DNA of 64,000 bases from Actinophytocola gossypii (lineage in GTDB: Bacteria; Actinomycetota; Actinomycetes; Mycobacteriales; Pseudonocardiaceae). Position 1 is the stretch's first letter. Each line of letters starts with the position of its first letter. Positions 1-64,000 of the stretch are shown piece after piece. The stretch spans positions 1 through 64,000 of the forward strand of contig NZ_JAFFZE010000004.1 of assembly GCF_025165815.1 (NCBI RefSeq). Direction: 5' to 3'. Made by a program: the position numbers and the translations under genes. Below the pieces are notes generated by a model that was given only the letters and a program-made list of their open reading frames with translations, searched no databases and was not told the DNA's origin.

Positions 1-79
1 GGTCCCGGGGTGGTGCGCCGGTGGCCACCCCGGTGTGTGGTGGGGGGGGCGCCGCACCCCCCGCCCCCCCCCGACCGGG

Positions 80-1252
80 TCAGACCCCGCTGGCGAACAG
101 GTGGGCGAAGTTCGCCTCGTAGGCTTCGTAGAGGTTCTCGATGTTGGTCTGGATCATCGCCTCGTCGTTGCGGCGCAACGAGGTGTGGTTCCAGTTGGGG
201 CTCCCGGTGAACACCCAGCGCGCGTCCCGCTCACCGTCGAACTCGGCGTTGATCAGGAAGTACTTCGAGTGGATGCGCCCCGGCAGCGCGGCGGAGTTCT
301 CCAGCGCGCGCAGCTCGATGCTCGGGTCGGCCGACAGCGTGTCGAGCACCTCGGCGTCCATCAGGCCGTGCACGATCCGCACCTCGCAGCCCTGGCCGGA
401 CAGCGCGACCAGCCGCCGCGCGATCCCGATCCGGTAGGTGTCCCACTCGGACATTCCGATGTCGATGGTCGAGCCGTCGTCGCAGGAGACCTTGCCGAGG
501 ATCTCCAGCACGTGGTCGCCTTCCGCGCGCGGGAAGAAGTACGCCCGCACGGCGCCGCCCGGCATGCCGGTGCTGGTCGTGCGGTAGTAGTCGTCGGTGG
601 CGCGCTCGGCCGCCAGGTCCTCGAAGTAGGCATCGTAGGCGCGGTAGAGCTTTCGGTTGCCCACCAGGGTGGTCGCGTTGTTCCAGTAGGTCCGCGAGTT
701 CAGGTCGGTGAAGTTCGCCGAGGACTGGACGACCACGTCCGACGCGCCACCGGTGCGGGAGAACAGGTAGAACTTGTTGTGCTGGCCCTTGGTGCCGATG
801 CAGGACGAGGTGTTGCCCTCCGGCGAGACCCGTGAGCAGACGTGCATCCACGAGTCCCGTGACTTGTCGGTGCCCAGCTCGGCACGCAGCGCCTCGGCGG
901 CGGGGGTGGTGTCCTGCCAGCCGTCGAGCACGAGCTGTACGTCCACACCACGACGGTGCGCGGCGACCAGTTCGGTGGCGAAGTCCATGCCGGCGTCACC
1001 GGAGACCACGAAGTGGGCGATACGGATCCGCGAACCGCTCGGCGCCTGGTGGACCAGGTCGCAGATCTGCCGCACGATCGCCGTCGGGTCACCGCCGACC
1101 GGGTCGTTGAACACCGCGCCGGTGCGTACCGGCTCGGTCGGGGCGTCCCGGCAGGGGCGCGGGTCCTCCTCGGCGCCGGCGGAACCGGCGGCGGGCACCG
1201 TCGCCAGCGTCGCGACCAGCGCAATCGATAACAGCAAACCTTTGACACGCAT
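80..1252 (-). CDS. Secreted phospholipase D-like domain protein
   Basis: About 390 aa. An ATG at 1252 preceded by a GGAAGG ribosome site begins a clear signal peptide (MRVKGLLLSIALVATLATVP, then AGSAGAEE), so the protein is exported. Two PLD-type half motifs are present: HNKFYLFS near residue 158 and HSKYFLIN near residue 328, each followed by an N/S-rich GSPN or SSAN motif. In canonical HxKxxxxD the last residue is Asp; here it is Ser and Asn. The two-repeat fold suggests a phosphodiesterase on phospholipid or nucleic acid, but the substrate is unknown. It is divergent from the transporter operon at 1540 and shares its 290-bp regulatory gap. Confidence 0.85.
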   Translation of the reverse strand: MRVKGLLLSIALVATLATVPAAGSAGAEEDPRPCRDAPTEPVRTGAVFNDPVGGDPTAIVRQICDLVHQAPSGSRIRIAHFVVSGDAGMDFATELVAAHRRGVDVQLVLDGWQDTTPAAEALRAELGTDKSRDSWMHVCSRVSPEGNTSSCIGTKGQHNKFYLFSRTGGASDVVVQSSANFTDLNSRTYWNNATTLVGNRKLYRAYDAYFEDLAAERATDDYYRTTSTGMPGGAVRAYFFPRAEGDHVLEILGKVSCDDGSTIDIGMSEWDTYRIGIARRLVALSGQGCEVRIVHGLMDAEVLDTLSADPSIELRALENSAALPGRIHSKYFLINAEFDGERDARWVFTGSPNWNHTSLRRNDEAMIQTNIENLYEAYEANFAHLFASGV

Positions 1253-1339
1253 GAGTTTTCCTTCCGTCCGGGCATACGACCGTCGGAGTAGGTGTGGTTG
1301 GTGCGCGCGAAGGCTCGCGCGATCGTTGAACACTCAAGT

Positions 1340-1347
1340 TAACGTTA
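1340..1347. promoter_or_regulatory. LacI-type half/whole operator, TAACGTTA
   Basis: Palindrome TAACGTTA inside AAGTTAACGTTACTT. It is one of three AACGTT-centred sites in the gap between the PLD-like gene and the ABC operon. LacI-family operators usually have a central CG flanked by A/T steps, and the LacI regulator at 4408 is the obvious candidate ligand (inference). Confidence 0.5.
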
Positions 1348-1457
1348 CTTGAGGTGATTGTGAGCACGTTACGTCCGCCGTCGTGACGGCGTCAAGGGCC
1401 GTGGGTTGTCGGTACCGGTTCAGTCCGAAGTGGTCTTTGACAGGGTCGCAATCGGGA

Positions 1458-1502
1458 GTTAACGTTCACGGCACTTCAATTAGCGCTCACGTGAACGTTC
1501 AT
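1458..1502. promoter_or_regulatory. Paired AACGTT operators before the ABC operon
   Basis: GTTAACGTTCAC (1458-1469) and GTGAACGTTCAT (1491-1502) share the core AACGTTCA and sit 33 bp apart centre to centre, about three helical turns. They lie 38-82 bp before the TTG start at 1540. They probably bind the LacI-family repressor encoded within the operon and give autoregulation. The palindromes are seen; the ligand is inferred. Confidence 0.55.
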
Positions 1503-1539
1503 CCCGTGGCGCCCCTATCTTCATCAGGAGCTGACACCC

Positions 1540-2514
1540 TTGGGTAGTCCCACCACTGACGCGGACACGGCCATCGCCGGTCATCTGCGCCGGGCGATGC
1601 TCGACGCGGACCCGGCGTTGTCCCGGTACAACCCGCTGTCCCGGATCCTCGTGTTCGACCAGTTCAACAGCGGAACCCATGGCTGGACCGAACTGATCGG
1701 CAACCACGACGGCGAGGGCAACCTGGACACCGTCGACGACCACATGCGTGATTTCCGGCCGCCGCAGCTGAGCTCGTGCACGTTCTTCGACGTCGGCACG
1801 CACGGCGCGATGACCGGCACCTACGCGCTCAAGGTCGCCACGCGTCCGGTCACCGGCCACACCGCGGTGGCGATCCGCCGGCTCACCATGGCCAAGAAGG
1901 GTCGCGTGCAGTTCGAGACCTACTTCACTTACAAGGCGGAGGCGGCCTCCGAGGAGAACGGGGCATCGACCCAGGCCGGTGCCGGTGAGTGGGACGGCAA
2001 TATCCACCCCTCCGAGCAGCAGTTCGGCGCGTTCACCATCGCCACCGACATCTGCGACGACCGCGGCGAGCGCTACCACACGGTGATGCGGTACCAGAAC
2101 ACCGATCTGGACAACAGGTTCACCCGCCGCTGGATGTACCCGGTGGTGCCGGAGCCGACTCCGCGCGAGCACCTCGAGGGCAAGGTGAAGCTCGGTCCGA
2201 CCGACGACTTCACCGCACCGAACCCGCAGGACTGGAAGCCGGTCGGCGAGTCGCAGTCCTTCTGCTACAACGAGGTGCCGACCAAGGTCAACTGGCACTA
2301 CCTGCGCTGGCAGATCGACACCGAGGCACGGAAGAACATCGAGCTCCAGGTCAACGACCGCGTGTACGACCTGCGCGACGTCCCGGTGCCGGTGTACGAG
2401 GAGCGTTACGACTCCCTGGACAACCTCCTCAACTTCTACGTCAGTGCCCGTACCCACACCGGAGTCCGGAACTTCCTGTTCCTGGACTCGGTGCTCGTCT
2501 CGGTGGATTGGTAG
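1540..2514 (+). CDS. DUF6772-like protein, first gene of sugar ABC operon
   Basis: 324 aa. The start is TTG, chosen because an AGGAG site lies nine bases upstream and no better ATG exists. There is no signal peptide or membrane segment. The N-terminal part (PLSRILVFDQFNSGTHGWTE) and the rich beta-strand pattern resemble the DUF6772 family, which I recall from carbohydrate loci; this assignment is from memory. It may be a jelly-roll, sugar-binding or sugar-processing protein. It leads an operon with a 111-aa protein (6-bp gap), a solute-binding lipoprotein and a transporter, so a role in the same substrate pathway is likely. Confidence 0.7.
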   Translation: MGSPTTDADTAIAGHLRRAMLDADPALSRYNPLSRILVFDQFNSGTHGWTELIGNHDGEGNLDTVDDHMRDFRPPQLSSCTFFDVGTHGAMTGTYALKVATRPVTGHTAVAIRRLTMAKKGRVQFETYFTYKAEAASEENGASTQAGAGEWDGNIHPSEQQFGAFTIATDICDDRGERYHTVMRYQNTDLDNRFTRRWMYPVVPEPTPREHLEGKVKLGPTDDFTAPNPQDWKPVGESQSFCYNEVPTKVNWHYLRWQIDTEARKNIELQVNDRVYDLRDVPVPVYEERYDSLDNLLNFYVSARTHTGVRNFLFLDSVLVSVDW

Positions 2515-2520
2515 GTCCTC

Positions 2521-2856
2521 ATGCGACAGTCGCAAGCCGCGGTGCTCGAACGATACACCGTTCTGAACGGGGACTTCAGGACCGAGCCGTACGAGACCGG
2601 TTGGGCCACCGAGGCGCGGTGGTTCGTGCGGGTGCTGGAGGCGTCCACACCGGATACCAAGGTGGTGCTCACCACTCAGGTGTCCCCGGACGGCCTGCAC
2701 TGGTGCGACGCCGAGTGCCCGGAACAGGTTTCCGAAGGCGAGGGAATGGTGTCCTGGCCCGTACGCGAGTTCGGGCAGTGGTTGCGGATCCGGGGATCCG
2801 TCGAGGGGGCCGACCGATCAGTGAAGGTACTGATCTACCTAACGCTCAAAGACTGA
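2521..2856 (+). CDS. Small hypothetical protein in ABC operon
   Basis: 111 aa, ATG start six bases after the preceding stop. It is not recognised. It has no signal peptide or transmembrane helix. The composition is strand-rich with aromatic residues (ETGWATEARWFVRVL, SPDGLHWCDAE), suggesting a small beta-sandwich. Tight packing between the DUF6772-like gene and the substrate-binding protein points to a partner of one of them. Function unknown. Confidence 0.7.
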   Translation: MRQSQAAVLERYTVLNGDFRTEPYETGWATEARWFVRVLEASTPDTKVVLTTQVSPDGLHWCDAECPEQVSEGEGMVSWPVREFGQWLRIRGSVEGADRSVKVLIYLTLKD

Positions 2857-2872
2857 GCATTGGAGACTCAAA

Positions 2873-4384
2873 GTGACCAGGTACGACCGGCGTAGCTTCC
2901 TGAAGATCAGCGGCATGGGCCTGGCAGGCGCATACCTGGCCGCCTGCAGTGTCGGCGGTGGCGACGAGACCGCCGCCAAGTCGGCCCTGCGGGCGGCGTT
3001 CAGCCAGCCCATCAACGACCTCGACCCCCACGGTCCATCCAGTGTGGACGAGGCGACGTTGCTCGCCGGCCGGCTCATCTACGACACCCTGGTGCGCCGC
3101 AACGGCGAGAAGCTGGAGCCGGCGGTCGCCAAGTCGTGGGAGCAGCCGGACGACAACACGTGGGTGTTCGCCCTTCGCGACGACGTGAAGTTCCATGACG
3201 GGACGGCGCTCACGGCCAACGACGTCAAGGCCTCGCTGGAGCGGGTGAAGGCCGCCAACACCGCGCAGTCCACGCTGTGGGCCACGGTGACCTCGGTCGA
3301 GGCCACCGACGAGACCACGCTCACGATCACCACCGAGCGGCCGCTCGGCACGATGTTGGTCAACCTCTCGCTGATGTTCATCCTGCCCTCGGCCAAGATG
3401 AACACCGAGGGCTTCTTCGCCAAGCCGATCGGCAGCGGGCCGTTCAAGGTCGAGTCGTTCACCCCGGCCGACGAGCTGGCGCTGACCTCGACGGACCACT
3501 GGAGCGGCACGCCGAAGCTCAAGGAGGTCTCGCTGCCCTACCTGCCGGAAACCTCCAGCCAGATCACCGCGCTGCGCACCGGCGACCTGGACATCCTGTG
3601 GCCGGTCCCCCCGGACCAGCTGCGTGAGCTCGAGGGCGTCGAGGGCATCAAGCTGGAGACGGTGCCGAGCTACGTCTACTACTTCAACTGGTTCAACTGC
3701 GGCAAGCCGCCGTTCGACGACCCCAGGGTCCGCCGGGCGATGTGGCGTGCGGTCGACGTCGCGGGGATCGTGCGGAACCTTTTCGGCGAGGGCGCCGAGG
3801 TGATGACCGCACCGATCCCGTCGACCGTGTTCGGTCACGCCGAGCAGGAGCCCTACACCCACGACCCGGACGCGGCCAAGCGGGACCTGGCCGCGGCCGG
3901 GCTCGGCAGTGGCTTCAGCACGTCGCTGATGTGGTTCAGCGACACCGGACCGCTGGCCGACGGTCTCGCCCAGGCGATGATCTCCGACTGGGCCAAGGTC
4001 GGCGTCACGGTGGAGCCGCGGAACCTGGAGAAGGCGGAGTGGTTGCGCCGGCTCAACGAGAAGGAGTTCGACATGGAACTCCAGACCAACACGGTCACCA
4101 CGGGGGACGCGGACTTCACCATCGGCCGGCTCTACGACTCGGCGGCCGACCGGATGGGCTACCGCAACCCGGCGCTGGACGGCATCCTGCACCAGGCACA
4201 CGAGAGCTCCGAGGAGAGCACCCGCAGCGACCTCTACGCCCAGGCATGCAAGATCGTCTGGGATGACGCCGTCGGTATCTTTCCGGCAGCACTGATCAGC
4301 ACCTACGGTCTGCGCAGTACGGTGCAGAACTTCGAGCCTGCCCCGAGCAACCAGCCTGACCTGCGCGGCGTCACCGTCGGCTGA
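2873..4384 (+). CDS. ABC transporter substrate-binding lipoprotein, SBP family 5
   Basis: 503 aa, GTG start with TGGAG seven bases upstream. The N-terminus carries a twin-arginine motif (RRSFLK) and a lipobox (LAAC) at about residue 24, so it is a Tat-exported, membrane-tethered lipoprotein. The body is typical of DppA/OppA-type binding proteins (ALRDDVKFHDGTALTANDVK). Family members bind oligopeptides, nickel or oligosaccharides. The linked LacI regulator and lack of peptidases favour an oligosaccharide here (inference). It feeds the permease pair at 5475 and 6398. Confidence 0.9.
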   Translation: MTRYDRRSFLKISGMGLAGAYLAACSVGGGDETAAKSALRAAFSQPINDLDPHGPSSVDEATLLAGRLIYDTLVRRNGEKLEPAVAKSWEQPDDNTWVFALRDDVKFHDGTALTANDVKASLERVKAANTAQSTLWATVTSVEATDETTLTITTERPLGTMLVNLSLMFILPSAKMNTEGFFAKPIGSGPFKVESFTPADELALTSTDHWSGTPKLKEVSLPYLPETSSQITALRTGDLDILWPVPPDQLRELEGVEGIKLETVPSYVYYFNWFNCGKPPFDDPRVRRAMWRAVDVAGIVRNLFGEGAEVMTAPIPSTVFGHAEQEPYTHDPDAAKRDLAAAGLGSGFSTSLMWFSDTGPLADGLAQAMISDWAKVGVTVEPRNLEKAEWLRRLNEKEFDMELQTNTVTTGDADFTIGRLYDSAADRMGYRNPALDGILHQAHESSEESTRSDLYAQACKIVWDDAVGIFPAALISTYGLRSTVQNFEPAPSNQPDLRGVTVG

Positions 4385-4407
4385 GAAAACGGAACGAGGG
4401 AGGGTCA

Positions 4408-5478
4408 ATGGTCGATTCTCGGCGGGTCACGCTCAAGGACATCGCGCTGTCGCTCGGGGTGTCCGTGAACACGGTATCCCGGGCGCTGACCGGCAAGGAC
4501 AGCGTCAGCGAGGCCACCAGAACACGGATCAAGGCCGAGGCCGAGCGTCTCGGCTACGTGCCAAACCCCATGGCCCGCTCCCTCGTCCTCGGCTCGGCGA
4601 TGACCATCGGCCTGGTCATCACCAACCCGTCGAACCCCTTCTACGCCAGGCTGATCAGCGCGATCGAGCACCGCGGCCGGGGGCATGGCTACTCGCTCAT
4701 GCTGCTGGTCACCGAGGAGAGCCCGGACGGCGACCAGATCGCCGCCCAGACCCTGCTGCGGTGGGGCGTGGACGGTGCGCTGATCGTGCCGGCGGTCCAG
4801 GGCGACGGCGAGCACTGGGAGCGGCTGCCGGAGTCCGGCATCCCGCTGGTCTGCCTCAACCGGGACCTGCCCGAACTGGACCTCGACTGCATCGGCGTCG
4901 ACTACGAGCAGGGCGCGTACACGGCAGCGCGCCACCTCGTGGACTCCGGCGCGCGGACGTTGTGCCTGCTGGAGGAGGACCTGCCGATCTCGCCGGTGGC
5001 CGACCGGACGGCCGGTTTCCTCCGCGCGCTCACCGAGACCGGTCTCGCCGGCGGACCCGACCGGGTGCACGCGGTGCCCACCCGGCGCCGCGAGTCGTTG
5101 GCCCTGCCGTGGGAACCGGCCGACGCCTACCACCTCGCGCAGGAGATCGTGCGCGGCGGCCGGCTGCCCGACGCGATCATGGTCGGCAACGACTACTTCG
5201 CGCTCGGGGTGTACCGCGCGCTCACCGAGGCCGGCCTGCGGGTCGGTGCGGACGTACTGGTCGGCGGGTTCGGTGACCACCCGTTCGCCGCCTACCTGAA
5301 CCCGTCCCTGACCACCGTGGCGCTGCCGGCGGCGGAGATCGGCACGACGGCCGTCGACCTGTTGCTGCGACGGATGAGAGGACACGACGACCATGACCGG
5401 GCGGACAAACGACGACTCCCCGCCGAGCTCGTCGTGCGCACGTCGAGCCGGCGGGGCGAACAGGTGCTGGTGACATGA
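4408..5478 (+). CDS. LacI-family transcriptional regulator inside ABC operon
   Basis: 356 aa with a strong GAGGGAGGG ribosome site. The N-terminal LacI helix-turn-helix is clear (residues 6-25, LKDIALSLGVSVNTVSRAL) with hinge PNPMARSLV, followed by a periplasmic-binding-type sensor domain. It is unusual that the regulator is encoded between the binding protein and the permeases rather than divergently, and that its stop overlaps the permease start by four bases. It probably represses the operon through the AACGTT sites at 1340-1502. The inducer is likely the imported sugar (inference). Confidence 0.93.
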   Translation: MVDSRRVTLKDIALSLGVSVNTVSRALTGKDSVSEATRTRIKAEAERLGYVPNPMARSLVLGSAMTIGLVITNPSNPFYARLISAIEHRGRGHGYSLMLLVTEESPDGDQIAAQTLLRWGVDGALIVPAVQGDGEHWERLPESGIPLVCLNRDLPELDLDCIGVDYEQGAYTAARHLVDSGARTLCLLEEDLPISPVADRTAGFLRALTETGLAGGPDRVHAVPTRRRESLALPWEPADAYHLAQEIVRGGRLPDAIMVGNDYFALGVYRALTEAGLRVGADVLVGGFGDHPFAAYLNPSLTTVALPAAEIGTTAVDLLLRRMRGHDDHDRADKRRLPAELVVRTSSRRGEQVLVT

Positions 5479-6401
5479 TCCACTACCTCGTACGCCGGCT
5501 GGCGCAGAGCGTGCTCCTGCTGTTCGGCGCCATCACCATCGTGTTCCTCGTGCTGCGGGTCATCCCCGGCGACCCAGCCGCGCTGATCCTCGGCAGCCAG
5601 GCGACCCAGGCCGACCTGGCCGCCAAGCGCGCGGAGCTCGGCCTGGGCGATCCGCTGCTCCTGCAGTACGTGCGGCACCTCGGCGACGTCGTACGGCTGG
5701 ACTTCGGTGACTCGTGGCGCCTCGGCGGCGACGCGTTCGCCGCGGTGATCGACCGGCTGCCCGCGACGATCACCCTCGCCGGGTTCGCCCTCGGGTTCAC
5801 CCTGGCACTCGGCTTCCCGCTGGGCGTGTACGCCGCGCGGCACAAGGGAAAGCTGGCCGACCGGGCGGTGTCGTACTTCTCGCTGACCGGACAGGCGCTG
5901 CCCGCGTTCTGGGTCGGCATCATGCTGGTGCTGATCTTCTCCAGGACGCTGAACCTGTTGCCCGCCACCGCGGACGGCTCGGCGGTCGCGCTGGTGCTGC
6001 CGGCGTTCACGCTCGCCCTGCCGTTTCTCGGGTGGCTGGCGCGGCTGGTGCGCAACGGAACGCTGGAGGAGCTCGGCCGCGACTACGTCCGTACGGCGCG
6101 GGCCAAGGGGCTCTCCGAGCGGGTGGTGTTCAACATCCACGTGCTGCGCAACACGCTCACCCCGGTGGTCACCGTGCTCGGGCTGATCCTCGGCCACTTC
6201 ATCGCGGACGCGGTGATCATCGAGCAGGTGTTCGCGTGGCCGGGCATCGGCTCGCTGATGATCGAGTCGATCCAGAACCGGGACTACGCGGTGGCCGAGG
6301 CGGCGATCATCCTGATCGCGGTGTTCTACATCGGACTTAACCTCCTGGTCGACCTGCTCTACTTCGCCCTCGACCCGCGCGTCACGCTGGAGACGGTATG
6401 A
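5475..6401 (+). CDS. ABC transporter permease, DppB type
   Basis: 308 aa. ATGA overlap with the LacI gene. It starts with the typical MIHYLVRRLAQSVLLLFG signature of DppB-like permeases, has about six transmembrane segments, and carries the EAA-loop region (YVRTARAKGLSERVVF) that docks with the ATPases. It pairs with the DppC-type permease at 6398 to form the membrane channel for the ligand of the lipoprotein at 2873. Confidence 0.93.
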   Translation: MIHYLVRRLAQSVLLLFGAITIVFLVLRVIPGDPAALILGSQATQADLAAKRAELGLGDPLLLQYVRHLGDVVRLDFGDSWRLGGDAFAAVIDRLPATITLAGFALGFTLALGFPLGVYAARHKGKLADRAVSYFSLTGQALPAFWVGIMLVLIFSRTLNLLPATADGSAVALVLPAFTLALPFLGWLARLVRNGTLEELGRDYVRTARAKGLSERVVFNIHVLRNTLTPVVTVLGLILGHFIADAVIIEQVFAWPGIGSLMIESIQNRDYAVAEAAIILIAVFYIGLNLLVDLLYFALDPRVTLETV

Positions 6402-7267
6402 CACCTGTGACCTCCAAGCCCTCCGTGCTGCGGCGGTTCGGGGTCGGCCCGGTCGTGGCCGCGACCGTGCTCGTGCTGTTCGTGCTGATCGCCGTGTTCG
6501 GCCCGATGCTGTTGCCCTACGACAGCGTGACCACCAGGGTCGGTGACCGGCTGCTGCCGCCGTTCAGCACCGCATCCGACGGCACGTTCGCGTTGCTGGG
6601 CACCGACCAGAACGGCCGGGACGTGCTGCGCCAGGTGATCGCCGGCTCGCGGGTGTCGCTGCTGGTGGGGATCACCGTGGTGGTCGTCGGAGGCCTGATC
6701 GGTCTGGTACTCGGACTGGTCGCCGGCTACTACGGCCGCTGGCTCGACGCGGTGATCTCCCGGATAGGCGACATGCAGCTCGCGTTTCCCAGCATCCTGC
6801 TGGCGATCCTGCTCGCCGGGGCGCTCGGACCCAGTCTCACCAACGTGATCGTGGCGCTCGCGGTGACCCGCTGGGTGATCTTCGCACGGGTGGTGCGCGG
6901 CTCGGTGCTCACCACCCGAGGCCGGGAGTTCGTCGAGTCCGCGAAGGTCATGGGAGCCGGTGACCTACGGATCCTTCTGCGCTACATCCTGCCCTCGTGC
7001 ATGCAGCCGCTGCTGGTGGCCGCGACCGTGCAGGTAGGACTGACCATGGTCGCCGAGGCGGCGCTGAGCTTCCTCGGACTCGGTGTCCCGCTGGACCAGG
7101 CATCGTGGGGGTCGACGATCGCCAACGGCCGCGACTACCTGGCGAACGCGTGGTGGATCGCCGCCGTTCCCGGCCTCGCGTTGACGCTCGTGGTCATCTG
7201 CATCGGCCTGCTCGGCGACCGAGCCGGCGACGAGTCCGACCCGGCCAGGGAAGTGGTGGCCCGATGA
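6398..7267 (+). CDS. ABC transporter permease, DppC type
   Basis: 289 aa, ATGA overlap upstream and downstream. The soluble N-terminal stretch with GTDQNGRDVLRQVIAGSRVS is the hallmark of DppC-like permeases. An EAA loop (FVESAKVMGAGDLRILLRYI) and the C-terminal LSFLGLGVP motif follow. It forms a heterodimer with the preceding permease. No anomalies. Confidence 0.93.
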   Translation: MTPVTSKPSVLRRFGVGPVVAATVLVLFVLIAVFGPMLLPYDSVTTRVGDRLLPPFSTASDGTFALLGTDQNGRDVLRQVIAGSRVSLLVGITVVVVGGLIGLVLGLVAGYYGRWLDAVISRIGDMQLAFPSILLAILLAGALGPSLTNVIVALAVTRWVIFARVVRGSVLTTRGREFVESAKVMGAGDLRILLRYILPSCMQPLLVAATVQVGLTMVAEAALSFLGLGVPLDQASWGSTIANGRDYLANAWWIAAVPGLALTLVVICIGLLGDRAGDESDPAREVVAR

Positions 7268-8274
7268 GTGAACGTGCGAGCGAGTCGATGTCAGACGGTG
7301 CGCTGCTCGAGGTGTCGGAGCTCGCCGTGGCGTTCGGCGACCTTCGTGCGGTCCGGGGAGTCTCCCTGACCGTCGAGAAAGGACAGACGCTGGCCATCGT
7401 CGGCGAGTCCGGCAGCGGCAAGAGCATCACCTCGCTCGCGGTCATGGGACTGCTGCCCGCGCAGGCGAAGGTGGTCGGCGGCGGCATCACTCTCGACGGG
7501 GTGAGCCTGCTCGACCTCGCCCCCGACGAGCTGCGCCGGCTCCGGGGCGAGGAGCTGGCGATGATCTTCCAGGACCCGCTCAGCGCGTTGAACCCGTCGC
7601 TGACCGTCGGCTACCAGATCGCCGAGATGTTCCGCCGGCGGCGCGGCGCCTCCCGCGCGGCGGCGAACGAGCGCGCGGTCGAGGCGATGGCCGAGGTCGG
7701 CATCCCGGACGCGGCCGGTCGTGCCCGGTCCTACCCGCACGAGTTCTCCGGCGGCATGCGCCAACGGATCATGATCGCGATGGCGCTGGCGCTGGAACCC
7801 CGGCTGCTGATCGCCGACGAGCCGACCACCGCGCTGGACGTGACCGTGCAGGCGCAGATCCTTCGACTGCTCCGCGAACGGCAGCGCGCCGGCCTGGCGA
7901 TGATCATCATCAGTCACGACCTCGGCGTGGTGGCCCGCACGGCGCAGTCGGTGATCGTGATGTACGCGGGGCAGGCCGTCGAGTCCGGCACGGTCGCCGA
8001 GGTCTACGACGCGCCCGCCCACCCGTACACGCTCGGCCTGATGGCCGCCAGCCCGTCGGCGCGGACCAGCCGGCGGGGAATCCGCCCCATCGACGGCAAC
8101 CCGCCGGACCAGGCCGCGTTGCCGACCGGGTGCGCGTTCCACCCGCGCTGCCCGTTCGCGCGCGAGCGGTGCCGCACCGAGACGCCGCCGCTGCGCCGGC
8201 TCCCGTCGGGGCGGGCCAGCGCATGCCACTTCGCGGAGGAGGTGCTCGCCCATGACCGAACAGCCGGTGCTTGA
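7264..8274 (+). CDS. ABC transporter ATP-binding protein, DppD type
   Basis: 336 aa from the ATG at 7264, which overlaps the permease stop. Walker A GESGSGKS, signature FSGGMRQR, Walker B LLIADEPT and the H-loop ISHDLG are intact. The C-terminal oligopeptide-transporter extension ([16 protein letters not shown]) carries the conserved cysteines. It energises import together with the ATPase at 8252, whose start lies inside this gene (23-bp overlap). Confidence 0.93.
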
Positions 8275-9265
8275 GCTCGTCGACCTGGTCGCCGGATACC
8301 GCACGCGCCACGGCCTGCTCGGCAAACGCGGCCTGGTCCGCGCGGTGGACGGGGTGAACCTGACCGTCGGCGCCGGGGAGACGGTGTGCCTGGTCGGCGA
8401 GTCCGGCTGCGGGAAGTCCACTGTGGCCAGAGCGGTGGTGAACCTGCTGCGCCCGGTGTCCGGCGAGGTCCGCTTCGCCGGCCGGTCGCTCGCCGGCATG
8501 GACCGCCGCGAGCTGCGGGCGATGCGCCGTGAGGTGCAGTTGGTCTTCCAGGACCCGTACGCGTCGCTCAACCCGCGGATGACCGTGCGCGAGCTGATCA
8601 CCGAGGCCTGGCGGATCCATCCCGGCATCGTGCCGCGTGAGCGGTGGGACGCCGAGGTCGCCGAGCTGCTGGAGCGGGTCGGGCTCAACCCGGCGCACGC
8701 CGCGCGTTACCCGCACCAGTTCTCCGGCGGGCAGCGGCAGCGGATCTGCATCGCGCGGGCGCTGTCGGTGCGGCCGAGGCTGATCGTGTGCGACGAGGCC
8801 GTGTCCGCGCTCGACGTGTCGATCCAGGCCCAGATCCTGGCGCTGCTCGGCAAGCTGCGCGACGAGCTCGGGGTGGCGTACCTGTTCATCACGCACGACC
8901 TCGGCGTGGTGCGCCACTTCGCCGACCGGGTCGCGGTGATGCACCTCGGCAAGATCGTGGAGACCGGCGAGACCGAACAGATCTACTCCTCCCCCGCCCA
9001 CCCGTACACCCAGGCACTGATCTCGGCCGCGCCCAGCGTCGACGACTGGCGCGACCGCGGCGACGACGAGATCATGCTGCGCGGTGACGTCCCGTCGCCG
9101 TCGAACCCACCGGCCGGCTGCCGGTTCCACACGCGCTGCTGGAAGGCCGACGAGCGGTGCCACACCGACGAACCGGCGCTCGAACAGCGCGGTGTCGGTC
9201 ACCCGGTCGCCTGTCACTACGCCTCGGTGGACACCGGGCTGAAGGCCGAGACCCGGCCCCGGTGA
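8252..9265 (+). CDS. ABC transporter ATP-binding protein, DppF type
   Basis: 337 aa. Walker A GESGCGKS, signature FSGGQRQR, Walker B LIVCDEAVSALD and H-loop ITHDLG are all present, with a C-terminal cysteine-containing OppC-like extension (GCRFHTRCWKADERC). Last gene of the operon begun at 1540. The downstream gap has no clear terminator hairpin with a short loop. Confidence 0.93.
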   Translation: MTEQPVLELVDLVAGYRTRHGLLGKRGLVRAVDGVNLTVGAGETVCLVGESGCGKSTVARAVVNLLRPVSGEVRFAGRSLAGMDRRELRAMRREVQLVFQDPYASLNPRMTVRELITEAWRIHPGIVPRERWDAEVAELLERVGLNPAHAARYPHQFSGGQRQRICIARALSVRPRLIVCDEAVSALDVSIQAQILALLGKLRDELGVAYLFITHDLGVVRHFADRVAVMHLGKIVETGETEQIYSSPAHPYTQALISAAPSVDDWRDRGDDEIMLRGDVPSPSNPPAGCRFHTRCWKADERCHTDEPALEQRGVGHPVACHYASVDTGLKAETRPR

Positions 9266-9409
9266 ACCCGGCACCCGCTTGCGGAACAGGTTTGCCGGGA
9301 CCACCAACTCCGCGGCGGTCGGTGTCGGATGTGCAGGTTCGGCCACGAACGACGCGATCTCGTCGAGGGATGGACGGGGCAGGAGCGGAATGGTCAGTTC
9401 GTTCGCCAC
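9266..9409 (-). pseudogene. Remnant of a VOC (glyoxalase-fold) protein
   Basis: A GTG at 9409 begins a reading frame whose first 20 residues (MANELTIPLLPRPSLDEIAS) match the usual opening of VOC/bleomycin-resistance-like proteins, which continue with FYxALGF. Here the similarity stops abruptly after ASF and no other VOC motif follows in any frame. It is a 5' fragment left after deletion. The reading past residue 22 is probably not native. Confidence 0.45.
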
Positions 9410-9515
9410 CGCCCGGAGCTAAGCCAGGATCTGTCGAAACGACACCGAGCTATTCGCTCATGCGAACAGCATTGCGGTTCCTGAGCCGGGAACGGTCAGG
9501 GGTAGCGTTCCCGGC

Positions 9516-10070
9516 ATGGCACCCGCACCCCGGCTCACGCTCGGCGAGCTACCGCCAGCTGCGCAGGCGATCGCGTCGGCGACGACCGACGCGGTCGAGG
9601 CCGCGCAGGCCGGCGACACGGCCGCGTTCGACGACGCCAGCAGCCGCCTCCTCCTCGGCGACCCCGAGCACGCGCGGGTCATCCTCGGCGACACCGTTCG
9701 GCTGCTGCTGGAGGAGGTCCTCCCGGACGGCGTGGACGGCGACGACCTCCGCGACATCATCGGCCGCAGTGCCCGGTCGGCGGCGCCGTGGTTCCCCAGC
9801 GTCGACCCAGGGGTGATGGTCGTCGTCCTCAGCGGCGCGCTCGGGATCCATCCGGACACCCCGCCAGGCCCCGGCACCGGGGAGGATCGGCCGCCGGAAC
9901 CGGACGACCCGTGGGACGCGGTCCCACCGCGACCATCGGCAGCCGCGGTCACACAGCACGCCGTCGTCCTCCTCGCCGACCTGCTATCTGTGCGCGGCCG
10001 CCCGCTACGCGGCTATCTGGAGGCCGCGTTCACCGAGATGGCGCGGCGGGAGACTGTCGAGCAGCCCTGA
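9516..10070 (+). CDS. Hypothetical actinobacterial protein
   Basis: 184 aa, ATG start with only a weak upstream purine stretch. No family recognised. It is soluble, acidic and helix-rich at both ends with a proline/aspartate-rich linker around residues 110-140 (HPDTPPGPGTGEDRPPEPDD). Codon use is strongly G/C in third position, supporting real coding. It is isolated between an ABC operon and decayed DNA. Function unknown. Confidence 0.6.
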   Translation: MAPAPRLTLGELPPAAQAIASATTDAVEAAQAGDTAAFDDASSRLLLGDPEHARVILGDTVRLLLEEVLPDGVDGDDLRDIIGRSARSAAPWFPSVDPGVMVVVLSGALGIHPDTPPGPGTGEDRPPEPDDPWDAVPPRPSAAAVTQHAVVLLADLLSVRGRPLRGYLEAAFTEMARRETVEQP

Positions 10071-10870
10071 GCGACACCGGGCGCCACTGTCGGCGTCGGG
10101 GGTCAGGACGCCGACCAGCCACGGCACCAACGCCTCCCCTAGGCGTTTCATGCCCGGCAGGGCGTCCGCGTCGTCCTTCGCGCTGTCGACACCGACTCAG
10201 ACCGCAGTCATCCGGCACGTCTCGTCACGGAGCCCCTCCCGCGGCGGCAGCGCGGCTCCAGCACCGGCACCTGCCACTGCGCGGCCGTCAGGTCGCGTCG
10301 TGCTCCAACACACGCCGCGCCGGCACAGGCATGGCTGACCTGTAGTTGATCACGCCGTTCTGGTGCAGGTGATGTCGCCGCAACCTCGCCGCGGCCTGGC
10401 CAAAGCCGCTTCCGCGTCGCGGCGAGCTGATGGAAGCCCTCGCCGGGCTGGTTCTGACGCCGCGACGGTCTCGTCACGGTTCTCCGGCGCGAACAGCTAC
10501 ACGCCCTTCCGGAATCGCGCGACCTGCATCCTCCGGTCGCAAGGATCGCAACGAATCAGACCACGCAATGCGTGCGCTCCAGCTTGGCTCGCCCTCGTAT
10601 CCCACCAGCCGTGCGTGACCGGCGGAGCAACTGCACCTGGGTGAAGTCATCGACCGGCACAATCTCCGGATGGGTCTGTCGGCGGGGACGGACGATTCGA
10701 TCTGGAGCGGATTCGCGGAACCGGATCACGTGTCCGGTGCCACGTCATCCGGGATGTTCGACGGGACCGCCTAGCCGTGGTGCGAGGTCGGCTGTCACGG
10801 GTGATGTGTGCGGCGTCACGTCGCGTGCTGTCACGTTCGGCGAGTCCGCGGTGTCTTGGGAGGCATGTCC
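10071..10870. other. Decayed intergenic region
   Basis: About 800 bp with no intact gene. On the minus strand one fragment resembles an IS5-type transposase N-terminus (see 10210). A further open minus frame around 10075-10190 reads protein-like (ALPGMKRLGEALVPWLVGVL) but I do not recognise it. A plus-strand stretch ending at a TAG at 10772 (EVIDRHNLRMGLSAGTDD) looks like another C-terminal scrap. I see no promoter or complete gene. Confidence 0.5.
10210..10300 (-). pseudogene. IS5-family transposase N-terminal fragment
   Basis: The minus strand reads ARRDLTAAQWQVPVLEPR, then after a one-base slip LPPREG. This fits the DLTDAQWxxLEPLLPP opening shared by IS5-family transposases. No further transposase motif and no inverted repeats were found, so this is a short relic. 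Confidence 0.4.
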
Positions 10871-10879
10871 GCACACAGC

Positions 10880-11101
10880 ACACCATCACACCAAGGTTGT
10901 CGTGATCGGCGGTGGCTACGCCGGAACACTCGCGGCCAACCGGCTGCGGATGCGCTCCGATGTGGACATCACGTTGGTCAATGCTCAGCGACGAGGTCCG
11001 CCTGGTCGTCGACAGCGCGGCGCGAATCGAGGGCCCGCCGCCGGTGGAGTTGGCGTCCGGGCGTGGGCTGGCCTACGACTACGTCATCTACCCGGTCGTT
11101 G
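10880..11101 (+). pseudogene. NAD(P)/FAD oxidoreductase remnant with internal deletion
   Basis: The frame reading TKVVVIGGGYAGTLAANRLR has the dinucleotide-binding GxGxxA fingerprint of NDH-2-like oxidoreductases and continues VDITLVN. After a frame change it resumes with DEVRLVVDSAARIEGPPPVE and LAYDYVIYPV. In intact relatives about 30 residues separate these blocks, so roughly 90 bp are missing as well as a frame lost. The C-terminal two thirds are absent. The fragment runs directly into a SigJ remnant, a frequent neighbour of this enzyme family. Confidence 0.6.
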
Positions 11102-11346
11102 CTGGCGAAGGACGTCACGTTCACGGCGGACGGTGGCGGCAAGACCCCTGCGGCACCCATCCCGGTGGTTGGCGCGGAACCGGTGGCCGCCCACGCTGGC
11201 CGTCTACCGAGAAGACCGCCTGGACGACGTGTTCCTGATCGAGATCGCCGACGACGAGATCACCAACCTGTACGTCTCCGCAACCCGGACACGCTTCGCA
11301 CGGCACGGGTGCCACGCCGGATCAGCCGCGGGCTCCCGAGCTGTAA
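11102..11346 (+). pseudogene. SigJ-type ECF sigma factor, C-terminal remnant
   Basis: One frame reads AKDVTFTADGGGKTPAAPIP then VVGAEPVAAH, matching the SnoaL-like C-terminal domain of ECF41/SigJ sigma factors. The next frame gives REDRLDDVFLIEIADDEITN plus LYV, and a third gives RNPD. At least two frameshifts separate the blocks and the sigma-2 and sigma-4 DNA-binding regions are missing. It is a non-functional relic fused to the oxidoreductase fragment by deletion. Confidence 0.6.
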
Positions 11347-11376
11347 CCGAGAACCACGCTACGAACAGGAAGCACG

Positions 11377-11961
11377 ATGTCGACCGTTGATGTCCACACT
11401 AGACTCCGGATTCGCTCCATTGCCTTCTGGTGCGCCACTTTCGTCGTCGTCTTCGAACTGATTGCCGGAGCGGCGTGGAACCTCTGGACGATCGAGTGGA
11501 TCGAGGTCCAGTTGAGCCACCTCGGCTACCCGGACTACTTCGCCTACGTGCTGGGCGTGTGCCATGTCGGTGCCGCCGTCACGATCGCCGTGCCCGGGTT
11601 CCCACTGCTCAAGGAATGGGCGTACGCGGGGGTCGCGTTCATGTGGTCGGGTGCCGTGGTGTCGCACCTGGCACGGGGTGACGGCCCGGAGTCGTGGGGT
11701 GCGCCGCTGATGTTCCTGGCGTTCGCCGTCGTGTCGTGGGCGTTGCGCCCCGCCGAGCGCCGTCTCCCGGATACCAGGCTCCGGCAGGGGCGTTCGGACC
11801 GGGACGAGACGCAACGGCGGGCTGTCCGTCCGCGCGCCTGGGCAGTGTCGATCGGGCTCGTCGTCGTCCTGTCCGCCTTCTCGCTCCTCACGCTTCCCGC
11901 GGCGGAGGAGCTCACTAGCGAGTGGGCGGTCGAGCGCGGCTGGGTCGAGGAACAACCCTGA
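11377..11961 (+). CDS. DoxX-family membrane protein
   Basis: 194 aa, ATG with AGGAAG upstream. Four hydrophobic helices (about residues 14-34, 55-75, 82-98, 107-125) and the pattern SHLGYPDYFAYVLG are characteristic of the DoxX-like family. A basic linker and a fifth helix near residues 150-170 make it longer than the usual 120-140 aa. DoxX-like proteins are linked to redox stress and often accompany SigJ-type sigma factors, which fits the SigJ relic just upstream. Probably co-transcribed with the lipoprotein at 11987. Confidence 0.8.
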   Translation: MSTVDVHTRLRIRSIAFWCATFVVVFELIAGAAWNLWTIEWIEVQLSHLGYPDYFAYVLGVCHVGAAVTIAVPGFPLLKEWAYAGVAFMWSGAVVSHLARGDGPESWGAPLMFLAFAVVSWALRPAERRLPDTRLRQGRSDRDETQRRAVRPRAWAVSIGLVVVLSAFSLLTLPAAEELTSEWAVERGWVEEQP

Positions 11962-11986
11962 AGAACACCGAAACACGAGGAATGCC

Positions 11987-12484
11987 ATGAGCACCAACAA
12001 AACACGCACCAGGACAGCGTCCATCGCGGTTGCCGCCGTGGCGATCGCCACCGCGACACTCGGCGGCTGCGCCGCCGCCCGTGGCGAGTCGCGGGGAACG
12101 GCGGGAGAGCGGGTCGAAATCCTCGAGCTCAAGGTCGAGAACACCCATTATCAGGCAGTCGATCTCGCTCCGCCCGGGGTGAGCCTCGGCGACCTGGACG
12201 TCTTCGCGGGCACCGCGCGGAAGGACGGGCGCGAGGTCGGGCGGGGCGGCGGCTCGTGCCAGACCATCCACGTCGAGGGCGACGACGTCTCGATGCAGTG
12301 CGTCCTCACGATGGAGCTCGAGCGCGGCTCCGTGACGATGCAGTCCGTCTGGACACGAGGCGAGAACCCGCTCGACATGGCCATCACCGGCGGCACGGGT
12401 GACTATCGCACCGCGCGGGGCATCGTTCGCTTCTGGGACATCGCGACGCCGAACGAACGAGTGCGTGCCGAGATCATCCGTTGA
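11987..12484 (+). CDS. AOC-barrel/dirigent-like lipoprotein
   Basis: 165 aa. A signal sequence ends in a lipobox (LGGC, cysteine near residue 28), so it is a surface lipoprotein. The rest resembles allene-oxide-cyclase-barrel or dirigent-like proteins: SLGDLDVFAGTARKDGREVG, a central CQTIHVEGDDVSMQCVLTM, and the hallmark ITGGTGDYRTARGIV. Bacterial members have no settled function; some bind small hydrophobic ligands. The gap to the DoxX gene is 25 bp, suggesting an operon. Confidence 0.75.
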   Translation: MSTNKTRTRTASIAVAAVAIATATLGGCAAARGESRGTAGERVEILELKVENTHYQAVDLAPPGVSLGDLDVFAGTARKDGREVGRGGGSCQTIHVEGDDVSMQCVLTMELERGSVTMQSVWTRGENPLDMAITGGTGDYRTARGIVRFWDIATPNERVRAEIIR

Positions 12485-12941
12485 GGCCGCAGGGTGCGGC
12501 GGTAGAGCCGGGAACATCGCGATCCTGCGCCCGCAGGAGACGCTGTCCAACGCAGAGTTGTCGCCCGCGATGATGAAGGACTGCGAATCGGCGCTGGGGC
12601 GGCGAACCGGGTGGAGCGGTGGTGGTGGGTGGGGAGGGGCGCCGGGAACGTTAGGCCCTGGAACGTGGGCCAGGCCTCGACGAGGACCGGAGTGGCACCG
12701 AGCCGGAAGTCGCTCCGGAAACAGGCTGGTCGCGCCCGTGACCAGCACGACACACCAGCCAGTCGTTGTCGCGCCGGTGGGCAGGCCGCCGCCGTGACCG
12801 ACCACGTCACGGGCGAGTGATACACGAAAGGAGGATGCCCGGCAGACGCTGGAGTCCGGTTGGCGGCCGACTTCCCCCATCGGTATCCTCTGCTCACTTG
12901 AACATGGATGTCATTCCGCTTATCTCCTGGAGCACCTGACC
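12485..12941. other. Intergenic region without recognisable gene
   Basis: 457 bp. Open frames exist on both strands but are low-complexity (proline/histidine or glycine runs) and match no family I know. The final 60 bp before 12942 (AT-richer, with a TGGAG ribosome site) probably hold the promoter of the ATPase gene. Nothing else is supportable. Confidence 0.4.
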
Positions 12942-13907
12942 GTGAAGATCGCCTTCGTCGGCAAGGGCGGCAGCGGCAAGACCACGTTGTCCTCGTTGTT
13001 CGTCCGTCACCTCGCCGACCGTGGACTGCCGATGCTGGCAATCGACGCCGACATCAACCAGCATCTGGCCACCGCGCTCGGTGCCAGTGCCGAGCGGGCC
13101 GCCGCGTTGCCTACGCTCAGCGCCCACCTGCCGCTGATCAAGGACTACCTGCGCGGGGACAACCCGCTGATCACCTCGACCGAGGCCATGGTCAAGACCA
13201 CGCCGCCGGGCACCGGTTCGCGGCTGCTGACCGTGACCGGCGAGAACCCGATCTACGCGGCGTGCGTGCGCGACGTCGGCGGGTGCCGGCTGGCGGTCAC
13301 CGGTCCGTTCACCGAGGAGGACCTGGGGGTGGCCTGCTACCACTCGAAGGTCGGCGCGGCCGAGCTGCTGCTCAACCACATGGTCGACGGGGCGGGCGAG
13401 TACGTGGTCATGGACATGACGGCGGGCGCGGACTCGTTCGCGTCGGGCCTGTTCACCCGGTTCGACCTGACCGTGCTGGTGTGCGAGCCGACGATGCGCA
13501 GCGTGGGGGTGTACCGCCAGTACCAGAGCTACGCGGCCGACCACGGCGTGCGGATCGCGGTCGTGGGCAACAAGGTCTGCGACGCCGAGGACCTGACCTT
13601 TCTGCGTGCCCAGCTCGGCGAGGACCTGCTGTGCTGGGTCGGCCGGTCGGACTTCGTGCGCGCGTCGGAACGCGGGGAGGGCCGGCCGTTCGAAGAGCTC
13701 GAACCCGACACCGCCGCGGCTCTGCACACCATCCAGCACGAGTTGGACGCCGTCACCAGGGACTGGGACGCCTACCAGGCGCAGGCCGTCGCCTTCCACC
13801 TGCGCAACGCCCGCGCGTGGGCCAACGACCGGGTCGGCGAGGATCTGGCGCGCCAGGTCGATCCCGGGTTCGTGCCGCGCCCGCCCGTGCCCGCGAACGT
13901 CGGGTGA
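12942..13907 (+). CDS. CooC/MinD-like P-loop ATPase
   Basis: 321 aa, GTG start. The deviant Walker A (GKGGSGKTT, residues 7-15) with signature lysine, the switch I DADIN and the switch II region VVMDMTAGADSF mark the SIMIBI class, closest in layout to CooC maturation ATPases. CooC inserts nickel into CO dehydrogenase, but no CODH, hydrogenase or other nickel enzyme is visible here. The gene overlaps the LLM oxidoreductase by four bases (GTGA), so the two are translationally coupled. The actual client is unknown. Confidence 0.85.
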   Translation: MKIAFVGKGGSGKTTLSSLFVRHLADRGLPMLAIDADINQHLATALGASAERAAALPTLSAHLPLIKDYLRGDNPLITSTEAMVKTTPPGTGSRLLTVTGENPIYAACVRDVGGCRLAVTGPFTEEDLGVACYHSKVGAAELLLNHMVDGAGEYVVMDMTAGADSFASGLFTRFDLTVLVCEPTMRSVGVYRQYQSYAADHGVRIAVVGNKVCDAEDLTFLRAQLGEDLLCWVGRSDFVRASERGEGRPFEELEPDTAAALHTIQHELDAVTRDWDAYQAQAVAFHLRNARAWANDRVGEDLARQVDPGFVPRPPVPANVG

Positions 13908-14926
13908 CCACCGGCCTCCGGCTCGGGATCTTCCTGCTGGCGGGGCGGTTCCCCGGCCAGGACGACGGGGCCGCGCTGCGGCGTGCGCGGGACGCGGTGG
14001 TGTGCGCCGAGGCGGCGGGCTTCGACGACGCGTGGATCGCCGAGCACCACTTCATGTCGTACGGCACGTGCCCGTCCGCGGTCACGTTCGCCGCGCACGC
14101 GCTCGGGGCGACCTCGCGCATCGGGTTGGGCACGGCGGTCAGCGTGCTGTCGACCACGCACCCGGTGGCGCTCGCCGAGCAGGTCGCCCTGCTCGACCAC
14201 CTCTCCGACGGCCGGCTGTGGCTCGGGGTCGGGCGCGGCGGCCCCTGGGTGGACCTGGAGGTCCTGGACACCGGGCTCGCACGGTACGAACACGGATTCG
14301 CCGAGGGCCTGGACCTGCTGGTGCGCGCCCTGACCCAGCCACGTGTCGCGGCCGACGGCGACCACTTCGCCTTCCGCGAGGTGACCATGGTGCCGCGCCC
14401 GCGAACCCGGCCCCGGCCGCCGGTCGTCGTGGCCGCCACCTCCGCGCCGACCGTGCGGCTCGCCGCGGAGCGTGGCCTGCCGATGCTGCTCGGCCTGCAC
14501 ATGACCGACGACGAGAAGGCCGCGATGGTCGAGCAGTACGACGCCGCGGCGCGCGATGCCGGACGCGAACCGGCTTTCGTGCCGCACATCTCGGCGATGC
14601 TCGCGCAGGTCGCGGACGACCGCGAGCGGGCACGAGCCCAGGTACGCGCCGCGCTGCCCGGCTGGCTCGCCGACGGCCTGGCCGGGTACCTGCCGATCAA
14701 CGGCAAGCCCCGGCCACGCCGCGACCCGGTTGCCTACACCGACCTCCTCTGCGACCTGCACGCGCTGGGCGCACCCGCCGAGTGCGCGCGGCGGGTCCAC
14801 GACAGCGCGGACCGCACCGGCATCCGCCACGTCATCCTCATGGTCGAGGCACGCGGCGACCACGCGGCGACCATGGAGAACATCACCCGCCTCGGCGCCG
14901 AGGTGCTCCCACTCCTGCGCGGTTGA
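13904..14926 (+). CDS. LLM-class flavin/F420-dependent oxidoreductase
   Basis: 340 aa from the GTG at 13904 that overlaps the ATPase stop. It has a luciferase-like TIM barrel: LGIFLLAGRFPGQD opening, AWIAEHHF near residue 45, then TSRIGLGTAVSVLSTTHPVA and LWLGVGRGGPW. Bacterial-luciferase-like monooxygenases use FMNH2 or F420. The final helix region (ADRTGIRHVILMVE) is typical. Coupling to the CooC-like ATPase suggests a shared pathway, substrate unknown. Confidence 0.88.
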   Translation: MTTGLRLGIFLLAGRFPGQDDGAALRRARDAVVCAEAAGFDDAWIAEHHFMSYGTCPSAVTFAAHALGATSRIGLGTAVSVLSTTHPVALAEQVALLDHLSDGRLWLGVGRGGPWVDLEVLDTGLARYEHGFAEGLDLLVRALTQPRVAADGDHFAFREVTMVPRPRTRPRPPVVVAATSAPTVRLAAERGLPMLLGLHMTDDEKAAMVEQYDAAARDAGREPAFVPHISAMLAQVADDRERARAQVRAALPGWLADGLAGYLPINGKPRPRRDPVAYTDLLCDLHALGAPAECARRVHDSADRTGIRHVILMVEARGDHAATMENITRLGAEVLPLLRG

Positions 14927-14928
14927 CC

Positions 14929-15321
14929 TCAGCAGTCACGCAGCTCCGGGCTCTGGTTGAGCAGCTGCCCCCTCGGCGAGACGAACGCCCGGTACCGGTC
15001 GCTGTCCACCGCGACCGGTGTGAACGCGGCGACCCGGTGGCAGTTCTGGAACGCCAGCTTGACCCCGTGGTGCCGCTCGAGACCGCCGCGGATGGCGTCC
15101 GAGGCCAGCGCCCGCAGCAGCTGACCGCGCTCGGCCTCACTGGGCGGCGGAATCTCGTTGTCCGCGAAGTCACCGCCCCCGGCCCGCAGATCGGCCACCA
15201 CCGCGTCGATCACCTTCCACGCATACGGGAGGGAGTCACGCACGCACGCGACGAACTCGGCGTCGGCGACCTCACCACGCTCGGCACGTTCCAGGAGCTC
15301 CGCAGGTACATCGAGCGACAT
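14929..15321 (-). CDS. SCO5389-family conserved actinobacterial protein
   Basis: 130 aa. The ATG at 15321 follows a GGAGG site at suitable spacing; a nearer-upstream ATG at 15336 overlaps that site and is rejected. The sequence (SLDVPAELLERAERGEVADA, LPYAWKVID, FADNEIPPPSEAERGQLLRA, FQNCHRVA, SQ-like C-terminus LLNQSPELRDC) matches the SCO5389 family found across actinomycetes. Function uncharacterised. Convergent with the LLM gene, two bases apart. Confidence 0.88.
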   Translation of the reverse strand: MSLDVPAELLERAERGEVADAEFVACVRDSLPYAWKVIDAVVADLRAGGGDFADNEIPPPSEAERGQLLRALASDAIRGGLERHHGVKLAFQNCHRVAAFTPVAVDSDRYRAFVSPRGQLLNQSPELRDC

Positions 15322-15442
15322 GACAACGACCTCCACAATCTGTCAGACGACTACTTCCAGTGCTACTTCTCGTCGCCACCCGCGACAAGGAACCAGGCGC
15401 AGGATCACCGGTATGGCCCAGCGCCCGCCCACCAACCGCAAG

Positions 15443-15457
15443 TGAGAACGATTATCA
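15443..15457. promoter_or_regulatory. Zur-box-like palindrome
   Basis: TGAGAACGATTATCA agrees at 12 of 15 positions with the actinobacterial Zur consensus TGAAAATGATTTTCA and sits in an AT-rich pocket. It ends nine bases before the ATG of the methyltransferase remnant. It suggests that gene was once zinc-repressed. The match is by eye. Confidence 0.5.
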
Positions 15458-15465
15458 TAACGGTT

Positions 15466-15667
15466 ATGGCCGCTGAACCCCGCCAGGACGGCACCCGCCG
15501 CGCGTTCGACGACGCCGGCACCGACTTCACCGCACTCGGACACCACCTCTGGAACCCCATCGGCGCCGCGACGGTGGCCGTGGCTCGACTCCGTCCCAGG
15601 TCCTCGACGCGTGTTGCGGCACCGGCGCCTCGGCGATCCCCGCAGCGGAACTGGTCGGTACGGCCGG
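15466..15667 (+). pseudogene. SAM-dependent methyltransferase, truncated and frameshifted
   Basis: ATG at 15466 reads MAAEPRQDGTRRAFDDAGTD, then FTALGHHLWNPIGAATV, the start of a UbiE-like methyltransferase. Near 15597 the frame is lost by one base; the next frame resumes exactly with QVLDACCGTGASAIPAAELV, the SAM-binding motif I. Similarity ends at 15667, where an IS481 transposase fragment begins. Only the first third of the gene is left. Confidence 0.65.
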
Positions 15668-15668
15668 G

Positions 15669-15912
15669 CCACGGCGCCATGTCTCGGCCTGATCGATGAC
15701 CCACGCCGGTGTCGCGTTGGGACTCCCGTGAGGGGCTCGGGAGCGGTCTTGAAAGCCGGCATCGCCGTGGCGCCGCCACCGGTTGACCCACTTCGGCGCG
15801 CAGGCGCGGGAGATGCCCATTTCTGCTGCGACGTGAGCGATCGGTCGAGTTCTGCACCTGTCGACCAGTCGCCGTCGGCCCTCCACCCTGAGGGGCGCGT
15901 TTCCGTGTGTCC
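15669..15912 (-). pseudogene. IS481-family transposase N-terminal fragment
   Basis: The minus strand reads GNAPLRVEGRRRLVDRC, PIAHVAAEMGISRACAPKWV, NRWRRHGDAGFQDRSRAP and PNATPAWVIDQAETWRR. This is the helix-turn-helix region of IS481-type transposases. The DDE catalytic domain is missing, the frame ending at the methyltransferase junction (about 15668). The element was probably deleted together with the methyltransferase 3' end. Confidence 0.7.
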
Positions 15913-15939
15913 CACCTTGTTCTTCTCGCTTGCCATAGA

Positions 15940-15972
15940 TTGAACTATGGTACAACTAGTACGATAGTTCAA
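15940..15972. promoter_or_regulatory. 33-bp palindromic operator over MFS promoter
   Basis: The sequence begins TTGAACTATGGTAC and ends GTACGATAGTTCAA, a near-perfect inverted repeat with one mismatch pair per arm. It overlaps a plausible promoter: -35 TTGAAC (15940-15945) and -10 GATAGT (15963-15968), 17-bp spacer. It lies 17 bp before the MFS start and is the expected site of the TetR regulator at 17543. Confidence 0.65.
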
Positions 15973-15988
15973 CTACTGGTGGTGAGGT

Positions 15989-17539
15989 GTGACGAGCATG
16001 GGACAGCCGGCGCGCGCAGGGGGGCGCGAGTGGATTGGTCTTGCGCTGTTGGCGCTACCGACCATGCTGCTGGGGCTCGATGTGACGGCGCTCTACCTCG
16101 TCGTTCCGAGCCTGGCCACGGACCTGAATCCGACCGCGACGGAGACGCTGTGGATCATGGATGCCTACGGCTTCTTCATCGCGGGCTTCCTGATCACGAT
16201 GGGGACACTGGGCGACCGGATCGGACGGCGCCGGTTGCTGATGATCGGGGTGGCGGCATTCGGCGCGACGTCGGCCTTTGCGGCTTTCGCCCCCAGCGCC
16301 CCATGGCTGATTGTGGCGCGGGCCTTGCTCGGAGTGGCCGGCGCAACGCTCATGCCCTCGACGCTGTCGCTGATCAGCACCATGTTCACCAACGGTCGGC
16401 AACGGGCGTTGGCGATCGGCGTGTGGGCAACGATGTTTGCCCTGGGGATGGCCGCCGGGCCGGTCGCGGGCGGGGCACTGGTCGCCGGCTTCTGGTGGGG
16501 CGCAGTCTTCCTCATCGCCGTGCCGGTTGCGGTGCTGGTGCTGGCTGCTGCGCCGGCGCTGCTGCCGGAGTATCGGACCCCTGCCGGCCGTCTCGACCTG
16601 CCGAGCGTTGGGTTGTCCCTCGCGGCGATGCTGCCGATCATCTACGCGATCAAGCATGCGGCCGCCCACGGCATCGACATCCAGGCATCGGCCGCCGTCC
16701 TCGTCGGTGGCAGCGCCGCAGTCGCGTTCGTCCGTCGTCAGCTGCGCCTGAGCGAGCCGCTGCTGGACATCAAGCTCTTCACCAGCCGGGCCTTCTCCGC
16801 AGCCCTGTCCGTCTTGTTGATCGGCCTGGTCGGTTTTGGCGGGGTGATGTTCCTGGTCACCCAGTATCTGCAGCTCGTCGCGGGCCTCTCGCCGACGACG
16901 GCCGGGCTGTGGATGGGTCCGCCCGCACTGGCCATGTTCATCGGAGCCATCGGAGCCCCGCTCATGGCCGGTCGCGCGGCACCTGGCGTCATCATGTCGG
17001 CCACCTTGGCGCTGTCGCTGTCCGGATACGCCCTGCTCGCCCTCGCAGGGACCGACAGCAAGCTGAGCGTGATCGCTGGATTCGCCTTCGTCTACCTCGG
17101 ACTCGGGGTCATCGCCGCACTCGGTACCGACATCGTCGTGGGGGCGGCACCAGCGGAGAAGTCCGGATCAGCGGCCGCACTCTCCGAGACCGTTCAAGAA
17201 CTTGGCATCGCGGTAGGGGTTGCACTCCTGGGAAGCCTCACCACCGTGATCTACCGAAGCAAGGCCGAGGCCCCGTCCGAGCTGTCCCCATCCGCGGCCG
17301 ATACCTACAGCGACAGTCTCTCCGGAGCCTCATCCCTCGCGCACCAGTTGCCGGCCTGGGCTCTCGACCACGCACGAGCCGCGTTCACCAGCGGACTCAA
17401 CACCGCCGCCGCGGTAGCCGGCATCGCCGTAATGGCTGCTGCGCTGGCCTGCTTTACGACACTGCGACACCTCCGGCCCCTCGGCGACGCCGACCGTGCG
17501 GCGGAGCCGGTAGCCTGCGACGAGCAGGAGCGGCGATGA
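15989..17539 (+). CDS. MFS drug:H+ antiporter, DHA2 family (14 TMS)
   Basis: 516 aa from a GTG; an in-frame ATG three codons later is an alternative. Fourteen hydrophobic helices, motif A GTLGDRIGRRRLLM after helix 2, motif C-type GMAAGPVAGG, and LDVTALYLVVPSLATDL in helix 1 are typical of QacA/SmvA/LfrA-type exporters of cationic or amphiphilic drugs. It is preceded by a palindromic operator and followed immediately by a TetR regulator, the standard export/repressor pair. Confidence 0.92.
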   Translation: MTSMGQPARAGGREWIGLALLALPTMLLGLDVTALYLVVPSLATDLNPTATETLWIMDAYGFFIAGFLITMGTLGDRIGRRRLLMIGVAAFGATSAFAAFAPSAPWLIVARALLGVAGATLMPSTLSLISTMFTNGRQRALAIGVWATMFALGMAAGPVAGGALVAGFWWGAVFLIAVPVAVLVLAAAPALLPEYRTPAGRLDLPSVGLSLAAMLPIIYAIKHAAAHGIDIQASAAVLVGGSAAVAFVRRQLRLSEPLLDIKLFTSRAFSAALSVLLIGLVGFGGVMFLVTQYLQLVAGLSPTTAGLWMGPPALAMFIGAIGAPLMAGRAAPGVIMSATLALSLSGYALLALAGTDSKLSVIAGFAFVYLGLGVIAALGTDIVVGAAPAEKSGSAAALSETVQELGIAVGVALLGSLTTVIYRSKAEAPSELSPSAADTYSDSLSGASSLAHQLPAWALDHARAAFTSGLNTAAAVAGIAVMAAALACFTTLRHLRPLGDADRAAEPVACDEQERR

Positions 17540-17542
17540 CTG

Positions 17543-18124
17543 TTGAGCAGGAAGATGACGGCTGAACACGACACTGGCGATGGGCGCAAACTGCGCGGTC
17601 AACGTCGCCGGGCCCAGATTATCGAGGCGACGCTCGCGATCGTGCGCCGCGACGGCGCCACCGGGGTCACTCACCGCACCGTCGCCAAGGAGGCGGGGAT
17701 CACCACCAGTCTGACCCTGTACTACTTCGCGACCCTAGACGACCTGCTGGTCGCCGCCCTGACCAGCGTCACGGACGAGTACACCCACCGCATCCGCCAA
17801 CTCATCGAGTCCGAGGACGAGCCACTCGACGGCCTCGCCCACCTCATCGCCGAATCCGCCGGCCCGGGCCGGGAGCGGGCGCTCGCCGAGCGGGAGCTGT
17901 CGACCCTGGCGGCCCGCCGGCCCGCCCTGCGCCCCGTAGCGCGACGCTGGCGCGACAACGTCGCGGAGCTTGCCCGGACACAGACCGACGACCCCGATGC
18001 GGTTGAAGCCGTCGTCGCCCTGTCCGACGGCCTGTGCGCAGCCATCCTCCTCAACGACGAGGAGGCCGACCCGAACCACATCCGCGCTATCCTCGGCAAA
18101 GCACTACGGCGAACTCGCCAATAA
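17543..18124 (+). CDS. TetR-family repressor of the MFS pump
   Basis: 193 aa from a TTG with AGGAG 12 bases upstream; an ATG at 17555 is the alternative start. The N-terminal helix-turn-helix (IVRRDGATGVTHRTVAKEAG, then SLTLYYFATLDDLLVA) is clear, followed by a helical ligand domain. It lies three bases after the MFS gene and probably represses it through the palindrome at 15940. The inducer would be a pump substrate. Confidence 0.9.
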   Translation: MSRKMTAEHDTGDGRKLRGQRRRAQIIEATLAIVRRDGATGVTHRTVAKEAGITTSLTLYYFATLDDLLVAALTSVTDEYTHRIRQLIESEDEPLDGLAHLIAESAGPGRERALAERELSTLAARRPALRPVARRWRDNVAELARTQTDDPDAVEAVVALSDGLCAAILLNDEEADPNHIRAILGKALRRTRQ

Positions 18125-18493
18125 CCTGTTGCTGCCACCAGCGAGTCCCCACCGGCGTCAAGAACGTCCTGCCCCGCAACAGCTAGCCGCCAGAGCCACT
18201 GCCGTTCACGTGTTGGTAGCCACGGTGATCACATACTTCCGCTGGTGCTGCCTTTACATTGAATTTTCCAGAGCCAGCAGGTCACTCGTTCGGAGGCACC
18301 TTGTGACGAATCGGACATGCAGCATGAACACCGTTCGACGAAAACTGGGGGCTAGTTTGGTTGCCGTTCGTCGACATTGAGTCGAACCGGCAGTTGCGGG
18401 CGCCCGAATGGGGGCACATAGTCGCGCTAGTGCCGCATGTGAATTTCGGTATCACCGTTGCTAACCCTAACGAAAGAGCAGGGATAGAATCCC
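18125..18493. other. Lower-GC intergenic stretch
   Basis: 370 bp that is visibly more AT-rich than its neighbours. It holds no intact gene. A short frame (MNTVRRKLGASLVAVRRH, 18324-18380) looks like the opening of a signal peptide but stops after 18 codons. This DNA may be recently acquired and decayed. Confidence 0.4.
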
Positions 18494-18506
18494 AAGGAGT
18501 CAGCAG

Positions 18507-18717
18507 GGACGCCGTAGGTCCTTCGGCGCAATTGGAGCAGCGATTACCGCACTGTCCCTCTGCGTAACGATCATTTCACCGGCGTCCGCTCGGACTGACC
18601 AGATAACTCACCGCACGTCGAAGGCGTCCGAAACCGCAACAACTTCCCAGGTGCCGAACGTGCCGCGGTGCACCGGATTCGAATGGCGTCGAGTGAGCAG
18701 CACAACGATCAGGATCT
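18507..18717 (+). pseudogene. Secreted-protein 5' fragment lacking a start codon
   Basis: An AAGGAG site (18494-18499) sits seven bases before a GGA codon, followed in frame by a textbook signal peptide (RRRSFGAIGAAITALSLCVT, IISPASA) and a short mature region (PRCTGFEWRRVSS). No ATG, GTG or TTG occurs where expected. Reading continues into an IS5 fragment near 18718-18735. It appears to be the start of an exported protein that lost its initiation codon and its 3' end. Confidence 0.45.
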
Positions 18718-18734
18718 GGGCGTCCCACGACGTC

Positions 18735-18965
18735 ATCGACGGGTTCCGGCCAGCAGATGATACTGGTGGCGAGGGTGAGGAAGCCGTGGTGGATGTCGGT
18801 GCGGCGCTCCCAGCGTTCGGCGAGGCGCCGGAACTGGTGGAGCAGGGCCAGGGTCTGCTCCACGACCCAGCTGACCGGTTGGTTGTTGTCGCGGGTGCCG
18901 CGCCTGCTGATCAACGGCCGGATGCCGCGTTGGCGGAGCAGGCGGCGGTATTTGAGGAATACCAG
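18735..18965 (-). pseudogene. IS5-family transposase C-terminal fragment
   Basis: The minus strand reads YRRLLRQRGIRPLISRRGTR, WVVEQTLALLHQFRRLAERW and ERRTDIHHGFLTLATSIICW. This is the C-terminal DDE region with the catalytic-Glu helix (VVEQTLAxLHQFRRL) typical of IS5-type transposases. The N-terminal part is missing and no inverted repeats were seen. It lies between a truncated secreted protein and the Ddn-like gene. Confidence 0.7.
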
Positions 18966-19008
18966 CGGGGGAAAGCACGTTCCCAGCATCGACGAAAGGG
19001 GAACGGAC

Positions 19009-19443
19009 ATGACCGAGCAGGCAGTGGACTTCAACACCCAGGTGATCGACACGTTCCGCGCCAACGGCGGCGTTGTCGGGGGGCCCTTCGAGGGCAAGCG
19101 GCTGGTGCTGATGCATCACGTCGGCCGCGTCTCCGGCCGCGAGCGGGTCGCACCGCTGGTCGCCGCCAGCGACGGGGACGCCTACCTCGTGTGCGGCTCC
19201 ATGGGCGGCGCCCCGCAGGACCCGGCCTGGGTCGCCAACATCGAGGCCGGACCAGGCACGACGACCATCGAACTCGGCGACCAGACGCTGCGGGCGCGCA
19301 CCACCGTCGTGCGGCCGACGTCGGCGGACTGGCCTCGGCTCTACGGCATCTGGTCGGCGTACTGGCCCGACGCCGCGGAGTACGAGACTCGCACGTCCCG
19401 CAAGTTCCCCATTGTCCGGCTCGAGCCGGTGGACCCGTCGTAG
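19009..19443 (+). CDS. Deazaflavin (F420)-dependent nitroreductase family protein
   Basis: 144 aa, ATG at 19009 with AAAGGGGA six bases upstream. It matches Ddn/DUF385 proteins: GPFEGKRLVLMHHVGRVSGR, VAPLVAASDGDAYLVCGS, QDPAWVANIEAGPGTTTIEL and the C-terminal FPIVRLEP. These small split-barrel enzymes use F420H2 to reduce quinones or nitro compounds. It stands alone; the upstream DNA is a transposase relic whose junction lies about 40 bp before the start, so its promoter may be recent. Confidence 0.88.
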   Translation: MTEQAVDFNTQVIDTFRANGGVVGGPFEGKRLVLMHHVGRVSGRERVAPLVAASDGDAYLVCGSMGGAPQDPAWVANIEAGPGTTTIELGDQTLRARTTVVRPTSADWPRLYGIWSAYWPDAAEYETRTSRKFPIVRLEPVDPS

Positions 19444-19465
19444 AACTCGGTGCGGTCCGCCGCTC

Positions 19466-19496
19466 TTGACGTCTCCCGTCGACAGCGGGCTATGGT
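19466..19496 (+). promoter_or_regulatory. Possible promoter TTGACG-19-TATGGT
   Basis: TTGACG and TATGGT lie 47 bp upstream of the CebR-like palindrome, spacing 19 bp (slightly long). It may drive the DJ-1-like gene at 19599 through a leader of about 100 bases containing the operator. Confidence 0.35.
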
Positions 19497-19542
19497 GGGA
19501 TGCCTTCCCTCGAACACGACCGGCGGCGTGCGCGCGGGTATT

Positions 19543-19556
19543 TGGGAGCGCTCCCG
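19543..19556. promoter_or_regulatory. CebR-type operator, TGGGAGCGCTCCCG
   Basis: It differs by one base from TGGGAGCGCTCCCA, the well-known binding site of the LacI-family cellobiose repressor CebR in streptomycetes and Thermobifida. Such sites precede cellulase, xylanase and cellobiose-uptake genes. Here the next gene is a DJ-1-like protein, and a GH10/CBM2 xylanase relic lies 0.7 kb on. The operator may have lost its original target by rearrangement. Confidence 0.6.
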
Positions 19557-19598
19557 AGGGAGGGTCATCTGTTCGTTTCTGACCGCGAGGGGAACGAC

Positions 19599-20162
19599 AT
19601 GGCACGTGTACTGGTTCTGACCGGCGACGCCGCCGAGGAGCTCGACTCGATGTACCCGGTCTTCCGCCTGCGCGAGGGCGGTCACCAGGCGGTCGTCTCC
19701 GCCCCGACGACCCGGCCGGTGAAACTGGTTGTGCACGACTTCGAGCCGGACTGCGACGCCTACACCGAGAAGCCCGGCCACCTGCTGCCCGTGGACCTGG
19801 CGTTCGCCGACGTGGCGCCGGAGGACTACGACGCGCTCGTCATCCCGGGCGGGCGCGCGCCGGAGTACCTCCGCACCGACGCCGACGTGGCACGGATCGT
19901 CCGGCACTTCTTCGACCGAGGGCTCCCGGTCGGCACGATCTGCCACGGCCCGCAGGTGCCGGCCGCGCTGGGTCTCCTGCGGGGCCGGACCACGGCCGCC
20001 TTCCCGCCGCTGAAGGCGGATGTGGAGTTCGCGGGCGCCATCTTCGTCGACGGGCCGGACGTCGTGGACGGGAACATGGTGTCGTGCAGGGGCTGGCCGG
20101 ATCTGCCCGAGTGGTCGCGTGCCTTCATGGCGGTGCTGGAGAAGGCGGCGCTGGCGACCTGA
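19599..20162 (+). CDS. DJ-1/PfpI-family protein
   Basis: 187 aa, ATG at 19599 after GAGGGGA. The class-I glutamine-amidotransferase-like fold is evident: ARVLVLTGDAAEELDSMYPV, DYDALVIPGGRAPEYLRTD, and the nucleophile elbow GTICHGPQ with Cys near residue 113. Relatives act as proteases, glyoxalases or chaperones in stress defence. It is monocistronic, bounded by a CebR-like operator upstream and a strong hairpin downstream. Confidence 0.88.
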   Translation: MARVLVLTGDAAEELDSMYPVFRLREGGHQAVVSAPTTRPVKLVVHDFEPDCDAYTEKPGHLLPVDLAFADVAPEDYDALVIPGGRAPEYLRTDADVARIVRHFFDRGLPVGTICHGPQVPAALGLLRGRTTAAFPPLKADVEFAGAIFVDGPDVVDGNMVSCRGWPDLPEWSRAFMAVLEKAALAT

Positions 20163-20180
20163 CGGCGCGGTGATCGACAA

Positions 20181-20214
20181 CCGGACGCCGGCCCGTCGTC
20201 GGGCCGGCGTCCGG
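20181..20214. terminator. Bidirectional hairpin terminator
   Basis: Perfect 14-bp inverted repeat (CCGGACGCCGGCCC and its complement) around a six-base loop GTCGTC. It lies between the convergent DJ-1-like gene and the xylanase relic. Confidence 0.8.
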
Positions 20215-20234
20215 CGCCGTTGGGGGAAGGAGCG

Positions 20235-20861
20235 TCAGGCGACCGTGCAGGACGCGCCGTTCAGCGTGAACGACGCCGGCTCACCGGTGTCGCCGGTGTG
20301 GCTGGCCTGGAAGCCGTGCTGACCGACGCGCCGGGCGCGATGCCCGGGTTGTGCGTCACGTTCCTCGCCGTCACCTGTACGGACGTGGGTGAGTAGTTCG
20401 CGTTCCACCCGGAGGTGATCGTCTGGCCGGCCGGGAGGGTGAAGATCAGCGACCACCCGTTCACCGCGCTGGTGCCGGTGTTGGTGATCGTGATCTCCGA
20501 GGTGAGGCGCCGTTCCAGGCGTTGACCGTGTCGGTGACCCGGCAGGCGCCCGGCTCGGGGTCGGGATCCGGGTCGGGGTCGGTGGTCTGGAACTGGGTAA
20601 TGAGCCGCCACACCTCGCCGGAGGCCCACGTCTGCCAGCCTTGGCCGCCACCGGCGATCGGGGCCGGGTCGCCGCCGCCGAAGCTGAACTGGTTGCGGTT
20701 GGCCGACGCGCCGAGCGTGTCCGCTGCGCTCGCTGGTGTCGCGGACAGCACGAGCCCGGCCGCCGCGACGCCCGCGGTGGCCAAGGCCGTTGTGACCGCT
20801 GTCGTGATGGCGGCGGCGACGGCTCTGACCCGTCCGTGCCGCGCGGGTTTCCGGTGGTCAT
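20235..20861 (-). pseudogene. GH10 xylanase-CBM2 remnant
   Basis: Across frames the minus strand shows a signal peptide (AAAITTAVTTALATAGVAAA), the mature start ADTLGASA typical of secreted GH10 xylanases, then only about 35 unrelated residues, a DPDPDPDPEP linker, and a CBM2 cellulose-binding domain (VTDTVNAWNG, LTSEITITNTGTSAVNGWSL, SGWNANYSPTSVQVTARNVT, TGDTGEPASFTLNGASCTVA). The whole catalytic barrel is missing. At least three frameshifts occur: after the ATG, at AWNG, and at GASVS. It is a deleted, dead polysaccharide hydrolase gene. Confidence 0.7.
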
Positions 20862-21270
20862 GGCAATCCTCTTTCGCCGTGGTCGTTAGTAGGGCGAGTT
20901 GGTTCCCGCGCCGTGTTCCGCGCGGTCCGCGGCCGGGATCTGGGTTGATGCACCCGGTCACCGCCCCGTCCGCACCACTGCCCGGACGGGTGAGATGCCG
21001 GAAGGGGCCAGCCAACTTCCTCCTCGGCGCTTGGGTGCGCGATGCGGCGGCTACCAGGCCCACATTGGGCGCGTTCCACAGCGTTACCGACTGATTACCA
21101 TGTGTCATCACACGGGCGTTGCGTCGCTGGATGGGCTGGTCCGGGCTTTGCCAGGTGGGATTCACGGGCGAGAGGGAAGCCTCGTCGTGCGATGACAAAG
21201 GGCGGTTGCTGAAACCGTGGTGACAGGGAGGGAATCTCAAGGTGCGCGGAAAACTGTGCGGATCATCGAC
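20862..21270. other. Intergenic region upstream of the aminohydroxybenzoate cluster
   Basis: 409 bp with no gene. It becomes less GC-rich toward 21060-21220, where the promoter of the biosynthetic operon is likely. An AGGGAGGG purine run at 21227-21234 lies too far (36 bp) from the ATG at 21271 to be its ribosome site. In-frame GTG codons at 21217, 21220 and 21256 are alternative starts. Confidence 0.4.
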
Positions 21271-22095
21271 ATGAACTCCTACGGCACTTTCGGCCGCCAG
21301 CTACGGCTTCAACGCCTGCACAAGCACACCGACGAACGACTGTTCATCGTGCCGATGGACCACTCGGTCACCACCGGGCCGATCAGCGGAGGGGGCGGGC
21401 TGAGCGCGCTGGTCCGTCAGATATCCGCGAACGGCGCGGACGCCGTGGTACTGCACAAGGGCACCGCGCGGCAGGTGGACCACCGGTGGTTCGCGGGCAC
21501 CTCGCTGATCGTGCATCTCAGCGCCAGCACCGTGTGCGCCGCCGACCCCGACGCGAAGTACCTGGTCGCCTCGGTGGAGGAATCGGTTCGTCTCGGCGCG
21601 GACGCGGTCAGTGTCCACGTCAACCTCGGCTCGCGGGACGAGCGGCAGCAGATCAGCGACCTCGCGCTGGTCGCCGATCAATCCGACCGCTGGGGCGTGC
21701 CCCTGCTGGCGATGATGTACCCCAGGGGGCCGAAGATCGACGACCCGGGCAACCCCGAGCTGATAGCGCACGCCGCGACCGTGGCGGCCGACCTCGGAGC
21801 CGACATCGTCAAGCTCCCCCCGCCCAACTCCGTCTCCGACCTGGCCGACGTGGTGGACGCCTGTCCGATTCCGGTCGTCGTCGCCGGCGGCGCCCCGCGC
21901 GGTGATCTCGACCAGCTCGTGTCCTACGTCGACGGCGTGATGATGACCGGCGCCAGCGGAGTCGCCGTCGGCCGCAACATATTCCAGGCACCGGACGCCA
22001 CGGCCGCCACGCGCCGGGTCGCCGAGTCGGTGCACCGGGTCGCGGAGGCCATTCCGCCGGCCCGCATGGCTTCATTGCAGACCAACATCGGGTGA
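21271..22095 (+). CDS. griI-like: GriI-type aldolase for 3-amino-4-hydroxybenzoate
   Basis: 274 aa. It is a DhnA/FbaB-type class I aldolase: RLFIVPMDHSVTTGP near residue 25, ADIVKLPPP with the Schiff-base Lys near residue 181, and a phosphate site GVMMTGASGVAVGRNIFQ. In Streptomyces griseus, GriI condenses aspartate semialdehyde with dihydroxyacetone phosphate to a C7 amino sugar phosphate. The archaeal paralogue makes 2-amino-3,7-dideoxy-heptulosonate for aromatic amino acids. The adjacent GriH-type gene and ligase favour secondary metabolism. Start choice is uncertain (see 20862). Confidence 0.88.
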   Translation: MNSYGTFGRQLRLQRLHKHTDERLFIVPMDHSVTTGPISGGGGLSALVRQISANGADAVVLHKGTARQVDHRWFAGTSLIVHLSASTVCAADPDAKYLVASVEESVRLGADAVSVHVNLGSRDERQQISDLALVADQSDRWGVPLLAMMYPRGPKIDDPGNPELIAHAATVAADLGADIVKLPPPNSVSDLADVVDACPIPVVVAGGAPRGDLDQLVSYVDGVMMTGASGVAVGRNIFQAPDATAATRRVAESVHRVAEAIPPARMASLQTNIG

Positions 22096-22123
22096 TTATC
22101 CGTACGCACGAGGAGCACTTGCC

Positions 22124-23242
22124 GTGAAACTCTGTTGGCTCGACGTCCGCCCACTTGCCGAGGCGAAGGCCGCCGTCATCCAGGAGGCGCTGCACCACCG
22201 GTTCGACGCGGTCCTCAGCGACGACCCGGCGGACCTGGTGCCCCTGCCGCCCACCGTGCGGCGGGTGTTGTTCGCCGCACGCGGTGACATCCATCGACAG
22301 CTCGACGACGTCGACCTCGATGCGATCGACGTCGTCGTGGTCGACCCTGGGCGGCACGGTACGACCGCCGCACTTGCCCAGCGGTACCCGGCGGTGCGGT
22401 TCGGCGTCTTCGTCGAGATCGTGGACGCACCATCGCTCGAACTGGCGTGCCAGGCGGCGCGCACCGAGCAGTGGAGCGTGCTGCGATTCCGCGACCCGAC
22501 GAAGATCCCGTTGGAGATCGTCATCGCCGCGGCCGCGGGCGCCGAGGGCAGCATCATCACCGTGGCTGAGGACGTCATGGAGGCGGAGATCATCTACGGC
22601 GTCCTCGAACACGGTTCCGACGGTGTGCTGCTGGCCCCGGACGCCGTAGGCCAGGCCGCCGCCCTCAAGGCCGCCGCACAGGACGCGCCGAGCGAACTGA
22701 AACTGGTCGAACTGCGGGTGACCTCGACCAGCCACGTGGGCATGGGCGAGCGGGCCTGCGTGGACACCTGCACCTACCTGCGCCAGGACGAGGGAATCCT
22801 GGTCGGTTCGCACTCCAAGGGAATGGTGCTGTGCGTGAGCGAGACCCATCCCCTGCCGTACATGCCGACCCGGCCGTTTCGGGTGAACGCGGGTGCCATC
22901 CACTCCTACACGCTCGGCAACGACAGCAGGACCAACTACCTCAGCGAACTACGCGCGGGATCGAAGGTTCTCGCGGTCGATGTCCAGGGCCAGACCAGGC
23001 TGGTCACCGTGGGCCGGGTCAAGATCGAGTCCCGGCCGCTGCTCGCCATCGACGCGGTGGCCGCGGACGGCACCGAGGTCAACCTGATCGTCCAGGACGA
23101 CTGGCATGTCCGTGTGCTGGGTCCTGGTGGGAAGGTGTTCAACTCCACCGAACTGGAGCCCGGGGACATCCTGCTGGGTTACCTGCCCACGCAGGACCGG
23201 CACGTGGGATACGCCATCGACGAGTTCTGCGTGGAACAATGA
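22124..23242 (+). CDS. griH-like: GriH-type 3-dehydroquinate synthase II family enzyme
   Basis: 372 aa, GTG start 28 bp after the aldolase gene. It belongs to the AroB'/DHQ synthase II family (MKLCWLDVRPLAEAKAAVIQ start; GSHSKGMVLCVSETHPLPYM; FRVNAGAIHSYTLGNDSRTN; C-terminal LEPGDILLGYLP). GriH turns the GriI product into 3-amino-4-hydroxybenzoate (3,4-AHBA), the precursor of grixazone, manumycin-type cores, platensimycin and some benzoxazoles. Its stop overlaps the next gene (ATGA), so expression is coupled to the amidohydrolase. Confidence 0.9.
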   Translation: MKLCWLDVRPLAEAKAAVIQEALHHRFDAVLSDDPADLVPLPPTVRRVLFAARGDIHRQLDDVDLDAIDVVVVDPGRHGTTAALAQRYPAVRFGVFVEIVDAPSLELACQAARTEQWSVLRFRDPTKIPLEIVIAAAAGAEGSIITVAEDVMEAEIIYGVLEHGSDGVLLAPDAVGQAAALKAAAQDAPSELKLVELRVTSTSHVGMGERACVDTCTYLRQDEGILVGSHSKGMVLCVSETHPLPYMPTRPFRVNAGAIHSYTLGNDSRTNYLSELRAGSKVLAVDVQGQTRLVTVGRVKIESRPLLAIDAVAADGTEVNLIVQDDWHVRVLGPGGKVFNSTELEPGDILLGYLPTQDRHVGYAIDEFCVEQ

Positions 23243-24006
23243 CCGGGGCGCCACAACAGGTCTTCGACTTCCACGTCCGCCTGCTGCCGTCCGAGGGTGC
23301 ACTCGAACGTCTGCTGAACGCCTTGGACCGCAACGGAATCGACCGCGCCGTGGCCTGCGCCGCCGGCATGATCCGCCCGGATGTGCTGTCCCGGCAGCTG
23401 ATCGAGGGAGGCCATGTCCGGACCAGCGCGAACAACGACGCGGTGCTCGCCGGCTGCGCCGCGTCCAACGGGCGGTTGGTGCCGTTCTACTTCGCCAACC
23501 CGCACGACCCGGTCGAGCTGTACCAGGCCCGCGCCGCGGAGTTCCGAGGTCTGGAGATCTCACCCGCGGTGCACGGCGTCGAGCTGACCGACCAGCGGGT
23601 CCACCAGTTGGTCGAGGTCGCGGCGGCACACCGCCATCCGGTGTACGCGGTCGGCGTCCAGCGCGCCGGGTGCGGCGTGGCCGAGTTCGCCAAGCTCGCA
23701 CGCCAGTTTCCCGACCTGCCGTTCGTGCTGGGCCATCTCGGTATCGGCCAGATCGACTTCCACGGCGTGAACCTGATTCGCGACGTGGACAACGCGCTGG
23801 TCGAGACCTCCGGCGGCTATTCGAGTGTGGCCATGGCCGCCGTCGAGCGACTGGGCGCCCACCGAGTGCTGTTCGGCAGCGAGTACCCGATGCAGGATCC
23901 GAGCCTGGAACTGCTCAAGATCCAGGTGCTCGGACTCGATCAGCCGCAGTTGGAGCTGGTGATGTCCGGCAACGCCCGCCGGCTGCTGGGAGAGGAACAG
24001 CCGTGA
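23239..24006 (+). CDS. Amidohydrolase-fold protein, candidate benzoxazole cyclase
   Basis: 255 aa, ATG at 23239 overlapping the GriH-type stop. It has the amidohydrolase-2 TIM-barrel layout: FDFHVRL at residue 9, ALDRNGIDRAVACA, FVLGHLGIGQIDF and HRVLFGSEYPMQDP. Canonical members use HxH, a mid-barrel His, and Asp in GSDYP. Here HxH is HVR, the mid-barrel position reads PVYAVGV, and the final Asp is Glu. Metal binding is thus altered or lost. In nataxazole and closoxazole clusters an amidohydrolase-like enzyme closes the oxazole ring; the same role is inferred here. Confidence 0.8.
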   Translation: MTGAPQQVFDFHVRLLPSEGALERLLNALDRNGIDRAVACAAGMIRPDVLSRQLIEGGHVRTSANNDAVLAGCAASNGRLVPFYFANPHDPVELYQARAAEFRGLEISPAVHGVELTDQRVHQLVEVAAAHRHPVYAVGVQRAGCGVAEFAKLARQFPDLPFVLGHLGIGQIDFHGVNLIRDVDNALVETSGGYSSVAMAAVERLGAHRVLFGSEYPMQDPSLELLKIQVLGLDQPQLELVMSGNARRLLGEEQP

Positions 24007-25343
24007 CGACACAGGAGTTCGCGACCACGTCCCCCGACGACCTCGATCCGCTGCCGCCCGGCCTGGGCGGGTGGGACTCGGCGGAGGCGTTGGTCGCCCA
24101 ACAGGACGAGCAGTTGGCGGTAGCCCTGGAGTGGGCCGCCCGTTCACCGTTCTACCAGGCGAGGTTCGACGCCGGGGTGACCCCGCGCAACCGGGTCGAC
24201 CTGGCGGCATTGCCACTGACGACCAAACAGGACCTGCGCGACAACTATCCATTCGGGATGCTCGCGGTTCCCATGCGGCGGTTGGCGACCTACCACGAGT
24301 CCAGCGGGAGCGCGGGGACTCCGACCGCGTCCTACTACACGGCCGAGGACTGGGTCGACGTCGGGGACCGCTACGCCCGCAAATGGGTCGGCATCACCGC
24401 CGCGGACATGCTGCTGGTGCGCACTCCCTACGCACTCATGATCACCGGCCACATGGCCCAGGAGGGGGCACGCGGCAGAGGCGCGACCGTGGTTCCCGCC
24501 GACAACCGGTCGTTGCTCATGCCCACCTCCAGGGTGCTGCGTCTGCTGCACGACCTGCCGGTCACGCTGACCTGGTCACTGCCGACCGCGACCCTCATGT
24601 GGGCACGCGCGGCCGGGCTCGCCGGGCTGCGGCCCGACACGGACTTTCCCGAACTGCGTGCGTTGTTCGTCGGCGGCGAACCACTCAGCAGCGCTCGGCA
24701 GGCCAGGATCAGCCAGCTGTGGGGCGTTCCGGTCGTCAACGACTACGGATCCACCGAGACCGGGCCGCTGGCCGGACAGTGCCGGCACGGCACGCTGCAC
24801 CTGTGGGCCGACCGGGCGATCTTCGAGGTGTACGACCCGGTCAGCGGACGGATCACCGCGCAGGGCCGAGGGCAGCTCGTGGTCACCCCGCTCTACCGCC
24901 AGGCGATGCCGTTGCTCCGGTACAACGTCGCCGACCAGGTCGAGATCTCCTACGAGGACTGCCCGTGCGGCTGGCGGCTGCCGTCGGTGCGGGTGCTGGG
25001 CCGGGCCGGTTTCGGGTACCGCGTCGGCGGCCGGCTCGTTCAGCAGGTGGACATCGAGCAAGCGGTGTTCACGTTGCCCGCGCGGCACGAGGTCATGTTC
25101 TGGCGGGCACGTGTGGTGCCCACCGGCCTCGAGGTCCAGATCGAGGTTCCCGACCGCGAGCGCGAAGCCGCCCGCGCGGCGCTGCGGACCGTTCTGGAGC
25201 GTGACCTCGGTGTTCCGGCCCAGGTCGACGGTTGTCCGCCCGGCACGTTGGTGTCCGACCGCGTGTTGACCGAGATCGAACGAACAGCCAAGCCACGCGC
25301 GTTGTTCGACAACGGCGAGGACTGGGATGAAGCGCTGCAGTAG
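24003..25343 (+). CDS. PaaK-like AMP-forming ligase for aminohydroxybenzoate
   Basis: 446 aa, GTG overlapping the amidohydrolase stop. It is an ANL-superfamily enzyme of the phenylacetate-CoA ligase branch: ATP-binding loop SSGSAGTPTASYY near residue 101, VVNDYGSTETGPLAG, and LLRYNVADQVEI with the ribose-binding Asp. A CxC pair (CPCGW) follows. It probably adenylates 3,4-AHBA or a related aryl acid for coupling to a second aminophenol, as NatL2-type ligases do in benzoxazole assembly (inference). It could alternatively make an aryl-CoA. Confidence 0.85.
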   Translation: MTTQEFATTSPDDLDPLPPGLGGWDSAEALVAQQDEQLAVALEWAARSPFYQARFDAGVTPRNRVDLAALPLTTKQDLRDNYPFGMLAVPMRRLATYHESSGSAGTPTASYYTAEDWVDVGDRYARKWVGITAADMLLVRTPYALMITGHMAQEGARGRGATVVPADNRSLLMPTSRVLRLLHDLPVTLTWSLPTATLMWARAAGLAGLRPDTDFPELRALFVGGEPLSSARQARISQLWGVPVVNDYGSTETGPLAGQCRHGTLHLWADRAIFEVYDPVSGRITAQGRGQLVVTPLYRQAMPLLRYNVADQVEISYEDCPCGWRLPSVRVLGRAGFGYRVGGRLVQQVDIEQAVFTLPARHEVMFWRARVVPTGLEVQIEVPDREREAARAALRTVLERDLGVPAQVDGCPPGTLVSDRVLTEIERTAKPRALFDNGEDWDEALQ

Positions 25344-25366
25344 CCGACACCGACGGGAGATTTCGC

Positions 25367-26080
25367 GTGACCACGACAAGCTCCGCTCCTGGGCACCTGA
25401 ACTTCGAGGAGCTGTACCAGAACGACTCGGCGGCGAACGGCGACATTCCGTGGGACATCGGGCGCCCGCAGCCGGTGCTGGTCGACATCGTCGAAGCCGG
25501 GGAGGTGCGGGGAGACGTGCTCGACATCGGCTGCGGCCTGGGCGACAACTCGATCTTCCTCGCCGCCCGGGGCTACCGGGTCACCGGAGTGGACGTCGCG
25601 CCGAGCGCGCTGGCCAAGGCGCGGGAGCGGGCCGGGGAGCTGGACATCGACTTCCGGGTCGGTGACGCCACCGAGCTGGCGGGGCTGGAAAACCGGTTCG
25701 ACACCGTCATCGACAGTGCGCTCTACCACTGCCTGACCGAGGAGGACCGGCACAGGTACCTCGATGCGCTGTACCGCGCGGCGCGGCCTGGCGCGGTCCT
25801 GCACGTGTTCTGCTTCTCGGAGGCCCTGCCGGCCTCGATTCCGGGTCCGTTCCGGATCAGCGAGCGGAACCTGCGGGAGACGGTCGGTCGCAGGTGGACG
25901 ATCACGCGCCTGCGACCGGCCTTCTACGACACGTCGCCCCCTCAGGAGGCGTTCGCCAGGGTGGTGGACGCGGCGTTGCCGGACGCCAGGTCGCGGGCGG
26001 ACGCGCTGGCCAAGGTGCCGACGGACGGCCACGGCGGCACGCGGAAGCCCATCTGGCAGCTGGCCGCCACGCGCGGGTGA
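25367..26080 (+). CDS. Class I SAM-dependent methyltransferase
   Basis: 237 aa, GTG start with GGGAGA upstream, 23 bp after the ligase. It shows motif I VLDIGCGLGDNSIFLAARGY, motif II TGVDVAPSALAKARERA and post-I DTVIDSALYHCL. The lineage is like TehB/thiopurine-type small-molecule methyltransferases. As last gene of the 3,4-AHBA operon it may methylate the free carboxylate or phenol of the product (inference). A hairpin at 26173 closes the operon. Confidence 0.85.
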   Translation: MTTTSSAPGHLNFEELYQNDSAANGDIPWDIGRPQPVLVDIVEAGEVRGDVLDIGCGLGDNSIFLAARGYRVTGVDVAPSALAKARERAGELDIDFRVGDATELAGLENRFDTVIDSALYHCLTEEDRHRYLDALYRAARPGAVLHVFCFSEALPASIPGPFRISERNLRETVGRRWTITRLRPAFYDTSPPQEAFARVVDAALPDARSRADALAKVPTDGHGGTRKPIWQLAATRG

Positions 26081-26172
26081 AACGTCGCCGAGAGCGCCGC
26101 TGTCCCCCGTGAGGACTACAGAAGTGTCCACGCCAAGGGGATTCGTGGCGCCACGGTCTCCTCATAGGTTTC

Positions 26173-26197
26173 GTCGTCGTCGCCGGGCGACGACGAC
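26173..26197 (+). terminator. Hairpin terminator after the biosynthetic operon
   Basis: Perfect 11-bp inverted repeat (GTCGTCGTCGC) with a three-base loop CGG. It separates the methyltransferase from the peptidase gene at 26239, supporting an operon of exactly five genes. Confidence 0.65.
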
Positions 26198-26238
26198 AGG
26201 GCGTCGCCGGCACGCCGAGAACCTGGAGGGCGAGGGCG

Positions 26239-27837
26239 TTGAAGACGATGCAACGGTCAGCGGGAACCGGTATCCCCCGGAGGTCCGCCAAGGTGGTGAT
26301 CGCGGTGGCGCTCACCGTCGCCGCGGTGGCCGCCTGTGACGTCGCCGCGGAGGAGGACGCGGCTAGTGAGGACGCACCACCGGTCGTCGACGAGGCGGCC
26401 GACGCGCCGCGCGTCAGTTGGGGCACGTGCCCGGAGTTGGCCGAGGGCGCCAGTCGCGACCCCCGGCTCACCTGCGGAACGGTGGAGGTTCCGCTGGACT
26501 ACCGCAACCCCGGTGGCGAGAAGATCGAGGTGGCCGTCTCGAAGCTGCCGGCGGCGAAGTCCCGCGACCGCCGCGGTGTCCTGCTGCTGAACCCGGGCGG
26601 CCCGGCGTTGCCCGGGCTGGACACACCGGGTGCCGTGGCGCCGACCCTGCCGCCGTCGGTGCTGGCGGCCTACGACCTGATCGGCTTCGACCCGCGCGGG
26701 GTCGGGCACAGCACCCCGCAGAGCTGCGGCCTCGACGACCCGTCGCTCGCCGGCCTCTTCCCGTACCCGGCCGCGGACGGCTCGATCACCGCGAACGTCG
26801 ACGCCGCCCGCACCGGCGCCGAACGGTGCGCGACGAACGCCGGCGAGAAGCTCCGGTACTTCACCACCGCCAACACGGCCAGGGACATGGACCGCATCCG
26901 CGCGGCGCTCGGTGCGGAGAAGATCTCCTACTGGGGTCAGTCCTACGGCACCTACCTCGGCGCCGTCTACGCCGCACTGTTCCCGGATCGCGCCGACCGG
27001 GTGGTGCTCGAGGGCAACGTCGACCCCACGAAGGTCTGGGCCAACGCGAAGGACAACTGGGGCAAGGCCATGTCGGAACGCTTCCCCGACGCGGCCGAGG
27101 TCGCCGCGGCGCAGCACGCCACGCTCGGGCTGGGCGACACCGTCGACGAGGTCACCCAGACCTACCTCGCACTCGCCGACCGCCTCGACCGCACCCCCGC
27201 ACCCGTCCCCGACACCCCACTGGCCCTGACGGGTTCGATGCTGCGCACCGTCACCTACAGCCTCCTGCTGAACAACGAGAGCCTCCCGATGCTCGCGCAG
27301 TTCTGGAAGGCCGCCGTCGGGCTGGCCGACGGCACGCTCACCGAGGCGGACGGCCAGGTGTTGGAGCAGGTGTTCGCCTCGCCGCCGCCGACCCCGGGCG
27401 TGCCGGCCGACAACCAGGCCACCATGTTCCTGGCACTGACCTGTGGCGACGCGCGGTGGTCCGACGACGTCGACGAGTACGCCCGCCGCACCGCCGAGGA
27501 CCGCGCGGCCTGGCCGCTCACCGCGGGGATGCCCGCCAACATCTGGGCGTGCGCGTTCTGGCCGAAGCCGATCGAAGAACCCGTCCGCGTGACCGACGAG
27601 GGACCGCGCAACACGCTGATCCTGCAGAACCGCAGGGACAACGCCACACCGTGGGAGGACGGCCTCGGGCTGTACGAGGTCCTCGGCGAGCGAGCGGCGT
27701 TCGTCGGCGCGGACAACGGCGGGCACTACGTCTACAACGAAGGCTCCACGTGCGTGGACGAGGCGACGGTGACGTTCCTGACCACCGGCCAGCTCCCGGA
27801 CGAGAAGGTCTACTGCACCGACGTCGCCCCTCGGTGA
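26239..27837 (+). CDS. Secreted S33-family peptidase (tripeptidyl aminopeptidase-like)
   Basis: 532 aa from a TTG with TGGAGGG eight bases upstream; an ATG three codons later is possible. A signal sequence ends at VAAVAAC, a possible lipobox. The alpha/beta hydrolase core has LIGFDPRGVGHS, the nucleophile elbow GQSYGT (Ser near residue 235) and the C-terminal TAP-like domain with NTLILQNRRDNATPW (Asp) and GHYVYNEGSTC (His). Relatives release tripeptides outside the cell. A terminator upstream makes membership of the benzoxazole-like operon unlikely. Confidence 0.88.
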   Translation: MKTMQRSAGTGIPRRSAKVVIAVALTVAAVAACDVAAEEDAASEDAPPVVDEAADAPRVSWGTCPELAEGASRDPRLTCGTVEVPLDYRNPGGEKIEVAVSKLPAAKSRDRRGVLLLNPGGPALPGLDTPGAVAPTLPPSVLAAYDLIGFDPRGVGHSTPQSCGLDDPSLAGLFPYPAADGSITANVDAARTGAERCATNAGEKLRYFTTANTARDMDRIRAALGAEKISYWGQSYGTYLGAVYAALFPDRADRVVLEGNVDPTKVWANAKDNWGKAMSERFPDAAEVAAAQHATLGLGDTVDEVTQTYLALADRLDRTPAPVPDTPLALTGSMLRTVTYSLLLNNESLPMLAQFWKAAVGLADGTLTEADGQVLEQVFASPPPTPGVPADNQATMFLALTCGDARWSDDVDEYARRTAEDRAAWPLTAGMPANIWACAFWPKPIEEPVRVTDEGPRNTLILQNRRDNATPWEDGLGLYEVLGERAAFVGADNGGHYVYNEGSTCVDEATVTFLTTGQLPDEKVYCTDVAPR

Positions 27838-27854
27838 CCTTGGTCGCTGGACGG

Positions 27855-27892
27855 GGAACTCCTGGTGGCTCGGCCGAGCCACCAGGAGTTCC
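27855..27892. terminator. Perfect 38-bp palindromic terminator
   Basis: Two 19-bp arms (from GGAACTCCTGGTGGCTCGG to its exact complement) meet with no intervening base. It lies between the convergent peptidase gene and the small gene at 27900, and could stop transcription in both directions. Confidence 0.8.
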
Positions 27893-27899
27893 GCCAGCA

Positions 27900-28094
27900 T
27901 CAGGCGCCGGGACGGCGACGGGCCGGCCGGGGGCGGCGGGCCGGTTCGTCCTCAGGCACGAAGTAGTCCGGGTAGCGCTCCTCGAACGCCTCAAGGTGGT
28001 CGAGGACCAGGCGGAGGTGCCGGACGAGCACGGCCTCCGCGGAGCCGCGTTCCCCGGTCAGCGCCCCGTCCACGAGCCGCATGGTCGTGTTCAC
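27900..28094 (-). CDS. Small acidic/basic protein coupled to sugar ABC permease
   Basis: 64 aa, GTG start overlapping the permease stop by four bases. The N-terminal part is helical and acidic (LRLVLDHLEAFEERYPDYFV) and the tail is arginine/proline-rich ([13 protein letters not shown]). No family recognised. Translational coupling and codon bias support a real gene at the end of the sugar-uptake operon; it could be an adaptor or regulator of the transporter. Confidence 0.55.
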   Translation of the reverse strand: MNTTMRLVDGALTGERGSAEAVLVRHLRLVLDHLEAFEERYPDYFVPEDEPARRPRPARRRPGA

Positions 28095-28957
28095 CCCTTC
28101 ACCGCGCCGGTCAGGCCGCTGATGATTCGGCGTTGGAAGATGGAGAAGAAGACGAGCGCGGGGATCATCGACAACGAGACGAACGCCAGCACGCGCGCGG
28201 TGTCCACCGAGTACTGCGTCGCGAACGCCTGCACTCCCAGTGGGAGGGTGTACAAATCGTTGTCGCTGAGCAGGAACAGTGGCAGCAGGTAGCTGTTCCA
28301 GCTCGCCACGAAGGCCAGGATCCCTACGGTCGTCACGCCGGGCAGGGACAGTGGAACCACCATCCGGACGAAGAAGCCGAGGCGGCTCGCGCCGTCGATG
28401 AGTGCGGCCTCCTCCAACTCCTTCGGGATGGCTCGGAGAAACGGCACCAGGATGATCACGGTGGTCGGCATGGCGAACGCGATCTGCGGCAGGATGACCC
28501 CGGCCAACGTGTCGGTCAGTCCGAGGTCGCGCACCATGATGTAGAGCGGGGTGATCGCCACCGTGACGGGGAACATGAGCCCCGCGGCGAAGAGCGAGTA
28601 CATCAGGTGCTTGGCCTTGAACGGGTAGCGGGCGATCACGAAGCTGGCCATGAGACCGAGCACGACGACCCCGACCGTGGTGCCGACCGCCGCGATCACC
28701 GAGTTGGCGAGCTGCTGCCAGAAGACCTCGCCGGTCAGCACGCCGATGTAGTTGCCGATCTCCCAGGGGTCTGGCAGGCCGGCCGGCGACCGGATGATCT
28801 GGGAGTTCGTCCGGAACCCACCCAGAATGATGTAGACGGCGGGCGCCAGACAGAGGCCGACCAGGGCGAACGCCACCAGGTAGGCGGCCAGGCTCCCTCG
28901 CCCGCTCACCGCCGGGTGGTCGTCACCGCGAGTGCGGGATGCGACAGCAGTGGACAT
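28091..28957 (-). CDS. Carbohydrate ABC permease, MalG type
   Basis: 288 aa. Six transmembrane segments and the EAA loop (ELEEAALIDGASRLGFFVRM) of the CUT1 family. It lies 3' of the MalF-type permease with a one-base overlap. No ATPase is encoded in this operon, so a shared MsiK-type ATPase elsewhere must energise it, as is usual for CUT1 systems in actinomycetes. Confidence 0.92.
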   Translation of the reverse strand: MSTAVASRTRGDDHPAVSGRGSLAAYLVAFALVGLCLAPAVYIILGGFRTNSQIIRSPAGLPDPWEIGNYIGVLTGEVFWQQLANSVIAAVGTTVGVVVLGLMASFVIARYPFKAKHLMYSLFAAGLMFPVTVAITPLYIMVRDLGLTDTLAGVILPQIAFAMPTTVIILVPFLRAIPKELEEAALIDGASRLGFFVRMVVPLSLPGVTTVGILAFVASWNSYLLPLFLLSDNDLYTLPLGVQAFATQYSVDTARVLAFVSLSMIPALVFFSIFQRRIISGLTGAVKG

Positions 28958-29886
28958 CAGGCCACGCCTTCGGTCAGCGCGCCCTCGGTGTCACGGCGCA
29001 GCACGTATCGCTGATAGACGAGCGCGATCACGAGCGAGATCAGGAAGATCACCACGGCGACGGCGCTGCCGTAGCCGTACTCGCCGGAGATCCGGCCGTT
29101 GGCCACCATGTACGTCGCCATCGTCGACGTCCCCGCGATGTCGGCCACGTACTGGCCCCAGATCACGTACACCAGGTCGAACACCTGCAGTGAGCCGATG
29201 ATGGACAGGAACGCCCAGATCCTGATGGTCGGACCGAGCAGCGGCAGCGTGATGTGCCACTGCGTCCGCCAGTACGACGCGCCGTCGATCGCGGCCGCCT
29301 CGCGTAGCTCGTCGGGGATCCCCTGCAGGCCGGCGAGCATGAGGATGACCGCGAACCCGATGTACTTCCACACCAGGATCAGCATCAGCGACCAGATCGC
29401 GACGTCCGGATCGGCGAGCCAGTCCATCGCCAGGCCACCGAGGCCGATCCGGTCGAGCACGTCGTTGACCGCCCCGGTGGGGTGCAGCATGAGGCTGAAC
29501 CCGATCGCGACGATGACCTCCGAGATCACGTACGGAACGAAGATCAACACTCGGATGAGGTCGCGCCCGCGCATCTTCCGGTTCAGCAGCAGGGCGATCC
29601 CGATCGCCGCCGGCCCCTGCAGGATCAGCGACATGACCAGGATGAACCCGTTGTGCCACATCGCCTCCAGGAACGCGTTGTCGGTGAGGATCAGCTCGTA
29701 GTTGCGCAGGCCGACGAACTCGGTGGGGATCCCGTAGCCGCTCCAGTCGAAGAAGCCGTAGTACCCGGCCATGAGGACGGGCACGATCACGAACGTGACG
29801 AAGACGACGACCCCTGGGCCGGCGAGCAGCGCGATCTCCGCCCACCGGCGCCAGGGCACCCGACTCCGAGCCGACCTCCTGGTCAC
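28957..29886 (-). CDS. Carbohydrate ABC permease, MalF type
   Basis: 309 aa, six hydrophobic helices, EAA loop ELREAAAIDGASYWRTQWHI. It starts 10 bp after the binding-protein stop. The basic N-terminus (TRRSARSRVPWRRWAE) is typical. Together with the MalG-type partner it forms the channel for the sugar bound by the lipoprotein at 29897. Confidence 0.92.
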   Translation of the reverse strand: MTRRSARSRVPWRRWAEIALLAGPGVVVFVTFVIVPVLMAGYYGFFDWSGYGIPTEFVGLRNYELILTDNAFLEAMWHNGFILVMSLILQGPAAIGIALLLNRKMRGRDLIRVLIFVPYVISEVIVAIGFSLMLHPTGAVNDVLDRIGLGGLAMDWLADPDVAIWSLMLILVWKYIGFAVILMLAGLQGIPDELREAAAIDGASYWRTQWHITLPLLGPTIRIWAFLSIIGSLQVFDLVYVIWGQYVADIAGTSTMATYMVANGRISGEYGYGSAVAVVIFLISLVIALVYQRYVLRRDTEGALTEGVA

Positions 29887-29896
29887 GTGGTCGTCC

Positions 29897-31213
29897 CTAT
29901 TCCCGCTCGGCCGCCGCGGTGATCGCCGCGACCAACCCAGCGGGATCCGTCTCCCCGGTCAGCAGCTCCACGACCGCCTGGTTCAGCACGGTGCCGACCT
30001 GCTGGCCATAGTTGGTGTCCAGGAAGTCCGACACGTAGGTCGCCTCGTTCAGGGCTTCGATCATCTGCTTGTCGTAGTCGTTCCGCACCACGTCCTGGGC
30101 GTCGACGTGCAGCGGTATCGAACCGAACGCGGTGTAGAAGCTCTCCTGGTTCTTCTCCGAGTTCATCAGCGCGAGGAACTCGGCGCACAGCGTCTTCGGC
30201 GCACCGGCCGAGCAGGAGAATCCACCCTTGCCACCCATGAGCGCCGTCGCGTCACCGTGGCCGGACTGCACCTGCGGGAACGGGAACCAACCCAGGTCGG
30301 GAAGCGGTTCCTGGTTCGGGGTGAGGTCCTTGACGACGCCGGGCTCCCAGGAGCCCATGAGCTCCATGGCGGCCTTGTGGTTGGCGAGCAGGCCGGCCGA
30401 ACTGCTGGCGCCCTGCTGCGCGGACGTGTTCAGGAAGCCCTCGTTGAACGGTTCGAGGGCAGCCAGGTCGACGACGTCCTCGGCCGCGTTCTCGTAGCAC
30501 GGGTCGGAGAAGTCCAGCGACTCGTTCGTCGCCTCCAGGGTGTCCGCCGAGCACTCGCGCAGCGCGAAGAAGTAGTACCAGTGTGCGGCGGGCCAGGCGT
30601 CCTTGCCACCGAGCGCGATCGGGGTGATACCCGCGCCCTTGAGCTTCTGGATCGCGTCGGCAAGGTCGTCGACCGTCTTCGGCGTCTCGGTGATGCCCGC
30701 CTGCCGGAACAGGTCCTTGCTGTACCAGATGCCACCGGGCTGCACCAGCTGCGGTGCGGCCAGCAACCTGCCGTCGAGGGTGAGCGCTTCGTACGGTGCG
30801 TCGCCGAGCTTCTCGCGCAGCTCGGCGGAATCGACCGCGCTGCCGGTGAGGTCGAGGAGCTGGTTCGCCTCGGCCATGTCCCGCATCTTGCCGCCGCCGC
30901 GCTGCAGGAAGACGTCCGGTGCGTCACCGGAGTTCAACGCCGTCTGGAGCTTGCCGTCCAGTTCCTCGTTCTGGATGTGCTGGGCCTCGACGGTGACGTT
31001 CTCGTGCGTGGCCTCGAACTCCTCGGCCACGCCGTCGAACCAGGCCAGACCGGCCTCGCCGGTGTAGTTGGTCCAGACGGTGAGGGTGTACGGATCGCCC
31101 TCCTGGTAGTCGCTGGCTTCCGGACCTGTCGAACAGGCCGACAGCGCGAGGGCTGCCGCGACCGTGCCTGCCAGAACGACCTGCGTCCCGGAGCGGTACC
31201 TGCGTGGCATCAT
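29897..31213 (-). CDS. Sugar-binding lipoprotein of CUT1 ABC transporter
   Basis: 438 aa. A signal peptide ends in a lipobox (LSACS, Cys near residue 27). Family-1 solute-binding layout: YTLTVWTNYTGEAGLAWFDG, LQTALNSGDAPDVFLQRGGG, and YSKDLFRQAGITETPKTVDD. Genetic linkage with a GH51 arabinofuranosidase 26 bp upstream suggests the ligand is arabinose or an arabino-oligosaccharide (inference). Confidence 0.9.
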   Translation of the reverse strand: MMPRRYRSGTQVVLAGTVAAALALSACSTGPEASDYQEGDPYTLTVWTNYTGEAGLAWFDGVAEEFEATHENVTVEAQHIQNEELDGKLQTALNSGDAPDVFLQRGGGKMRDMAEANQLLDLTGSAVDSAELREKLGDAPYEALTLDGRLLAAPQLVQPGGIWYSKDLFRQAGITETPKTVDDLADAIQKLKGAGITPIALGGKDAWPAAHWYYFFALRECSADTLEATNESLDFSDPCYENAAEDVVDLAALEPFNEGFLNTSAQQGASSSAGLLANHKAAMELMGSWEPGVVKDLTPNQEPLPDLGWFPFPQVQSGHGDATALMGGKGGFSCSAGAPKTLCAEFLALMNSEKNQESFYTAFGSIPLHVDAQDVVRNDYDKQMIEALNEATYVSDFLDTNYGQQVGTVLNQAVVELLTGETDPAGLVAAITAAAERE

Positions 31214-31239
31214 TGACGACTCCCTTGTTGTCGCGGCGA

Positions 31240-32760
31240 TCAGGTCAGCTGGAGTTCAGCTGCGAGGTAGGAGTGCGGCGGCAACTCGACGAGCAGGCCG
31301 CGCGGATGCTCGCGCACGCCGTCGAACACGACGGGTGCCACGGCGGACGGACTGTGCGGGGTGTTGTGCGACGCCGGCGTCGGTGCGGTGAGAATCCGTG
31401 CGCCTCGACACCGTGCGGTGCGTCCGCGCAGGTCGAGCACGACCTCGACCGGGGAGCCGATGTCCAGGTTGGCCAGCGAGACGAGCGCGCTGTCGTCTCT
31501 GGTCGAGGCCGTGACGGAGACGAGGTCGAGCTGTCGCCCGTCCGACTCGACGGTCGGCACGTCGCGCAGGTGGACGTCCAACGACGCCGCGTCGTGGTGG
31601 CCCGTGCTCATCTCGAACACGTGGTAGGTGGGCGTGCGCACGAGCACGCCGGACTCCGGATCGGTGAGCAGCACCGCCTGGAGCACGTTGACCGTCTGGG
31701 CGATGTTGGCCATGACCACCCGGTCGGCGTGCCGGTGGAAGGCGTCGAAGTGCACCGCGGCCACCAGGGCGTCGCGCAGCGTGTTCTGCTGGTACAGGAA
31801 CGCCGGATCGGTGCCCGGCTCGACGTTCCACCAGGTGCCCCATTCGTCGACCACGAGCCCGACCTTGCGGTGCGGGTCGTAGCGGTCCATCACCGTGCTG
31901 TGCCGAGTGAGGTACTCCGCCATGACCGAGGCGCGGGACAACGCGACGTACCATTCGTCGTCGGTGAAGCGGGTCGCCGCGCCCTTGTCCGACCAGGAAC
32001 CGGTCATCGTGTAGTAGTGCAGCGACAGCGCCTGGAACGGCCCCGCCGGCGCGTCCGGGTCGGCGGCCAGGTCGTCGAACGAGCGCATCATGGTCTCGGT
32101 CCACTCGTAGTCGCCGTCGCTCGGGCCGACGGCGATCCGGTAGACCTTGTTGTCGCCCTGGTCGCGCACGAACGTCGAGTAGTGGCGGGCCAGGGACGCG
32201 TACTGTTCGGCGCGCATGTTGCCGCCACACCCCCAGGCCTCGTTGCCGATTCCCCAGAACGGGACGCGCCACGGCTCGTCCCGCCCGTGTGCCCGGCGCG
32301 ACGCGGCCATCGGCGAGTCGTCGGCGCGGGTGAGGTATTCGACCCACTCCGCCAGCTCGCGTACCGAGCCGGAGCCGACGTTGCCCGACACGTACGGCTC
32401 CGCGCCCAGCTGCTCACAGAGATCGAGGAACTCGTGGGTGCCGAAGGAGTTGTCCTCGACGACGTCGCCCCAGTGGCCGTTCACCATCCGCGGCCGCCGC
32501 TCGCGTGGCCCGACGCCGTCGCGCCAGTGGTAGGTGTCGGCGAAGCAGCCCCCCGGCCACCGCAGGTTCGGGATCCGCAGTGCCCGTAGCGCCTCGACGA
32601 CGTCCGAACGGACGCCGCGGACGTTCGAAACTTTCGGATCCTCGCCAACCCAGAACCCGCCGTGGACGCACCTGCCGAGGTGCTCGGCGAAGTGACCGTA
32701 CACGTGCCGGGAGATGACCCGACCAGGCAAGTCCAGATTGATGATCGCCGTAGTCGTCAT
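31240..32760 (-). CDS. GH51 alpha-L-arabinofuranosidase, intracellular
   Basis: 506 aa without a signal peptide, so it acts on imported oligosaccharides. The GH51 signatures are complete: NLRWPGGCFADTYHWRDGVG, acid/base Glu in WGIGNEAWG (near residue 174) and nucleophile Glu in VVDEWGTWW (near residue 305). It removes terminal arabinofuranosyl groups from arabinoxylan or arabinan fragments. It is first in the operon and divergent from LacI; a palindrome like the promoter operator lies inside its 5' end (32626). Confidence 0.93.
   Translation of the reverse strand: MTTTAIINLDLPGRVISRHVYGHFAEHLGRCVHGGFWVGEDPKVSNVRGVRSDVVEALRALRIPNLRWPGGCFADTYHWRDGVGPRERRPRMVNGHWGDVVEDNSFGTHEFLDLCEQLGAEPYVSGNVGSGSVRELAEWVEYLTRADDSPMAASRRAHGRDEPWRVPFWGIGNEAWGCGGNMRAEQYASLARHYSTFVRDQGDNKVYRIAVGPSDGDYEWTETMMRSFDDLAADPDAPAGPFQALSLHYYTMTGSWSDKGAATRFTDDEWYVALSRASVMAEYLTRHSTVMDRYDPHRKVGLVVDEWGTWWNVEPGTDPAFLYQQNTLRDALVAAVHFDAFHRHADRVVMANIAQTVNVLQAVLLTDPESGVLVRTPTYHVFEMSTGHHDAASLDVHLRDVPTVESDGRQLDLVSVTASTRDDSALVSLANLDIGSPVEVVLDLRGRTARCRGARILTAPTPASHNTPHSPSAVAPVVFDGVREHPRGLLVELPPHSYLAAELQLT
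32626..32636. promoter_or_regulatory. Intragenic LacI-type operator, CGAAACTTTCG
   Basis: The palindrome CGAAA-C-TTTCG lies about 125 bp inside the arabinofuranosidase gene and matches the promoter site at 32798 (TTCGAAA, central base, TTTCG). Spacing between the two centres is 172 bp. A LacI protein could bridge them by DNA looping. Confidence 0.5.
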
Positions 32761-32797
32761 GTCGCCTTCCGGTGGGGACAGGGGCCGCGACGCACTT

Positions 32798-32808
32798 CGA
32801 AAGTTTCG
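32798..32808. promoter_or_regulatory. LacI-type operator in the divergent promoter, CGAAAGTTTCG
   Basis: An odd-length palindrome in the AT-rich gap between the GH51 gene and LacI, near a possible -10/-35 region (CTAGTTTATCGTTATACTTT). A half-site ACTTTCGAC lies 20 bp further on. Probable binding site of the regulator at 32935. Confidence 0.55.
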
Positions 32809-32934
32809 CTAGTTTATCGTTATACTTTCGACGGAACAGAGTCGCGACTAAACACCCCGTCGTCAAGCCGGGGACCGCACATCGTCGCCGTTTCGTGACT
32901 GATCGACATACGCTCCAGCACCCGGGCTGAGAGA

Positions 32935-33960
32935 GTGACCGTCATGGGACGACGCACCGTCACGATGAACGACGTGGCACGCGAGGCCGGCGTGTCGGTG
33001 ATGACCGTGTCGAACGTGCTCAACGACCGGTCGAACGTCGGGCCCGAGACTCGGCAGCACGTACTGGAAGTCGTCGACCGGCTCGGCTACGAGGTCAACC
33101 TGACCGCCCGACGCCTCCGATCGGGGCGGACCGGCACGGTCGGCCTGATCGTGCCCAGGTTCGACCTGCACTACTACGGCGAGTTGGCGTCCCTGATCTC
33201 GGACGCGCTGGCGGCGGACCGGATGCACCTCGTCGTCGAACAGTCGGGCGCGAGCCGGGAACGCGAGCTCTCCGCGCTCTCGCTCGCCCGGCTCCAGCAG
33301 TACGACGGCGTCCTGCTCAGCGCCGTCGGGCTGGACATGGCCGACCTGGACCGGATCCACCCGGATCTGCCGATCGTGCTGCTCGGCGAGCAGGACGTGC
33401 CGGACCGCTACCACCGCGTCCACATGCGCAACGTCCCCGGAGCGCGACTGGCCACCGAACACCTGATCACCCGCGGCGCGCGCCGAATCGCGGTGCTGGG
33501 CGGCAAACTCACCGCGCCTCGCCAGGAGATGGCGACCCATCGCGCGAACGGCTGGTCCGACGCGCTCGCCGACGCGGGTCTTGATCCCCGCCCCGACCTC
33601 GTGATCCCACTCCAGGACTATTCGATCGCGGAGGCGCGAGCCAGGATCACCGATGTGCTGGCCGCCGGGCTGGAGATCGACGGCGTCTTCGCCGTGACGG
33701 ACGAGGTCGCGATCGGCGCCCTGGCCGGCCTCCACGATGCCGGGTTGCGGGTTCCGGATGACGTCCAGCTCGTCGGGTTCGACAACCTCGACATCTCCGC
33801 GCACCTCACCCCCGGCCTGACGACCATCGACCCCGATCGCCCCACGATGGTGGCCGAGTCACTGCGCCTGCTGCGCCGACAGCTCGAGGACAAGAACGCC
33901 GCCCCGGAACACGTCGTCGGCACCGTCTCGCTCGTGATCCGGGGCAGCACCAGGAACTAG
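32935..33960 (+). CDS. LacI-family regulator of the arabinoside operon
   Basis: 341 aa from GTG; an ATG at 32944 is an alternative. Helix-turn-helix MNDVAREAGVSVMTVSNVLN, hinge helix NLTARRLRSGRTG, then a sugar-sensing domain. It is divergent from the GH51-transport operon. It likely represses it through the CGAAAxTTTCG palindromes until an arabinose-type inducer binds. Confidence 0.93.
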   Translation: MTVMGRRTVTMNDVAREAGVSVMTVSNVLNDRSNVGPETRQHVLEVVDRLGYEVNLTARRLRSGRTGTVGLIVPRFDLHYYGELASLISDALAADRMHLVVEQSGASRERELSALSLARLQQYDGVLLSAVGLDMADLDRIHPDLPIVLLGEQDVPDRYHRVHMRNVPGARLATEHLITRGARRIAVLGGKLTAPRQEMATHRANGWSDALADAGLDPRPDLVIPLQDYSIAEARARITDVLAAGLEIDGVFAVTDEVAIGALAGLHDAGLRVPDDVQLVGFDNLDISAHLTPGLTTIDPDRPTMVAESLRLLRRQLEDKNAAPEHVVGTVSLVIRGSTRN

Positions 33961-33973
33961 GCCGGCGGGTCGG

Positions 33974-34438
33974 TCATGCGTACACGTCGGGGAGCCGGCC
34001 GAGGACCCGTTCGAGCGCGGGTCCGATGACCTCCAGCTCGGCGTCGGTGAGCGCGTCGATGAAGTAGCGCCGAACGGCGGCGACGTGCGCGGGAGCGGCG
34101 GCGACGATCGACGCCCGGCCCGCGTCGGTGAGCCGGACCATCGACCCGCGGGCGTCCTCGCCGCACTCCTCACGGGCGACCAGTCCGCGCTTCTCCATCC
34201 GGCTGACCTGGTGGGAAACCCGGCTGCGCTCCCAGCCGACCATCCGGCCGAGGTCACGCGCGCGCACCACCCCGTCCGGGGCCTCCGACAGCGGCACCAA
34301 CAGCGTGTACTCGGCCCCGGACAGCCCCGCGTCCCGAACCAACTCTCGCTCCAGCGCGGCGATCAGCCGCTGCAGCACGCCGATCACCCCGCGCCACGCA
34401 CGCGCCTCCCGCTCGTCGAGCCAACGCGTCTCAGCCAT
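33974..34438 (-). CDS. MarR-family regulator
   Basis: 154 aa. Winged helix: DLGRMVGWERSRVSHQVSRM and wing GLVAREECGEDARGSMVRLT, with flanking dimerisation helices (ALTDAELEVIGPALERVLGR). It is divergent from a truncated LLM oxidoreductase gene and separated by an inverted repeat. MarR proteins of this type often respond to phenolics or oxidants. Its original target gene is now a fragment. Confidence 0.9.
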   Translation of the reverse strand: MAETRWLDEREARAWRGVIGVLQRLIAALERELVRDAGLSGAEYTLLVPLSEAPDGVVRARDLGRMVGWERSRVSHQVSRMEKRGLVAREECGEDARGSMVRLTDAGRASIVAAAPAHVAAVRRYFIDALTDAELEVIGPALERVLGRLPDVYA

Positions 34439-34457
34439 CCGCGAAGGCTACCAGGGA

Positions 34458-34502
34458 TGTTGACATGTCATCGAAAGTCGCATAGACGTAGACACGTCAA
34501 CA
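34458..34502. promoter_or_regulatory. MarR operator region: inverted TGTTGACATGTC / GACACGTCAACA
   Basis: The left block contains the perfect palindrome TGACATGTCA (34461-34470). The right block (34491-34502) is its inverted copy at 11 of 12 positions. They lie in the gap between MarR and the LLM fragment, so both directions may be controlled. Confidence 0.55.
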
Positions 34503-34519
34503 AAATGAGGAGCAACCCG

Positions 34520-34705
34520 ATGAGCGACCTCGTGCTCGGCCTCGACACCTTCGGTGACGTGCCGGAACAGGCCGAGGCGATCCGTCAGGTCGTCACCGAG
34601 CCGACCCTCGCCGACGAGGTCCGCGCCGTGCTCGCGCGTTTCCCCGGCTCCCCGCGCGGCCGCACCGTCGCGCGCGCTCGCGACCGGCCGGTCGCGAGCC
34701 GGTAG
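34520..34705 (+). pseudogene. LLM oxidoreductase N-terminal fragment
   Basis: 61 codons from an ATG with GAGGAG upstream. MSDLVLGLDTFGDVPEQAEA and IRQVVTEPTLADEV match the first 35 residues of LLM-class oxidoreductases that normally continue with GVDVIGLGEHH. Instead an arginine-rich tail follows and stops. Most of the gene was deleted and the promoter, ribosome site and MarR partner survive. A short peptide may still be made. Confidence 0.6.
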
Positions 34706-34749
34706 TCCAACCACCGACCACAACGACCGCCACGAAGGACGTGCGAACG

Positions 34750-35697
34750 ATGACCAGCCCTCCGACGACGAGTTGGCCGAGCCTGCGGGTATCGGACTGG
34801 ACCCCCACCCGCGAAACCTTGCACATGTGGACCCAGATCGTGGGCAAGATCCGCATGGCCCACGCTCCGCTGGTCAACCACTGGTGGCAGGTGACCCTGT
34901 ACGTCAGCCCGCGCGGGTTGACGACCTCGGCCATCCCGCACCGCGCGGGGGCCTTCGAGATCGAGTTCGACTTCCTCGGCCACCAGCTCGAGATCCGCGA
35001 CAGCGACAGCGGCACGCGGAGCCTTCCGCTTCGGCCGATGCCGGTCGCCGAGTTCTACGCCCGGGTCCTCGACATGCTCGACCGGCTCGGGATCGAGGCA
35101 CCGATCCGGCCGCACCCCAACGAGGTCGAGCCGGCGATCCCGTTCGCCGAGGACCACGAACACACCGCCTACGACGGCGAGGCGGCCGCGCTGTTCTGGC
35201 GACAGCTGCTGCAGGCGAACCGGGTGATCGGCGAGTTCCGGTCGCACTTCGTCGGCAAGGCCAGTCCGGTGCACTTCTTCTGGGGAGCGATGGACCTCGC
35301 CTGCACCCGCTTCTCCGGGCGGCCGGCCCCGCCGCACCCCGGCGGCGTGCCCAACTGCGGGGACTGGGTCATGGTTGAGGGCTACTCCCGGGAACTGTCC
35401 AGCTGCGGGTTCTGGCCCGGCGGTGGCGATGAAGGCGCCTTCTACTCCTACGCCTACCCCGAACCCGACGGGTTCGCCGACCAGCCGATCGGCCCGGAAG
35501 GCGCGTACTTCAGTACCGAGTTCCAGCAGTTCCTGCTGCCCTACGAGGTCGCCCGCGCCGCGCCCGACCCCGACCGCGCCGTCGCCGAGTTCCTCCACAC
35601 CACCTACGAAGCCGCCGCGAACCGCGGCCGCTGGGACCGCTCCGCGCTGGAGGACGACCCCTTCCGGTGGCGGCGTCCAGAACCCGCGATCGACTGA
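34750..35697 (+). CDS. DUF5996 family protein
   Basis: 315 aa from ATG at 34750 with AAGGAC upstream. The family pattern is strong: DWTPTRETLHMWTQIVGKIR, NHWWQVTLYVSPRGLTTS, FEIEFDFLGHQLEIR, GKASPVHFFWGAMDLACTRF and SRELSSCGFWPGGGD. DUF5996 proteins are about 300 aa, soluble, and uncharacterised; the many conserved His, Trp and Glu suggest an enzyme or ligand-binding role. It follows the LLM fragment by 44 bp and may share its MarR-controlled promoter. Confidence 0.85.
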   Translation: MTSPPTTSWPSLRVSDWTPTRETLHMWTQIVGKIRMAHAPLVNHWWQVTLYVSPRGLTTSAIPHRAGAFEIEFDFLGHQLEIRDSDSGTRSLPLRPMPVAEFYARVLDMLDRLGIEAPIRPHPNEVEPAIPFAEDHEHTAYDGEAAALFWRQLLQANRVIGEFRSHFVGKASPVHFFWGAMDLACTRFSGRPAPPHPGGVPNCGDWVMVEGYSRELSSCGFWPGGGDEGAFYSYAYPEPDGFADQPIGPEGAYFSTEFQQFLLPYEVARAAPDPDRAVAEFLHTTYEAAANRGRWDRSALEDDPFRWRRPEPAID

Positions 35698-35810
35698 CGC
35701 CACCACCGGCCACCGATGGCCGGTTCGTGGCCTGGCGTCACGTACTCCCCGGACTCGATCATGCGGCTCGGGTCGCCGGCGCGCGGCGACGTCGGGAAGG
35801 GGAGCCAGGA

Positions 35811-38387
35811 GTGAGTACCAATGGGCCGGGCGGGGTTTCCGGCTCGGGTGAGGCGTGGGCCGGTGGGGTCGTGCGCGTTCTGTCCATCGACCTCGGAACG
35901 TCCAACACCGTGGCGGTGCTGTCCGCCCACGGCAGGCCGCCTCGGGTGGTCGATGTGGACGGTGCCTCGACGATGCCGTCCGCGGTGTTCGCCGCGGACG
36001 GGGGACGGCTGGTGGCCGGCCGGGAGGCGCTCCGCCTGGCGAGAACGGCGCCCGCCCGGTTCGAGCCCAACCCCAAGCGCCGCATCGACGAGGGGAACCT
36101 CCTGCTCGGCGACGCCGTGGTGCCGGTGGCGACCGCGCTCGCCGCGGTGCTCGGCAAGGTCGTCGCCGAAACCGGTCGCCAACTCGGCGGGAGCATGCCC
36201 GACCAGGTTCGGCTCACCCACCCCGCCCAGTGGGGCTCCGCGCGCCGCGCCGTCCTGCTCGACGCCGCCCGGCAGGCCGGCATCGACACCGATCTCCGCC
36301 TGGTGCCGGAGCCGGTCGCGGCGGCGGCGCACTTCGCGTCGGTGACCGGGCGGGTGCTCGTGCCGGGGCAGGCGCTCGCGGTCTACGACCTCGGCGCCGG
36401 CACGTTCGACGTGGCGGTGGTCGGTGCCGGGCAGCAGGGGCTGACGGTGCTGGCCGAGTCCGGGTTGACCGACCTCGGCGGCCGGGACATCGACCAGGCG
36501 CTGCTCGACCACCTCGGCCGGCAGGTGGTCGAGCGGGACCCGGACGGGTGGCAGCGGCTCGTCACCCCGCGGTCGGCGGAGGACCGGCGGGCGGCGCTCG
36601 TGTTGCGCGATGACGTCCGGGTCGCCAAGGAGGTGCTGTCCGAGCATCCGCAGACCGAGGTCGCGTTGCCGGAGCCGTTCGGTTCCGTGCTGATCACGCG
36701 GACCGAGTTGGAGACGCTGATCCGGCCGGGCCTGTGGCGCAGCGTCGAGCTGTTGGGGGCGACCACTCGCGGCGCCGGCCTGGACGTGCACTGGCTGACC
36801 GGCGTGTACCTGGTCGGCGGGTCGAGCCGGGTCCCGCTCGTCGCCACGCTCATGGCGGAGCGACTGGGGGTCGTCCCGACTGCCCTCGACCAGCCGGAGA
36901 CCGCCGTCGCGCTCGGTGCGCACCAGGTCGACCTCAGCGGTGGCGGGCCGTTCACGCGGCCGACCGCCGCCACTCGTCTCCCCCAGGCTCATCAGCACGG
37001 GCTGGCGAACCCGGCGTTCAGGCGCGGGCCGCGCCGGGCCGCCGTGGTCGGCGCGCTGACCACGGTGATCGTCGCCGCGGTCGTCGCGGTCATCGTGCTG
37101 GCGCCGTGGCGGTCCGACTCCTCGTCGTCGACCCCGGACCCGTCCGCGCAGGACGCCGGCCCCAACGGGAAGTTCGGTTTCCACTGGTCACTGACCATGG
37201 AGGAGGCCGGGATCTTCGAGAGTCTGTGGGTGACGGACAGCAGTGTGGTGTTCGGACACTGGCAGGGCCTGACCGCCTACGACGTCGAATCCGGCACGGA
37301 ACTCTGGTCCTGGGACTTCCCCGAGGGCGGCCACATGTGCAACATGAGCCAGTCCGTCACCGAGAACGGGCTCGGCGCCGTCATCTACGGGCCGAGCGGG
37401 GAGGACGGCGAGGACCTCTGCCACAACCTGCAGACCATCTCGCTGGAGACCGGTGAGCCCAACTGGGACGAACCCGTCTCCCTGGTGGCCGAGGGTTCCG
37501 ACGCGACACTGGACAAGCTCGGCGGCATGGCGCTGTCCATCAACAGCGACATCGTCACCGCGCCCTACGCCGGCACCGCGTCCGAAACCGAGAACAGCAC
37601 GGATGTGACCTGGGTCGACACGGAGAGCGGCGAACGCCTCGGGGCGACCGACGACGGCATCGCGCACCTGGACATCGGGTGCGGGCTGTCCGGCTACGCA
37701 CACGCCTCGCCGGAGGGCATCATCGCGATCGCGACGTGCCCCAACGGCACGCCGATGGTGATGCAGCGGAAGACCGACGACCCGCGGTGGGTGGCCGCGA
37801 CGAGGCTGGACGGCTGCGGCGAGATCTCGAACCGCACCGAAAGTGCCTTCATCCGCCAGGGCGGCTCGGAAGGTGACCTGGTGGTCGGTTGCTACCGGGG
37901 CGGATCCGTCCTGGGACACCTCACCCGGAGCATCGACGGCAGCGTCTTCCGGCCGGTCCCCCTCGACGGCCTGGCCACCGGCACGATCGTGAGCGCGGGC
38001 GGCGCGGCGCATCCACTGCAGAACCTCGTGACCGGGAAAGGCAGCGTGTACCTGCCCAGGGGCGAGGGCAGCACCAGCGACGGGGTGGTCGCGGTGACCG
38101 AGAACCACTCCTCGTGGGAGTACGCGTTCCGGGACACGACCGAGGTGCGGCTGATGGGCGTCGACCAGGACGCGGTGACGGTCATGGTGGTCACGCCGGG
38201 TCCGGCCGCGTTGTACACGATCTCGGGGCCGAACGAGATGGCGGAGGCTCCCGAACTGGCTCCCGACGTGGCCGACGAACTCGTCGACGCGGAGCGTTCC
38301 TACCGGGTCGGCGACTACCTCGTCTGTGGCTTCCGCGACCTCAGCAACGACCATCCGGTCATCGGCGTGGTGCGCATGGTGGAGTGA
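35811..38387 (+). CDS. Hsp70-like ATPase fused to membrane anchor and outer beta-propeller
   Basis: 858 aa from GTG at 35811 with GGGGAG upstream. Residues about 20-370 are an Hsp70/DnaK-type ATPase fold: phosphate-1 LSIDLGTSNTVAVL, phosphate-2 YDLGAGTFDVAVV (near 192), adenosine motif GGSSRVPLV (near 336). No substrate-binding domain follows. A single transmembrane helix (VVGALTTVIVAAVVAVIVLA, near 409-432) leads to an S/D-rich linker and about 400 residues resembling PQQ-type propeller blades (LTAYDVESGTELWSWDFPEG). The ATPase lies inside, the propeller outside. Function unknown; sensing or cell-envelope signalling is possible. Confidence 0.85.
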   Translation: MSTNGPGGVSGSGEAWAGGVVRVLSIDLGTSNTVAVLSAHGRPPRVVDVDGASTMPSAVFAADGGRLVAGREALRLARTAPARFEPNPKRRIDEGNLLLGDAVVPVATALAAVLGKVVAETGRQLGGSMPDQVRLTHPAQWGSARRAVLLDAARQAGIDTDLRLVPEPVAAAAHFASVTGRVLVPGQALAVYDLGAGTFDVAVVGAGQQGLTVLAESGLTDLGGRDIDQALLDHLGRQVVERDPDGWQRLVTPRSAEDRRAALVLRDDVRVAKEVLSEHPQTEVALPEPFGSVLITRTELETLIRPGLWRSVELLGATTRGAGLDVHWLTGVYLVGGSSRVPLVATLMAERLGVVPTALDQPETAVALGAHQVDLSGGGPFTRPTAATRLPQAHQHGLANPAFRRGPRRAAVVGALTTVIVAAVVAVIVLAPWRSDSSSSTPDPSAQDAGPNGKFGFHWSLTMEEAGIFESLWVTDSSVVFGHWQGLTAYDVESGTELWSWDFPEGGHMCNMSQSVTENGLGAVIYGPSGEDGEDLCHNLQTISLETGEPNWDEPVSLVAEGSDATLDKLGGMALSINSDIVTAPYAGTASETENSTDVTWVDTESGERLGATDDGIAHLDIGCGLSGYAHASPEGIIAIATCPNGTPMVMQRKTDDPRWVAATRLDGCGEISNRTESAFIRQGGSEGDLVVGCYRGGSVLGHLTRSIDGSVFRPVPLDGLATGTIVSAGGAAHPLQNLVTGKGSVYLPRGEGSTSDGVVAVTENHSSWEYAFRDTTEVRLMGVDQDAVTVMVVTPGPAALYTISGPNEMAEAPELAPDVADELVDAERSYRVGDYLVCGFRDLSNDHPVIGVVRMVE

Positions 38388-38430
38388 TTTCGTGATCGAG
38401 GTCACACCGGGACTCAAGGTGCACTCCAGT

Positions 38431-38458
38431 GGTCATGGTGCAAAATTGCACCATGACC
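38431..38458. promoter_or_regulatory. 28-bp TetR operator, perfect 13-bp arms
   Basis: GGTCATGGTGCAA and its exact complement are separated by AA. A further half-site, GATGGTGCAAT, covers the TetR start codon (38461-38471). This is a strong autoregulatory operator for the TetR/MFS operon. Confidence 0.75.
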
Positions 38459-38469
38459 GGGATGGTGCA

Positions 38470-40700
<2,231 letters not shown>

Positions 40701-40732
40701 GTTTCACTTCCGACCGACGGGAGCTGGGTGGC

Positions 40733-41584
40733 GTGGCACGTCTTCATGTCGGCTGCGCGATGTGGACCCACAAGGCGTGGCCAGGGCGGTTCCTGCCGCG
40801 GTCGCTGCCGGCCGGGGAGCGCCTGCGGGCCTACGCCGGCTGGTGCAACGCGGTCGAGGGCAACACCACCTTCTACGCGACCCCCGCCAGAGACACCGTC
40901 GCGGCCTGGGCACGGCAGACCGACCCCGGCTTCCGGTTCGTGGTCAAACTGCCCAAGGCCGTCACGCACGAGCGCCGGTTCACCGGTGTCGAGACCGAGA
41001 TGCGGGCGTTCCTGGACGCGATCGAACCCCTCGGCGACCGGGCGGTCCTGTGGGTGCAGGTGCCCGGCTCGTTCGGCCCCTCGGACGTCGACGCCCTCGG
41101 CCGCTTCCTGCGCCGGCTCCCCGCCGGCCGCCGGCGCGCCGTGGAGGTGCGCCACCCCGGGTTCTTCACCGACGCCGCCTCGACGTCGCTGCTGGAACGA
41201 ACGGTCGCCGACGCGGACGCCGAGTGGGTGCCGTTCGACACCACGGTCTTCTTCCGAAGCCCACCGACCAGCGACGCCGAGCAGGACGCCTGGGCGAAGA
41301 AACCGCGACTGCCGCGACGCACGCGGGCGCTGACCGACCGGCCGATCGTCCGGTACCTGGGCCGGGACTCGGTCGAGGAGACCGTCGAGGGGTGGCGCCC
41401 GTGGACCGAAGTGGTCGCCGCCTGGCTGCGCGAGGGCCGCTCGCCGACGGTCTTCGTACACACCCCCGACAACGACGACGCCCCGGCACTCGCCCGCCAC
41501 TTCCACGACGACGTGCGAGCACTGGTACCCGGCCTCGACGCACTGCCCGAACCGGAACCGCTCGAGCCGGCGACCCTGTTCTGA
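40733..41584 (+). CDS. DUF72 family protein
   Basis: 283 aa from GTG with GGGAG nine bases upstream, 32 bp after the MFS gene. DUF72 (YecE-like) signatures: LHVGCAMWTHKAWPGRFLP, NAVEGNTTFYATPARDTVAA, FRFVVKLPKAVTHER, and VFVHTPDNDDAPALAR. The fold is a TIM barrel with an unknown, probably phosphodiester-related, activity. It may be in the same transcript as the exporter. Confidence 0.88.
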   Translation: MARLHVGCAMWTHKAWPGRFLPRSLPAGERLRAYAGWCNAVEGNTTFYATPARDTVAAWARQTDPGFRFVVKLPKAVTHERRFTGVETEMRAFLDAIEPLGDRAVLWVQVPGSFGPSDVDALGRFLRRLPAGRRRAVEVRHPGFFTDAASTSLLERTVADADAEWVPFDTTVFFRSPPTSDAEQDAWAKKPRLPRRTRALTDRPIVRYLGRDSVEETVEGWRPWTEVVAAWLREGRSPTVFVHTPDNDDAPALARHFHDDVRALVPGLDALPEPEPLEPATLF

Positions 41585-41742
41585 ACGTCCCGCTGTCCTG
41601 GTGGGCGCGGGGAAACCGCCGACGACGGGGGTGGCGCCCGCCGCCCGCGTCGATGACGCCGGTGAGCCGCGCCTGGCGGTGCGGAGCCGATCCACGCGAT
41701 CCTGGCTCGTACCACCGAGGCGACCGCGAAGGGGTCACACCG

Positions 41743-42978
41743 ATGACGGTTTCTTTCCTTCTGTCTCCGGAGCAGGAACAGCTCAAGGCGGCCGCCCGCG
41801 GCTTCGCCCGGGAGCGGCTGCGAGACCTCGCCGCGGCAACGCGGGCCGAGCGTGATCCACGGACTCGGGCGCTGCTGTCCCGACCGGTGTTCGAGAACGC
41901 CGTCGCGGCGGGATTCCTCAAGGGCCTGATCCCGGTTCCGTTCGGCGGGAACGCGGCCGGTGGTGTCGACGCCGCCATCCTCATCGAGGAGTGGGCGGCG
42001 GAGAGCCCCGACTTCGTCATCTCGATGGCCGGCCCGCTGATCGCGCTGGCGCCCGTCTACCAGGTGGGCACCCCGGCACAGGTCAAGCGCTTCGTACGCC
42101 CCTTCCTGGTCGACTCCGGCGCGCCACTGGCGGCCATGGCCTTCAGCGAGCCGGACGGCAGCGCGAACTTCGACGCCGAGGGACGCTGCCAAGGGATACG
42201 CACCACCGCGGTCCCCGACGGCGACGAGTGGGTCGTCAACGGGCGCAAGGCCTGGGCGTCGCACCTGTGCGGCTGGGACGGCGACGGCCCGGACGTGATG
42301 ACCATCGTCTGCCGCACCCCCGGCGGCGTATCGCTCGTCGTCGCCGAACGCGAACACCTGGCCGGCCGGATCGAGGTGGAGGAGTACTACGACCTGCCCG
42401 GCCTCAAGGGCTGTCTGACCACCCGCGTCCGGCTCACCGACGTGCGCGTTCCGCTGGGCAACCTCCTCGGCGAGGAAGGACAGGGAGTGGACCTGACCCG
42501 GGACGCGTTCCTTCCCAGCGGCGCGTCGATCGGCGTCTTCGCCACCGCCGCCATGCGGCAGGCCTTCGACGTCGCCCACCGGTTCGCCAGCACCGAGCGG
42601 CGCGGCGGCCCGGTGCCGATCATCGAGTACCAGGCCGTGTCCGACGTCCTCGCCGATGCCAAGGGGAAGATCGAAGCCGTCCGGTTGCTGGCCTGGCGAG
42701 CGCTGGACGCGGTGCTGTCCGGGCATCCCAGCGGCCCAGAACTCGCCCTGCACGCCAAGGTCTTCGGCTCCGAGACCGGCGTCGCGGTCGTCAACGACCT
42801 CGTCAAGGTCATCGGCGTTACCGCGTACGACGAGGGGTTCCCGATCGTCCGCCACCTGATGGACGCCCTGTCGTACCCGGTCATCGAAGGGAGCAACGTC
42901 GGCGTGCGGCGCAGGCAGTTGCAGACGCTGTTCCGCACCCCGGGCTACGACCCACTCGCCGCCTCGGGCATGGCCTGA
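41743..42978 (+). CDS. Acyl-CoA dehydrogenase-like flavoprotein
   Basis: 411 aa, ATG with AAGGGG upstream. Three-domain ACAD layout: helical N-terminus LLSPEQEQLKAAARGFARER, FAD region AMAFSEPDGSANFD and WVVNGRKAWASHLCGWDGDG, C-terminal helices with YEQ-like EYQAVSDVLADAKGKIEAVR. The usual catalytic Glu cannot be fixed by eye. ACAD-like enzymes here may oxidise acyl-CoA or act as monooxygenases. A divergent or adjacent LysR follows. Confidence 0.85.
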   Translation: MTVSFLLSPEQEQLKAAARGFARERLRDLAAATRAERDPRTRALLSRPVFENAVAAGFLKGLIPVPFGGNAAGGVDAAILIEEWAAESPDFVISMAGPLIALAPVYQVGTPAQVKRFVRPFLVDSGAPLAAMAFSEPDGSANFDAEGRCQGIRTTAVPDGDEWVVNGRKAWASHLCGWDGDGPDVMTIVCRTPGGVSLVVAEREHLAGRIEVEEYYDLPGLKGCLTTRVRLTDVRVPLGNLLGEEGQGVDLTRDAFLPSGASIGVFATAAMRQAFDVAHRFASTERRGGPVPIIEYQAVSDVLADAKGKIEAVRLLAWRALDAVLSGHPSGPELALHAKVFGSETGVAVVNDLVKVIGVTAYDEGFPIVRHLMDALSYPVIEGSNVGVRRRQLQTLFRTPGYDPLAASGMA

Positions 42979-43081
42979 ACGCCGCGCACGATGTCCACCT
43001 GGCCTTCCGCCACGGCTACCGCGTGGCCAGGCGGCGTTCACCCGCCCGTGCCTATGATCCGGCCGACCCGGGAGGTTGGCG

Positions 43082-43966
43082 GTGGAGTTGCGGCACCTGA
43101 ACGCGTTCCTGGCCGTCGCCGAGGAGTTGCACTTCGGGCGGGCGGCCGCCCGGTTGCACGTCGCGCAGCCGTCGCTGTCCGCGCACCTGCAGCGGCTGGA
43201 GCGTGATGTCGGGGTACGGCTCGTGGCCCGCAACTCCCATGACGTGCGGCTCACGCCGGCGGGGACGGCGTTCCTGCCGCTCGCCAGGGACGTGGTGGAC
43301 CGGCTGGCGCGGGCCGCGGAGACCGCGCGGGCGGTGGACGCCGGGCGGGTCGGCACGGTCCGCGTCGGCTACAACTTCCCGGCCGGCCAGCGGATCCTGC
43401 CCGACCTGCTCGCCACGCTGGGCAGGCGGTACCCGGCGGTCGACGTCGACCTGGTCGAGCTGCGGACCGGTCCGCAGCTCGCCGCGTTGATGGACGGCCG
43501 GCTGGACGTCGCGATGGTGTACGGCCGGCCCGCGGGCACCGAACTGGCCAGCAGGCTGCTGCTGCGGGTGCCGCTGGTCGCCGTGGTCGGCACCGGACAC
43601 CGGTGGGCTGGGCGGGAGCGGGTGCCGTTCGGCGAGCTGGCGACCGAGACGTGCGTGTTGTTCCGCCGCGCCCAGTCCTCGGCCATGTACGACGCCATCC
43701 AGTCCGCGGCGAGGACCAGCGGCATCCGGCTGACCGTGGCCGAGGAGGTCGACGACCCCGGCGCCACCGCGATCCTGGTCGCGGCGAAGCCGATCGTCGG
43801 GTTCGCCTCGGCGTTGCGCGGCCGGCTCGCTCCTGGTGCGCGGACCGCGGCGGTCGCGCTGTACGACCCGGTGCCGATCCTGGAGCTGCACGCGGTGTGG
43901 CGCACCGACCGTGGTCCGGCGGTCGACGCGTTCGTCGACTGCCTGCCGCCGTCACTTCAGCCCTGA
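43082..43966 (+). CDS. LysR-family regulator
   Basis: 294 aa from GTG at 43082, chosen because GGGAGG lies six bases upstream; the TTG at 43076 overlaps that region. Winged helix: ELRHLNAFLAVAEELHFGRA, HVAQPSLSAHLQRLERDVGV. The effector domain starts GTVRVGYNFPAGQRILPDLL. It lies 103 bp after the acyl-CoA dehydrogenase-like gene on the same strand, which is a possible target. Its 3' end overlaps the convergent permease gene by 15 bp. Confidence 0.9.
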   Translation: MELRHLNAFLAVAEELHFGRAAARLHVAQPSLSAHLQRLERDVGVRLVARNSHDVRLTPAGTAFLPLARDVVDRLARAAETARAVDAGRVGTVRVGYNFPAGQRILPDLLATLGRRYPAVDVDLVELRTGPQLAALMDGRLDVAMVYGRPAGTELASRLLLRVPLVAVVGTGHRWAGRERVPFGELATETCVLFRRAQSSAMYDAIQSAARTSGIRLTVAEEVDDPGATAILVAAKPIVGFASALRGRLAPGARTAAVALYDPVPILELHAVWRTDRGPAVDAFVDCLPPSLQP

Positions 43967-44767
43967 CCGGACGAACGCCTGCACGATGTGCCGCTGCAGC
44001 ACCAGGTACAGCACGAACACCGGCAGGCACGCGAGCCCGGCGGTCGCCATCAGCGGACCCCAGTCGTTGCCCTCGGTGCCCATGAAGCTCCGCAGCCCCA
44101 GCTGCACGACCGCGTTGCCGCGCTGCAACACCATGGCCGGCCAGAAGTACTCGTTCCACGCCGTGATCACCAGCAGGATGCCCAGTGCCGCGAGGGCGGG
44201 CCGGATCACCGGCACCACGACCGTCCACAGGATGTTCCAGGACGAGCGGCCGTCCATCCTGGCCGCGTCGAGCAGTTCCTTGGGGAAGCCGGCCAGGTGT
44301 TCCCGCAGCAGGAGCACCCCCAGCGCGGAGCACAGGTTCGGGATGATCACGCCGGCGAGCGTCTCGAGCAGCCCGAGGCGGGCGAGCAGGACGTAGTTCG
44401 GCAGCATCGTCGCCTGGAACGGCACCAGCCAGGTGCCGACGAACATCAGGTACAGCGTGCGCCGCAGCGGAAAGGTCCACGCGGCGAACGCGTACGCGGC
44501 GAGCAGCCCGACCAGCAGCTGACCCGCGGCGCTCAGCAGCGCGACGATCGCCGTGTTGGCCAGCATGCGGGCGACGTCGTTGTTCGCGAACGCGGCCGCG
44601 TAGTTCGCCGTGGACAGTGGCCACGGCAGGATCGTGAGCGAGTGCACGTCGCCCGGCGCGCGCAGCGAGGTGGCGTAGAGCCAGTAGATCGGGAACGCGC
44701 ACGCGATGCTCAGCACCGTGAGCACGACGTGGCCGGTGATCCGCCGCAGGCGGGTGTCAGTCGTCAT
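43952..44767 (-). CDS. ABC permease, UgpE/MalG type
   Basis: 271 aa, six helices, EAA loop ELLDAARMDGRSSWNILWTV. Last gene of the five-gene Ugp-like operon. The motif GTWLVPFQATMLPNYVLLAR is typical of the UgpE branch that imports glycerol-3-phosphate or its diesters. Starts 11 bases inside the previous gene. Confidence 0.9.
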   Translation of the reverse strand: MTTDTRLRRITGHVVLTVLSIACAFPIYWLYATSLRAPGDVHSLTILPWPLSTANYAAAFANNDVARMLANTAIVALLSAAGQLLVGLLAAYAFAAWTFPLRRTLYLMFVGTWLVPFQATMLPNYVLLARLGLLETLAGVIIPNLCSALGVLLLREHLAGFPKELLDAARMDGRSSWNILWTVVVPVIRPALAALGILLVITAWNEYFWPAMVLQRGNAVVQLGLRSFMGTEGNDWGPLMATAGLACLPVFVLYLVLQRHIVQAFVRSGLK

Positions 44768-45704
44768 GGTGCGTCAGCCGATCCGCGAGCCGGGTCAGCA
44801 ACGCGGCCACCACGATGAAGCCGACGAAGAACAGCACGCCAGCCGCGGCCGCGAGCCCGGCGTCGTGGCTGCGGAAACCCAGCTCCCACAACAGGTAGTA
44901 CACGTTCGTGGTCGCGCCGACCGGGCCGCCCTGGGTGAGCGTGTCGATCAGCGGGAACGTCCACTGCGCGGAGAGGAGCACGGTCATCAGGCCGAGGAAC
45001 GCCAGCGTGGGCGACAGCAGCGGCAACGTCACCCACCGCGTCACCTGGCCGGGCGTCGCGCCGTCGACCCGGGCCGCGTCGCCGTAGTCCGGGTTGATGC
45101 CCGTCATCCCGGCCCACACGACCAGCACCGCGAACCCGACGACGTGCCAGCCGGTGATCACGATCAGCGACAGCTGCGCGGTCGAGGTGGTGTTGAGCCA
45201 GTTCAGGTCGGTGCCGAGCACCCGGTTCACCGCACCGGCCGACGGGTCGAGCAGCCACTGCCACACGGCCGCGCCGGCGACCGGGGCGACGAGCATCGGC
45301 GCGAACACCAGCGCCCGGTACACGGCCTGCGCCCGGCCGCGGATCCGGCGGACCAGCAACGCGACCACGACGGGGATCGCCACGGTGAACGGCAACATCC
45401 CGGCGATCACCTCGACCGTGTGCCACACCGCCTCGCCGAGTTCGCCGGTGGTGAGCAGCCGCTCGTAGTTGGCGGTGCCGACGGCGGCCATCGGTGAGGT
45501 GGGAACCAGGTTCCACGAGTGGAACGACAGGTACGCCGTCTGCGCGAGCGGCTGGTAGGTCCACACGACCAGCAACGCGACCGCGGGCGCGAGGTAGGCG
45601 TACGGCACGATCCCGCGGCGCAGCCGGTGCCACCCGGAGAGCCGGACGGCGGGCACCGTCCGGCTCACGGGCCGGGTGACGACCTCGAAGGTGCCGGTCA
45701 CCAT
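44757..45704 (-). CDS. ABC permease, UgpA/MalF type
   Basis: 315 aa from ATG at 45704, which overlaps the phosphoesterase stop by seven bases. Six transmembrane helices; EAA-like DYGDAARVDGATPGQVTRWV. The motif TLTQGGPVGATTNVYYLLWE is typical of UgpA-like permeases. Forms the channel with the 43952 gene. Confidence 0.9.
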   Translation of the reverse strand: MVTGTFEVVTRPVSRTVPAVRLSGWHRLRRGIVPYAYLAPAVALLVVWTYQPLAQTAYLSFHSWNLVPTSPMAAVGTANYERLLTTGELGEAVWHTVEVIAGMLPFTVAIPVVVALLVRRIRGRAQAVYRALVFAPMLVAPVAGAAVWQWLLDPSAGAVNRVLGTDLNWLNTTSTAQLSLIVITGWHVVGFAVLVVWAGMTGINPDYGDAARVDGATPGQVTRWVTLPLLSPTLAFLGLMTVLLSAQWTFPLIDTLTQGGPVGATTNVYYLLWELGFRSHDAGLAAAAGVLFFVGFIVVAALLTRLADRLTHHDD

Positions 45705-46546
45705 GTGGCGATGACCTCGCGCATGTACCGGAGTCGTTCCGCCGAGGACACGTCGTACACCGTCGTGGCCCGCGAGACCGGCACCGCGGTGGCGACGATC
45801 TGGTCGCCGAACACGTCGATGCGGGTGAAAGCCGAGTCGGCGGCCGCGCGCAGCCTGCCGCGCGGCGGAACGGGGGCCACGCCGTAGGCGAGCGCCGGGC
45901 CGACCCACACCGGGATCCCGGCGAGCGCGCCGGCGCCCGTGTGGTGGGCGTGGCCGGTGACGACGAGCCGCACGTCGGTGCCCGTGAGCACGGCGGCGAG
46001 GTTCTCCGCGTTCCGCAGGCGAAGCAGGTCGACGGACGGCACCGGGGACCGCAGCGGCGGGTGGTGGCAGACCAGGACGCTGCCGCGCTCCGCCGGTTCG
46101 GCCAGTTCGGCGGCGAGCCGGTCGAGTTGGCCGGTGGACAGGTGCCCGTCGTGGCGTCCCGGCTCGCTCGTGTCGAGCACGACCACCCGCAGCCCGCCGA
46201 TCGTGACGACCGTGTCGTGTTCCGCCGTGGACGGTGCGGTACCGAGCAGTTCGGTGTGGAAGGCGGCGCGGTCGTCGTGGTTGCCCATCACGTACACGAC
46301 CTCGGCGCCGACGCTTGCCGCCGCCGGTTCGACCAGGCCACGCAGCCGTCGGTACGCGGCCGGGTCGCCGTTGTCGGTGAGGTCACCGGTCAGCAGGAAC
46401 GCCGAGGCCGGCAGCGCGGCGGCCTCGATCGTGTCGAGCGCGGCCGCCAGGTGCGCGGTGGTGTCGACCACGTCGTGCATGAGCACGCCATCGGGGAGGA
46501 TGTGCGGGTCCGACAGCTGGACGAGGGTGAGGTCGGGGCCGGTCAC
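45698..46546 (-). CDS. Calcineurin-like phosphodiesterase, GpdQ/CpdA type
   Basis: 282 aa, GTG start overlapping the binding-protein stop. All metallophosphoesterase metal motifs are intact: LSDPHI (residues 11-16), LTGDLTDNG, MGNHDDR, CHHPP and TGHAHHTGAG. Members hydrolyse glycerophosphodiesters or cyclic nucleotides. It sits between the binding protein and permeases of an Ugp-like importer, where UgpQ (a GDPD-fold enzyme) sits in Escherichia coli. An intracellular glycerophosphodiesterase role is therefore likely. Confidence 0.9.
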   Translation of the reverse strand: MTGPDLTLVQLSDPHILPDGVLMHDVVDTTAHLAAALDTIEAAALPASAFLLTGDLTDNGDPAAYRRLRGLVEPAAASVGAEVVYVMGNHDDRAAFHTELLGTAPSTAEHDTVVTIGGLRVVVLDTSEPGRHDGHLSTGQLDRLAAELAEPAERGSVLVCHHPPLRSPVPSVDLLRLRNAENLAAVLTGTDVRLVVTGHAHHTGAGALAGIPVWVGPALAYGVAPVPPRGRLRAAADSAFTRIDVFGDQIVATAVPVSRATTVYDVSSAERLRYMREVIATW

Positions 46547-47894
46547 CGGTCACCGTCCGGCAGCAGGTCGGACACCTCGTCCTGCTTGGCCCGCAGGGAC
46601 TCCGCCGGGTCGGCGCCGTGGAAGACCGCGTTCTCGACGGCCTCCATCATGCCGTCGCGGATCTGCAGGTAGCTCGTGCCCGGCATGGACACCCACGGCT
46701 CCATGCGGTCGAGCTGGGCCAGGTTCGGCCGCAGGTAGGGGTTCTCCTCCGCCCACGACTTCAGCCCGTCCGGGTCGTCGACCAGGCCGGTGCGCAGCGG
46801 GAGGTACCCGATCTTCTCGGCGATCGTGGTGTACGCGCGTTCGCTGGTGAGGAAGGTGATCAGCTCCCACGCGGCCCGCTGCTTCGCGGGGTCGGACGCG
46901 AACACGAACAGCGCCGCACCGGAGTTCGTGGGCACGGCCTCCCTGCCCGTGAAGCTCGGCATCGCGGCGGCGCCCAGGTCCCACTTTCCGGTCGCGCCCT
47001 TGAGGAACGTGCCCTGGATGGCGCTCGACTCGAGGATCATGCCGAGGTCTCCCCGGGAGAACGCCTCGACGGCCTGCGTCTGGGTGAGGTTCGGCATGAG
47101 GCCGTCGGTGACGAGACCCTTCATGGTGGTGACGGCGTCCACCGCGGGCTGCTCGGCGAACGTGAGCCGCGTGCGGTCCTCGGAGATGACGCGGCCGCCG
47201 TTCGACCGGACCAGGGCCTGGAAGCACCAGTCCTTGGCGGCCTTGGTGAGGCAGTCGACGTAGGCGCCGCCCTTGCCCGTCGCGTCCGTCACGGCCTTCG
47301 CGGCGGTGGCCACCTCGTCCCAGGTGGACGGTGCGCGCTCCTGGTCGAGACCGGCCTCGGCGAAGAGGGTCTTGTTGTAGTACAGCATCGGCGTGGAGAA
47401 CACGAACGGCACGCCGTACGTCTTGCCGTTCCAGTCACCGAGGGTGCGGGCCGAGTCGGCGTAGGGGTGGGTGTCGCCGTCGAAGTTGGCCCGCACGGCG
47501 TCCGTGCCGACGAGGTCGTCCAGCGGGGCCGCGTTCAGCTCGTTGATCGCGAAGTCCAGGTCGGAGAAGCCGAGCTGGACCACGTCCGGCGCGTGTCCGG
47601 CGGTGAGCTGGCTCTGCAGGCTGGAGATCGTGTCGGTTGCCGGGTTCGCGCTGTTGCCCTGCGGCTTCTGCGCGGTCACGTCGATGTTCGGGTGCGCCTG
47701 CTCGAAGGCGTCGATCAGCTCGGTGAACGTGTCGGTCCACGGTCCGGCCTGCCCGAAGTTGTAGCTCTCGAGCACGATCGACACCTGCTGGTCGGATGCC
47801 AGTTCCGGCACGCGGTCGACGGGTGCGGCCGGGTCGGTGCCGCCGATGCCGCAGCCCGCGACGACGAGCGTGGCGGCGACGCACAGGGTTCTCT

Positions 47895-47898
<4 letters not shown>
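46543..47898 (-). CDS. UgpB-like substrate-binding lipoprotein
   Basis: 451 aa from GTG at 47898 overlapping the ATPase stop. A short signal peptide with lipobox VAGCG places Cys near residue 16. UgpB-type pattern: AFEQAHPNIDVTAQKPQGNS, APDVVQLGFSDLDFAINEL, LYYNKTLFAEAGLD, and APSTWDEVATAAKAV. Likely ligand glycerol-3-phosphate or a glycerophosphodiester, supported by the neighbouring phosphodiesterase. Confidence 0.88.
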
Positions 47899-49001
<1,103 letters not shown>

Positions 49002-49121
49002 GGCCCACCTCGTCTCCTCCGGGATCGAACGGGCTCCACCGCACCAGCGGCCGGTGGCCACGTGATGAACAGCGGGAGCCTGCTACCCGTGGACACGGCC
49101 TCACCTGCGGCGATAGGAAAC

Positions 49122-49144
49122 GGCGATCGGAAAAGCCGATCGCC
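49122..49144. terminator. Hairpin between PQQ remnant and Ugp-like operon
   Basis: Nine-bp perfect stem GGCGATCGG with loop AAAAG. It lies just past the 3' end of the decayed minus-strand gene at 49153 and before the Ugp-like promoter, so it may terminate the former. Confidence 0.55.
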
Positions 49145-49152
49145 CGATCCGG

Positions 49153-49690
49153 CTAGCGCACCGCGTAGGCGGCGGTCACGGAGGCGGAGCCCGACAGCCG
49201 GACGACGAGGTGGTGGTCGTCGATGCCGATCAGGTCACCGGGGAGGTCGTCGGACAGGCCCGGGCCGTTCCGGTCGACGGCCCACGTGACGCGGTTGTCG
49301 GTCACGAAGACGTGGTCGCGCCAGACCGCCCGCGCGGTCGTGGCGCCGTTCTCGGGGCCTGGTGGCTTTCCCGAGTGCGGACGTCGAAGGCGATCACGGT
49401 GCTGTGGTCTGTCGTGCAGGAGGACCGGGCGCCCCAGTCCCAGCCCAGGCGGGTGTTCTCCGTGCCGGTCGACACGTCGATCATGATGGCCGCGTCGCGG
49501 TCGGCGCCCGGGCGTACACGAGCGTGACGTCACCTGTCGGCCCGTGGCGGCGTCGAGCCCGACGACAGCCGAATCGGCGGCGTCCTGGTCGGGTGACAGC
49601 GCGCTGATCTCGCCGAGGACCCGGTCGCCGGCCACGAACCGGGGCCAGGCGTCCTGGGCGTCCCACCGGAGCGCGGGAGCTATTGGTCCT
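49153..49690 (-). pseudogene. PQQ-propeller protein, 3' remnant with frameshifts
   Basis: The minus strand reads, in three alternating frames, LRWDAQDAWPRFVAGDRVLG, VVGLDAATGRQ, VTLVYARAP, IMIDVSTGTENTRLGWDWG, STVIAFDVRTRES, then ARAVWRDHVFVTDNRVTWAV and DDHHLVVRLSGSASVTAAYA. This is a repeated-blade beta-propeller, like the outer domain of the Hsp70 fusion at 35811. At least three frameshifts and no start: its upstream part is replaced by the TauE/SafE gene. Confidence 0.55.
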
Positions 49691-50585
49691 GGCGAGGCGG
49701 GCCGGGGCTTCCGACCGCGCGGTCGACGGGTTCCTTCGCTGACTTCCGCCGGGACCGGACCAGCAGCAACAGGGCCACCGCGACCATGGCGCCACCAACC
49801 CACAGCACCACGGCGTCGGACGCGCCGAGGAGCTTGAGCGCCGACGCCGCCAGCACGATCAGCAGGGCCGACCGGATCAGTCCGGCGGGTGCTCGGGACG
49901 ACAACCGCGCGCCGAGGTAGACGGCGGGCAGGGCGCCCAGCAGGAGTGCCCCGGTCAGGTGGAACTCGACGTCACCGAACAGCAGGTGGCCCAGCGCGGC
50001 CGCGCCCACCAGGGGGATGGCCTGCATCAGATCCGTGCCGACCAGCCGTGCCATGGTCAGGCCGGGGTAGAGCAGCATCAGGGCGACGATGATCAGGGAG
50101 CCGGAGCCGACGCTGGTGACCCCGACCACCAACCCACCCACCACCCCCACGAGGACGGTGGGCACCGGCCGGACGGTGACGGCGGCCGGCTCGCGCACGC
50201 GGACCCGTTCGATGATCGCCCGCACCACCACCGTCGACACGGCGAGCAGCAGCGCTACGGCCAGACCGGCGCGGATCACGGACTGCAACGACGCCGGATC
50301 GGTCAGCACGCGCAGCAGGAGCACCGAGCAGAACGCCGCCGGCACCGAGCCGTAACACAGCAGTCGCACCAGGCGCATGTCGACGGTGCCGCGCCGCTGG
50401 TGGACGGCCGCGCCGACCGGCTTCATCGCCACCGAGGCCAGTAGGTCGCTGGACACCGCCGTGAGCGGGTCGACCTTGAAGAACAACACCAGGATGGGCG
50501 TCATCAACGCTCCACCGCCCATGCCGGTGAGCCCGACGACGAAGCCGACCAGGACGCCGGCGAGCACGAGGTGCCAGTCCATCAC
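49680..50585 (-). CDS. Sulfite exporter TauE/SafE family protein
   Basis: 301 aa from GTG, with an ATG one codon on. About eight transmembrane helices in two repeats. The duplicated motif occurs as VVGLTGMGGGALMTPILVLF and VVGVTSVGSGSLIIVALMLL, as usual for TSUP transporters of sulfite, sulfoacetate or other anions. The C-terminal tail is basic (RSRRKSAKEP). Not in an obvious operon; its 3' end overlaps the propeller remnant. Confidence 0.88.
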   Translation of the reverse strand: MMDWHLVLAGVLVGFVVGLTGMGGGALMTPILVLFFKVDPLTAVSSDLLASVAMKPVGAAVHQRRGTVDMRLVRLLCYGSVPAAFCSVLLLRVLTDPASLQSVIRAGLAVALLLAVSTVVVRAIIERVRVREPAAVTVRPVPTVLVGVVGGLVVGVTSVGSGSLIIVALMLLYPGLTMARLVGTDLMQAIPLVGAAALGHLLFGDVEFHLTGALLLGALPAVYLGARLSSRAPAGLIRSALLIVLAASALKLLGASDAVVLWVGGAMVAVALLLLVRSRRKSAKEPVDRAVGSPGPPRQDQ

Positions 50586-50763
50586 GCACCCGCGCCGGCG
50601 TTCGGGCGTTCAACCTGGGTCGACATGGTTGACCAAGCTAACTCACGACGCCGCGGGGGGCGGCGGCGGGCGACCCGGCCAGGTTTCTTGCCGCACGGGC
50701 TCCGGGTGCGCTATAGGTTGAGGCGACGGGAAGTGCGGGCGACCCTGGTAGGCCGAGGTTCCC

Positions 50764-51600
50764 ATGCCATCACTGGTGCTGGTTCACGGTTTCTGGCACG
50801 GCTCCTGGTGCTGGAGCCAGGTCCTCGCCCACGTGGTGGCCACCGGTCACCGGGCCGTCGCGGTCGACCTCGCCGGGCACGGGCTGTATGCCCGCCGCCC
50901 ACGCTGGTTCACCGCACGGCGGTACGACGCGGCGGCGGTCGACACCGAGGTGTCACCGCTGGCCGGGGTGAGCCTGGACGACGCGGCCGCGTTGTTGACC
51001 TCGCAGCTCGGGCTGGTCGGGGGTGGCGAGCCGGTCACGGTGGTCGCGCACAGTGCGGCTGGTCCCGTGCTGACGCGGGTGGCCCAGCGGAGGCCGGACC
51101 TCGTCGCGCATGCGGTGTACGTCTCGGCCTACATGCCGGCGTCGGAGGTGCCCGCGGCGGCCTACACGCGGGTACCCGAGGCCGCCGACGGCCGGGTCGC
51201 CCCGTTGTTGCGCGGCGACCCCGCCCGGACCGGCGCGCTGCGGCTGGACCTCGCCACCGACGACGCCGACTACCGGAAGCGGCTCCGGGAGGCGTTCTAC
51301 GGCGACGTGAACCCGGCCCTCGCCGAGGCCGCCACCGGCCTGCTGACGCCGGACGGGCCGATGGGCGTCATGCTCGGCACCACCACCCTCACCCGCGACG
51401 GCTGGGGGTCCGTGCCGCGCACCTACCTGGTCTGCACCGGCGATGTGGCGCTCGGACCGGCGCTGCAGACGAGGTTCGTCGCCGAGGCCGACGCGGCCTT
51501 CCCGGACAACCCGACCTGCACCGTCAAGCTCGACGCGTCCCACTCGCCGTTCCTGTCCGTGCCTGAGGAGCTGGCCGACGTCCTGGCCTCTCTCGGCTGA
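50764..51600 (+). CDS. Alpha/beta hydrolase, esterase/hydroxynitrile-lyase-like
   Basis: 278 aa, ATG start. LVLVHGFWHGSWCWSQVLAH oxyanion region, nucleophile elbow AHSAAG (Ser near residue 97), acid YLVCTGDVALGP and catalytic His in DASHSPFLSVPEEL. This branch holds salicylate-ester and cyanohydrin-type esterases. It is convergent with TetR (51614) with 13 bp between, so possibly unrelated to it. Confidence 0.87.
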   Translation: MPSLVLVHGFWHGSWCWSQVLAHVVATGHRAVAVDLAGHGLYARRPRWFTARRYDAAAVDTEVSPLAGVSLDDAAALLTSQLGLVGGGEPVTVVAHSAAGPVLTRVAQRRPDLVAHAVYVSAYMPASEVPAAAYTRVPEAADGRVAPLLRGDPARTGALRLDLATDDADYRKRLREAFYGDVNPALAEAATGLLTPDGPMGVMLGTTTLTRDGWGSVPRTYLVCTGDVALGPALQTRFVAEADAAFPDNPTCTVKLDASHSPFLSVPEELADVLASLG

Positions 51601-51613
51601 CCCGGACCGGCGG

Positions 51614-52309
51614 TCAGGCGTCGTCGGAGGCGAGTTTGGCCAGCAGCTCCAGCAGGATGCCGTGTTCGCCCGGCGTCAGGGCGGCCGTGTCGCGCACGGA
51701 CAGGGTCGCCAGCAGGGTGCGGGCCAGCTCGGGGACGGCGGTCGCGGCGTCGCCCGGCACCTCGGACTCGTGGAGCACCGCGGCGTACACGGCGTCGCGC
51801 ATGCGGTCCGCCAGTCCCGCGGTTCGTGGGCCCTCAGGCGTGGACAGCAGGCTGAGGGTGGTGCCGACGGAGGCGGTGTGGATCATCGTGGCGGCCTGTT
51901 CCGGGGGCATCCGGAGGCGGCCCGCCTCGGCCAGGCGTTCGAGGATGCCGACGAGGATGCGGTCGCCCTCGCGGGCCGCCGGTCGTTCCTCGGCGTTCGG
52001 GGTGCCGTACATCAGGCGGTAGAACGCGGGGTGTTCCAGGCCGAAACCGACGTGGTCCGCCCAGCCTCGGCGGAGGTCGGCGAGGGGGTCCGCCGACGGC
52101 TCGCGGCTGCGCTTGGTCTCGAGGTAGCGCCGGAAGCCGTCCGCCGCGACGGCCTCGAGCAGGGCCTTCTTGTCGCCGAAGTGGTGGTAGACGGTCGGTG
52201 CGGTGATCCCGGCCGCCTGGCACACGTCCCTGATCGAGAACCGCTCCGCGCCGGTGTGTTCCAGCAGCTTGGCGGCGGCGTCGAGGATCTCCTGCCGGGT
52301 GTCGGTCAT
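51614..52309 (-). CDS. TetR-family regulator, divergent from aldehyde oxidoreductase
   Basis: 231 aa. Helix-turn-helix GAERFSIRDVCQAAGITAPT then VYHHFGDKKALLEAV, with a C-terminal TetR_C domain containing FGLEHPAFYRLMYGTPNAEE. It is divergent from the molybdenum oxidoreductase genes with a 107-bp AT-rich gap (GTGTTATATACCTAACG, ACGATATAGCGAT). It probably represses that operon in the absence of an aldehyde or aromatic inducer (inference). Confidence 0.88.
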   Translation of the reverse strand: MTDTRQEILDAAAKLLEHTGAERFSIRDVCQAAGITAPTVYHHFGDKKALLEAVAADGFRRYLETKRSREPSADPLADLRRGWADHVGFGLEHPAFYRLMYGTPNAEERPAAREGDRILVGILERLAEAGRLRMPPEQAATMIHTASVGTTLSLLSTPEGPRTAGLADRMRDAVYAAVLHESEVPGDAATAVPELARTLLATLSVRDTAALTPGEHGILLELLAKLASDDA

Positions 52310-52416
52310 GTAGTGACCATATAGAACCCCCTTGCCTTCGCTGTAACCGTGTTATATACCTAACGACGATATAGCGATTCATGTAACGGCGATACCCCAG
52401 TCGGCAGGAGACGTCG

Positions 52417-53028
52417 GTGACAGACGAACCAGCACCCGAGAGTTCGGCGCACACGCGCCGTACCGTCCTGAAGTCCACCGCGGCGGCCGCGGCCGGAACG
52501 GTCGTCGCCTCCCACCACACCTCCGTCGCCTCGGCCGAGACCGCGCACACGGGCGGGGCGCGGACGCGGGTCACCCTGTCGGTCAACGGGGAGCGGCACC
52601 GGATCGCGATCGAACCGAGGGTGACGCTGCTCGACGCGCTGCGGGACCGGCTCGGCCTCACCGGCACCAAGAAGGGCTGCGACCGGGGCGAGTGCGGCGC
52701 GTGCACGGTGCTGGCCGACGGCGAGCGGATCAAGTCCTGCCTGACCCTGGCCGTGATGCGGCAGGGCGCCGAGATCACCACCGTGGAAGGGCTGACCAGG
52801 GGCGACGACCTGCACCCGGTGCAGGAGGCCTTCATCCGGCACGACGCGTTCCAGTGCGGTGCCTGCACCCCCGGCCAGATCATGTCCGCCGTGGCCTGCA
52901 TCGACGAGGGCCACGCGGGCTCCGAGGCGGAGATCCGCGAGTGGATGAGCGGCAACCTCTGCCGCTGCGCGGCCTACCAGAACATCGTGGCCGCCGTCGC
53001 CGACGCGGCCGAGGAGGGGCGGCGATGA
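52417..53028 (+). CDS. Aldehyde oxidoreductase [2Fe-2S] subunit, PaoA type
   Basis: 203 aa, GTG start. A Tat signal (RRTVLKSTAAAAAGTVV) precedes a ferredoxin domain (CDRGECGACTVL, Cys near residues 88-96, and KSCL) and a second [2Fe-2S] domain (CGACTPGQI and CRCAAYQ). As in Escherichia coli PaoABC, this small subunit carries the Tat signal for the whole complex, so the enzyme is exported folded. Overlaps the FAD subunit by four bases. Confidence 0.92.
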   Translation: MTDEPAPESSAHTRRTVLKSTAAAAAGTVVASHHTSVASAETAHTGGARTRVTLSVNGERHRIAIEPRVTLLDALRDRLGLTGTKKGCDRGECGACTVLADGERIKSCLTLAVMRQGAEITTVEGLTRGDDLHPVQEAFIRHDAFQCGACTPGQIMSAVACIDEGHAGSEAEIREWMSGNLCRCAAYQNIVAAVADAAEEGRR

Positions 53029-54008
53029 GGAACTTCGGCTACACGGTCGCGCGGACACCGGCGGACGCGGTGCGCACCGCCGCCGGCATCGCGAACTCGA
53101 CGTTCGTGGCGGGCGGGACGGACCTGCTGAACCTGATGCGGGACGGCGCGGAGACCCACGACCACCTGGTGGACCTGAACCGGCTCGACCTGGACGACGT
53201 CACCCTCGACGGGCAGACGTTGCGGATCGGGGCGCTGGCCAGGATGCGCGGCGTCGCCGAGCATCCCCGGGTGCGGCGCGAGTTCCCGGTGCTGTCCGAG
53301 GCGCTGCTCGCCTCGGCGTCCCCGCAGGTGCGCAACATGGCCTCGATCGGCGGGAACCTGTCGCAGCGGACCAGGTGCGGGTACTTCCGCGACCCGGGAT
53401 CGGCGTGCAACAAGCGTGACCCAGGGAGCGGCTGCCCGGCGGTCACCGGACGCAACCGCGGTCACGCGATCCTCGGCGGCGGCGACCACTGCATCGCCAC
53501 CCATCCCTCGGACCTCGCGGTGGCGCTGACCGCGCTGGACGCGACAGTGCGCCTGCTCGGCCCGGACGGCGCCCGGTCGGTCCCGATCGCCGACTTCTAC
53601 CTCCTCCCGGGAACCACCCCGGACCGGGAGACCGCGGCGCGTCCGGGCGAGCTGATCACCCGGGTGGACGTGCCGCGCACCCGGGTCGCCGCCGACTCGC
53701 GGTACCTGAAGCTGCGCGACCGGGCCACCTTCGAGTTCGCCGTCGTGTCGGTGGCGGCGGCGCTGCGGACGAGGGGCCGCGTCGTGCGGGACGTGCGGCT
53801 GGCGTTCGGTGGCATCGGTACCCGCCCATGGCGGGACACCCGGGTCGAGGCCGCTCTGCTCGGCCGGCCGCTGACCGAGGCGGCGATCGGCGAGGCGGGG
53901 CGCGTTCTGGTGCGGGACGCCGATCCGCGCACGGAGAACGGGTTCAAGGTCGAGCTCGTCCAGCGCGCGCTGGCGAGCGTCCTCAACGAGCTGGGAGGCA
54001 AGCGATGA
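53025..54008 (+). CDS. Aldehyde oxidoreductase FAD subunit, PaoB type
   Basis: 327 aa. FAD-binding TFVAGGTDLLNLMRDGAETH, ASASPQVRNMASIGGNLSQR, and THPSDLAVALTALDATVRL. The insert TRCGYFRDPGSACNKRDPGSGC contains four cysteines; in PaoB-type subunits this segment binds an extra [4Fe-4S] cluster. It passes electrons from the molybdenum subunit. No signal of its own. Confidence 0.92.
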   Translation: MRNFGYTVARTPADAVRTAAGIANSTFVAGGTDLLNLMRDGAETHDHLVDLNRLDLDDVTLDGQTLRIGALARMRGVAEHPRVRREFPVLSEALLASASPQVRNMASIGGNLSQRTRCGYFRDPGSACNKRDPGSGCPAVTGRNRGHAILGGGDHCIATHPSDLAVALTALDATVRLLGPDGARSVPIADFYLLPGTTPDRETAARPGELITRVDVPRTRVAADSRYLKLRDRATFEFAVVSVAAALRTRGRVVRDVRLAFGGIGTRPWRDTRVEAALLGRPLTEAAIGEAGRVLVRDADPRTENGFKVELVQRALASVLNELGGKR

Positions 54009-56176
54009 CCGGGCTGGTCGGTCGGGGTGTGGCGCGGGTGGACGGCCGGGCGAAGGTCACCGGCGCGGCCCGCTACGCCGCGGACCACGAGATCCCCGGA
54101 ATGCTGCACGGCCACCTGGTGCTCAGCACGGTGGCGCGCGGGGAGATCACCGAACTGGACACGAGCGCGGCGCTGGCGCTGCCCGGCGTCGTCGCGGTGC
54201 TCACCCACCGGGACCTGCCGCCGCTGCGGGTGCCGTCCTTCCCGTACCTCAAGGGTTTCGTGCCGATGCAGGACACCCGGGTACACCACAGCGGCCAGCC
54301 GGTCGCCCACGTGGTGGCCGAAACCCCGGAACAGGCGCGGGAGGCGGCGAACCTGGTGCGGGTGCGGTACCGCGCCGAGCGGCCGACCGCGCACCTCGCC
54401 CACGCGCTCGACGAGGCGTTCCTGCCGCCGCTGTTCCGGGACGAGCCGAACGAGTTCGTCCGGGGTGACGCCGGCGCGGCGCTCGAGGCGGCGGCGGTGC
54501 GCGTCGAGCAGGACTACAGCAGCCCGATGATGCACCACAACCCGATCGAGCCGCACAGCTCCACCGCGGTCTGGGACGGGAACTCGCTGACGCTGTACGA
54601 GAGCGCGCAGGGCATCGTCTTCACCCGCCGGGTCGTGTCGATCGCGTTCGACCTGCCGGAGGCGAACATCCGGATCATCTCCCCCTACCTCGGCGGTGGC
54701 TTCGGCGCCAAGGGCCCCACCTGGTCGCACACGCTGCTCAACGCGGCGGTCGCGCGGGAGGTCGGCCGGCCGGTGCGGGTCACGCTGACCCGCGCGCAGA
54801 TGTACACGATGAACGGCCACCGCGCCGAGTACCGCAGGAACCTGCGGCTCGGCGCCACCCGGGAGGGCAGGCTGACCGCGATCGTCGACACCAGCACGGC
54901 CCAGCTGACCCGCACCGACCACGGTGTCTACAACACCAGCGAGTCCACGCTCCGCCTGTACGACTGCCCGAACGTCCACGTGCGACAGCTGGGGGTCCGG
55001 CTGGACCTGCCGTCGTCGAGCTACATGCGCTCACCGGAGACGACCGCCCACTTCGGACTCGAGACCGCGCTGGACGAGCTGGCCCACGAACTCGGCGTCG
55101 ATCCGGTGGAACTCCGGATCCGCAACCACGCCTCGGCCGACCCGCACTCCGGCGAACCGTACTCCAGCAAGCACCTGCTGGACTGCTACCGGATCGCGGC
55201 CAGGGCGTTCGGCTGGGCGCGGCGGGACCCGCGGCCGGGGTCCATGCGGGACGGCAACGTCCGCGTCGGCTGGGGCATGGCCACCGAGACGCACACGTTC
55301 TCCGCGATCCAGTCCAACGTCGAACTCACCGTCGACGTGGACGGGCGGGCGACGCTGCGCGCCGCCACCCAGGAGATCGGCACCGGCACGTACACGGTGA
55401 TCACCCAGGTCGCCGCCGACGAGCTCGGCATGCCGCTCGAACACGTCACGACGCTGCTCGGCGACACGGCCTACCCCGACGCGGCCCTGTCCGCCGCGTC
55501 GGCGACGGTCGCCAGCGTGATCGGCCCGGTGTCCCAGGCGGCGCAGGACGCCCGGAAGGCCGTGATCGCGCTCGCCGTCGCCGACCCGCGCTCCCCGCTG
55601 CACGGGGTGCCGGCCGAGGACGTGGTGGCCGAACGCGGGTACCTGTTCGCCCGAGGCGACCGCGGCCGCCGGGACAGCTACCGCGGCGCCCTGGCCCGCC
55701 ACGGCCGCCCGGTCATCGTGACCGGCAGCCGGCTGAACAGCTCTGGGCACTCGTACGGCGCGGTGTTCGTCGAGGTCCGGTTCGATCCGCGACTCGCGAC
55801 CCTGCGGGTGAGCCGGGTGGTCACCGCCTACGACCCGGGCCGGGTGCTCAACCACCGGACCGCGCACGGGCAGGTGATCGGCGGCGTGACCTGGGGCATC
55901 GGCTTCGCGTTGATGGAGCACACGATGGTGGACCCGCACACGGCCCGGGTCGTCAACCCGAACCTGTCCACCTACCTGGTGCCGGTCTCCGCCGACACAC
56001 CCTCGGTGGAGTCGTTCTTCGTGGACCGGCCGGACAAGGGCAGCACCGCGCTCGGCGCCCGCGGCTTCGGCGAGACCCCGGGAACCGGGGTGCCCGCCGC
56101 GATCGGCAACGCGATCTTCCACGCCACGGGCCGCCGACTACGCGACGTCCCGTTCACCAGGGACAAGCTGCTGTGA
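54005..56176 (+). CDS. Aldehyde oxidoreductase molybdenum-cofactor subunit, PaoC type
   Basis: 723 aa, close to PaoC length. GRGVARVDGRAKVTGAARYA start, ISPYLGGGFGAKG, EIGTGTYTVITQVAADELGM, and the catalytic Glu in ARGFGETPGTG (near residue 689). PaoABC oxidises a broad range of aromatic and aliphatic aldehydes to acids in the periplasm. No PaoD/XdhC-type maturation chaperone is encoded here, so the cofactor would be inserted by one encoded elsewhere. Confidence 0.92.
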   Translation: MTGLVGRGVARVDGRAKVTGAARYAADHEIPGMLHGHLVLSTVARGEITELDTSAALALPGVVAVLTHRDLPPLRVPSFPYLKGFVPMQDTRVHHSGQPVAHVVAETPEQAREAANLVRVRYRAERPTAHLAHALDEAFLPPLFRDEPNEFVRGDAGAALEAAAVRVEQDYSSPMMHHNPIEPHSSTAVWDGNSLTLYESAQGIVFTRRVVSIAFDLPEANIRIISPYLGGGFGAKGPTWSHTLLNAAVAREVGRPVRVTLTRAQMYTMNGHRAEYRRNLRLGATREGRLTAIVDTSTAQLTRTDHGVYNTSESTLRLYDCPNVHVRQLGVRLDLPSSSYMRSPETTAHFGLETALDELAHELGVDPVELRIRNHASADPHSGEPYSSKHLLDCYRIAARAFGWARRDPRPGSMRDGNVRVGWGMATETHTFSAIQSNVELTVDVDGRATLRAATQEIGTGTYTVITQVAADELGMPLEHVTTLLGDTAYPDAALSAASATVASVIGPVSQAAQDARKAVIALAVADPRSPLHGVPAEDVVAERGYLFARGDRGRRDSYRGALARHGRPVIVTGSRLNSSGHSYGAVFVEVRFDPRLATLRVSRVVTAYDPGRVLNHRTAHGQVIGGVTWGIGFALMEHTMVDPHTARVVNPNLSTYLVPVSADTPSVESFFVDRPDKGSTALGARGFGETPGTGVPAAIGNAIFHATGRRLRDVPFTRDKLL

Positions 56177-56188
56177 CCGTCCGGTAGG

Positions 56189-58258
56189 TCACCCGACGGG
56201 TTCGGCCACGATGAGCTGGAACCGCTCGAAGGTCAGCTTCACGGTGTTGTGCCGGGCGTCGACGGTGCCGAGCGAGGCGTCGGTGAACGGGTCGGTCAGG
56301 CGGTACCTGCCCCGGCCAAGACCGCGCAGTTCGACCTCGCCGTCCCACTGGTCGGCGTAGAACGCGTAGTGCAGGGCGCGGTCCTTGGCCACGACGTGGG
56401 CTTCGGGCTTGTCGAAGCCGATGTCGTACAGCTCGCCCCGGTACTCGCCGGTGGACAGCATGTTCTTCCGGTACAGGTCCACCCACTTGCGCCAGCGCAC
56501 CTCCTTCTCCGGGGTGAGCACGTACGGGTCGTCCGGTGACGCCGCCGGGTAGGTGAACTTGGTCGACAGCACCGCTCCGACGCCGTAGCTGGACGCGAAG
56601 TCGTCTCCCCCGTCGCTCAGCTCGACGTGGTCGCCGGAGTAGCTGCTGCCCGCACCCATCAGCGCCTTCATCGTCTTGCCCTTGGTGCGGACCTGGTACG
56701 ACGACAGCGGATCCGAGGACGGGTACTGGTCGACATAGGGCAGGTTGTGGAAGGCGAACGCCGTACCGCACGGACACAACTCGACGACGGCGTTCCGGTC
56801 CGCCTCGTGCACGGCCTCGTACACCAGCTTCCAGAACCGGGCCACGCCCTCGGTCGACTCCTCCGGCCGGGCGTGACCGTGCGCGGGGTTGTGGCAGGGC
56901 ACGACGGCGTTGAGGTGCTGGCCGTCGATCTTGAGGCCTTCGTAGCCCCAGTCGCGGATGAACGTCCTGGCCTGCCGGACGAAGTGGTCGATCGTGGGCT
57001 GGTACGCCGGGCACAGGGTCCAGGCGTCCCACCAGGTCACCTTCTGCTTCTCGCCCTCGCTGTCCAGCAGCAGCATGTCCGGGCGCTCCCGGTACAGGTC
57101 GCTGTGCGGATCGGCCGCCAGCGGTGCCCACCACAGCCGCGGACGCAGACCGGCGTCCCGGATCTGCTTGGTGAAGGCCCGCATGTCCTGCTCGCCGCGC
57201 GGGAACTTCTCCTCGTTGATGTCCCAGTCGCCCTCGTTGGTCTGCCAGCCGTCGTCGAGCACGGCCCATTCGAGGCCGACCGCACGCACCTTGGGCAGCG
57301 TGCCGACGACCTGCTCGACGGTGAAGTCGCGTTCGTAGCCCCAGGCGCACCAGATCGGGGCCACCGCGGACCTCGGGGACTCGGGGGCGCGCTGGTCGAT
57401 GTCGGCCATGTACTGCCGATAACGCTGGAGCGGCACGAAGTGGTCCCGATGGCCGGCCGTGAGGAATGTGGTGTCGGTGGTGAGCCGCCGGCCCGGGCGC
57501 AGCGTAAGACGGGTGTCGCCCTCGACGGCGATGCTGGCGCCGGCGGCCGTCCGGCGCACGGGCATCCGCAGGATCCGCGCCACCGGTTCGACGTGCCCGA
57601 CGGACAGGCCGGCGCCCCGGCGCCAGACGGTCGCCAGCGGAGTGCCGCCGCCGTAGTCGGAGGACACCATGCCCAGCGAGTTCTCCTGGGCGAAGTCGTC
57701 GGTCACCGGCTGCACCCAGTCGCGGCGGTCCTCGTGGGTGGTGCCGGAGAAGGTGTAGAAGCCGCCCTGCCGTTCCAGCAGCTCGTGTGCGCCGTTGCGC
57801 CAGCCGGTCACGTTCAGCTCGTCGCCGGACAGGTTGGTGTAGGTCACCGTCATCACGATCATGCCGGGCAGGCGCCGGTACGAGGTCAGCTCGACGGTCT
57901 TGCGCACGCGGTCGGCGGAGTCGCCCCGGATCGTCACCCGGACCGCGGCGCCGTGCCGGGGGTGCCAGGTCCGGTGGGTCCGGTGGCCGCGGTAGCTGAA
58001 CGCGTCGATCGTGGTGTCGCCGAGTAACAGGGCCTCGCTCGCGTCGAAGCGCGTGACGGCCGTGCCCTCCAGGGCGACCCGGCTGCGCAGCTGGTCGTCG
58101 AACTCCAGGGTGATGGAGGTGTCGCCGACGCCGACGAGGTCGGGCTCGTGATCCGGGGTCGCGGCCGCTGCCCCGGCGCCGGTCAGGGCCGGAAAAGCGG
58201 CCAGGCCGGCTCCGCCGAGCGCCACCTTCAGTACGGTTCGCCGGTTCAAGTCGGCCAT
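56189..58258 (-). CDS. Secreted GH36-like glycoside hydrolase
   Basis: 689 aa. Tat signal NRRTVLKVALGGAGLAAFPA. A long N-terminal beta-sandwich precedes the barrel, which holds GLEWAVLDDGWQTNEGDWDI, the nucleophile region GYEGLKIDGQHLN (Asp near residue 443) and the acid/base region PSSDPLSSYQVR. This is the clan GH-D/GH36 pattern of alpha-galactosidases and alpha-N-acetylgalactosaminidases. The kinase and SIS isomerase in the same operon favour an amino-sugar substrate. Last gene of the operon. Confidence 0.85.
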   Translation of the reverse strand: MADLNRRTVLKVALGGAGLAAFPALTGAGAAAATPDHEPDLVGVGDTSITLEFDDQLRSRVALEGTAVTRFDASEALLLGDTTIDAFSYRGHRTHRTWHPRHGAAVRVTIRGDSADRVRKTVELTSYRRLPGMIVMTVTYTNLSGDELNVTGWRNGAHELLERQGGFYTFSGTTHEDRRDWVQPVTDDFAQENSLGMVSSDYGGGTPLATVWRRGAGLSVGHVEPVARILRMPVRRTAAGASIAVEGDTRLTLRPGRRLTTDTTFLTAGHRDHFVPLQRYRQYMADIDQRAPESPRSAVAPIWCAWGYERDFTVEQVVGTLPKVRAVGLEWAVLDDGWQTNEGDWDINEEKFPRGEQDMRAFTKQIRDAGLRPRLWWAPLAADPHSDLYRERPDMLLLDSEGEKQKVTWWDAWTLCPAYQPTIDHFVRQARTFIRDWGYEGLKIDGQHLNAVVPCHNPAHGHARPEESTEGVARFWKLVYEAVHEADRNAVVELCPCGTAFAFHNLPYVDQYPSSDPLSSYQVRTKGKTMKALMGAGSSYSGDHVELSDGGDDFASSYGVGAVLSTKFTYPAASPDDPYVLTPEKEVRWRKWVDLYRKNMLSTGEYRGELYDIGFDKPEAHVVAKDRALHYAFYADQWDGEVELRGLGRGRYRLTDPFTDASLGTVDARHNTVKLTFERFQLIVAEPVG

Positions 58259-58259
58259 G

Positions 58260-59195
58260 TCAGGCTCCCTTCGTTGTCGCCGGATACGTCTCGCCGGGCA
58301 CGTCCGCCAGTTCGTCCGCGCCCTTCCGCTCGTCGCTGTAGATCATCAGGGTCGAGCCGCCGATCGCGAGCACGATGCCGATCGCGGCGTAGATCGACGG
58401 CAGGGTCTGGTAGATGGCCAGGGAGAGAACGACGGTGAGCACCGGGGCCAGTGCGTTCGTCGTCGGCGCGACGATCGTCGCCTTGCCCCGGCTCAGTGCC
58501 ATGACCAGGAACAGCGCGCCGATCGCGTTCAGCACCTGCGTCCCGGCGGTGAGCGCGGGCGCCTGCCAGGGGAAGCCGCCGGGGAACCCGCCCATCATCA
58601 GGAGCGCCACCGGGATCAGCAGCAGTCCGCTGATGGTCATGTAGGCGAAGGTCGTCCCGTCGTTGACGCCGACCGTGGCGGCCTTCTTCATGTAGTAGGC
58701 CTGGACGCCCCAGGCGACGAGGATGCCGATCGCCAGCAGCAGCCAGGGGCCGGTGGAGACGTCGCCGCTCACGTCCGAGACGTTGAACAGCACGAGTGCC
58801 GCCAGCGCGGCGAGCAGCCCGATCACCGACAGCGTCGTGAGTCGCTCGCGGAGCATGGCGATGGCCATCAACGCGGTGACGGCCGGGGACAGCGCGATGA
58901 TCGGGAAGATCAGGTAGGCGGGGCCGATGGTGAGCGCCTGGAAGAGGGCCAGTTGGCCGCCCGCCCCGGTCAGTCCGACGATCAGCCCGTAGAAGGCGGC
59001 GATGGGCCGGCGGTCGAAGGTGACGCCACGGAGACCGAAGTAGGCGGGGATGAGCATGGTCAGTGCCCAGATGATGTAGACCATCTCGTCCGGGTAGCCG
59101 TACTCGGAGGTCGGCAGGCTGGACAGCGCGCCCCACGTGCCCCAGAAGGCCACCAACAGGCCGGCATAGACTATCCAGCTTCTACTGTTCTTCAT
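58260..59195 (-). CDS. DMT-superfamily (EamA) transporter
   Basis: 311 aa, ten hydrophobic helices in two EamA repeats (GLIVGLTGAGGQLALFQALT and NAIGALFLVMALSRGKATIV). In place of an ABC or PTS system it is the only transporter in this operon, between the kinase and the glycosidase. Some DMT proteins import glucose or rhamnose, so uptake of the sugar released by the GH36-like enzyme is inferred. The stop is one base before the GH36-like start region. Confidence 0.88.
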   Translation of the reverse strand: MKNSRSWIVYAGLLVAFWGTWGALSSLPTSEYGYPDEMVYIIWALTMLIPAYFGLRGVTFDRRPIAAFYGLIVGLTGAGGQLALFQALTIGPAYLIFPIIALSPAVTALMAIAMLRERLTTLSVIGLLAALAALVLFNVSDVSGDVSTGPWLLLAIGILVAWGVQAYYMKKAATVGVNDGTTFAYMTISGLLLIPVALLMMGGFPGGFPWQAPALTAGTQVLNAIGALFLVMALSRGKATIVAPTTNALAPVLTVVLSLAIYQTLPSIYAAIGIVLAIGGSTLMIYSDERKGADELADVPGETYPATTKGA

Positions 59196-60186
59196 CGTCT
59201 TCTCCCAACGACGGGCTGGGTGCGGATCGCAGGCGCAGCAGCGCGGTGTCGCCGAGCGGTTCGGCGCTCAGCTTCGCGGCGTAGATCGCGGCGCCGATGT
59301 GGGGTGGGTGGAGCGGGTCGCGCGGTTCGTACGCGGCGTGCCGCCCTTCGAGTTCCTTGTGGAAGGTGTCCACGATGGACGATCCGGCGGTGAACACGCC
59401 GCCGGAGTGGGAGACCGGCACCGGCCGGTCATCGGGGAAGCCGAGCCGCACACGGGCGGTGTCCACCGTGTCGACCAGTTCCCGCGCGGCCTCGGCGAGG
59501 ATCTCGCCGGCGTGCCGGTCGCCCTGATCGGCCGCGGCGACGACCACCCGGCTGAGCGCGGCGATCCGGCTGCGGTCGCCCTGCCAGCGGTTGAGCACCA
59601 CGTCGACCAGGTCGAGGTCGTCGTGCAGGTCGAGGTGCTCGCGGACCAGGGTGTGCAGCGGGCCGGGGGCGAGGCGTCCGTCGCTCATCTTCGAGAAGCG
59701 GGCGAGCCCGCGGATCCCGATCCAGTAGGCGGAGCCCTCGTCGCCGAACAGCTCTCCCCAGCCGCCGACGCGGGCGGTGCGGCCGTCGTGCTCGCCGTAG
59801 GCGATGGACCCGGTGCCGCTGACGACGTTGATCCCGTCGGCGCCACCGAGCGAGCCGGCCCAGCCGCAGACCATGTCGTTGCCGCAGGTGTAGCGGTCGT
59901 GGCCGAGGGCGTCGCGGGCGGCCGTCTGGAGGGTGGGGATGTCGCCGCTGGCCTCGCCGTAGGTTGGCAGCCCGAAGAAGGCGTGCCGGACGCCGTCGGG
60001 CGTCGTGCCGGCCTCGGCGCACAGTGCCGCGACGCCGTCGCGGAGGACGCGGCCGACGAGGTCGATGCCGACCGAGAAGTAGTCGGTGGACGGACCCCGT
60101 ACCTGCGCGGCCACCTCCCCGCCCTCGGTCACGAGGCAGAAGGCGGTCTTCGTGCCGCCCCCGTCGACTCCGAGGAACATGGTCAC
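59182..60186 (-). CDS. BadF/NAGK-family sugar kinase
   Basis: 334 aa from GTG; ATG two codons later is possible. ASKHA ATPase: MTMFLGVDGGGTKTAFCLV phosphate-1, NVVSGTGSIAYGEHDGRTAR phosphate-2, and GGWGELFGDEGSAYWIG. N-acetylglucosamine kinases of this family phosphorylate GlcNAc or related amino sugars on C6. It overlaps the transporter by 14 bp. With a SIS isomerase upstream it likely begins cytoplasmic amino-sugar use. Confidence 0.9.
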   Translation of the reverse strand: MTMFLGVDGGGTKTAFCLVTEGGEVAAQVRGPSTDYFSVGIDLVGRVLRDGVAALCAEAGTTPDGVRHAFFGLPTYGEASGDIPTLQTAARDALGHDRYTCGNDMVCGWAGSLGGADGINVVSGTGSIAYGEHDGRTARVGGWGELFGDEGSAYWIGIRGLARFSKMSDGRLAPGPLHTLVREHLDLHDDLDLVDVVLNRWQGDRSRIAALSRVVVAAADQGDRHAGEILAEAARELVDTVDTARVRLGFPDDRPVPVSHSGGVFTAGSSIVDTFHKELEGRHAAYEPRDPLHPPHIGAAIYAAKLSAEPLGDTALLRLRSAPSPSLGEDDEEQ

Positions 60187-60216
60187 TCCCCTCCCGCGGA
60201 CACGAGGTCGGCCGGC

Positions 60217-61359
60217 TCAGTCGAGTGGATGGATGGTGACGCCTCGCACCACACGGTTCACCTCCTGCGCGGGGAACGGGTTGTCCGGCGTGTGTCCGAG
60301 GTGGAGGGAGGCGTGCAGCGCGATCGTCTGCGGGAAGAGGGCGTAACAGAGCGCCGACGTCGCGTCGTCCAACCCGTCGAGCCCTGGCAGGTGCCAGAGC
60401 GACGAACCGTCCACAGCGGACAGTGCGACGACCTCGGCCGGCGCGGCCGCGCGGCGCAGCTCGTCGACCAGGTCGAGGTCGTAGCGCCGGGTGTAGGGGT
60501 CGCTGGAGACGTAGACCACGGCGAGCGTGCGGTCGTTCAGCACGGCCTTGGGCCCGTGCCGGAAGCCGAGGGACGACTCGGCGTGCGTCTGCACCTGGCC
60601 CGCGGTCAGCTCGAGCAGCTTGAGCGCCGACTCGCGGGCGAGGCTCCGCAGCGGGCCGCTGCCGAGGTAGACGAAGCGCTCGTAGCCCGCCGTGACCAGC
60701 GACCGTGCCCGGTCGGCGATGCCGGGCAGCGCGCGCTCGGCGGCGGTGGCGAGCTGGTGGACGGTCTCGTCGGCCGTGCCGCCGGTGAGCACGAGCTGGA
60801 TGGCGAGCGCCATGCTCGTGAAGCTCGACGTCATCGCGAAGCCCTGGTCGTTGGCGGCGGCGGGCATCAGGAGCACCAGCGAGGACGGCGCGTCCGCGTG
60901 CTCCCGGGCCAGCTGGCCATCGGGGTTGCAGGTGACGACGAGGTGGTGGCACTCGGTCAGCACCTGGTCCGCGAGCCGGGTGGCGGCGATCGCCTCCGGG
61001 CTGTCCCCCGAGCGGGAGAGCGAGACCAGCAGCGTCGGCACGTCGTCGCCGAAGCAGCCGTGCGGGTCGGCGACCAGGTCCGTGCTGGCGACGGGCTCGA
61101 CGCGGTGGCCGAGCCGGCGGCGCAGGGCCGGCGCCACCACCTCGCCGGCGTACGCGGACGTGCCGGCGCCGGCGAGCACGATCCGCAGGTCGCGGCGGTC
61201 GAGCAGCGGGCGGAGGAAGGCGGCGTGGTCCTCGGCGAGGGTCGAGGCCGTCTTCGCGACCTCGCGCCAGAGGGCGGGCTGTTGGGCGATCTCGCGGGCG
61301 GTCCAGCCCGCTCCTCGGCTGTCGAACTCGCCGGGTGAGTAGCCCAGGATCTGCTCCAT
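60217..61359 (-). CDS. SIS-domain sugar isomerase/deaminase, AgaS/GlmS-C type
   Basis: 380 aa from ATG at 61359 with GGAGGAA upstream. Two SIS domains: LRIVLAGAGTSAYAGEVV with LVSLSRSGDSPEAIAATR, and FVYLGSGPLRSLARESALKL then GFRHGPKAVLNDRTLAVV. The layout is that of AgaS and the isomerase half of GlmS, which deaminate/isomerise galactosamine- or glucosamine-6-phosphate. No glutaminase domain is present. First gene of the operon, divergent from GntR. Confidence 0.9.
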   Translation of the reverse strand: MEQILGYSPGEFDSRGAGWTAREIAQQPALWREVAKTASTLAEDHAAFLRPLLDRRDLRIVLAGAGTSAYAGEVVAPALRRRLGHRVEPVASTDLVADPHGCFGDDVPTLLVSLSRSGDSPEAIAATRLADQVLTECHHLVVTCNPDGQLAREHADAPSSLVLLMPAAANDQGFAMTSSFTSMALAIQLVLTGGTADETVHQLATAAERALPGIADRARSLVTAGYERFVYLGSGPLRSLARESALKLLELTAGQVQTHAESSLGFRHGPKAVLNDRTLAVVYVSSDPYTRRYDLDLVDELRRAAAPAEVVALSAVDGSSLWHLPGLDGLDDATSALCYALFPQTIALHASLHLGHTPDNPFPAQEVNRVVRGVTIHPLD

Positions 61360-61415
61360 GGAGATCGCGTTCCTCCTCGCCGCACTGCGGGATGGTCTAC
61401 TCGGCGAACGTAAGC

Positions 61416-61505
61416 GGTATGAAAGTGGCTTGTCAATGGGCCACATCCGGTATGACCTGGTTCTCCGTGAGTGACCGAACGGACAACCGGTATGGTTCTG
61501 GTATG
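61416..61505. promoter_or_regulatory. Four GGTATG repeats in GntR/SIS divergent promoter
   Basis: GGTATG occurs at 61416, 61449, 61489 and 61500, the longest match being CGGTATGACC/TGGTATGACC (61449 and 61500). The last covers the GntR start codon. Such direct repeats suggest half-sites for the HutC-type regulator and autoregulation. Confidence 0.5.
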
Positions 61506-62288
61506 ACCGTTGCGAGGACGCCGCTCCCCCGTGGCCTGTTCGCCGACGACGCGCTTCCGCTGTACGAGCGCACCGCCGCGCAGCTGCTCGACGACCTGCG
61601 CGCCACCTCGGCCCGGGCCGGCGACCGGCTGCCGTCCGAGCGGGCGCTGGCGACCCGGTACGGGGTGTCCCGGGTGACGCTGCGGGCCGCCCTCGCCGAG
61701 CTGGAGGCGCGTGGTTTCGTGCGGCCGACGTCGTCGCGCGGGTGGTTCGTCGTCGAGCTCGACCAGACCGCCGAACCGCCGGTGGCACCCGCCGCGACCC
61801 CCCAGGTCCAGGGCTTCGCCGACTACGCCCAGGTCAACGGGTTGACGGCGAGCAGCCGCGTGCTCTCCGCGACAGTTCGCCCGGCGACGGTGCCCGAGTC
61901 CGAACACCTCCGCGTCGCCCCCGGCGCCGACCTGTTCGACCTGCACCGGCTGCGGTTCCTCGACGACCTGGTGGTCGTGCTCGAGCACAACCGGCTGCCG
62001 CTGACGGTCTGCCCGGCCCTGGCCGACACCGACTTCAACGCCGCCTCGCTGTACGCGACCCTGCGTGCGGCGGACCCGCCGCAGCTGCCCAGGGTCGCCG
62101 ACTACTCGGTCGAGGCCCGCCACCCGACGCCGAGGGAGATGGAGCTGCTCGAGACCGGCGACACGATGCCGATGCTCGTCGCGACCCAGCTGACGTTCAA
62201 CCAGGAGGACCGGCCGATCGAGCTGACCGTCCAGGTCTACCGGGGGGACCGCTACCGGTTCCGGGCCTCCATCACCAACCCGAGCTGA
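61503..62288 (+). CDS. GntR-family regulator, HutC subfamily
   Basis: 261 aa, ATG at 61503. Winged helix LPSERALATRYGVSRVTLRA then ALAELEARGFVRPTSSRGWF. C-terminal UTRA domain (LRVAPGADLFDLHRLRFLDD and MPMLVATQLTFNQEDRPIE). HutC-type regulators such as DasR and NagR sense phosphorylated amino sugars. It likely controls the divergent SIS-kinase-DMT-GH36 operon. Confidence 0.92.
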   Translation: MTVARTPLPRGLFADDALPLYERTAAQLLDDLRATSARAGDRLPSERALATRYGVSRVTLRAALAELEARGFVRPTSSRGWFVVELDQTAEPPVAPAATPQVQGFADYAQVNGLTASSRVLSATVRPATVPESEHLRVAPGADLFDLHRLRFLDDLVVVLEHNRLPLTVCPALADTDFNAASLYATLRAADPPQLPRVADYSVEARHPTPREMELLETGDTMPMLVATQLTFNQEDRPIELTVQVYRGDRYRFRASITNPS

Positions 62289-62339
62289 TCCCCTCCGCGT
62301 GGCATGATGATCATCGATATCGACCGGAGGGAAACCACA

Positions 62340-62567
62340 GTGAAGCGAGTTCTGACCACGGGTGCGGTCGCGTCGGCCGCGCTCGGCATGCTGCTGGCCG
62401 GGGCGGGCACGGCGTCCGCGCAGGACCCGTACGCCAAGTACGCCACCGAGTCCGCGTGCTCGACCGCGGGCTTCCAGTACGTGCTGTCCGGCAAGGCGAC
62501 CCGGTACGACTGCACCGGCCCGCACGCCGGCCCGGCGAGCCAGAAGTACTGGCTCTACCTGCTCTGA
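62340..62567 (+). CDS. Small secreted protein
   Basis: 75 aa, GTG with GGAGGG upstream. Signal peptide KRVLTTGAVASAALGMLLAG ending AGTASA, then a 45-residue mature peptide with two cysteines (ESACSTAGFQYVLSG, YDCTGP) that could form one disulfide, ending KYWLYLL. No family recognised with confidence. Such two-cysteine secreted peptides are common and uncharacterised in actinomycetes. Confidence 0.75.
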   Translation: MKRVLTTGAVASAALGMLLAGAGTASAQDPYAKYATESACSTAGFQYVLSGKATRYDCTGPHAGPASQKYWLYLL

Positions 62568-62579
62568 TCGCGCGTCGGG

Positions 62580-63230
62580 TCACCGCTCGCCCGGCAGGCC
62601 GCGGTCGCCGGGCGGGCGCGGCGCGTTCAGCTTGAGGACGACACCGAGCATCCGGATCGCGAAGCAGATCGCGGCCGCGACCAGCGCCGCCGGCAGCCCG
62701 TAGATCCCCAGGTGGATGGCGGCGACCGTGAGCGCCGCGGCGACCAGGGCCGGGATCGCGTACAGGTCGCTGCGCAACACGGTCGGAACCTGCCGGACCA
62801 GGGTGTCCCGGATCGTCCCCCCGCCCACCCCGGTCACGGCGCCCAGGATGATCGCCGGACCCACCCCGAGCCCGAACGCGACGGCCTTGCTGGCCCCGAT
62901 CACCGCGAACACGCTCAACCCGATCGCGTCCAGCACGTTGATCGGTGTCTCCAGCCGGTCCAGCCACTGGCTGAGCGCGAACGCCACCAGCCCACCCGCC
63001 ACGGCCAGCGCCAGATACCGCCAGTCCCGGAAGGTGGCCGGCGGCACGTCGCCGACCAGCACGTCGCGGATGATCCCCCCACCCATCGCGGTGATCACCC
63101 CGAGCGTGACCACCCCGACGATGTCGAGCTGGGCGGCCCGCACCGCGGTCAGCGCACCGTTCAGCCCGAAGGCGAAGGTGCCGACCAGGTCCAGCACCAG
63201 CAACAACGGCAGTTCGGTCGTCATGGCCAT
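62580..63230 (-). CDS. Trimeric intracellular cation (TRIC) channel family protein
   Basis: 216 aa. Seven hydrophobic helices in two repeats, each with a glycine-rich hairpin: GVVTLGVITAMGGGIIRDVL and LGAVTGVGGGTIRDTLVRQV. This GGGxxRD signature defines the bacterial UPF0126/TRIC family of cation channels. Convergent with the secreted peptide gene, 12 bp apart. Confidence 0.92.
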   Translation of the reverse strand: MAMTTELPLLLVLDLVGTFAFGLNGALTAVRAAQLDIVGVVTLGVITAMGGGIIRDVLVGDVPPATFRDWRYLALAVAGGLVAFALSQWLDRLETPINVLDAIGLSVFAVIGASKAVAFGLGVGPAIILGAVTGVGGGTIRDTLVRQVPTVLRSDLYAIPALVAAALTVAAIHLGIYGLPAALVAAAICFAIRMLGVVLKLNAPRPPGDRGLPGER

Positions 63231-63306
63231 CGGTCACCCCTCCGGATCGCTCCGGCACAGCATCGCGTCGCGGCGAGACCCGGAGGGGGTTGACACGCCC
63301 GGTGGC

Positions 63307-64000
63307 TCAACCGCCGCCGCGGTTGCCCGGGGCGCCAGGACGGCCGGGGCCCGGTCGGCCGGTAACCACGAATGGCGCCGACGGCTCCGACCACTCCGAC
63401 CACTCGCCGCCGCCCTCGGCGCGGACGAAGGCCCGGTACCGGCGGGGGCGGACGTCCTCGAACACCGCCGAGAGCCGGTCGGGGCCGACCGTGGTCGAGG
63501 CCGCCCGGCGTCCGGCGCTGTCGCGCAGCACCACCTCGTACCGTTCGACCCGGCCGCCCGTCTCCGGCGCGGACCAGGTGACCGTCACCGTCTGCCCGTC
63601 CACCCGACCGACGACGTCGGTGGGTGCGCCGGGCACCGCCGGGACCTCGACGGAGAAGACCTTCGGAGCGCTGCGGGTCACGTTGCCCGCCGCGTCCTCG
63701 AGCACGACGTACCACTCGTACGCGACCCCCGGCGACACGCGGGTCATCGTCACGCTCACCGGGTCGTCGCCAGTCGTCCGCCGAGTGTCGCCGACCTGCG
63801 TTGGCGTGCCGGCGGCGACGGTGAACGAGCTGGTGGTGAGCGTCCGCGTGGTGCGGCCGCCGAGGTCGAGCTCGAGCACGTAGTTCTCGGTGTCGTGGCC
63901 GTGCAGGCCGGGCACCGCACCCGGAGCGAGGTCGTGGTGCCACGGCCCGTCCGAGGAGGTCGCGTCGAGCAGCGGCGAGTAGGTGTTGAAGTACATCAGC
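63307..64000 (-). CDS. Fibronectin type III domain protein, C-terminal part (runs off window)
   Basis: The open frame enters from beyond 64000, so only about 230 C-terminal residues are visible. They hold a beta-sandwich with MTRVSPGVAYEWYVVLEDAA and a fibronectin-III domain (GAPTDVVGRVDGQTVTVTWS, ERYEVVLRDSAGRR, RYRAFVRAEGGGEWS). The earlier part (LLDATSSDGPWHHDL) resembles the distal region of secreted metallophosphoesterases, but this cannot be confirmed here. Ends in a G/P-rich tail. Confidence 0.75.
   Translation of the reverse strand, partial: LMYFNTYSPLLDATSSDGPWHHDLAPGAVPGLHGHDTENYVLELDLGGRTTRTLTTSSFTVAAGTPTQVGDTRRTTGDDPVSVTMTRVSPGVAYEWYVVLEDAAGNVTRSAPKVFSVEVPAVPGAPTDVVGRVDGQTVTVTWSAPETGGRVERYEVVLRDSAGRRAASTTVGPDRLSAVFEDVRPRRYRAFVRAEGGGEWSEWSEPSAPFVVTGRPGPGRPGAPGNRGGG

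Follow-up and report, generated by a model that had tools for sequence, protein, structure and literature searches.

The window analysed here, a stretch of 64,000 nucleotides of Actinophytocola gossypii, carries at 21271-26080 the compact five-gene operon described in the initial annotation, with all five open reading frames intact and on the + strand. In order these encode (i) a GriI/BagB/FevI-type DhnA aldolase resembling 2-amino-3,7-dideoxy-heptulosonate synthase (21271..22095, with alternative starts at 21217 and 21256), (ii) a GriH/BagC/FevH-type 3-amino-4-hydroxybenzoic acid (3,4-AHBA) synthase of the DHQS-II family (22124..23242), (iii) an amidohydrolase-fold protein that partners the ligase (23239..24006), (iv) a NatL2/AjiA1-type AMP-dependent aryl acid ligase (24003..25343) and (v) a SAM methyltransferase of the general class I family (25367..26080). 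The junctions from gene 1 to gene 5 measure 28, -4, -4 and 23 bp, the two negative values being the ATGA and GTGA overlaps that had been noted. The hairpin said to follow the methyltransferase is present on the + strand (26173..26197), and is a GC-rich element with 12-bp arms (26173-26184 and 26186-26197) whose region folds with a z of -2.64, 2 of 200 shuffles folding equally well. It starts 92 bp past the gene, has no T-run, is absent from the output of our terminator scan and is a possible terminator. No PKS, NRPS or regulator lies within the five genes, again as described, and one TetR-like and one MFS gene are found ~3 to 4 kb upstream. The flanking genes look unrelated to the operon: on the upstream side they encode an F420H2-dependent reductase and a DJ-1 protein, and on the downstream side an alpha/beta hydrolase and ABC transporters. 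Elsewhere in the window (53025-56176) there is a molybdenum hydroxylase pair consisting of FAD-binding and molybdopterin-binding large subunits.

A supply of 3,4-AHBA from genes 1 and 2 had been proposed and is borne out by the profile matches. The aldolase matches PF01791 at 168 bits and the synthase PF01959 at 371 bits, the latter being the sole PF01959 match in the whole genome. For genes 1, 2 and 4 the best NCBIfam models are those of the Bag/Fev proteins, all three scoring below the curated cut-offs (NF041223 BagB_FevI, 357 bits against 500; NF041224, 610 against 750; and BagE/FevW, 529 against 800). The assignment of genes 1-2 as a 3,4-AHBA synthesis pair of the GriI/GriH (BagB/BagC) type is thus supported, and by analogy with these families they would convert aspartate semialdehyde and dihydroxyacetone phosphate to 3,4-AHBA.

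The same gene order, which the initial annotation had suggested seeking in other genomes, is widespread. Among 100 genomes searched (the window's own included), 5 of the 99 others gave a ligase match above 480 bits, and in all 5 the order of the four core genes is that of the window. An amidohydrolase profile (E 1e-30) matched 13 of 390 genomes of the family, again including the window's own, which was also the only match among 396 genomes sampled from the phylum. A scan of named genomes yielded 62 loci, mostly from Actinomycetota, with a few from Myxococcota, Bdellovibrionota and Gammaproteobacteria. Duplicates were dropped before counting (L015, L032, L033, L034, L039 and L040 are the same DNA as L062, L054, L055, L099, L073 and L072; L014 and L016, from outside the amidohydrolase set, duplicate L057 and L060), and core and accessory genes were counted by tblastn, the gene caller having missed genes in L070, L088, L101 and L153. 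All four core genes were found in 62 of the 68 non-duplicate loci besides the window, and 52 of the 68 have them in the window's order, A-B-C-D. The cluster DNA of L099, from a record titled Rhodococcus rhodnii NRRL B-16535, and of L034 is common to G286, a 12.4-Mb genome of the window's family, so the organism name of the L099 record may be wrong.

The third gene encodes a single-domain protein of 255 residues that matches PF04909 (Amidohydro_2) at 79.5 bits and is modelled by AlphaFold with a mean pLDDT of 95. A residue census over 69 loci divides the family by window positions 14, 106 and 138, which lie on strands 1, 4 and 5 of this model: 12 loci are HKH, 54 (the window included) are REV, 2 are REH and 1 is REA. 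Class I (HKH) retains an HxH motif and the strand-5 His, whereas class II (REV) has H-x-Arg, Glu in place of Lys and Val in place of His. With H12-x-R14, E106, V138, H166 and E215, and with its A-B-C-D order, the window is a class II four-gene locus. On a quick tree built with the three class columns omitted, positions 14 and 106 each changed once and position 138 twice, and all class I proteins lie on one side of a branch with an SH-aLRT of 91; the REH loci look like intermediates. Over the family every protein keeps H166 and E189, and almost every one H12 and E215, a pattern that, together with the single changes to R14 and E106, argues for a working site in class II. Two Streptomyces class II proteins (L078:10001-10741 and L090:9998-10750) have R-x-R, the first His of the HxH also being Arg. 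The two REH loci, both gammaproteobacterial (L070:9992-11668 and L071:9425-11116), encode proteins of ~560 residues in which the amidohydrolase domain is followed by ~300 residues without a Pfam match.

The initial annotation had likened the amidohydrolase and ligase to the nataxazole pair NatAM and NatL2 and considered them enough to close an oxazole ring. By superfamily position we take H12 and R14 to be the counterparts of NatAM His75 and His77, V138 of His253, H166 of the essential His290 and E215 of Asp345. By this matching class II would have Arg and Val in place of two zinc-ligand equivalents, His77 and His253, and would keep the essential proton donor, so the sufficiency of the pair is not supported. 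Nor is the protein a NatAM: it is half the size and of a different family (255 residues in one domain versus ~494 in two), and has H-x-R, V138 and E215 where NatAM has its zinc site, the HxH and strand-5 His being absent. NatAM is zinc-dependent, with the HxH, the strand-5 His and a strand-8 Asp as ligands, according to the text available of PMC7204872. Among the best 50 fold matches listed for each, both the window model and a class I model (pLDDT 96) resemble Amidohydro_2 proteins and aryl-acid decarboxylases, the closest listed for the window being an uncharacterised amidohydrolase and ACMSD-type decarboxylases; NatAM is named in none of the 50 for either model. A PDB sequence search with the window protein returned only 3cjp, at E 0.1.

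The ligase half of the comparison stands. By sequence the fourth gene product is a NatL2-type enzyme, scoring 540 bits against AjiA1 and 527 against NatL2 (58% identity) in phmmer searches, as opposed to 176 bits against the 401-residue 'Phenylacetate-CoA ligase' of PDB entry 9s3l, which we take to be probably ClxA; a plasmid search with the window ligase gave no match. The alignment shows that the equivalents of the NatL2 structural zinc residues C248, H254, C308 and C310 and of T239, D299 and K418 are kept, and that E235 and T243 are replaced by D and P. These residue roles follow the available portions of PMC7204872 and PMC12519233, in which E235 touches the meta-hydroxyl of 3-hydroxyanthranilate (3-HAA), the substrate of NatL2 itself (PMC7204872). 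In the ligase trees the window pairs with G386/G392 (support 100/98 and 100/97) within the clade of class II loci, in which NatL2 also sits, and the amidohydrolase tree likewise places it beside G386/G392. The 88-row ligase tree implies three changes at position 235 and seven at 243, so that D235 and P243 of the window have an origin separate from those of the other groups with D or P. When sorted by amidohydrolase class, with L069 and L088 left out as having no ligase in the stretch examined, position 235 is E in 52 of 53 REV loci and in the single REA locus, and D in 11 of 11 HKH and 2 of 2 REH loci, the window ligase being the D235 exception among the 53. Residue 235 was nevertheless rejected as a marker of the donor acid: ligases above the BagE/FevW cut-off, taken as 3,4-AHBA users, carry E in 4 of 4 cases, and one class II locus has a ligase with D. 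In the latter, L154 (1024-9637) from Streptomyces, the amidohydrolase is class II, the ligase (L151) has D235 and groups with the REH loci, and a second AMP-binding ligase is present. D235 together with P243 also occurs in two ligases whose 18-kb stretches contain no GriI/GriH relative. Residues 235 and 243 do not identify the donor acid of the window ligase.

The window differs from most class II loci in the genes around the core. ADIC-synthase-like, isochorismatase and DhbA-like genes make up the chorismate route to 3-HAA. At least one of them accompanies 44 of 54 class II loci, as against 0 of 15 others, and at least two accompany 38 of 54, a count resting on stretches of 8 to 21 kb in which genes near contig ends could be missed. 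Between positions 11001 and 36500 of the window no ADIC synthase, isochorismatase, DhbA, flavin monooxygenase or aspartokinase was found (E 1e-25, 42% identity). Nine other class II loci likewise have no 3-HAA-route genes in their stretch, and in L081, L082 and L097 all five accessory genes are absent at the cut-off, each having a weaker flavin monooxygenase relative (33-40%). The clusters of G386/G392, beside which the window stands in both trees, do contain 3-HAA-route genes. Nor was a dedicated 3-HAA gene set found in the window's genome, where the best DhbA relative is 40% identical. A DhbA match elsewhere in a genome was dropped as a gauge of 3-HAA capacity, since 14 of 20 genomes have one at E 1e-50, those of class I included; in G278 (L035) the match and the amidohydrolase gene are ~21 kb apart. 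PhzE and PhzD relatives, the genome's nearest counterparts of ADIC synthase and isochorismatase, on the same contig, 200 kb away (G000:C16:224.6-227.1 kb), were considered as a source of 3-HAA and rejected, since they belong to a phenazine cluster (L122:15022-19451 plus L123:1-1071, or G000:C16:222018-227070) with PhzA/B, PhzF, PhzG and PhzE- and PhzD-like genes, supported by PF03284 at 235 bits for PhzA/B and by TIGR00654 and NF038138, both over cut-off, for PhzF and PhzG.

The methyltransferase (PF13649, 77 bits) appears to be recruited. Its general family is seen in 38 of 200 family genomes, the window's own included; its closest relatives, 58% identical, are in genomes without the amidohydrolase, and no relative was found in the cluster loci (tblastn, E 1e-15) other than the operon's own copies and loci fetched by that gene. 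A match of 82 bits to part of the PADLOC mad2 model was not taken as meaningful. With 3-HAA-route genes absent from the window and no dedicated set in the genome, the locus is best described as a class II operon in reduced form that has recruited a methyltransferase.

In the context of known systems, the window has 3,4-AHBA genes, a ligase and a putatively condensing amidohydrolase in common with the clusters for closoxazole in Clostridium cavendishii (clx) and Pyxidicoccus fallax (pfx). These five-gene sets, as described, have two ligases and no methyltransferase, whereas the window has one of each. Its amidohydrolase is class II, whereas that of a myxobacterial relative (L098), 43% identical to it, is class I. 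Nataxazole differs in its building block, 3-HAA rather than 3,4-AHBA. With the bagremycin and ferroverdin clusters (bag/fev) the window has 3,4-AHBA genes in common, and its ligase is related to BagE/FevW; the latter is proposed to couple 3,4-AHBA with p-vinylphenol, and the word 'amidohydrolase' is absent from the text available of PMC6692506. Among the class II clusters of Actinomycetota, Gandjariella thermophila (L057) and Actinophytocola xanthii (L062) have the same four genes, order and amidohydrolase class, but carry ADIC-synthase-like, isochorismatase, DhbA-like, flavin monooxygenase and aspartokinase genes where the window has its methyltransferase. The suggestion that the product is not yet described is weakened as regards the gene set, because PMC12118335, in the part available, already places ClxD homologues in Actinomycetota among other phyla, and reports related clusters from several, so the cluster type is not new; what is new here is the reduced class II operon as a variant of it. 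In the portions available of the literature searched, which covers further benzoxazole or 3,4-AHBA clusters (PMC9864271, PMC10179220, PMC6692506) and other work (PMC8706051, PMC9231205), we met no mention of an amidohydrolase class lacking the zinc residues and no product of a class II cluster.

Overall, the likely product of the five genes is a small, methylated aromatic compound derived from 3,4-AHBA; a benzoxazole is plausible, ring closure by the class II protein being putative. Our preferred reading, on which we are evenly poised, is that the operon is a reduced, lineage-specific member of the widespread actinobacterial 3,4-AHBA operon that yields a methylated 2-aryl-benzoxazole. The ligase would adenylate an aryl acid, most likely 3,4-AHBA given that no dedicated 3-HAA set was found, and, by analogy with NatL2, PfxC and ClxA, esterify it with the phenol group of another 3,4-AHBA. 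The class II protein would act on this labile ester ahead of its rearrangement to the amide and, in what is the weakest step, most likely promote nitrogen attack and water loss to give a 2-aryl-benzoxazole-5-carboxylate, with an acid-base site of H12, R14, E106, H166 and E215 replacing the zinc site. Last, the methyltransferase may methylate the carboxyl, the amine or the phenol. The PfxC/PfxB pair converts 3,4-AHBA to a benzoxazole, most likely via an unstable ester (PMC12118335, in part). The broader proposition that class II proteins are metal-free cyclodehydratases that have lost the zinc histidines, retain an acid-base site and form benzoxazoles, normally from 3,4-AHBA and 3-HAA but in the window from two 3,4-AHBA with subsequent methylation, is tentative and in our estimate rather unlikely as it stands.

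It is also conceivable, though somewhat unlikely, that class II proteins close no ring and instead hydrolyse, decarboxylate or channel what the ligase makes, so that the pathway ends in a 3,4-AHBA dimer, ester- or amide-linked and methylated, and not in a benzoxazole. Two zinc-ligand equivalents are changed, and the closest folds listed for the window protein include ACMSD-type decarboxylases of aryl acids. Bagremycin-type clusters, moreover, end in an ester made by a related ligase (PMC6692506, in part). However, the close pairing of class II proteins with NatL2-type ligases mirrors that in benzoxazole clusters, and in water the ester turns into the amide even with no enzyme present (PMC7204872, available text), so that a conserved partner would be expected to do more.

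The identity of the two acids may differ from that in our preferred reading. The ligase could join 3,4-AHBA to 3-HAA derived from kynurenine, or to another acid, in a mixed dimer such as is presumed for the other class II loci, most of which have chorismate-route genes. The genome contains one kynureninase, by which 3-HAA could come from tryptophan, and NatL2 uses 3-HAA (PMC7204872). The absence of a close DhbA relative from the genome and the changes in the window ligase at position 243 and at E235, where NatL2 touches 3-HAA, though neither residue identifies the donor, make this a doubtful alternative.

Less probable again, and in our view quite unlikely, is a metalloenzyme whose site has been rebuilt from residues such as H12, E106, H166 and E215, and which closes benzoxazoles by the NatAM/PfxB mechanism. 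Other amidohydrolases have a metal ligand at the end of strand 4, where E106 replaces K106, and the conservation of H166, H12 and E215 would suit such a site. Yet H-x-R sets an arginine beside the would-be metal, and L078 and L090 have Arg even at H12.

Most of the related proteins are less diverged than those of the window, which have end branches of 0.43-0.50 (medians 0.17-0.23) and, at otherwise conserved positions, 5 changes in the amidohydrolase (median 1, maximum 9) and 9 in the ligase (median 2, maximum 10); a decaying remnant of a larger cluster that makes no product, which these values and the missing accessory genes might suggest, is nonetheless very improbable given five intact frames, tight junctions and retention of the active-site residues conserved in class II.

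Should class II close rings without the zinc site, one enzyme family would hold a second catalytic solution for benzoxazoles, and two-enzyme biocatalysts for this drug-relevant heterocycle might follow; should it fail to do so, clusters by the dozen for which 'benzoxazole cluster' is the tempting label would be misread. Because it is among the smallest class II sets seen, with no 3-HAA-route, flavin monooxygenase or aspartokinase genes found in its stretch, the window operon offers a simple test system.

Class I loci have different companions. Relatives of an acyl reductase (Aldedh over the Pfam cut-off, LuxC just under) are found at 7 of 12, an AMP-binding gene that we take to be LuxE-like at 6 and an alcohol dehydrogenase at 5, each of which is absent from all 54 class II loci. 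One class I locus (L066:80-4139) comes from the strain that produces the nocarbenzoxazoles, Nocardiopsis lucentensis DSM 44048. Its amidohydrolase and NatL2-like ligase genes lie beside aldehyde-dehydrogenase/LuxC-like and alcohol dehydrogenase genes and are, among the core four, the only ones in the stretch examined. The titles and abstracts searched linked no genes to the nocarbenzoxazoles. Nocarbenzoxazole G has been synthesized from 4-hydroxy-3-nitrobenzoic acid, with reduction of an ester to the alcohol as the last step (PMC8951824, in part), which fits 3,4-AHBA and a carboxyl reduction. L066 is a candidate nocarbenzoxazole locus, and class I would by inference make benzoxazoles in N. lucentensis.
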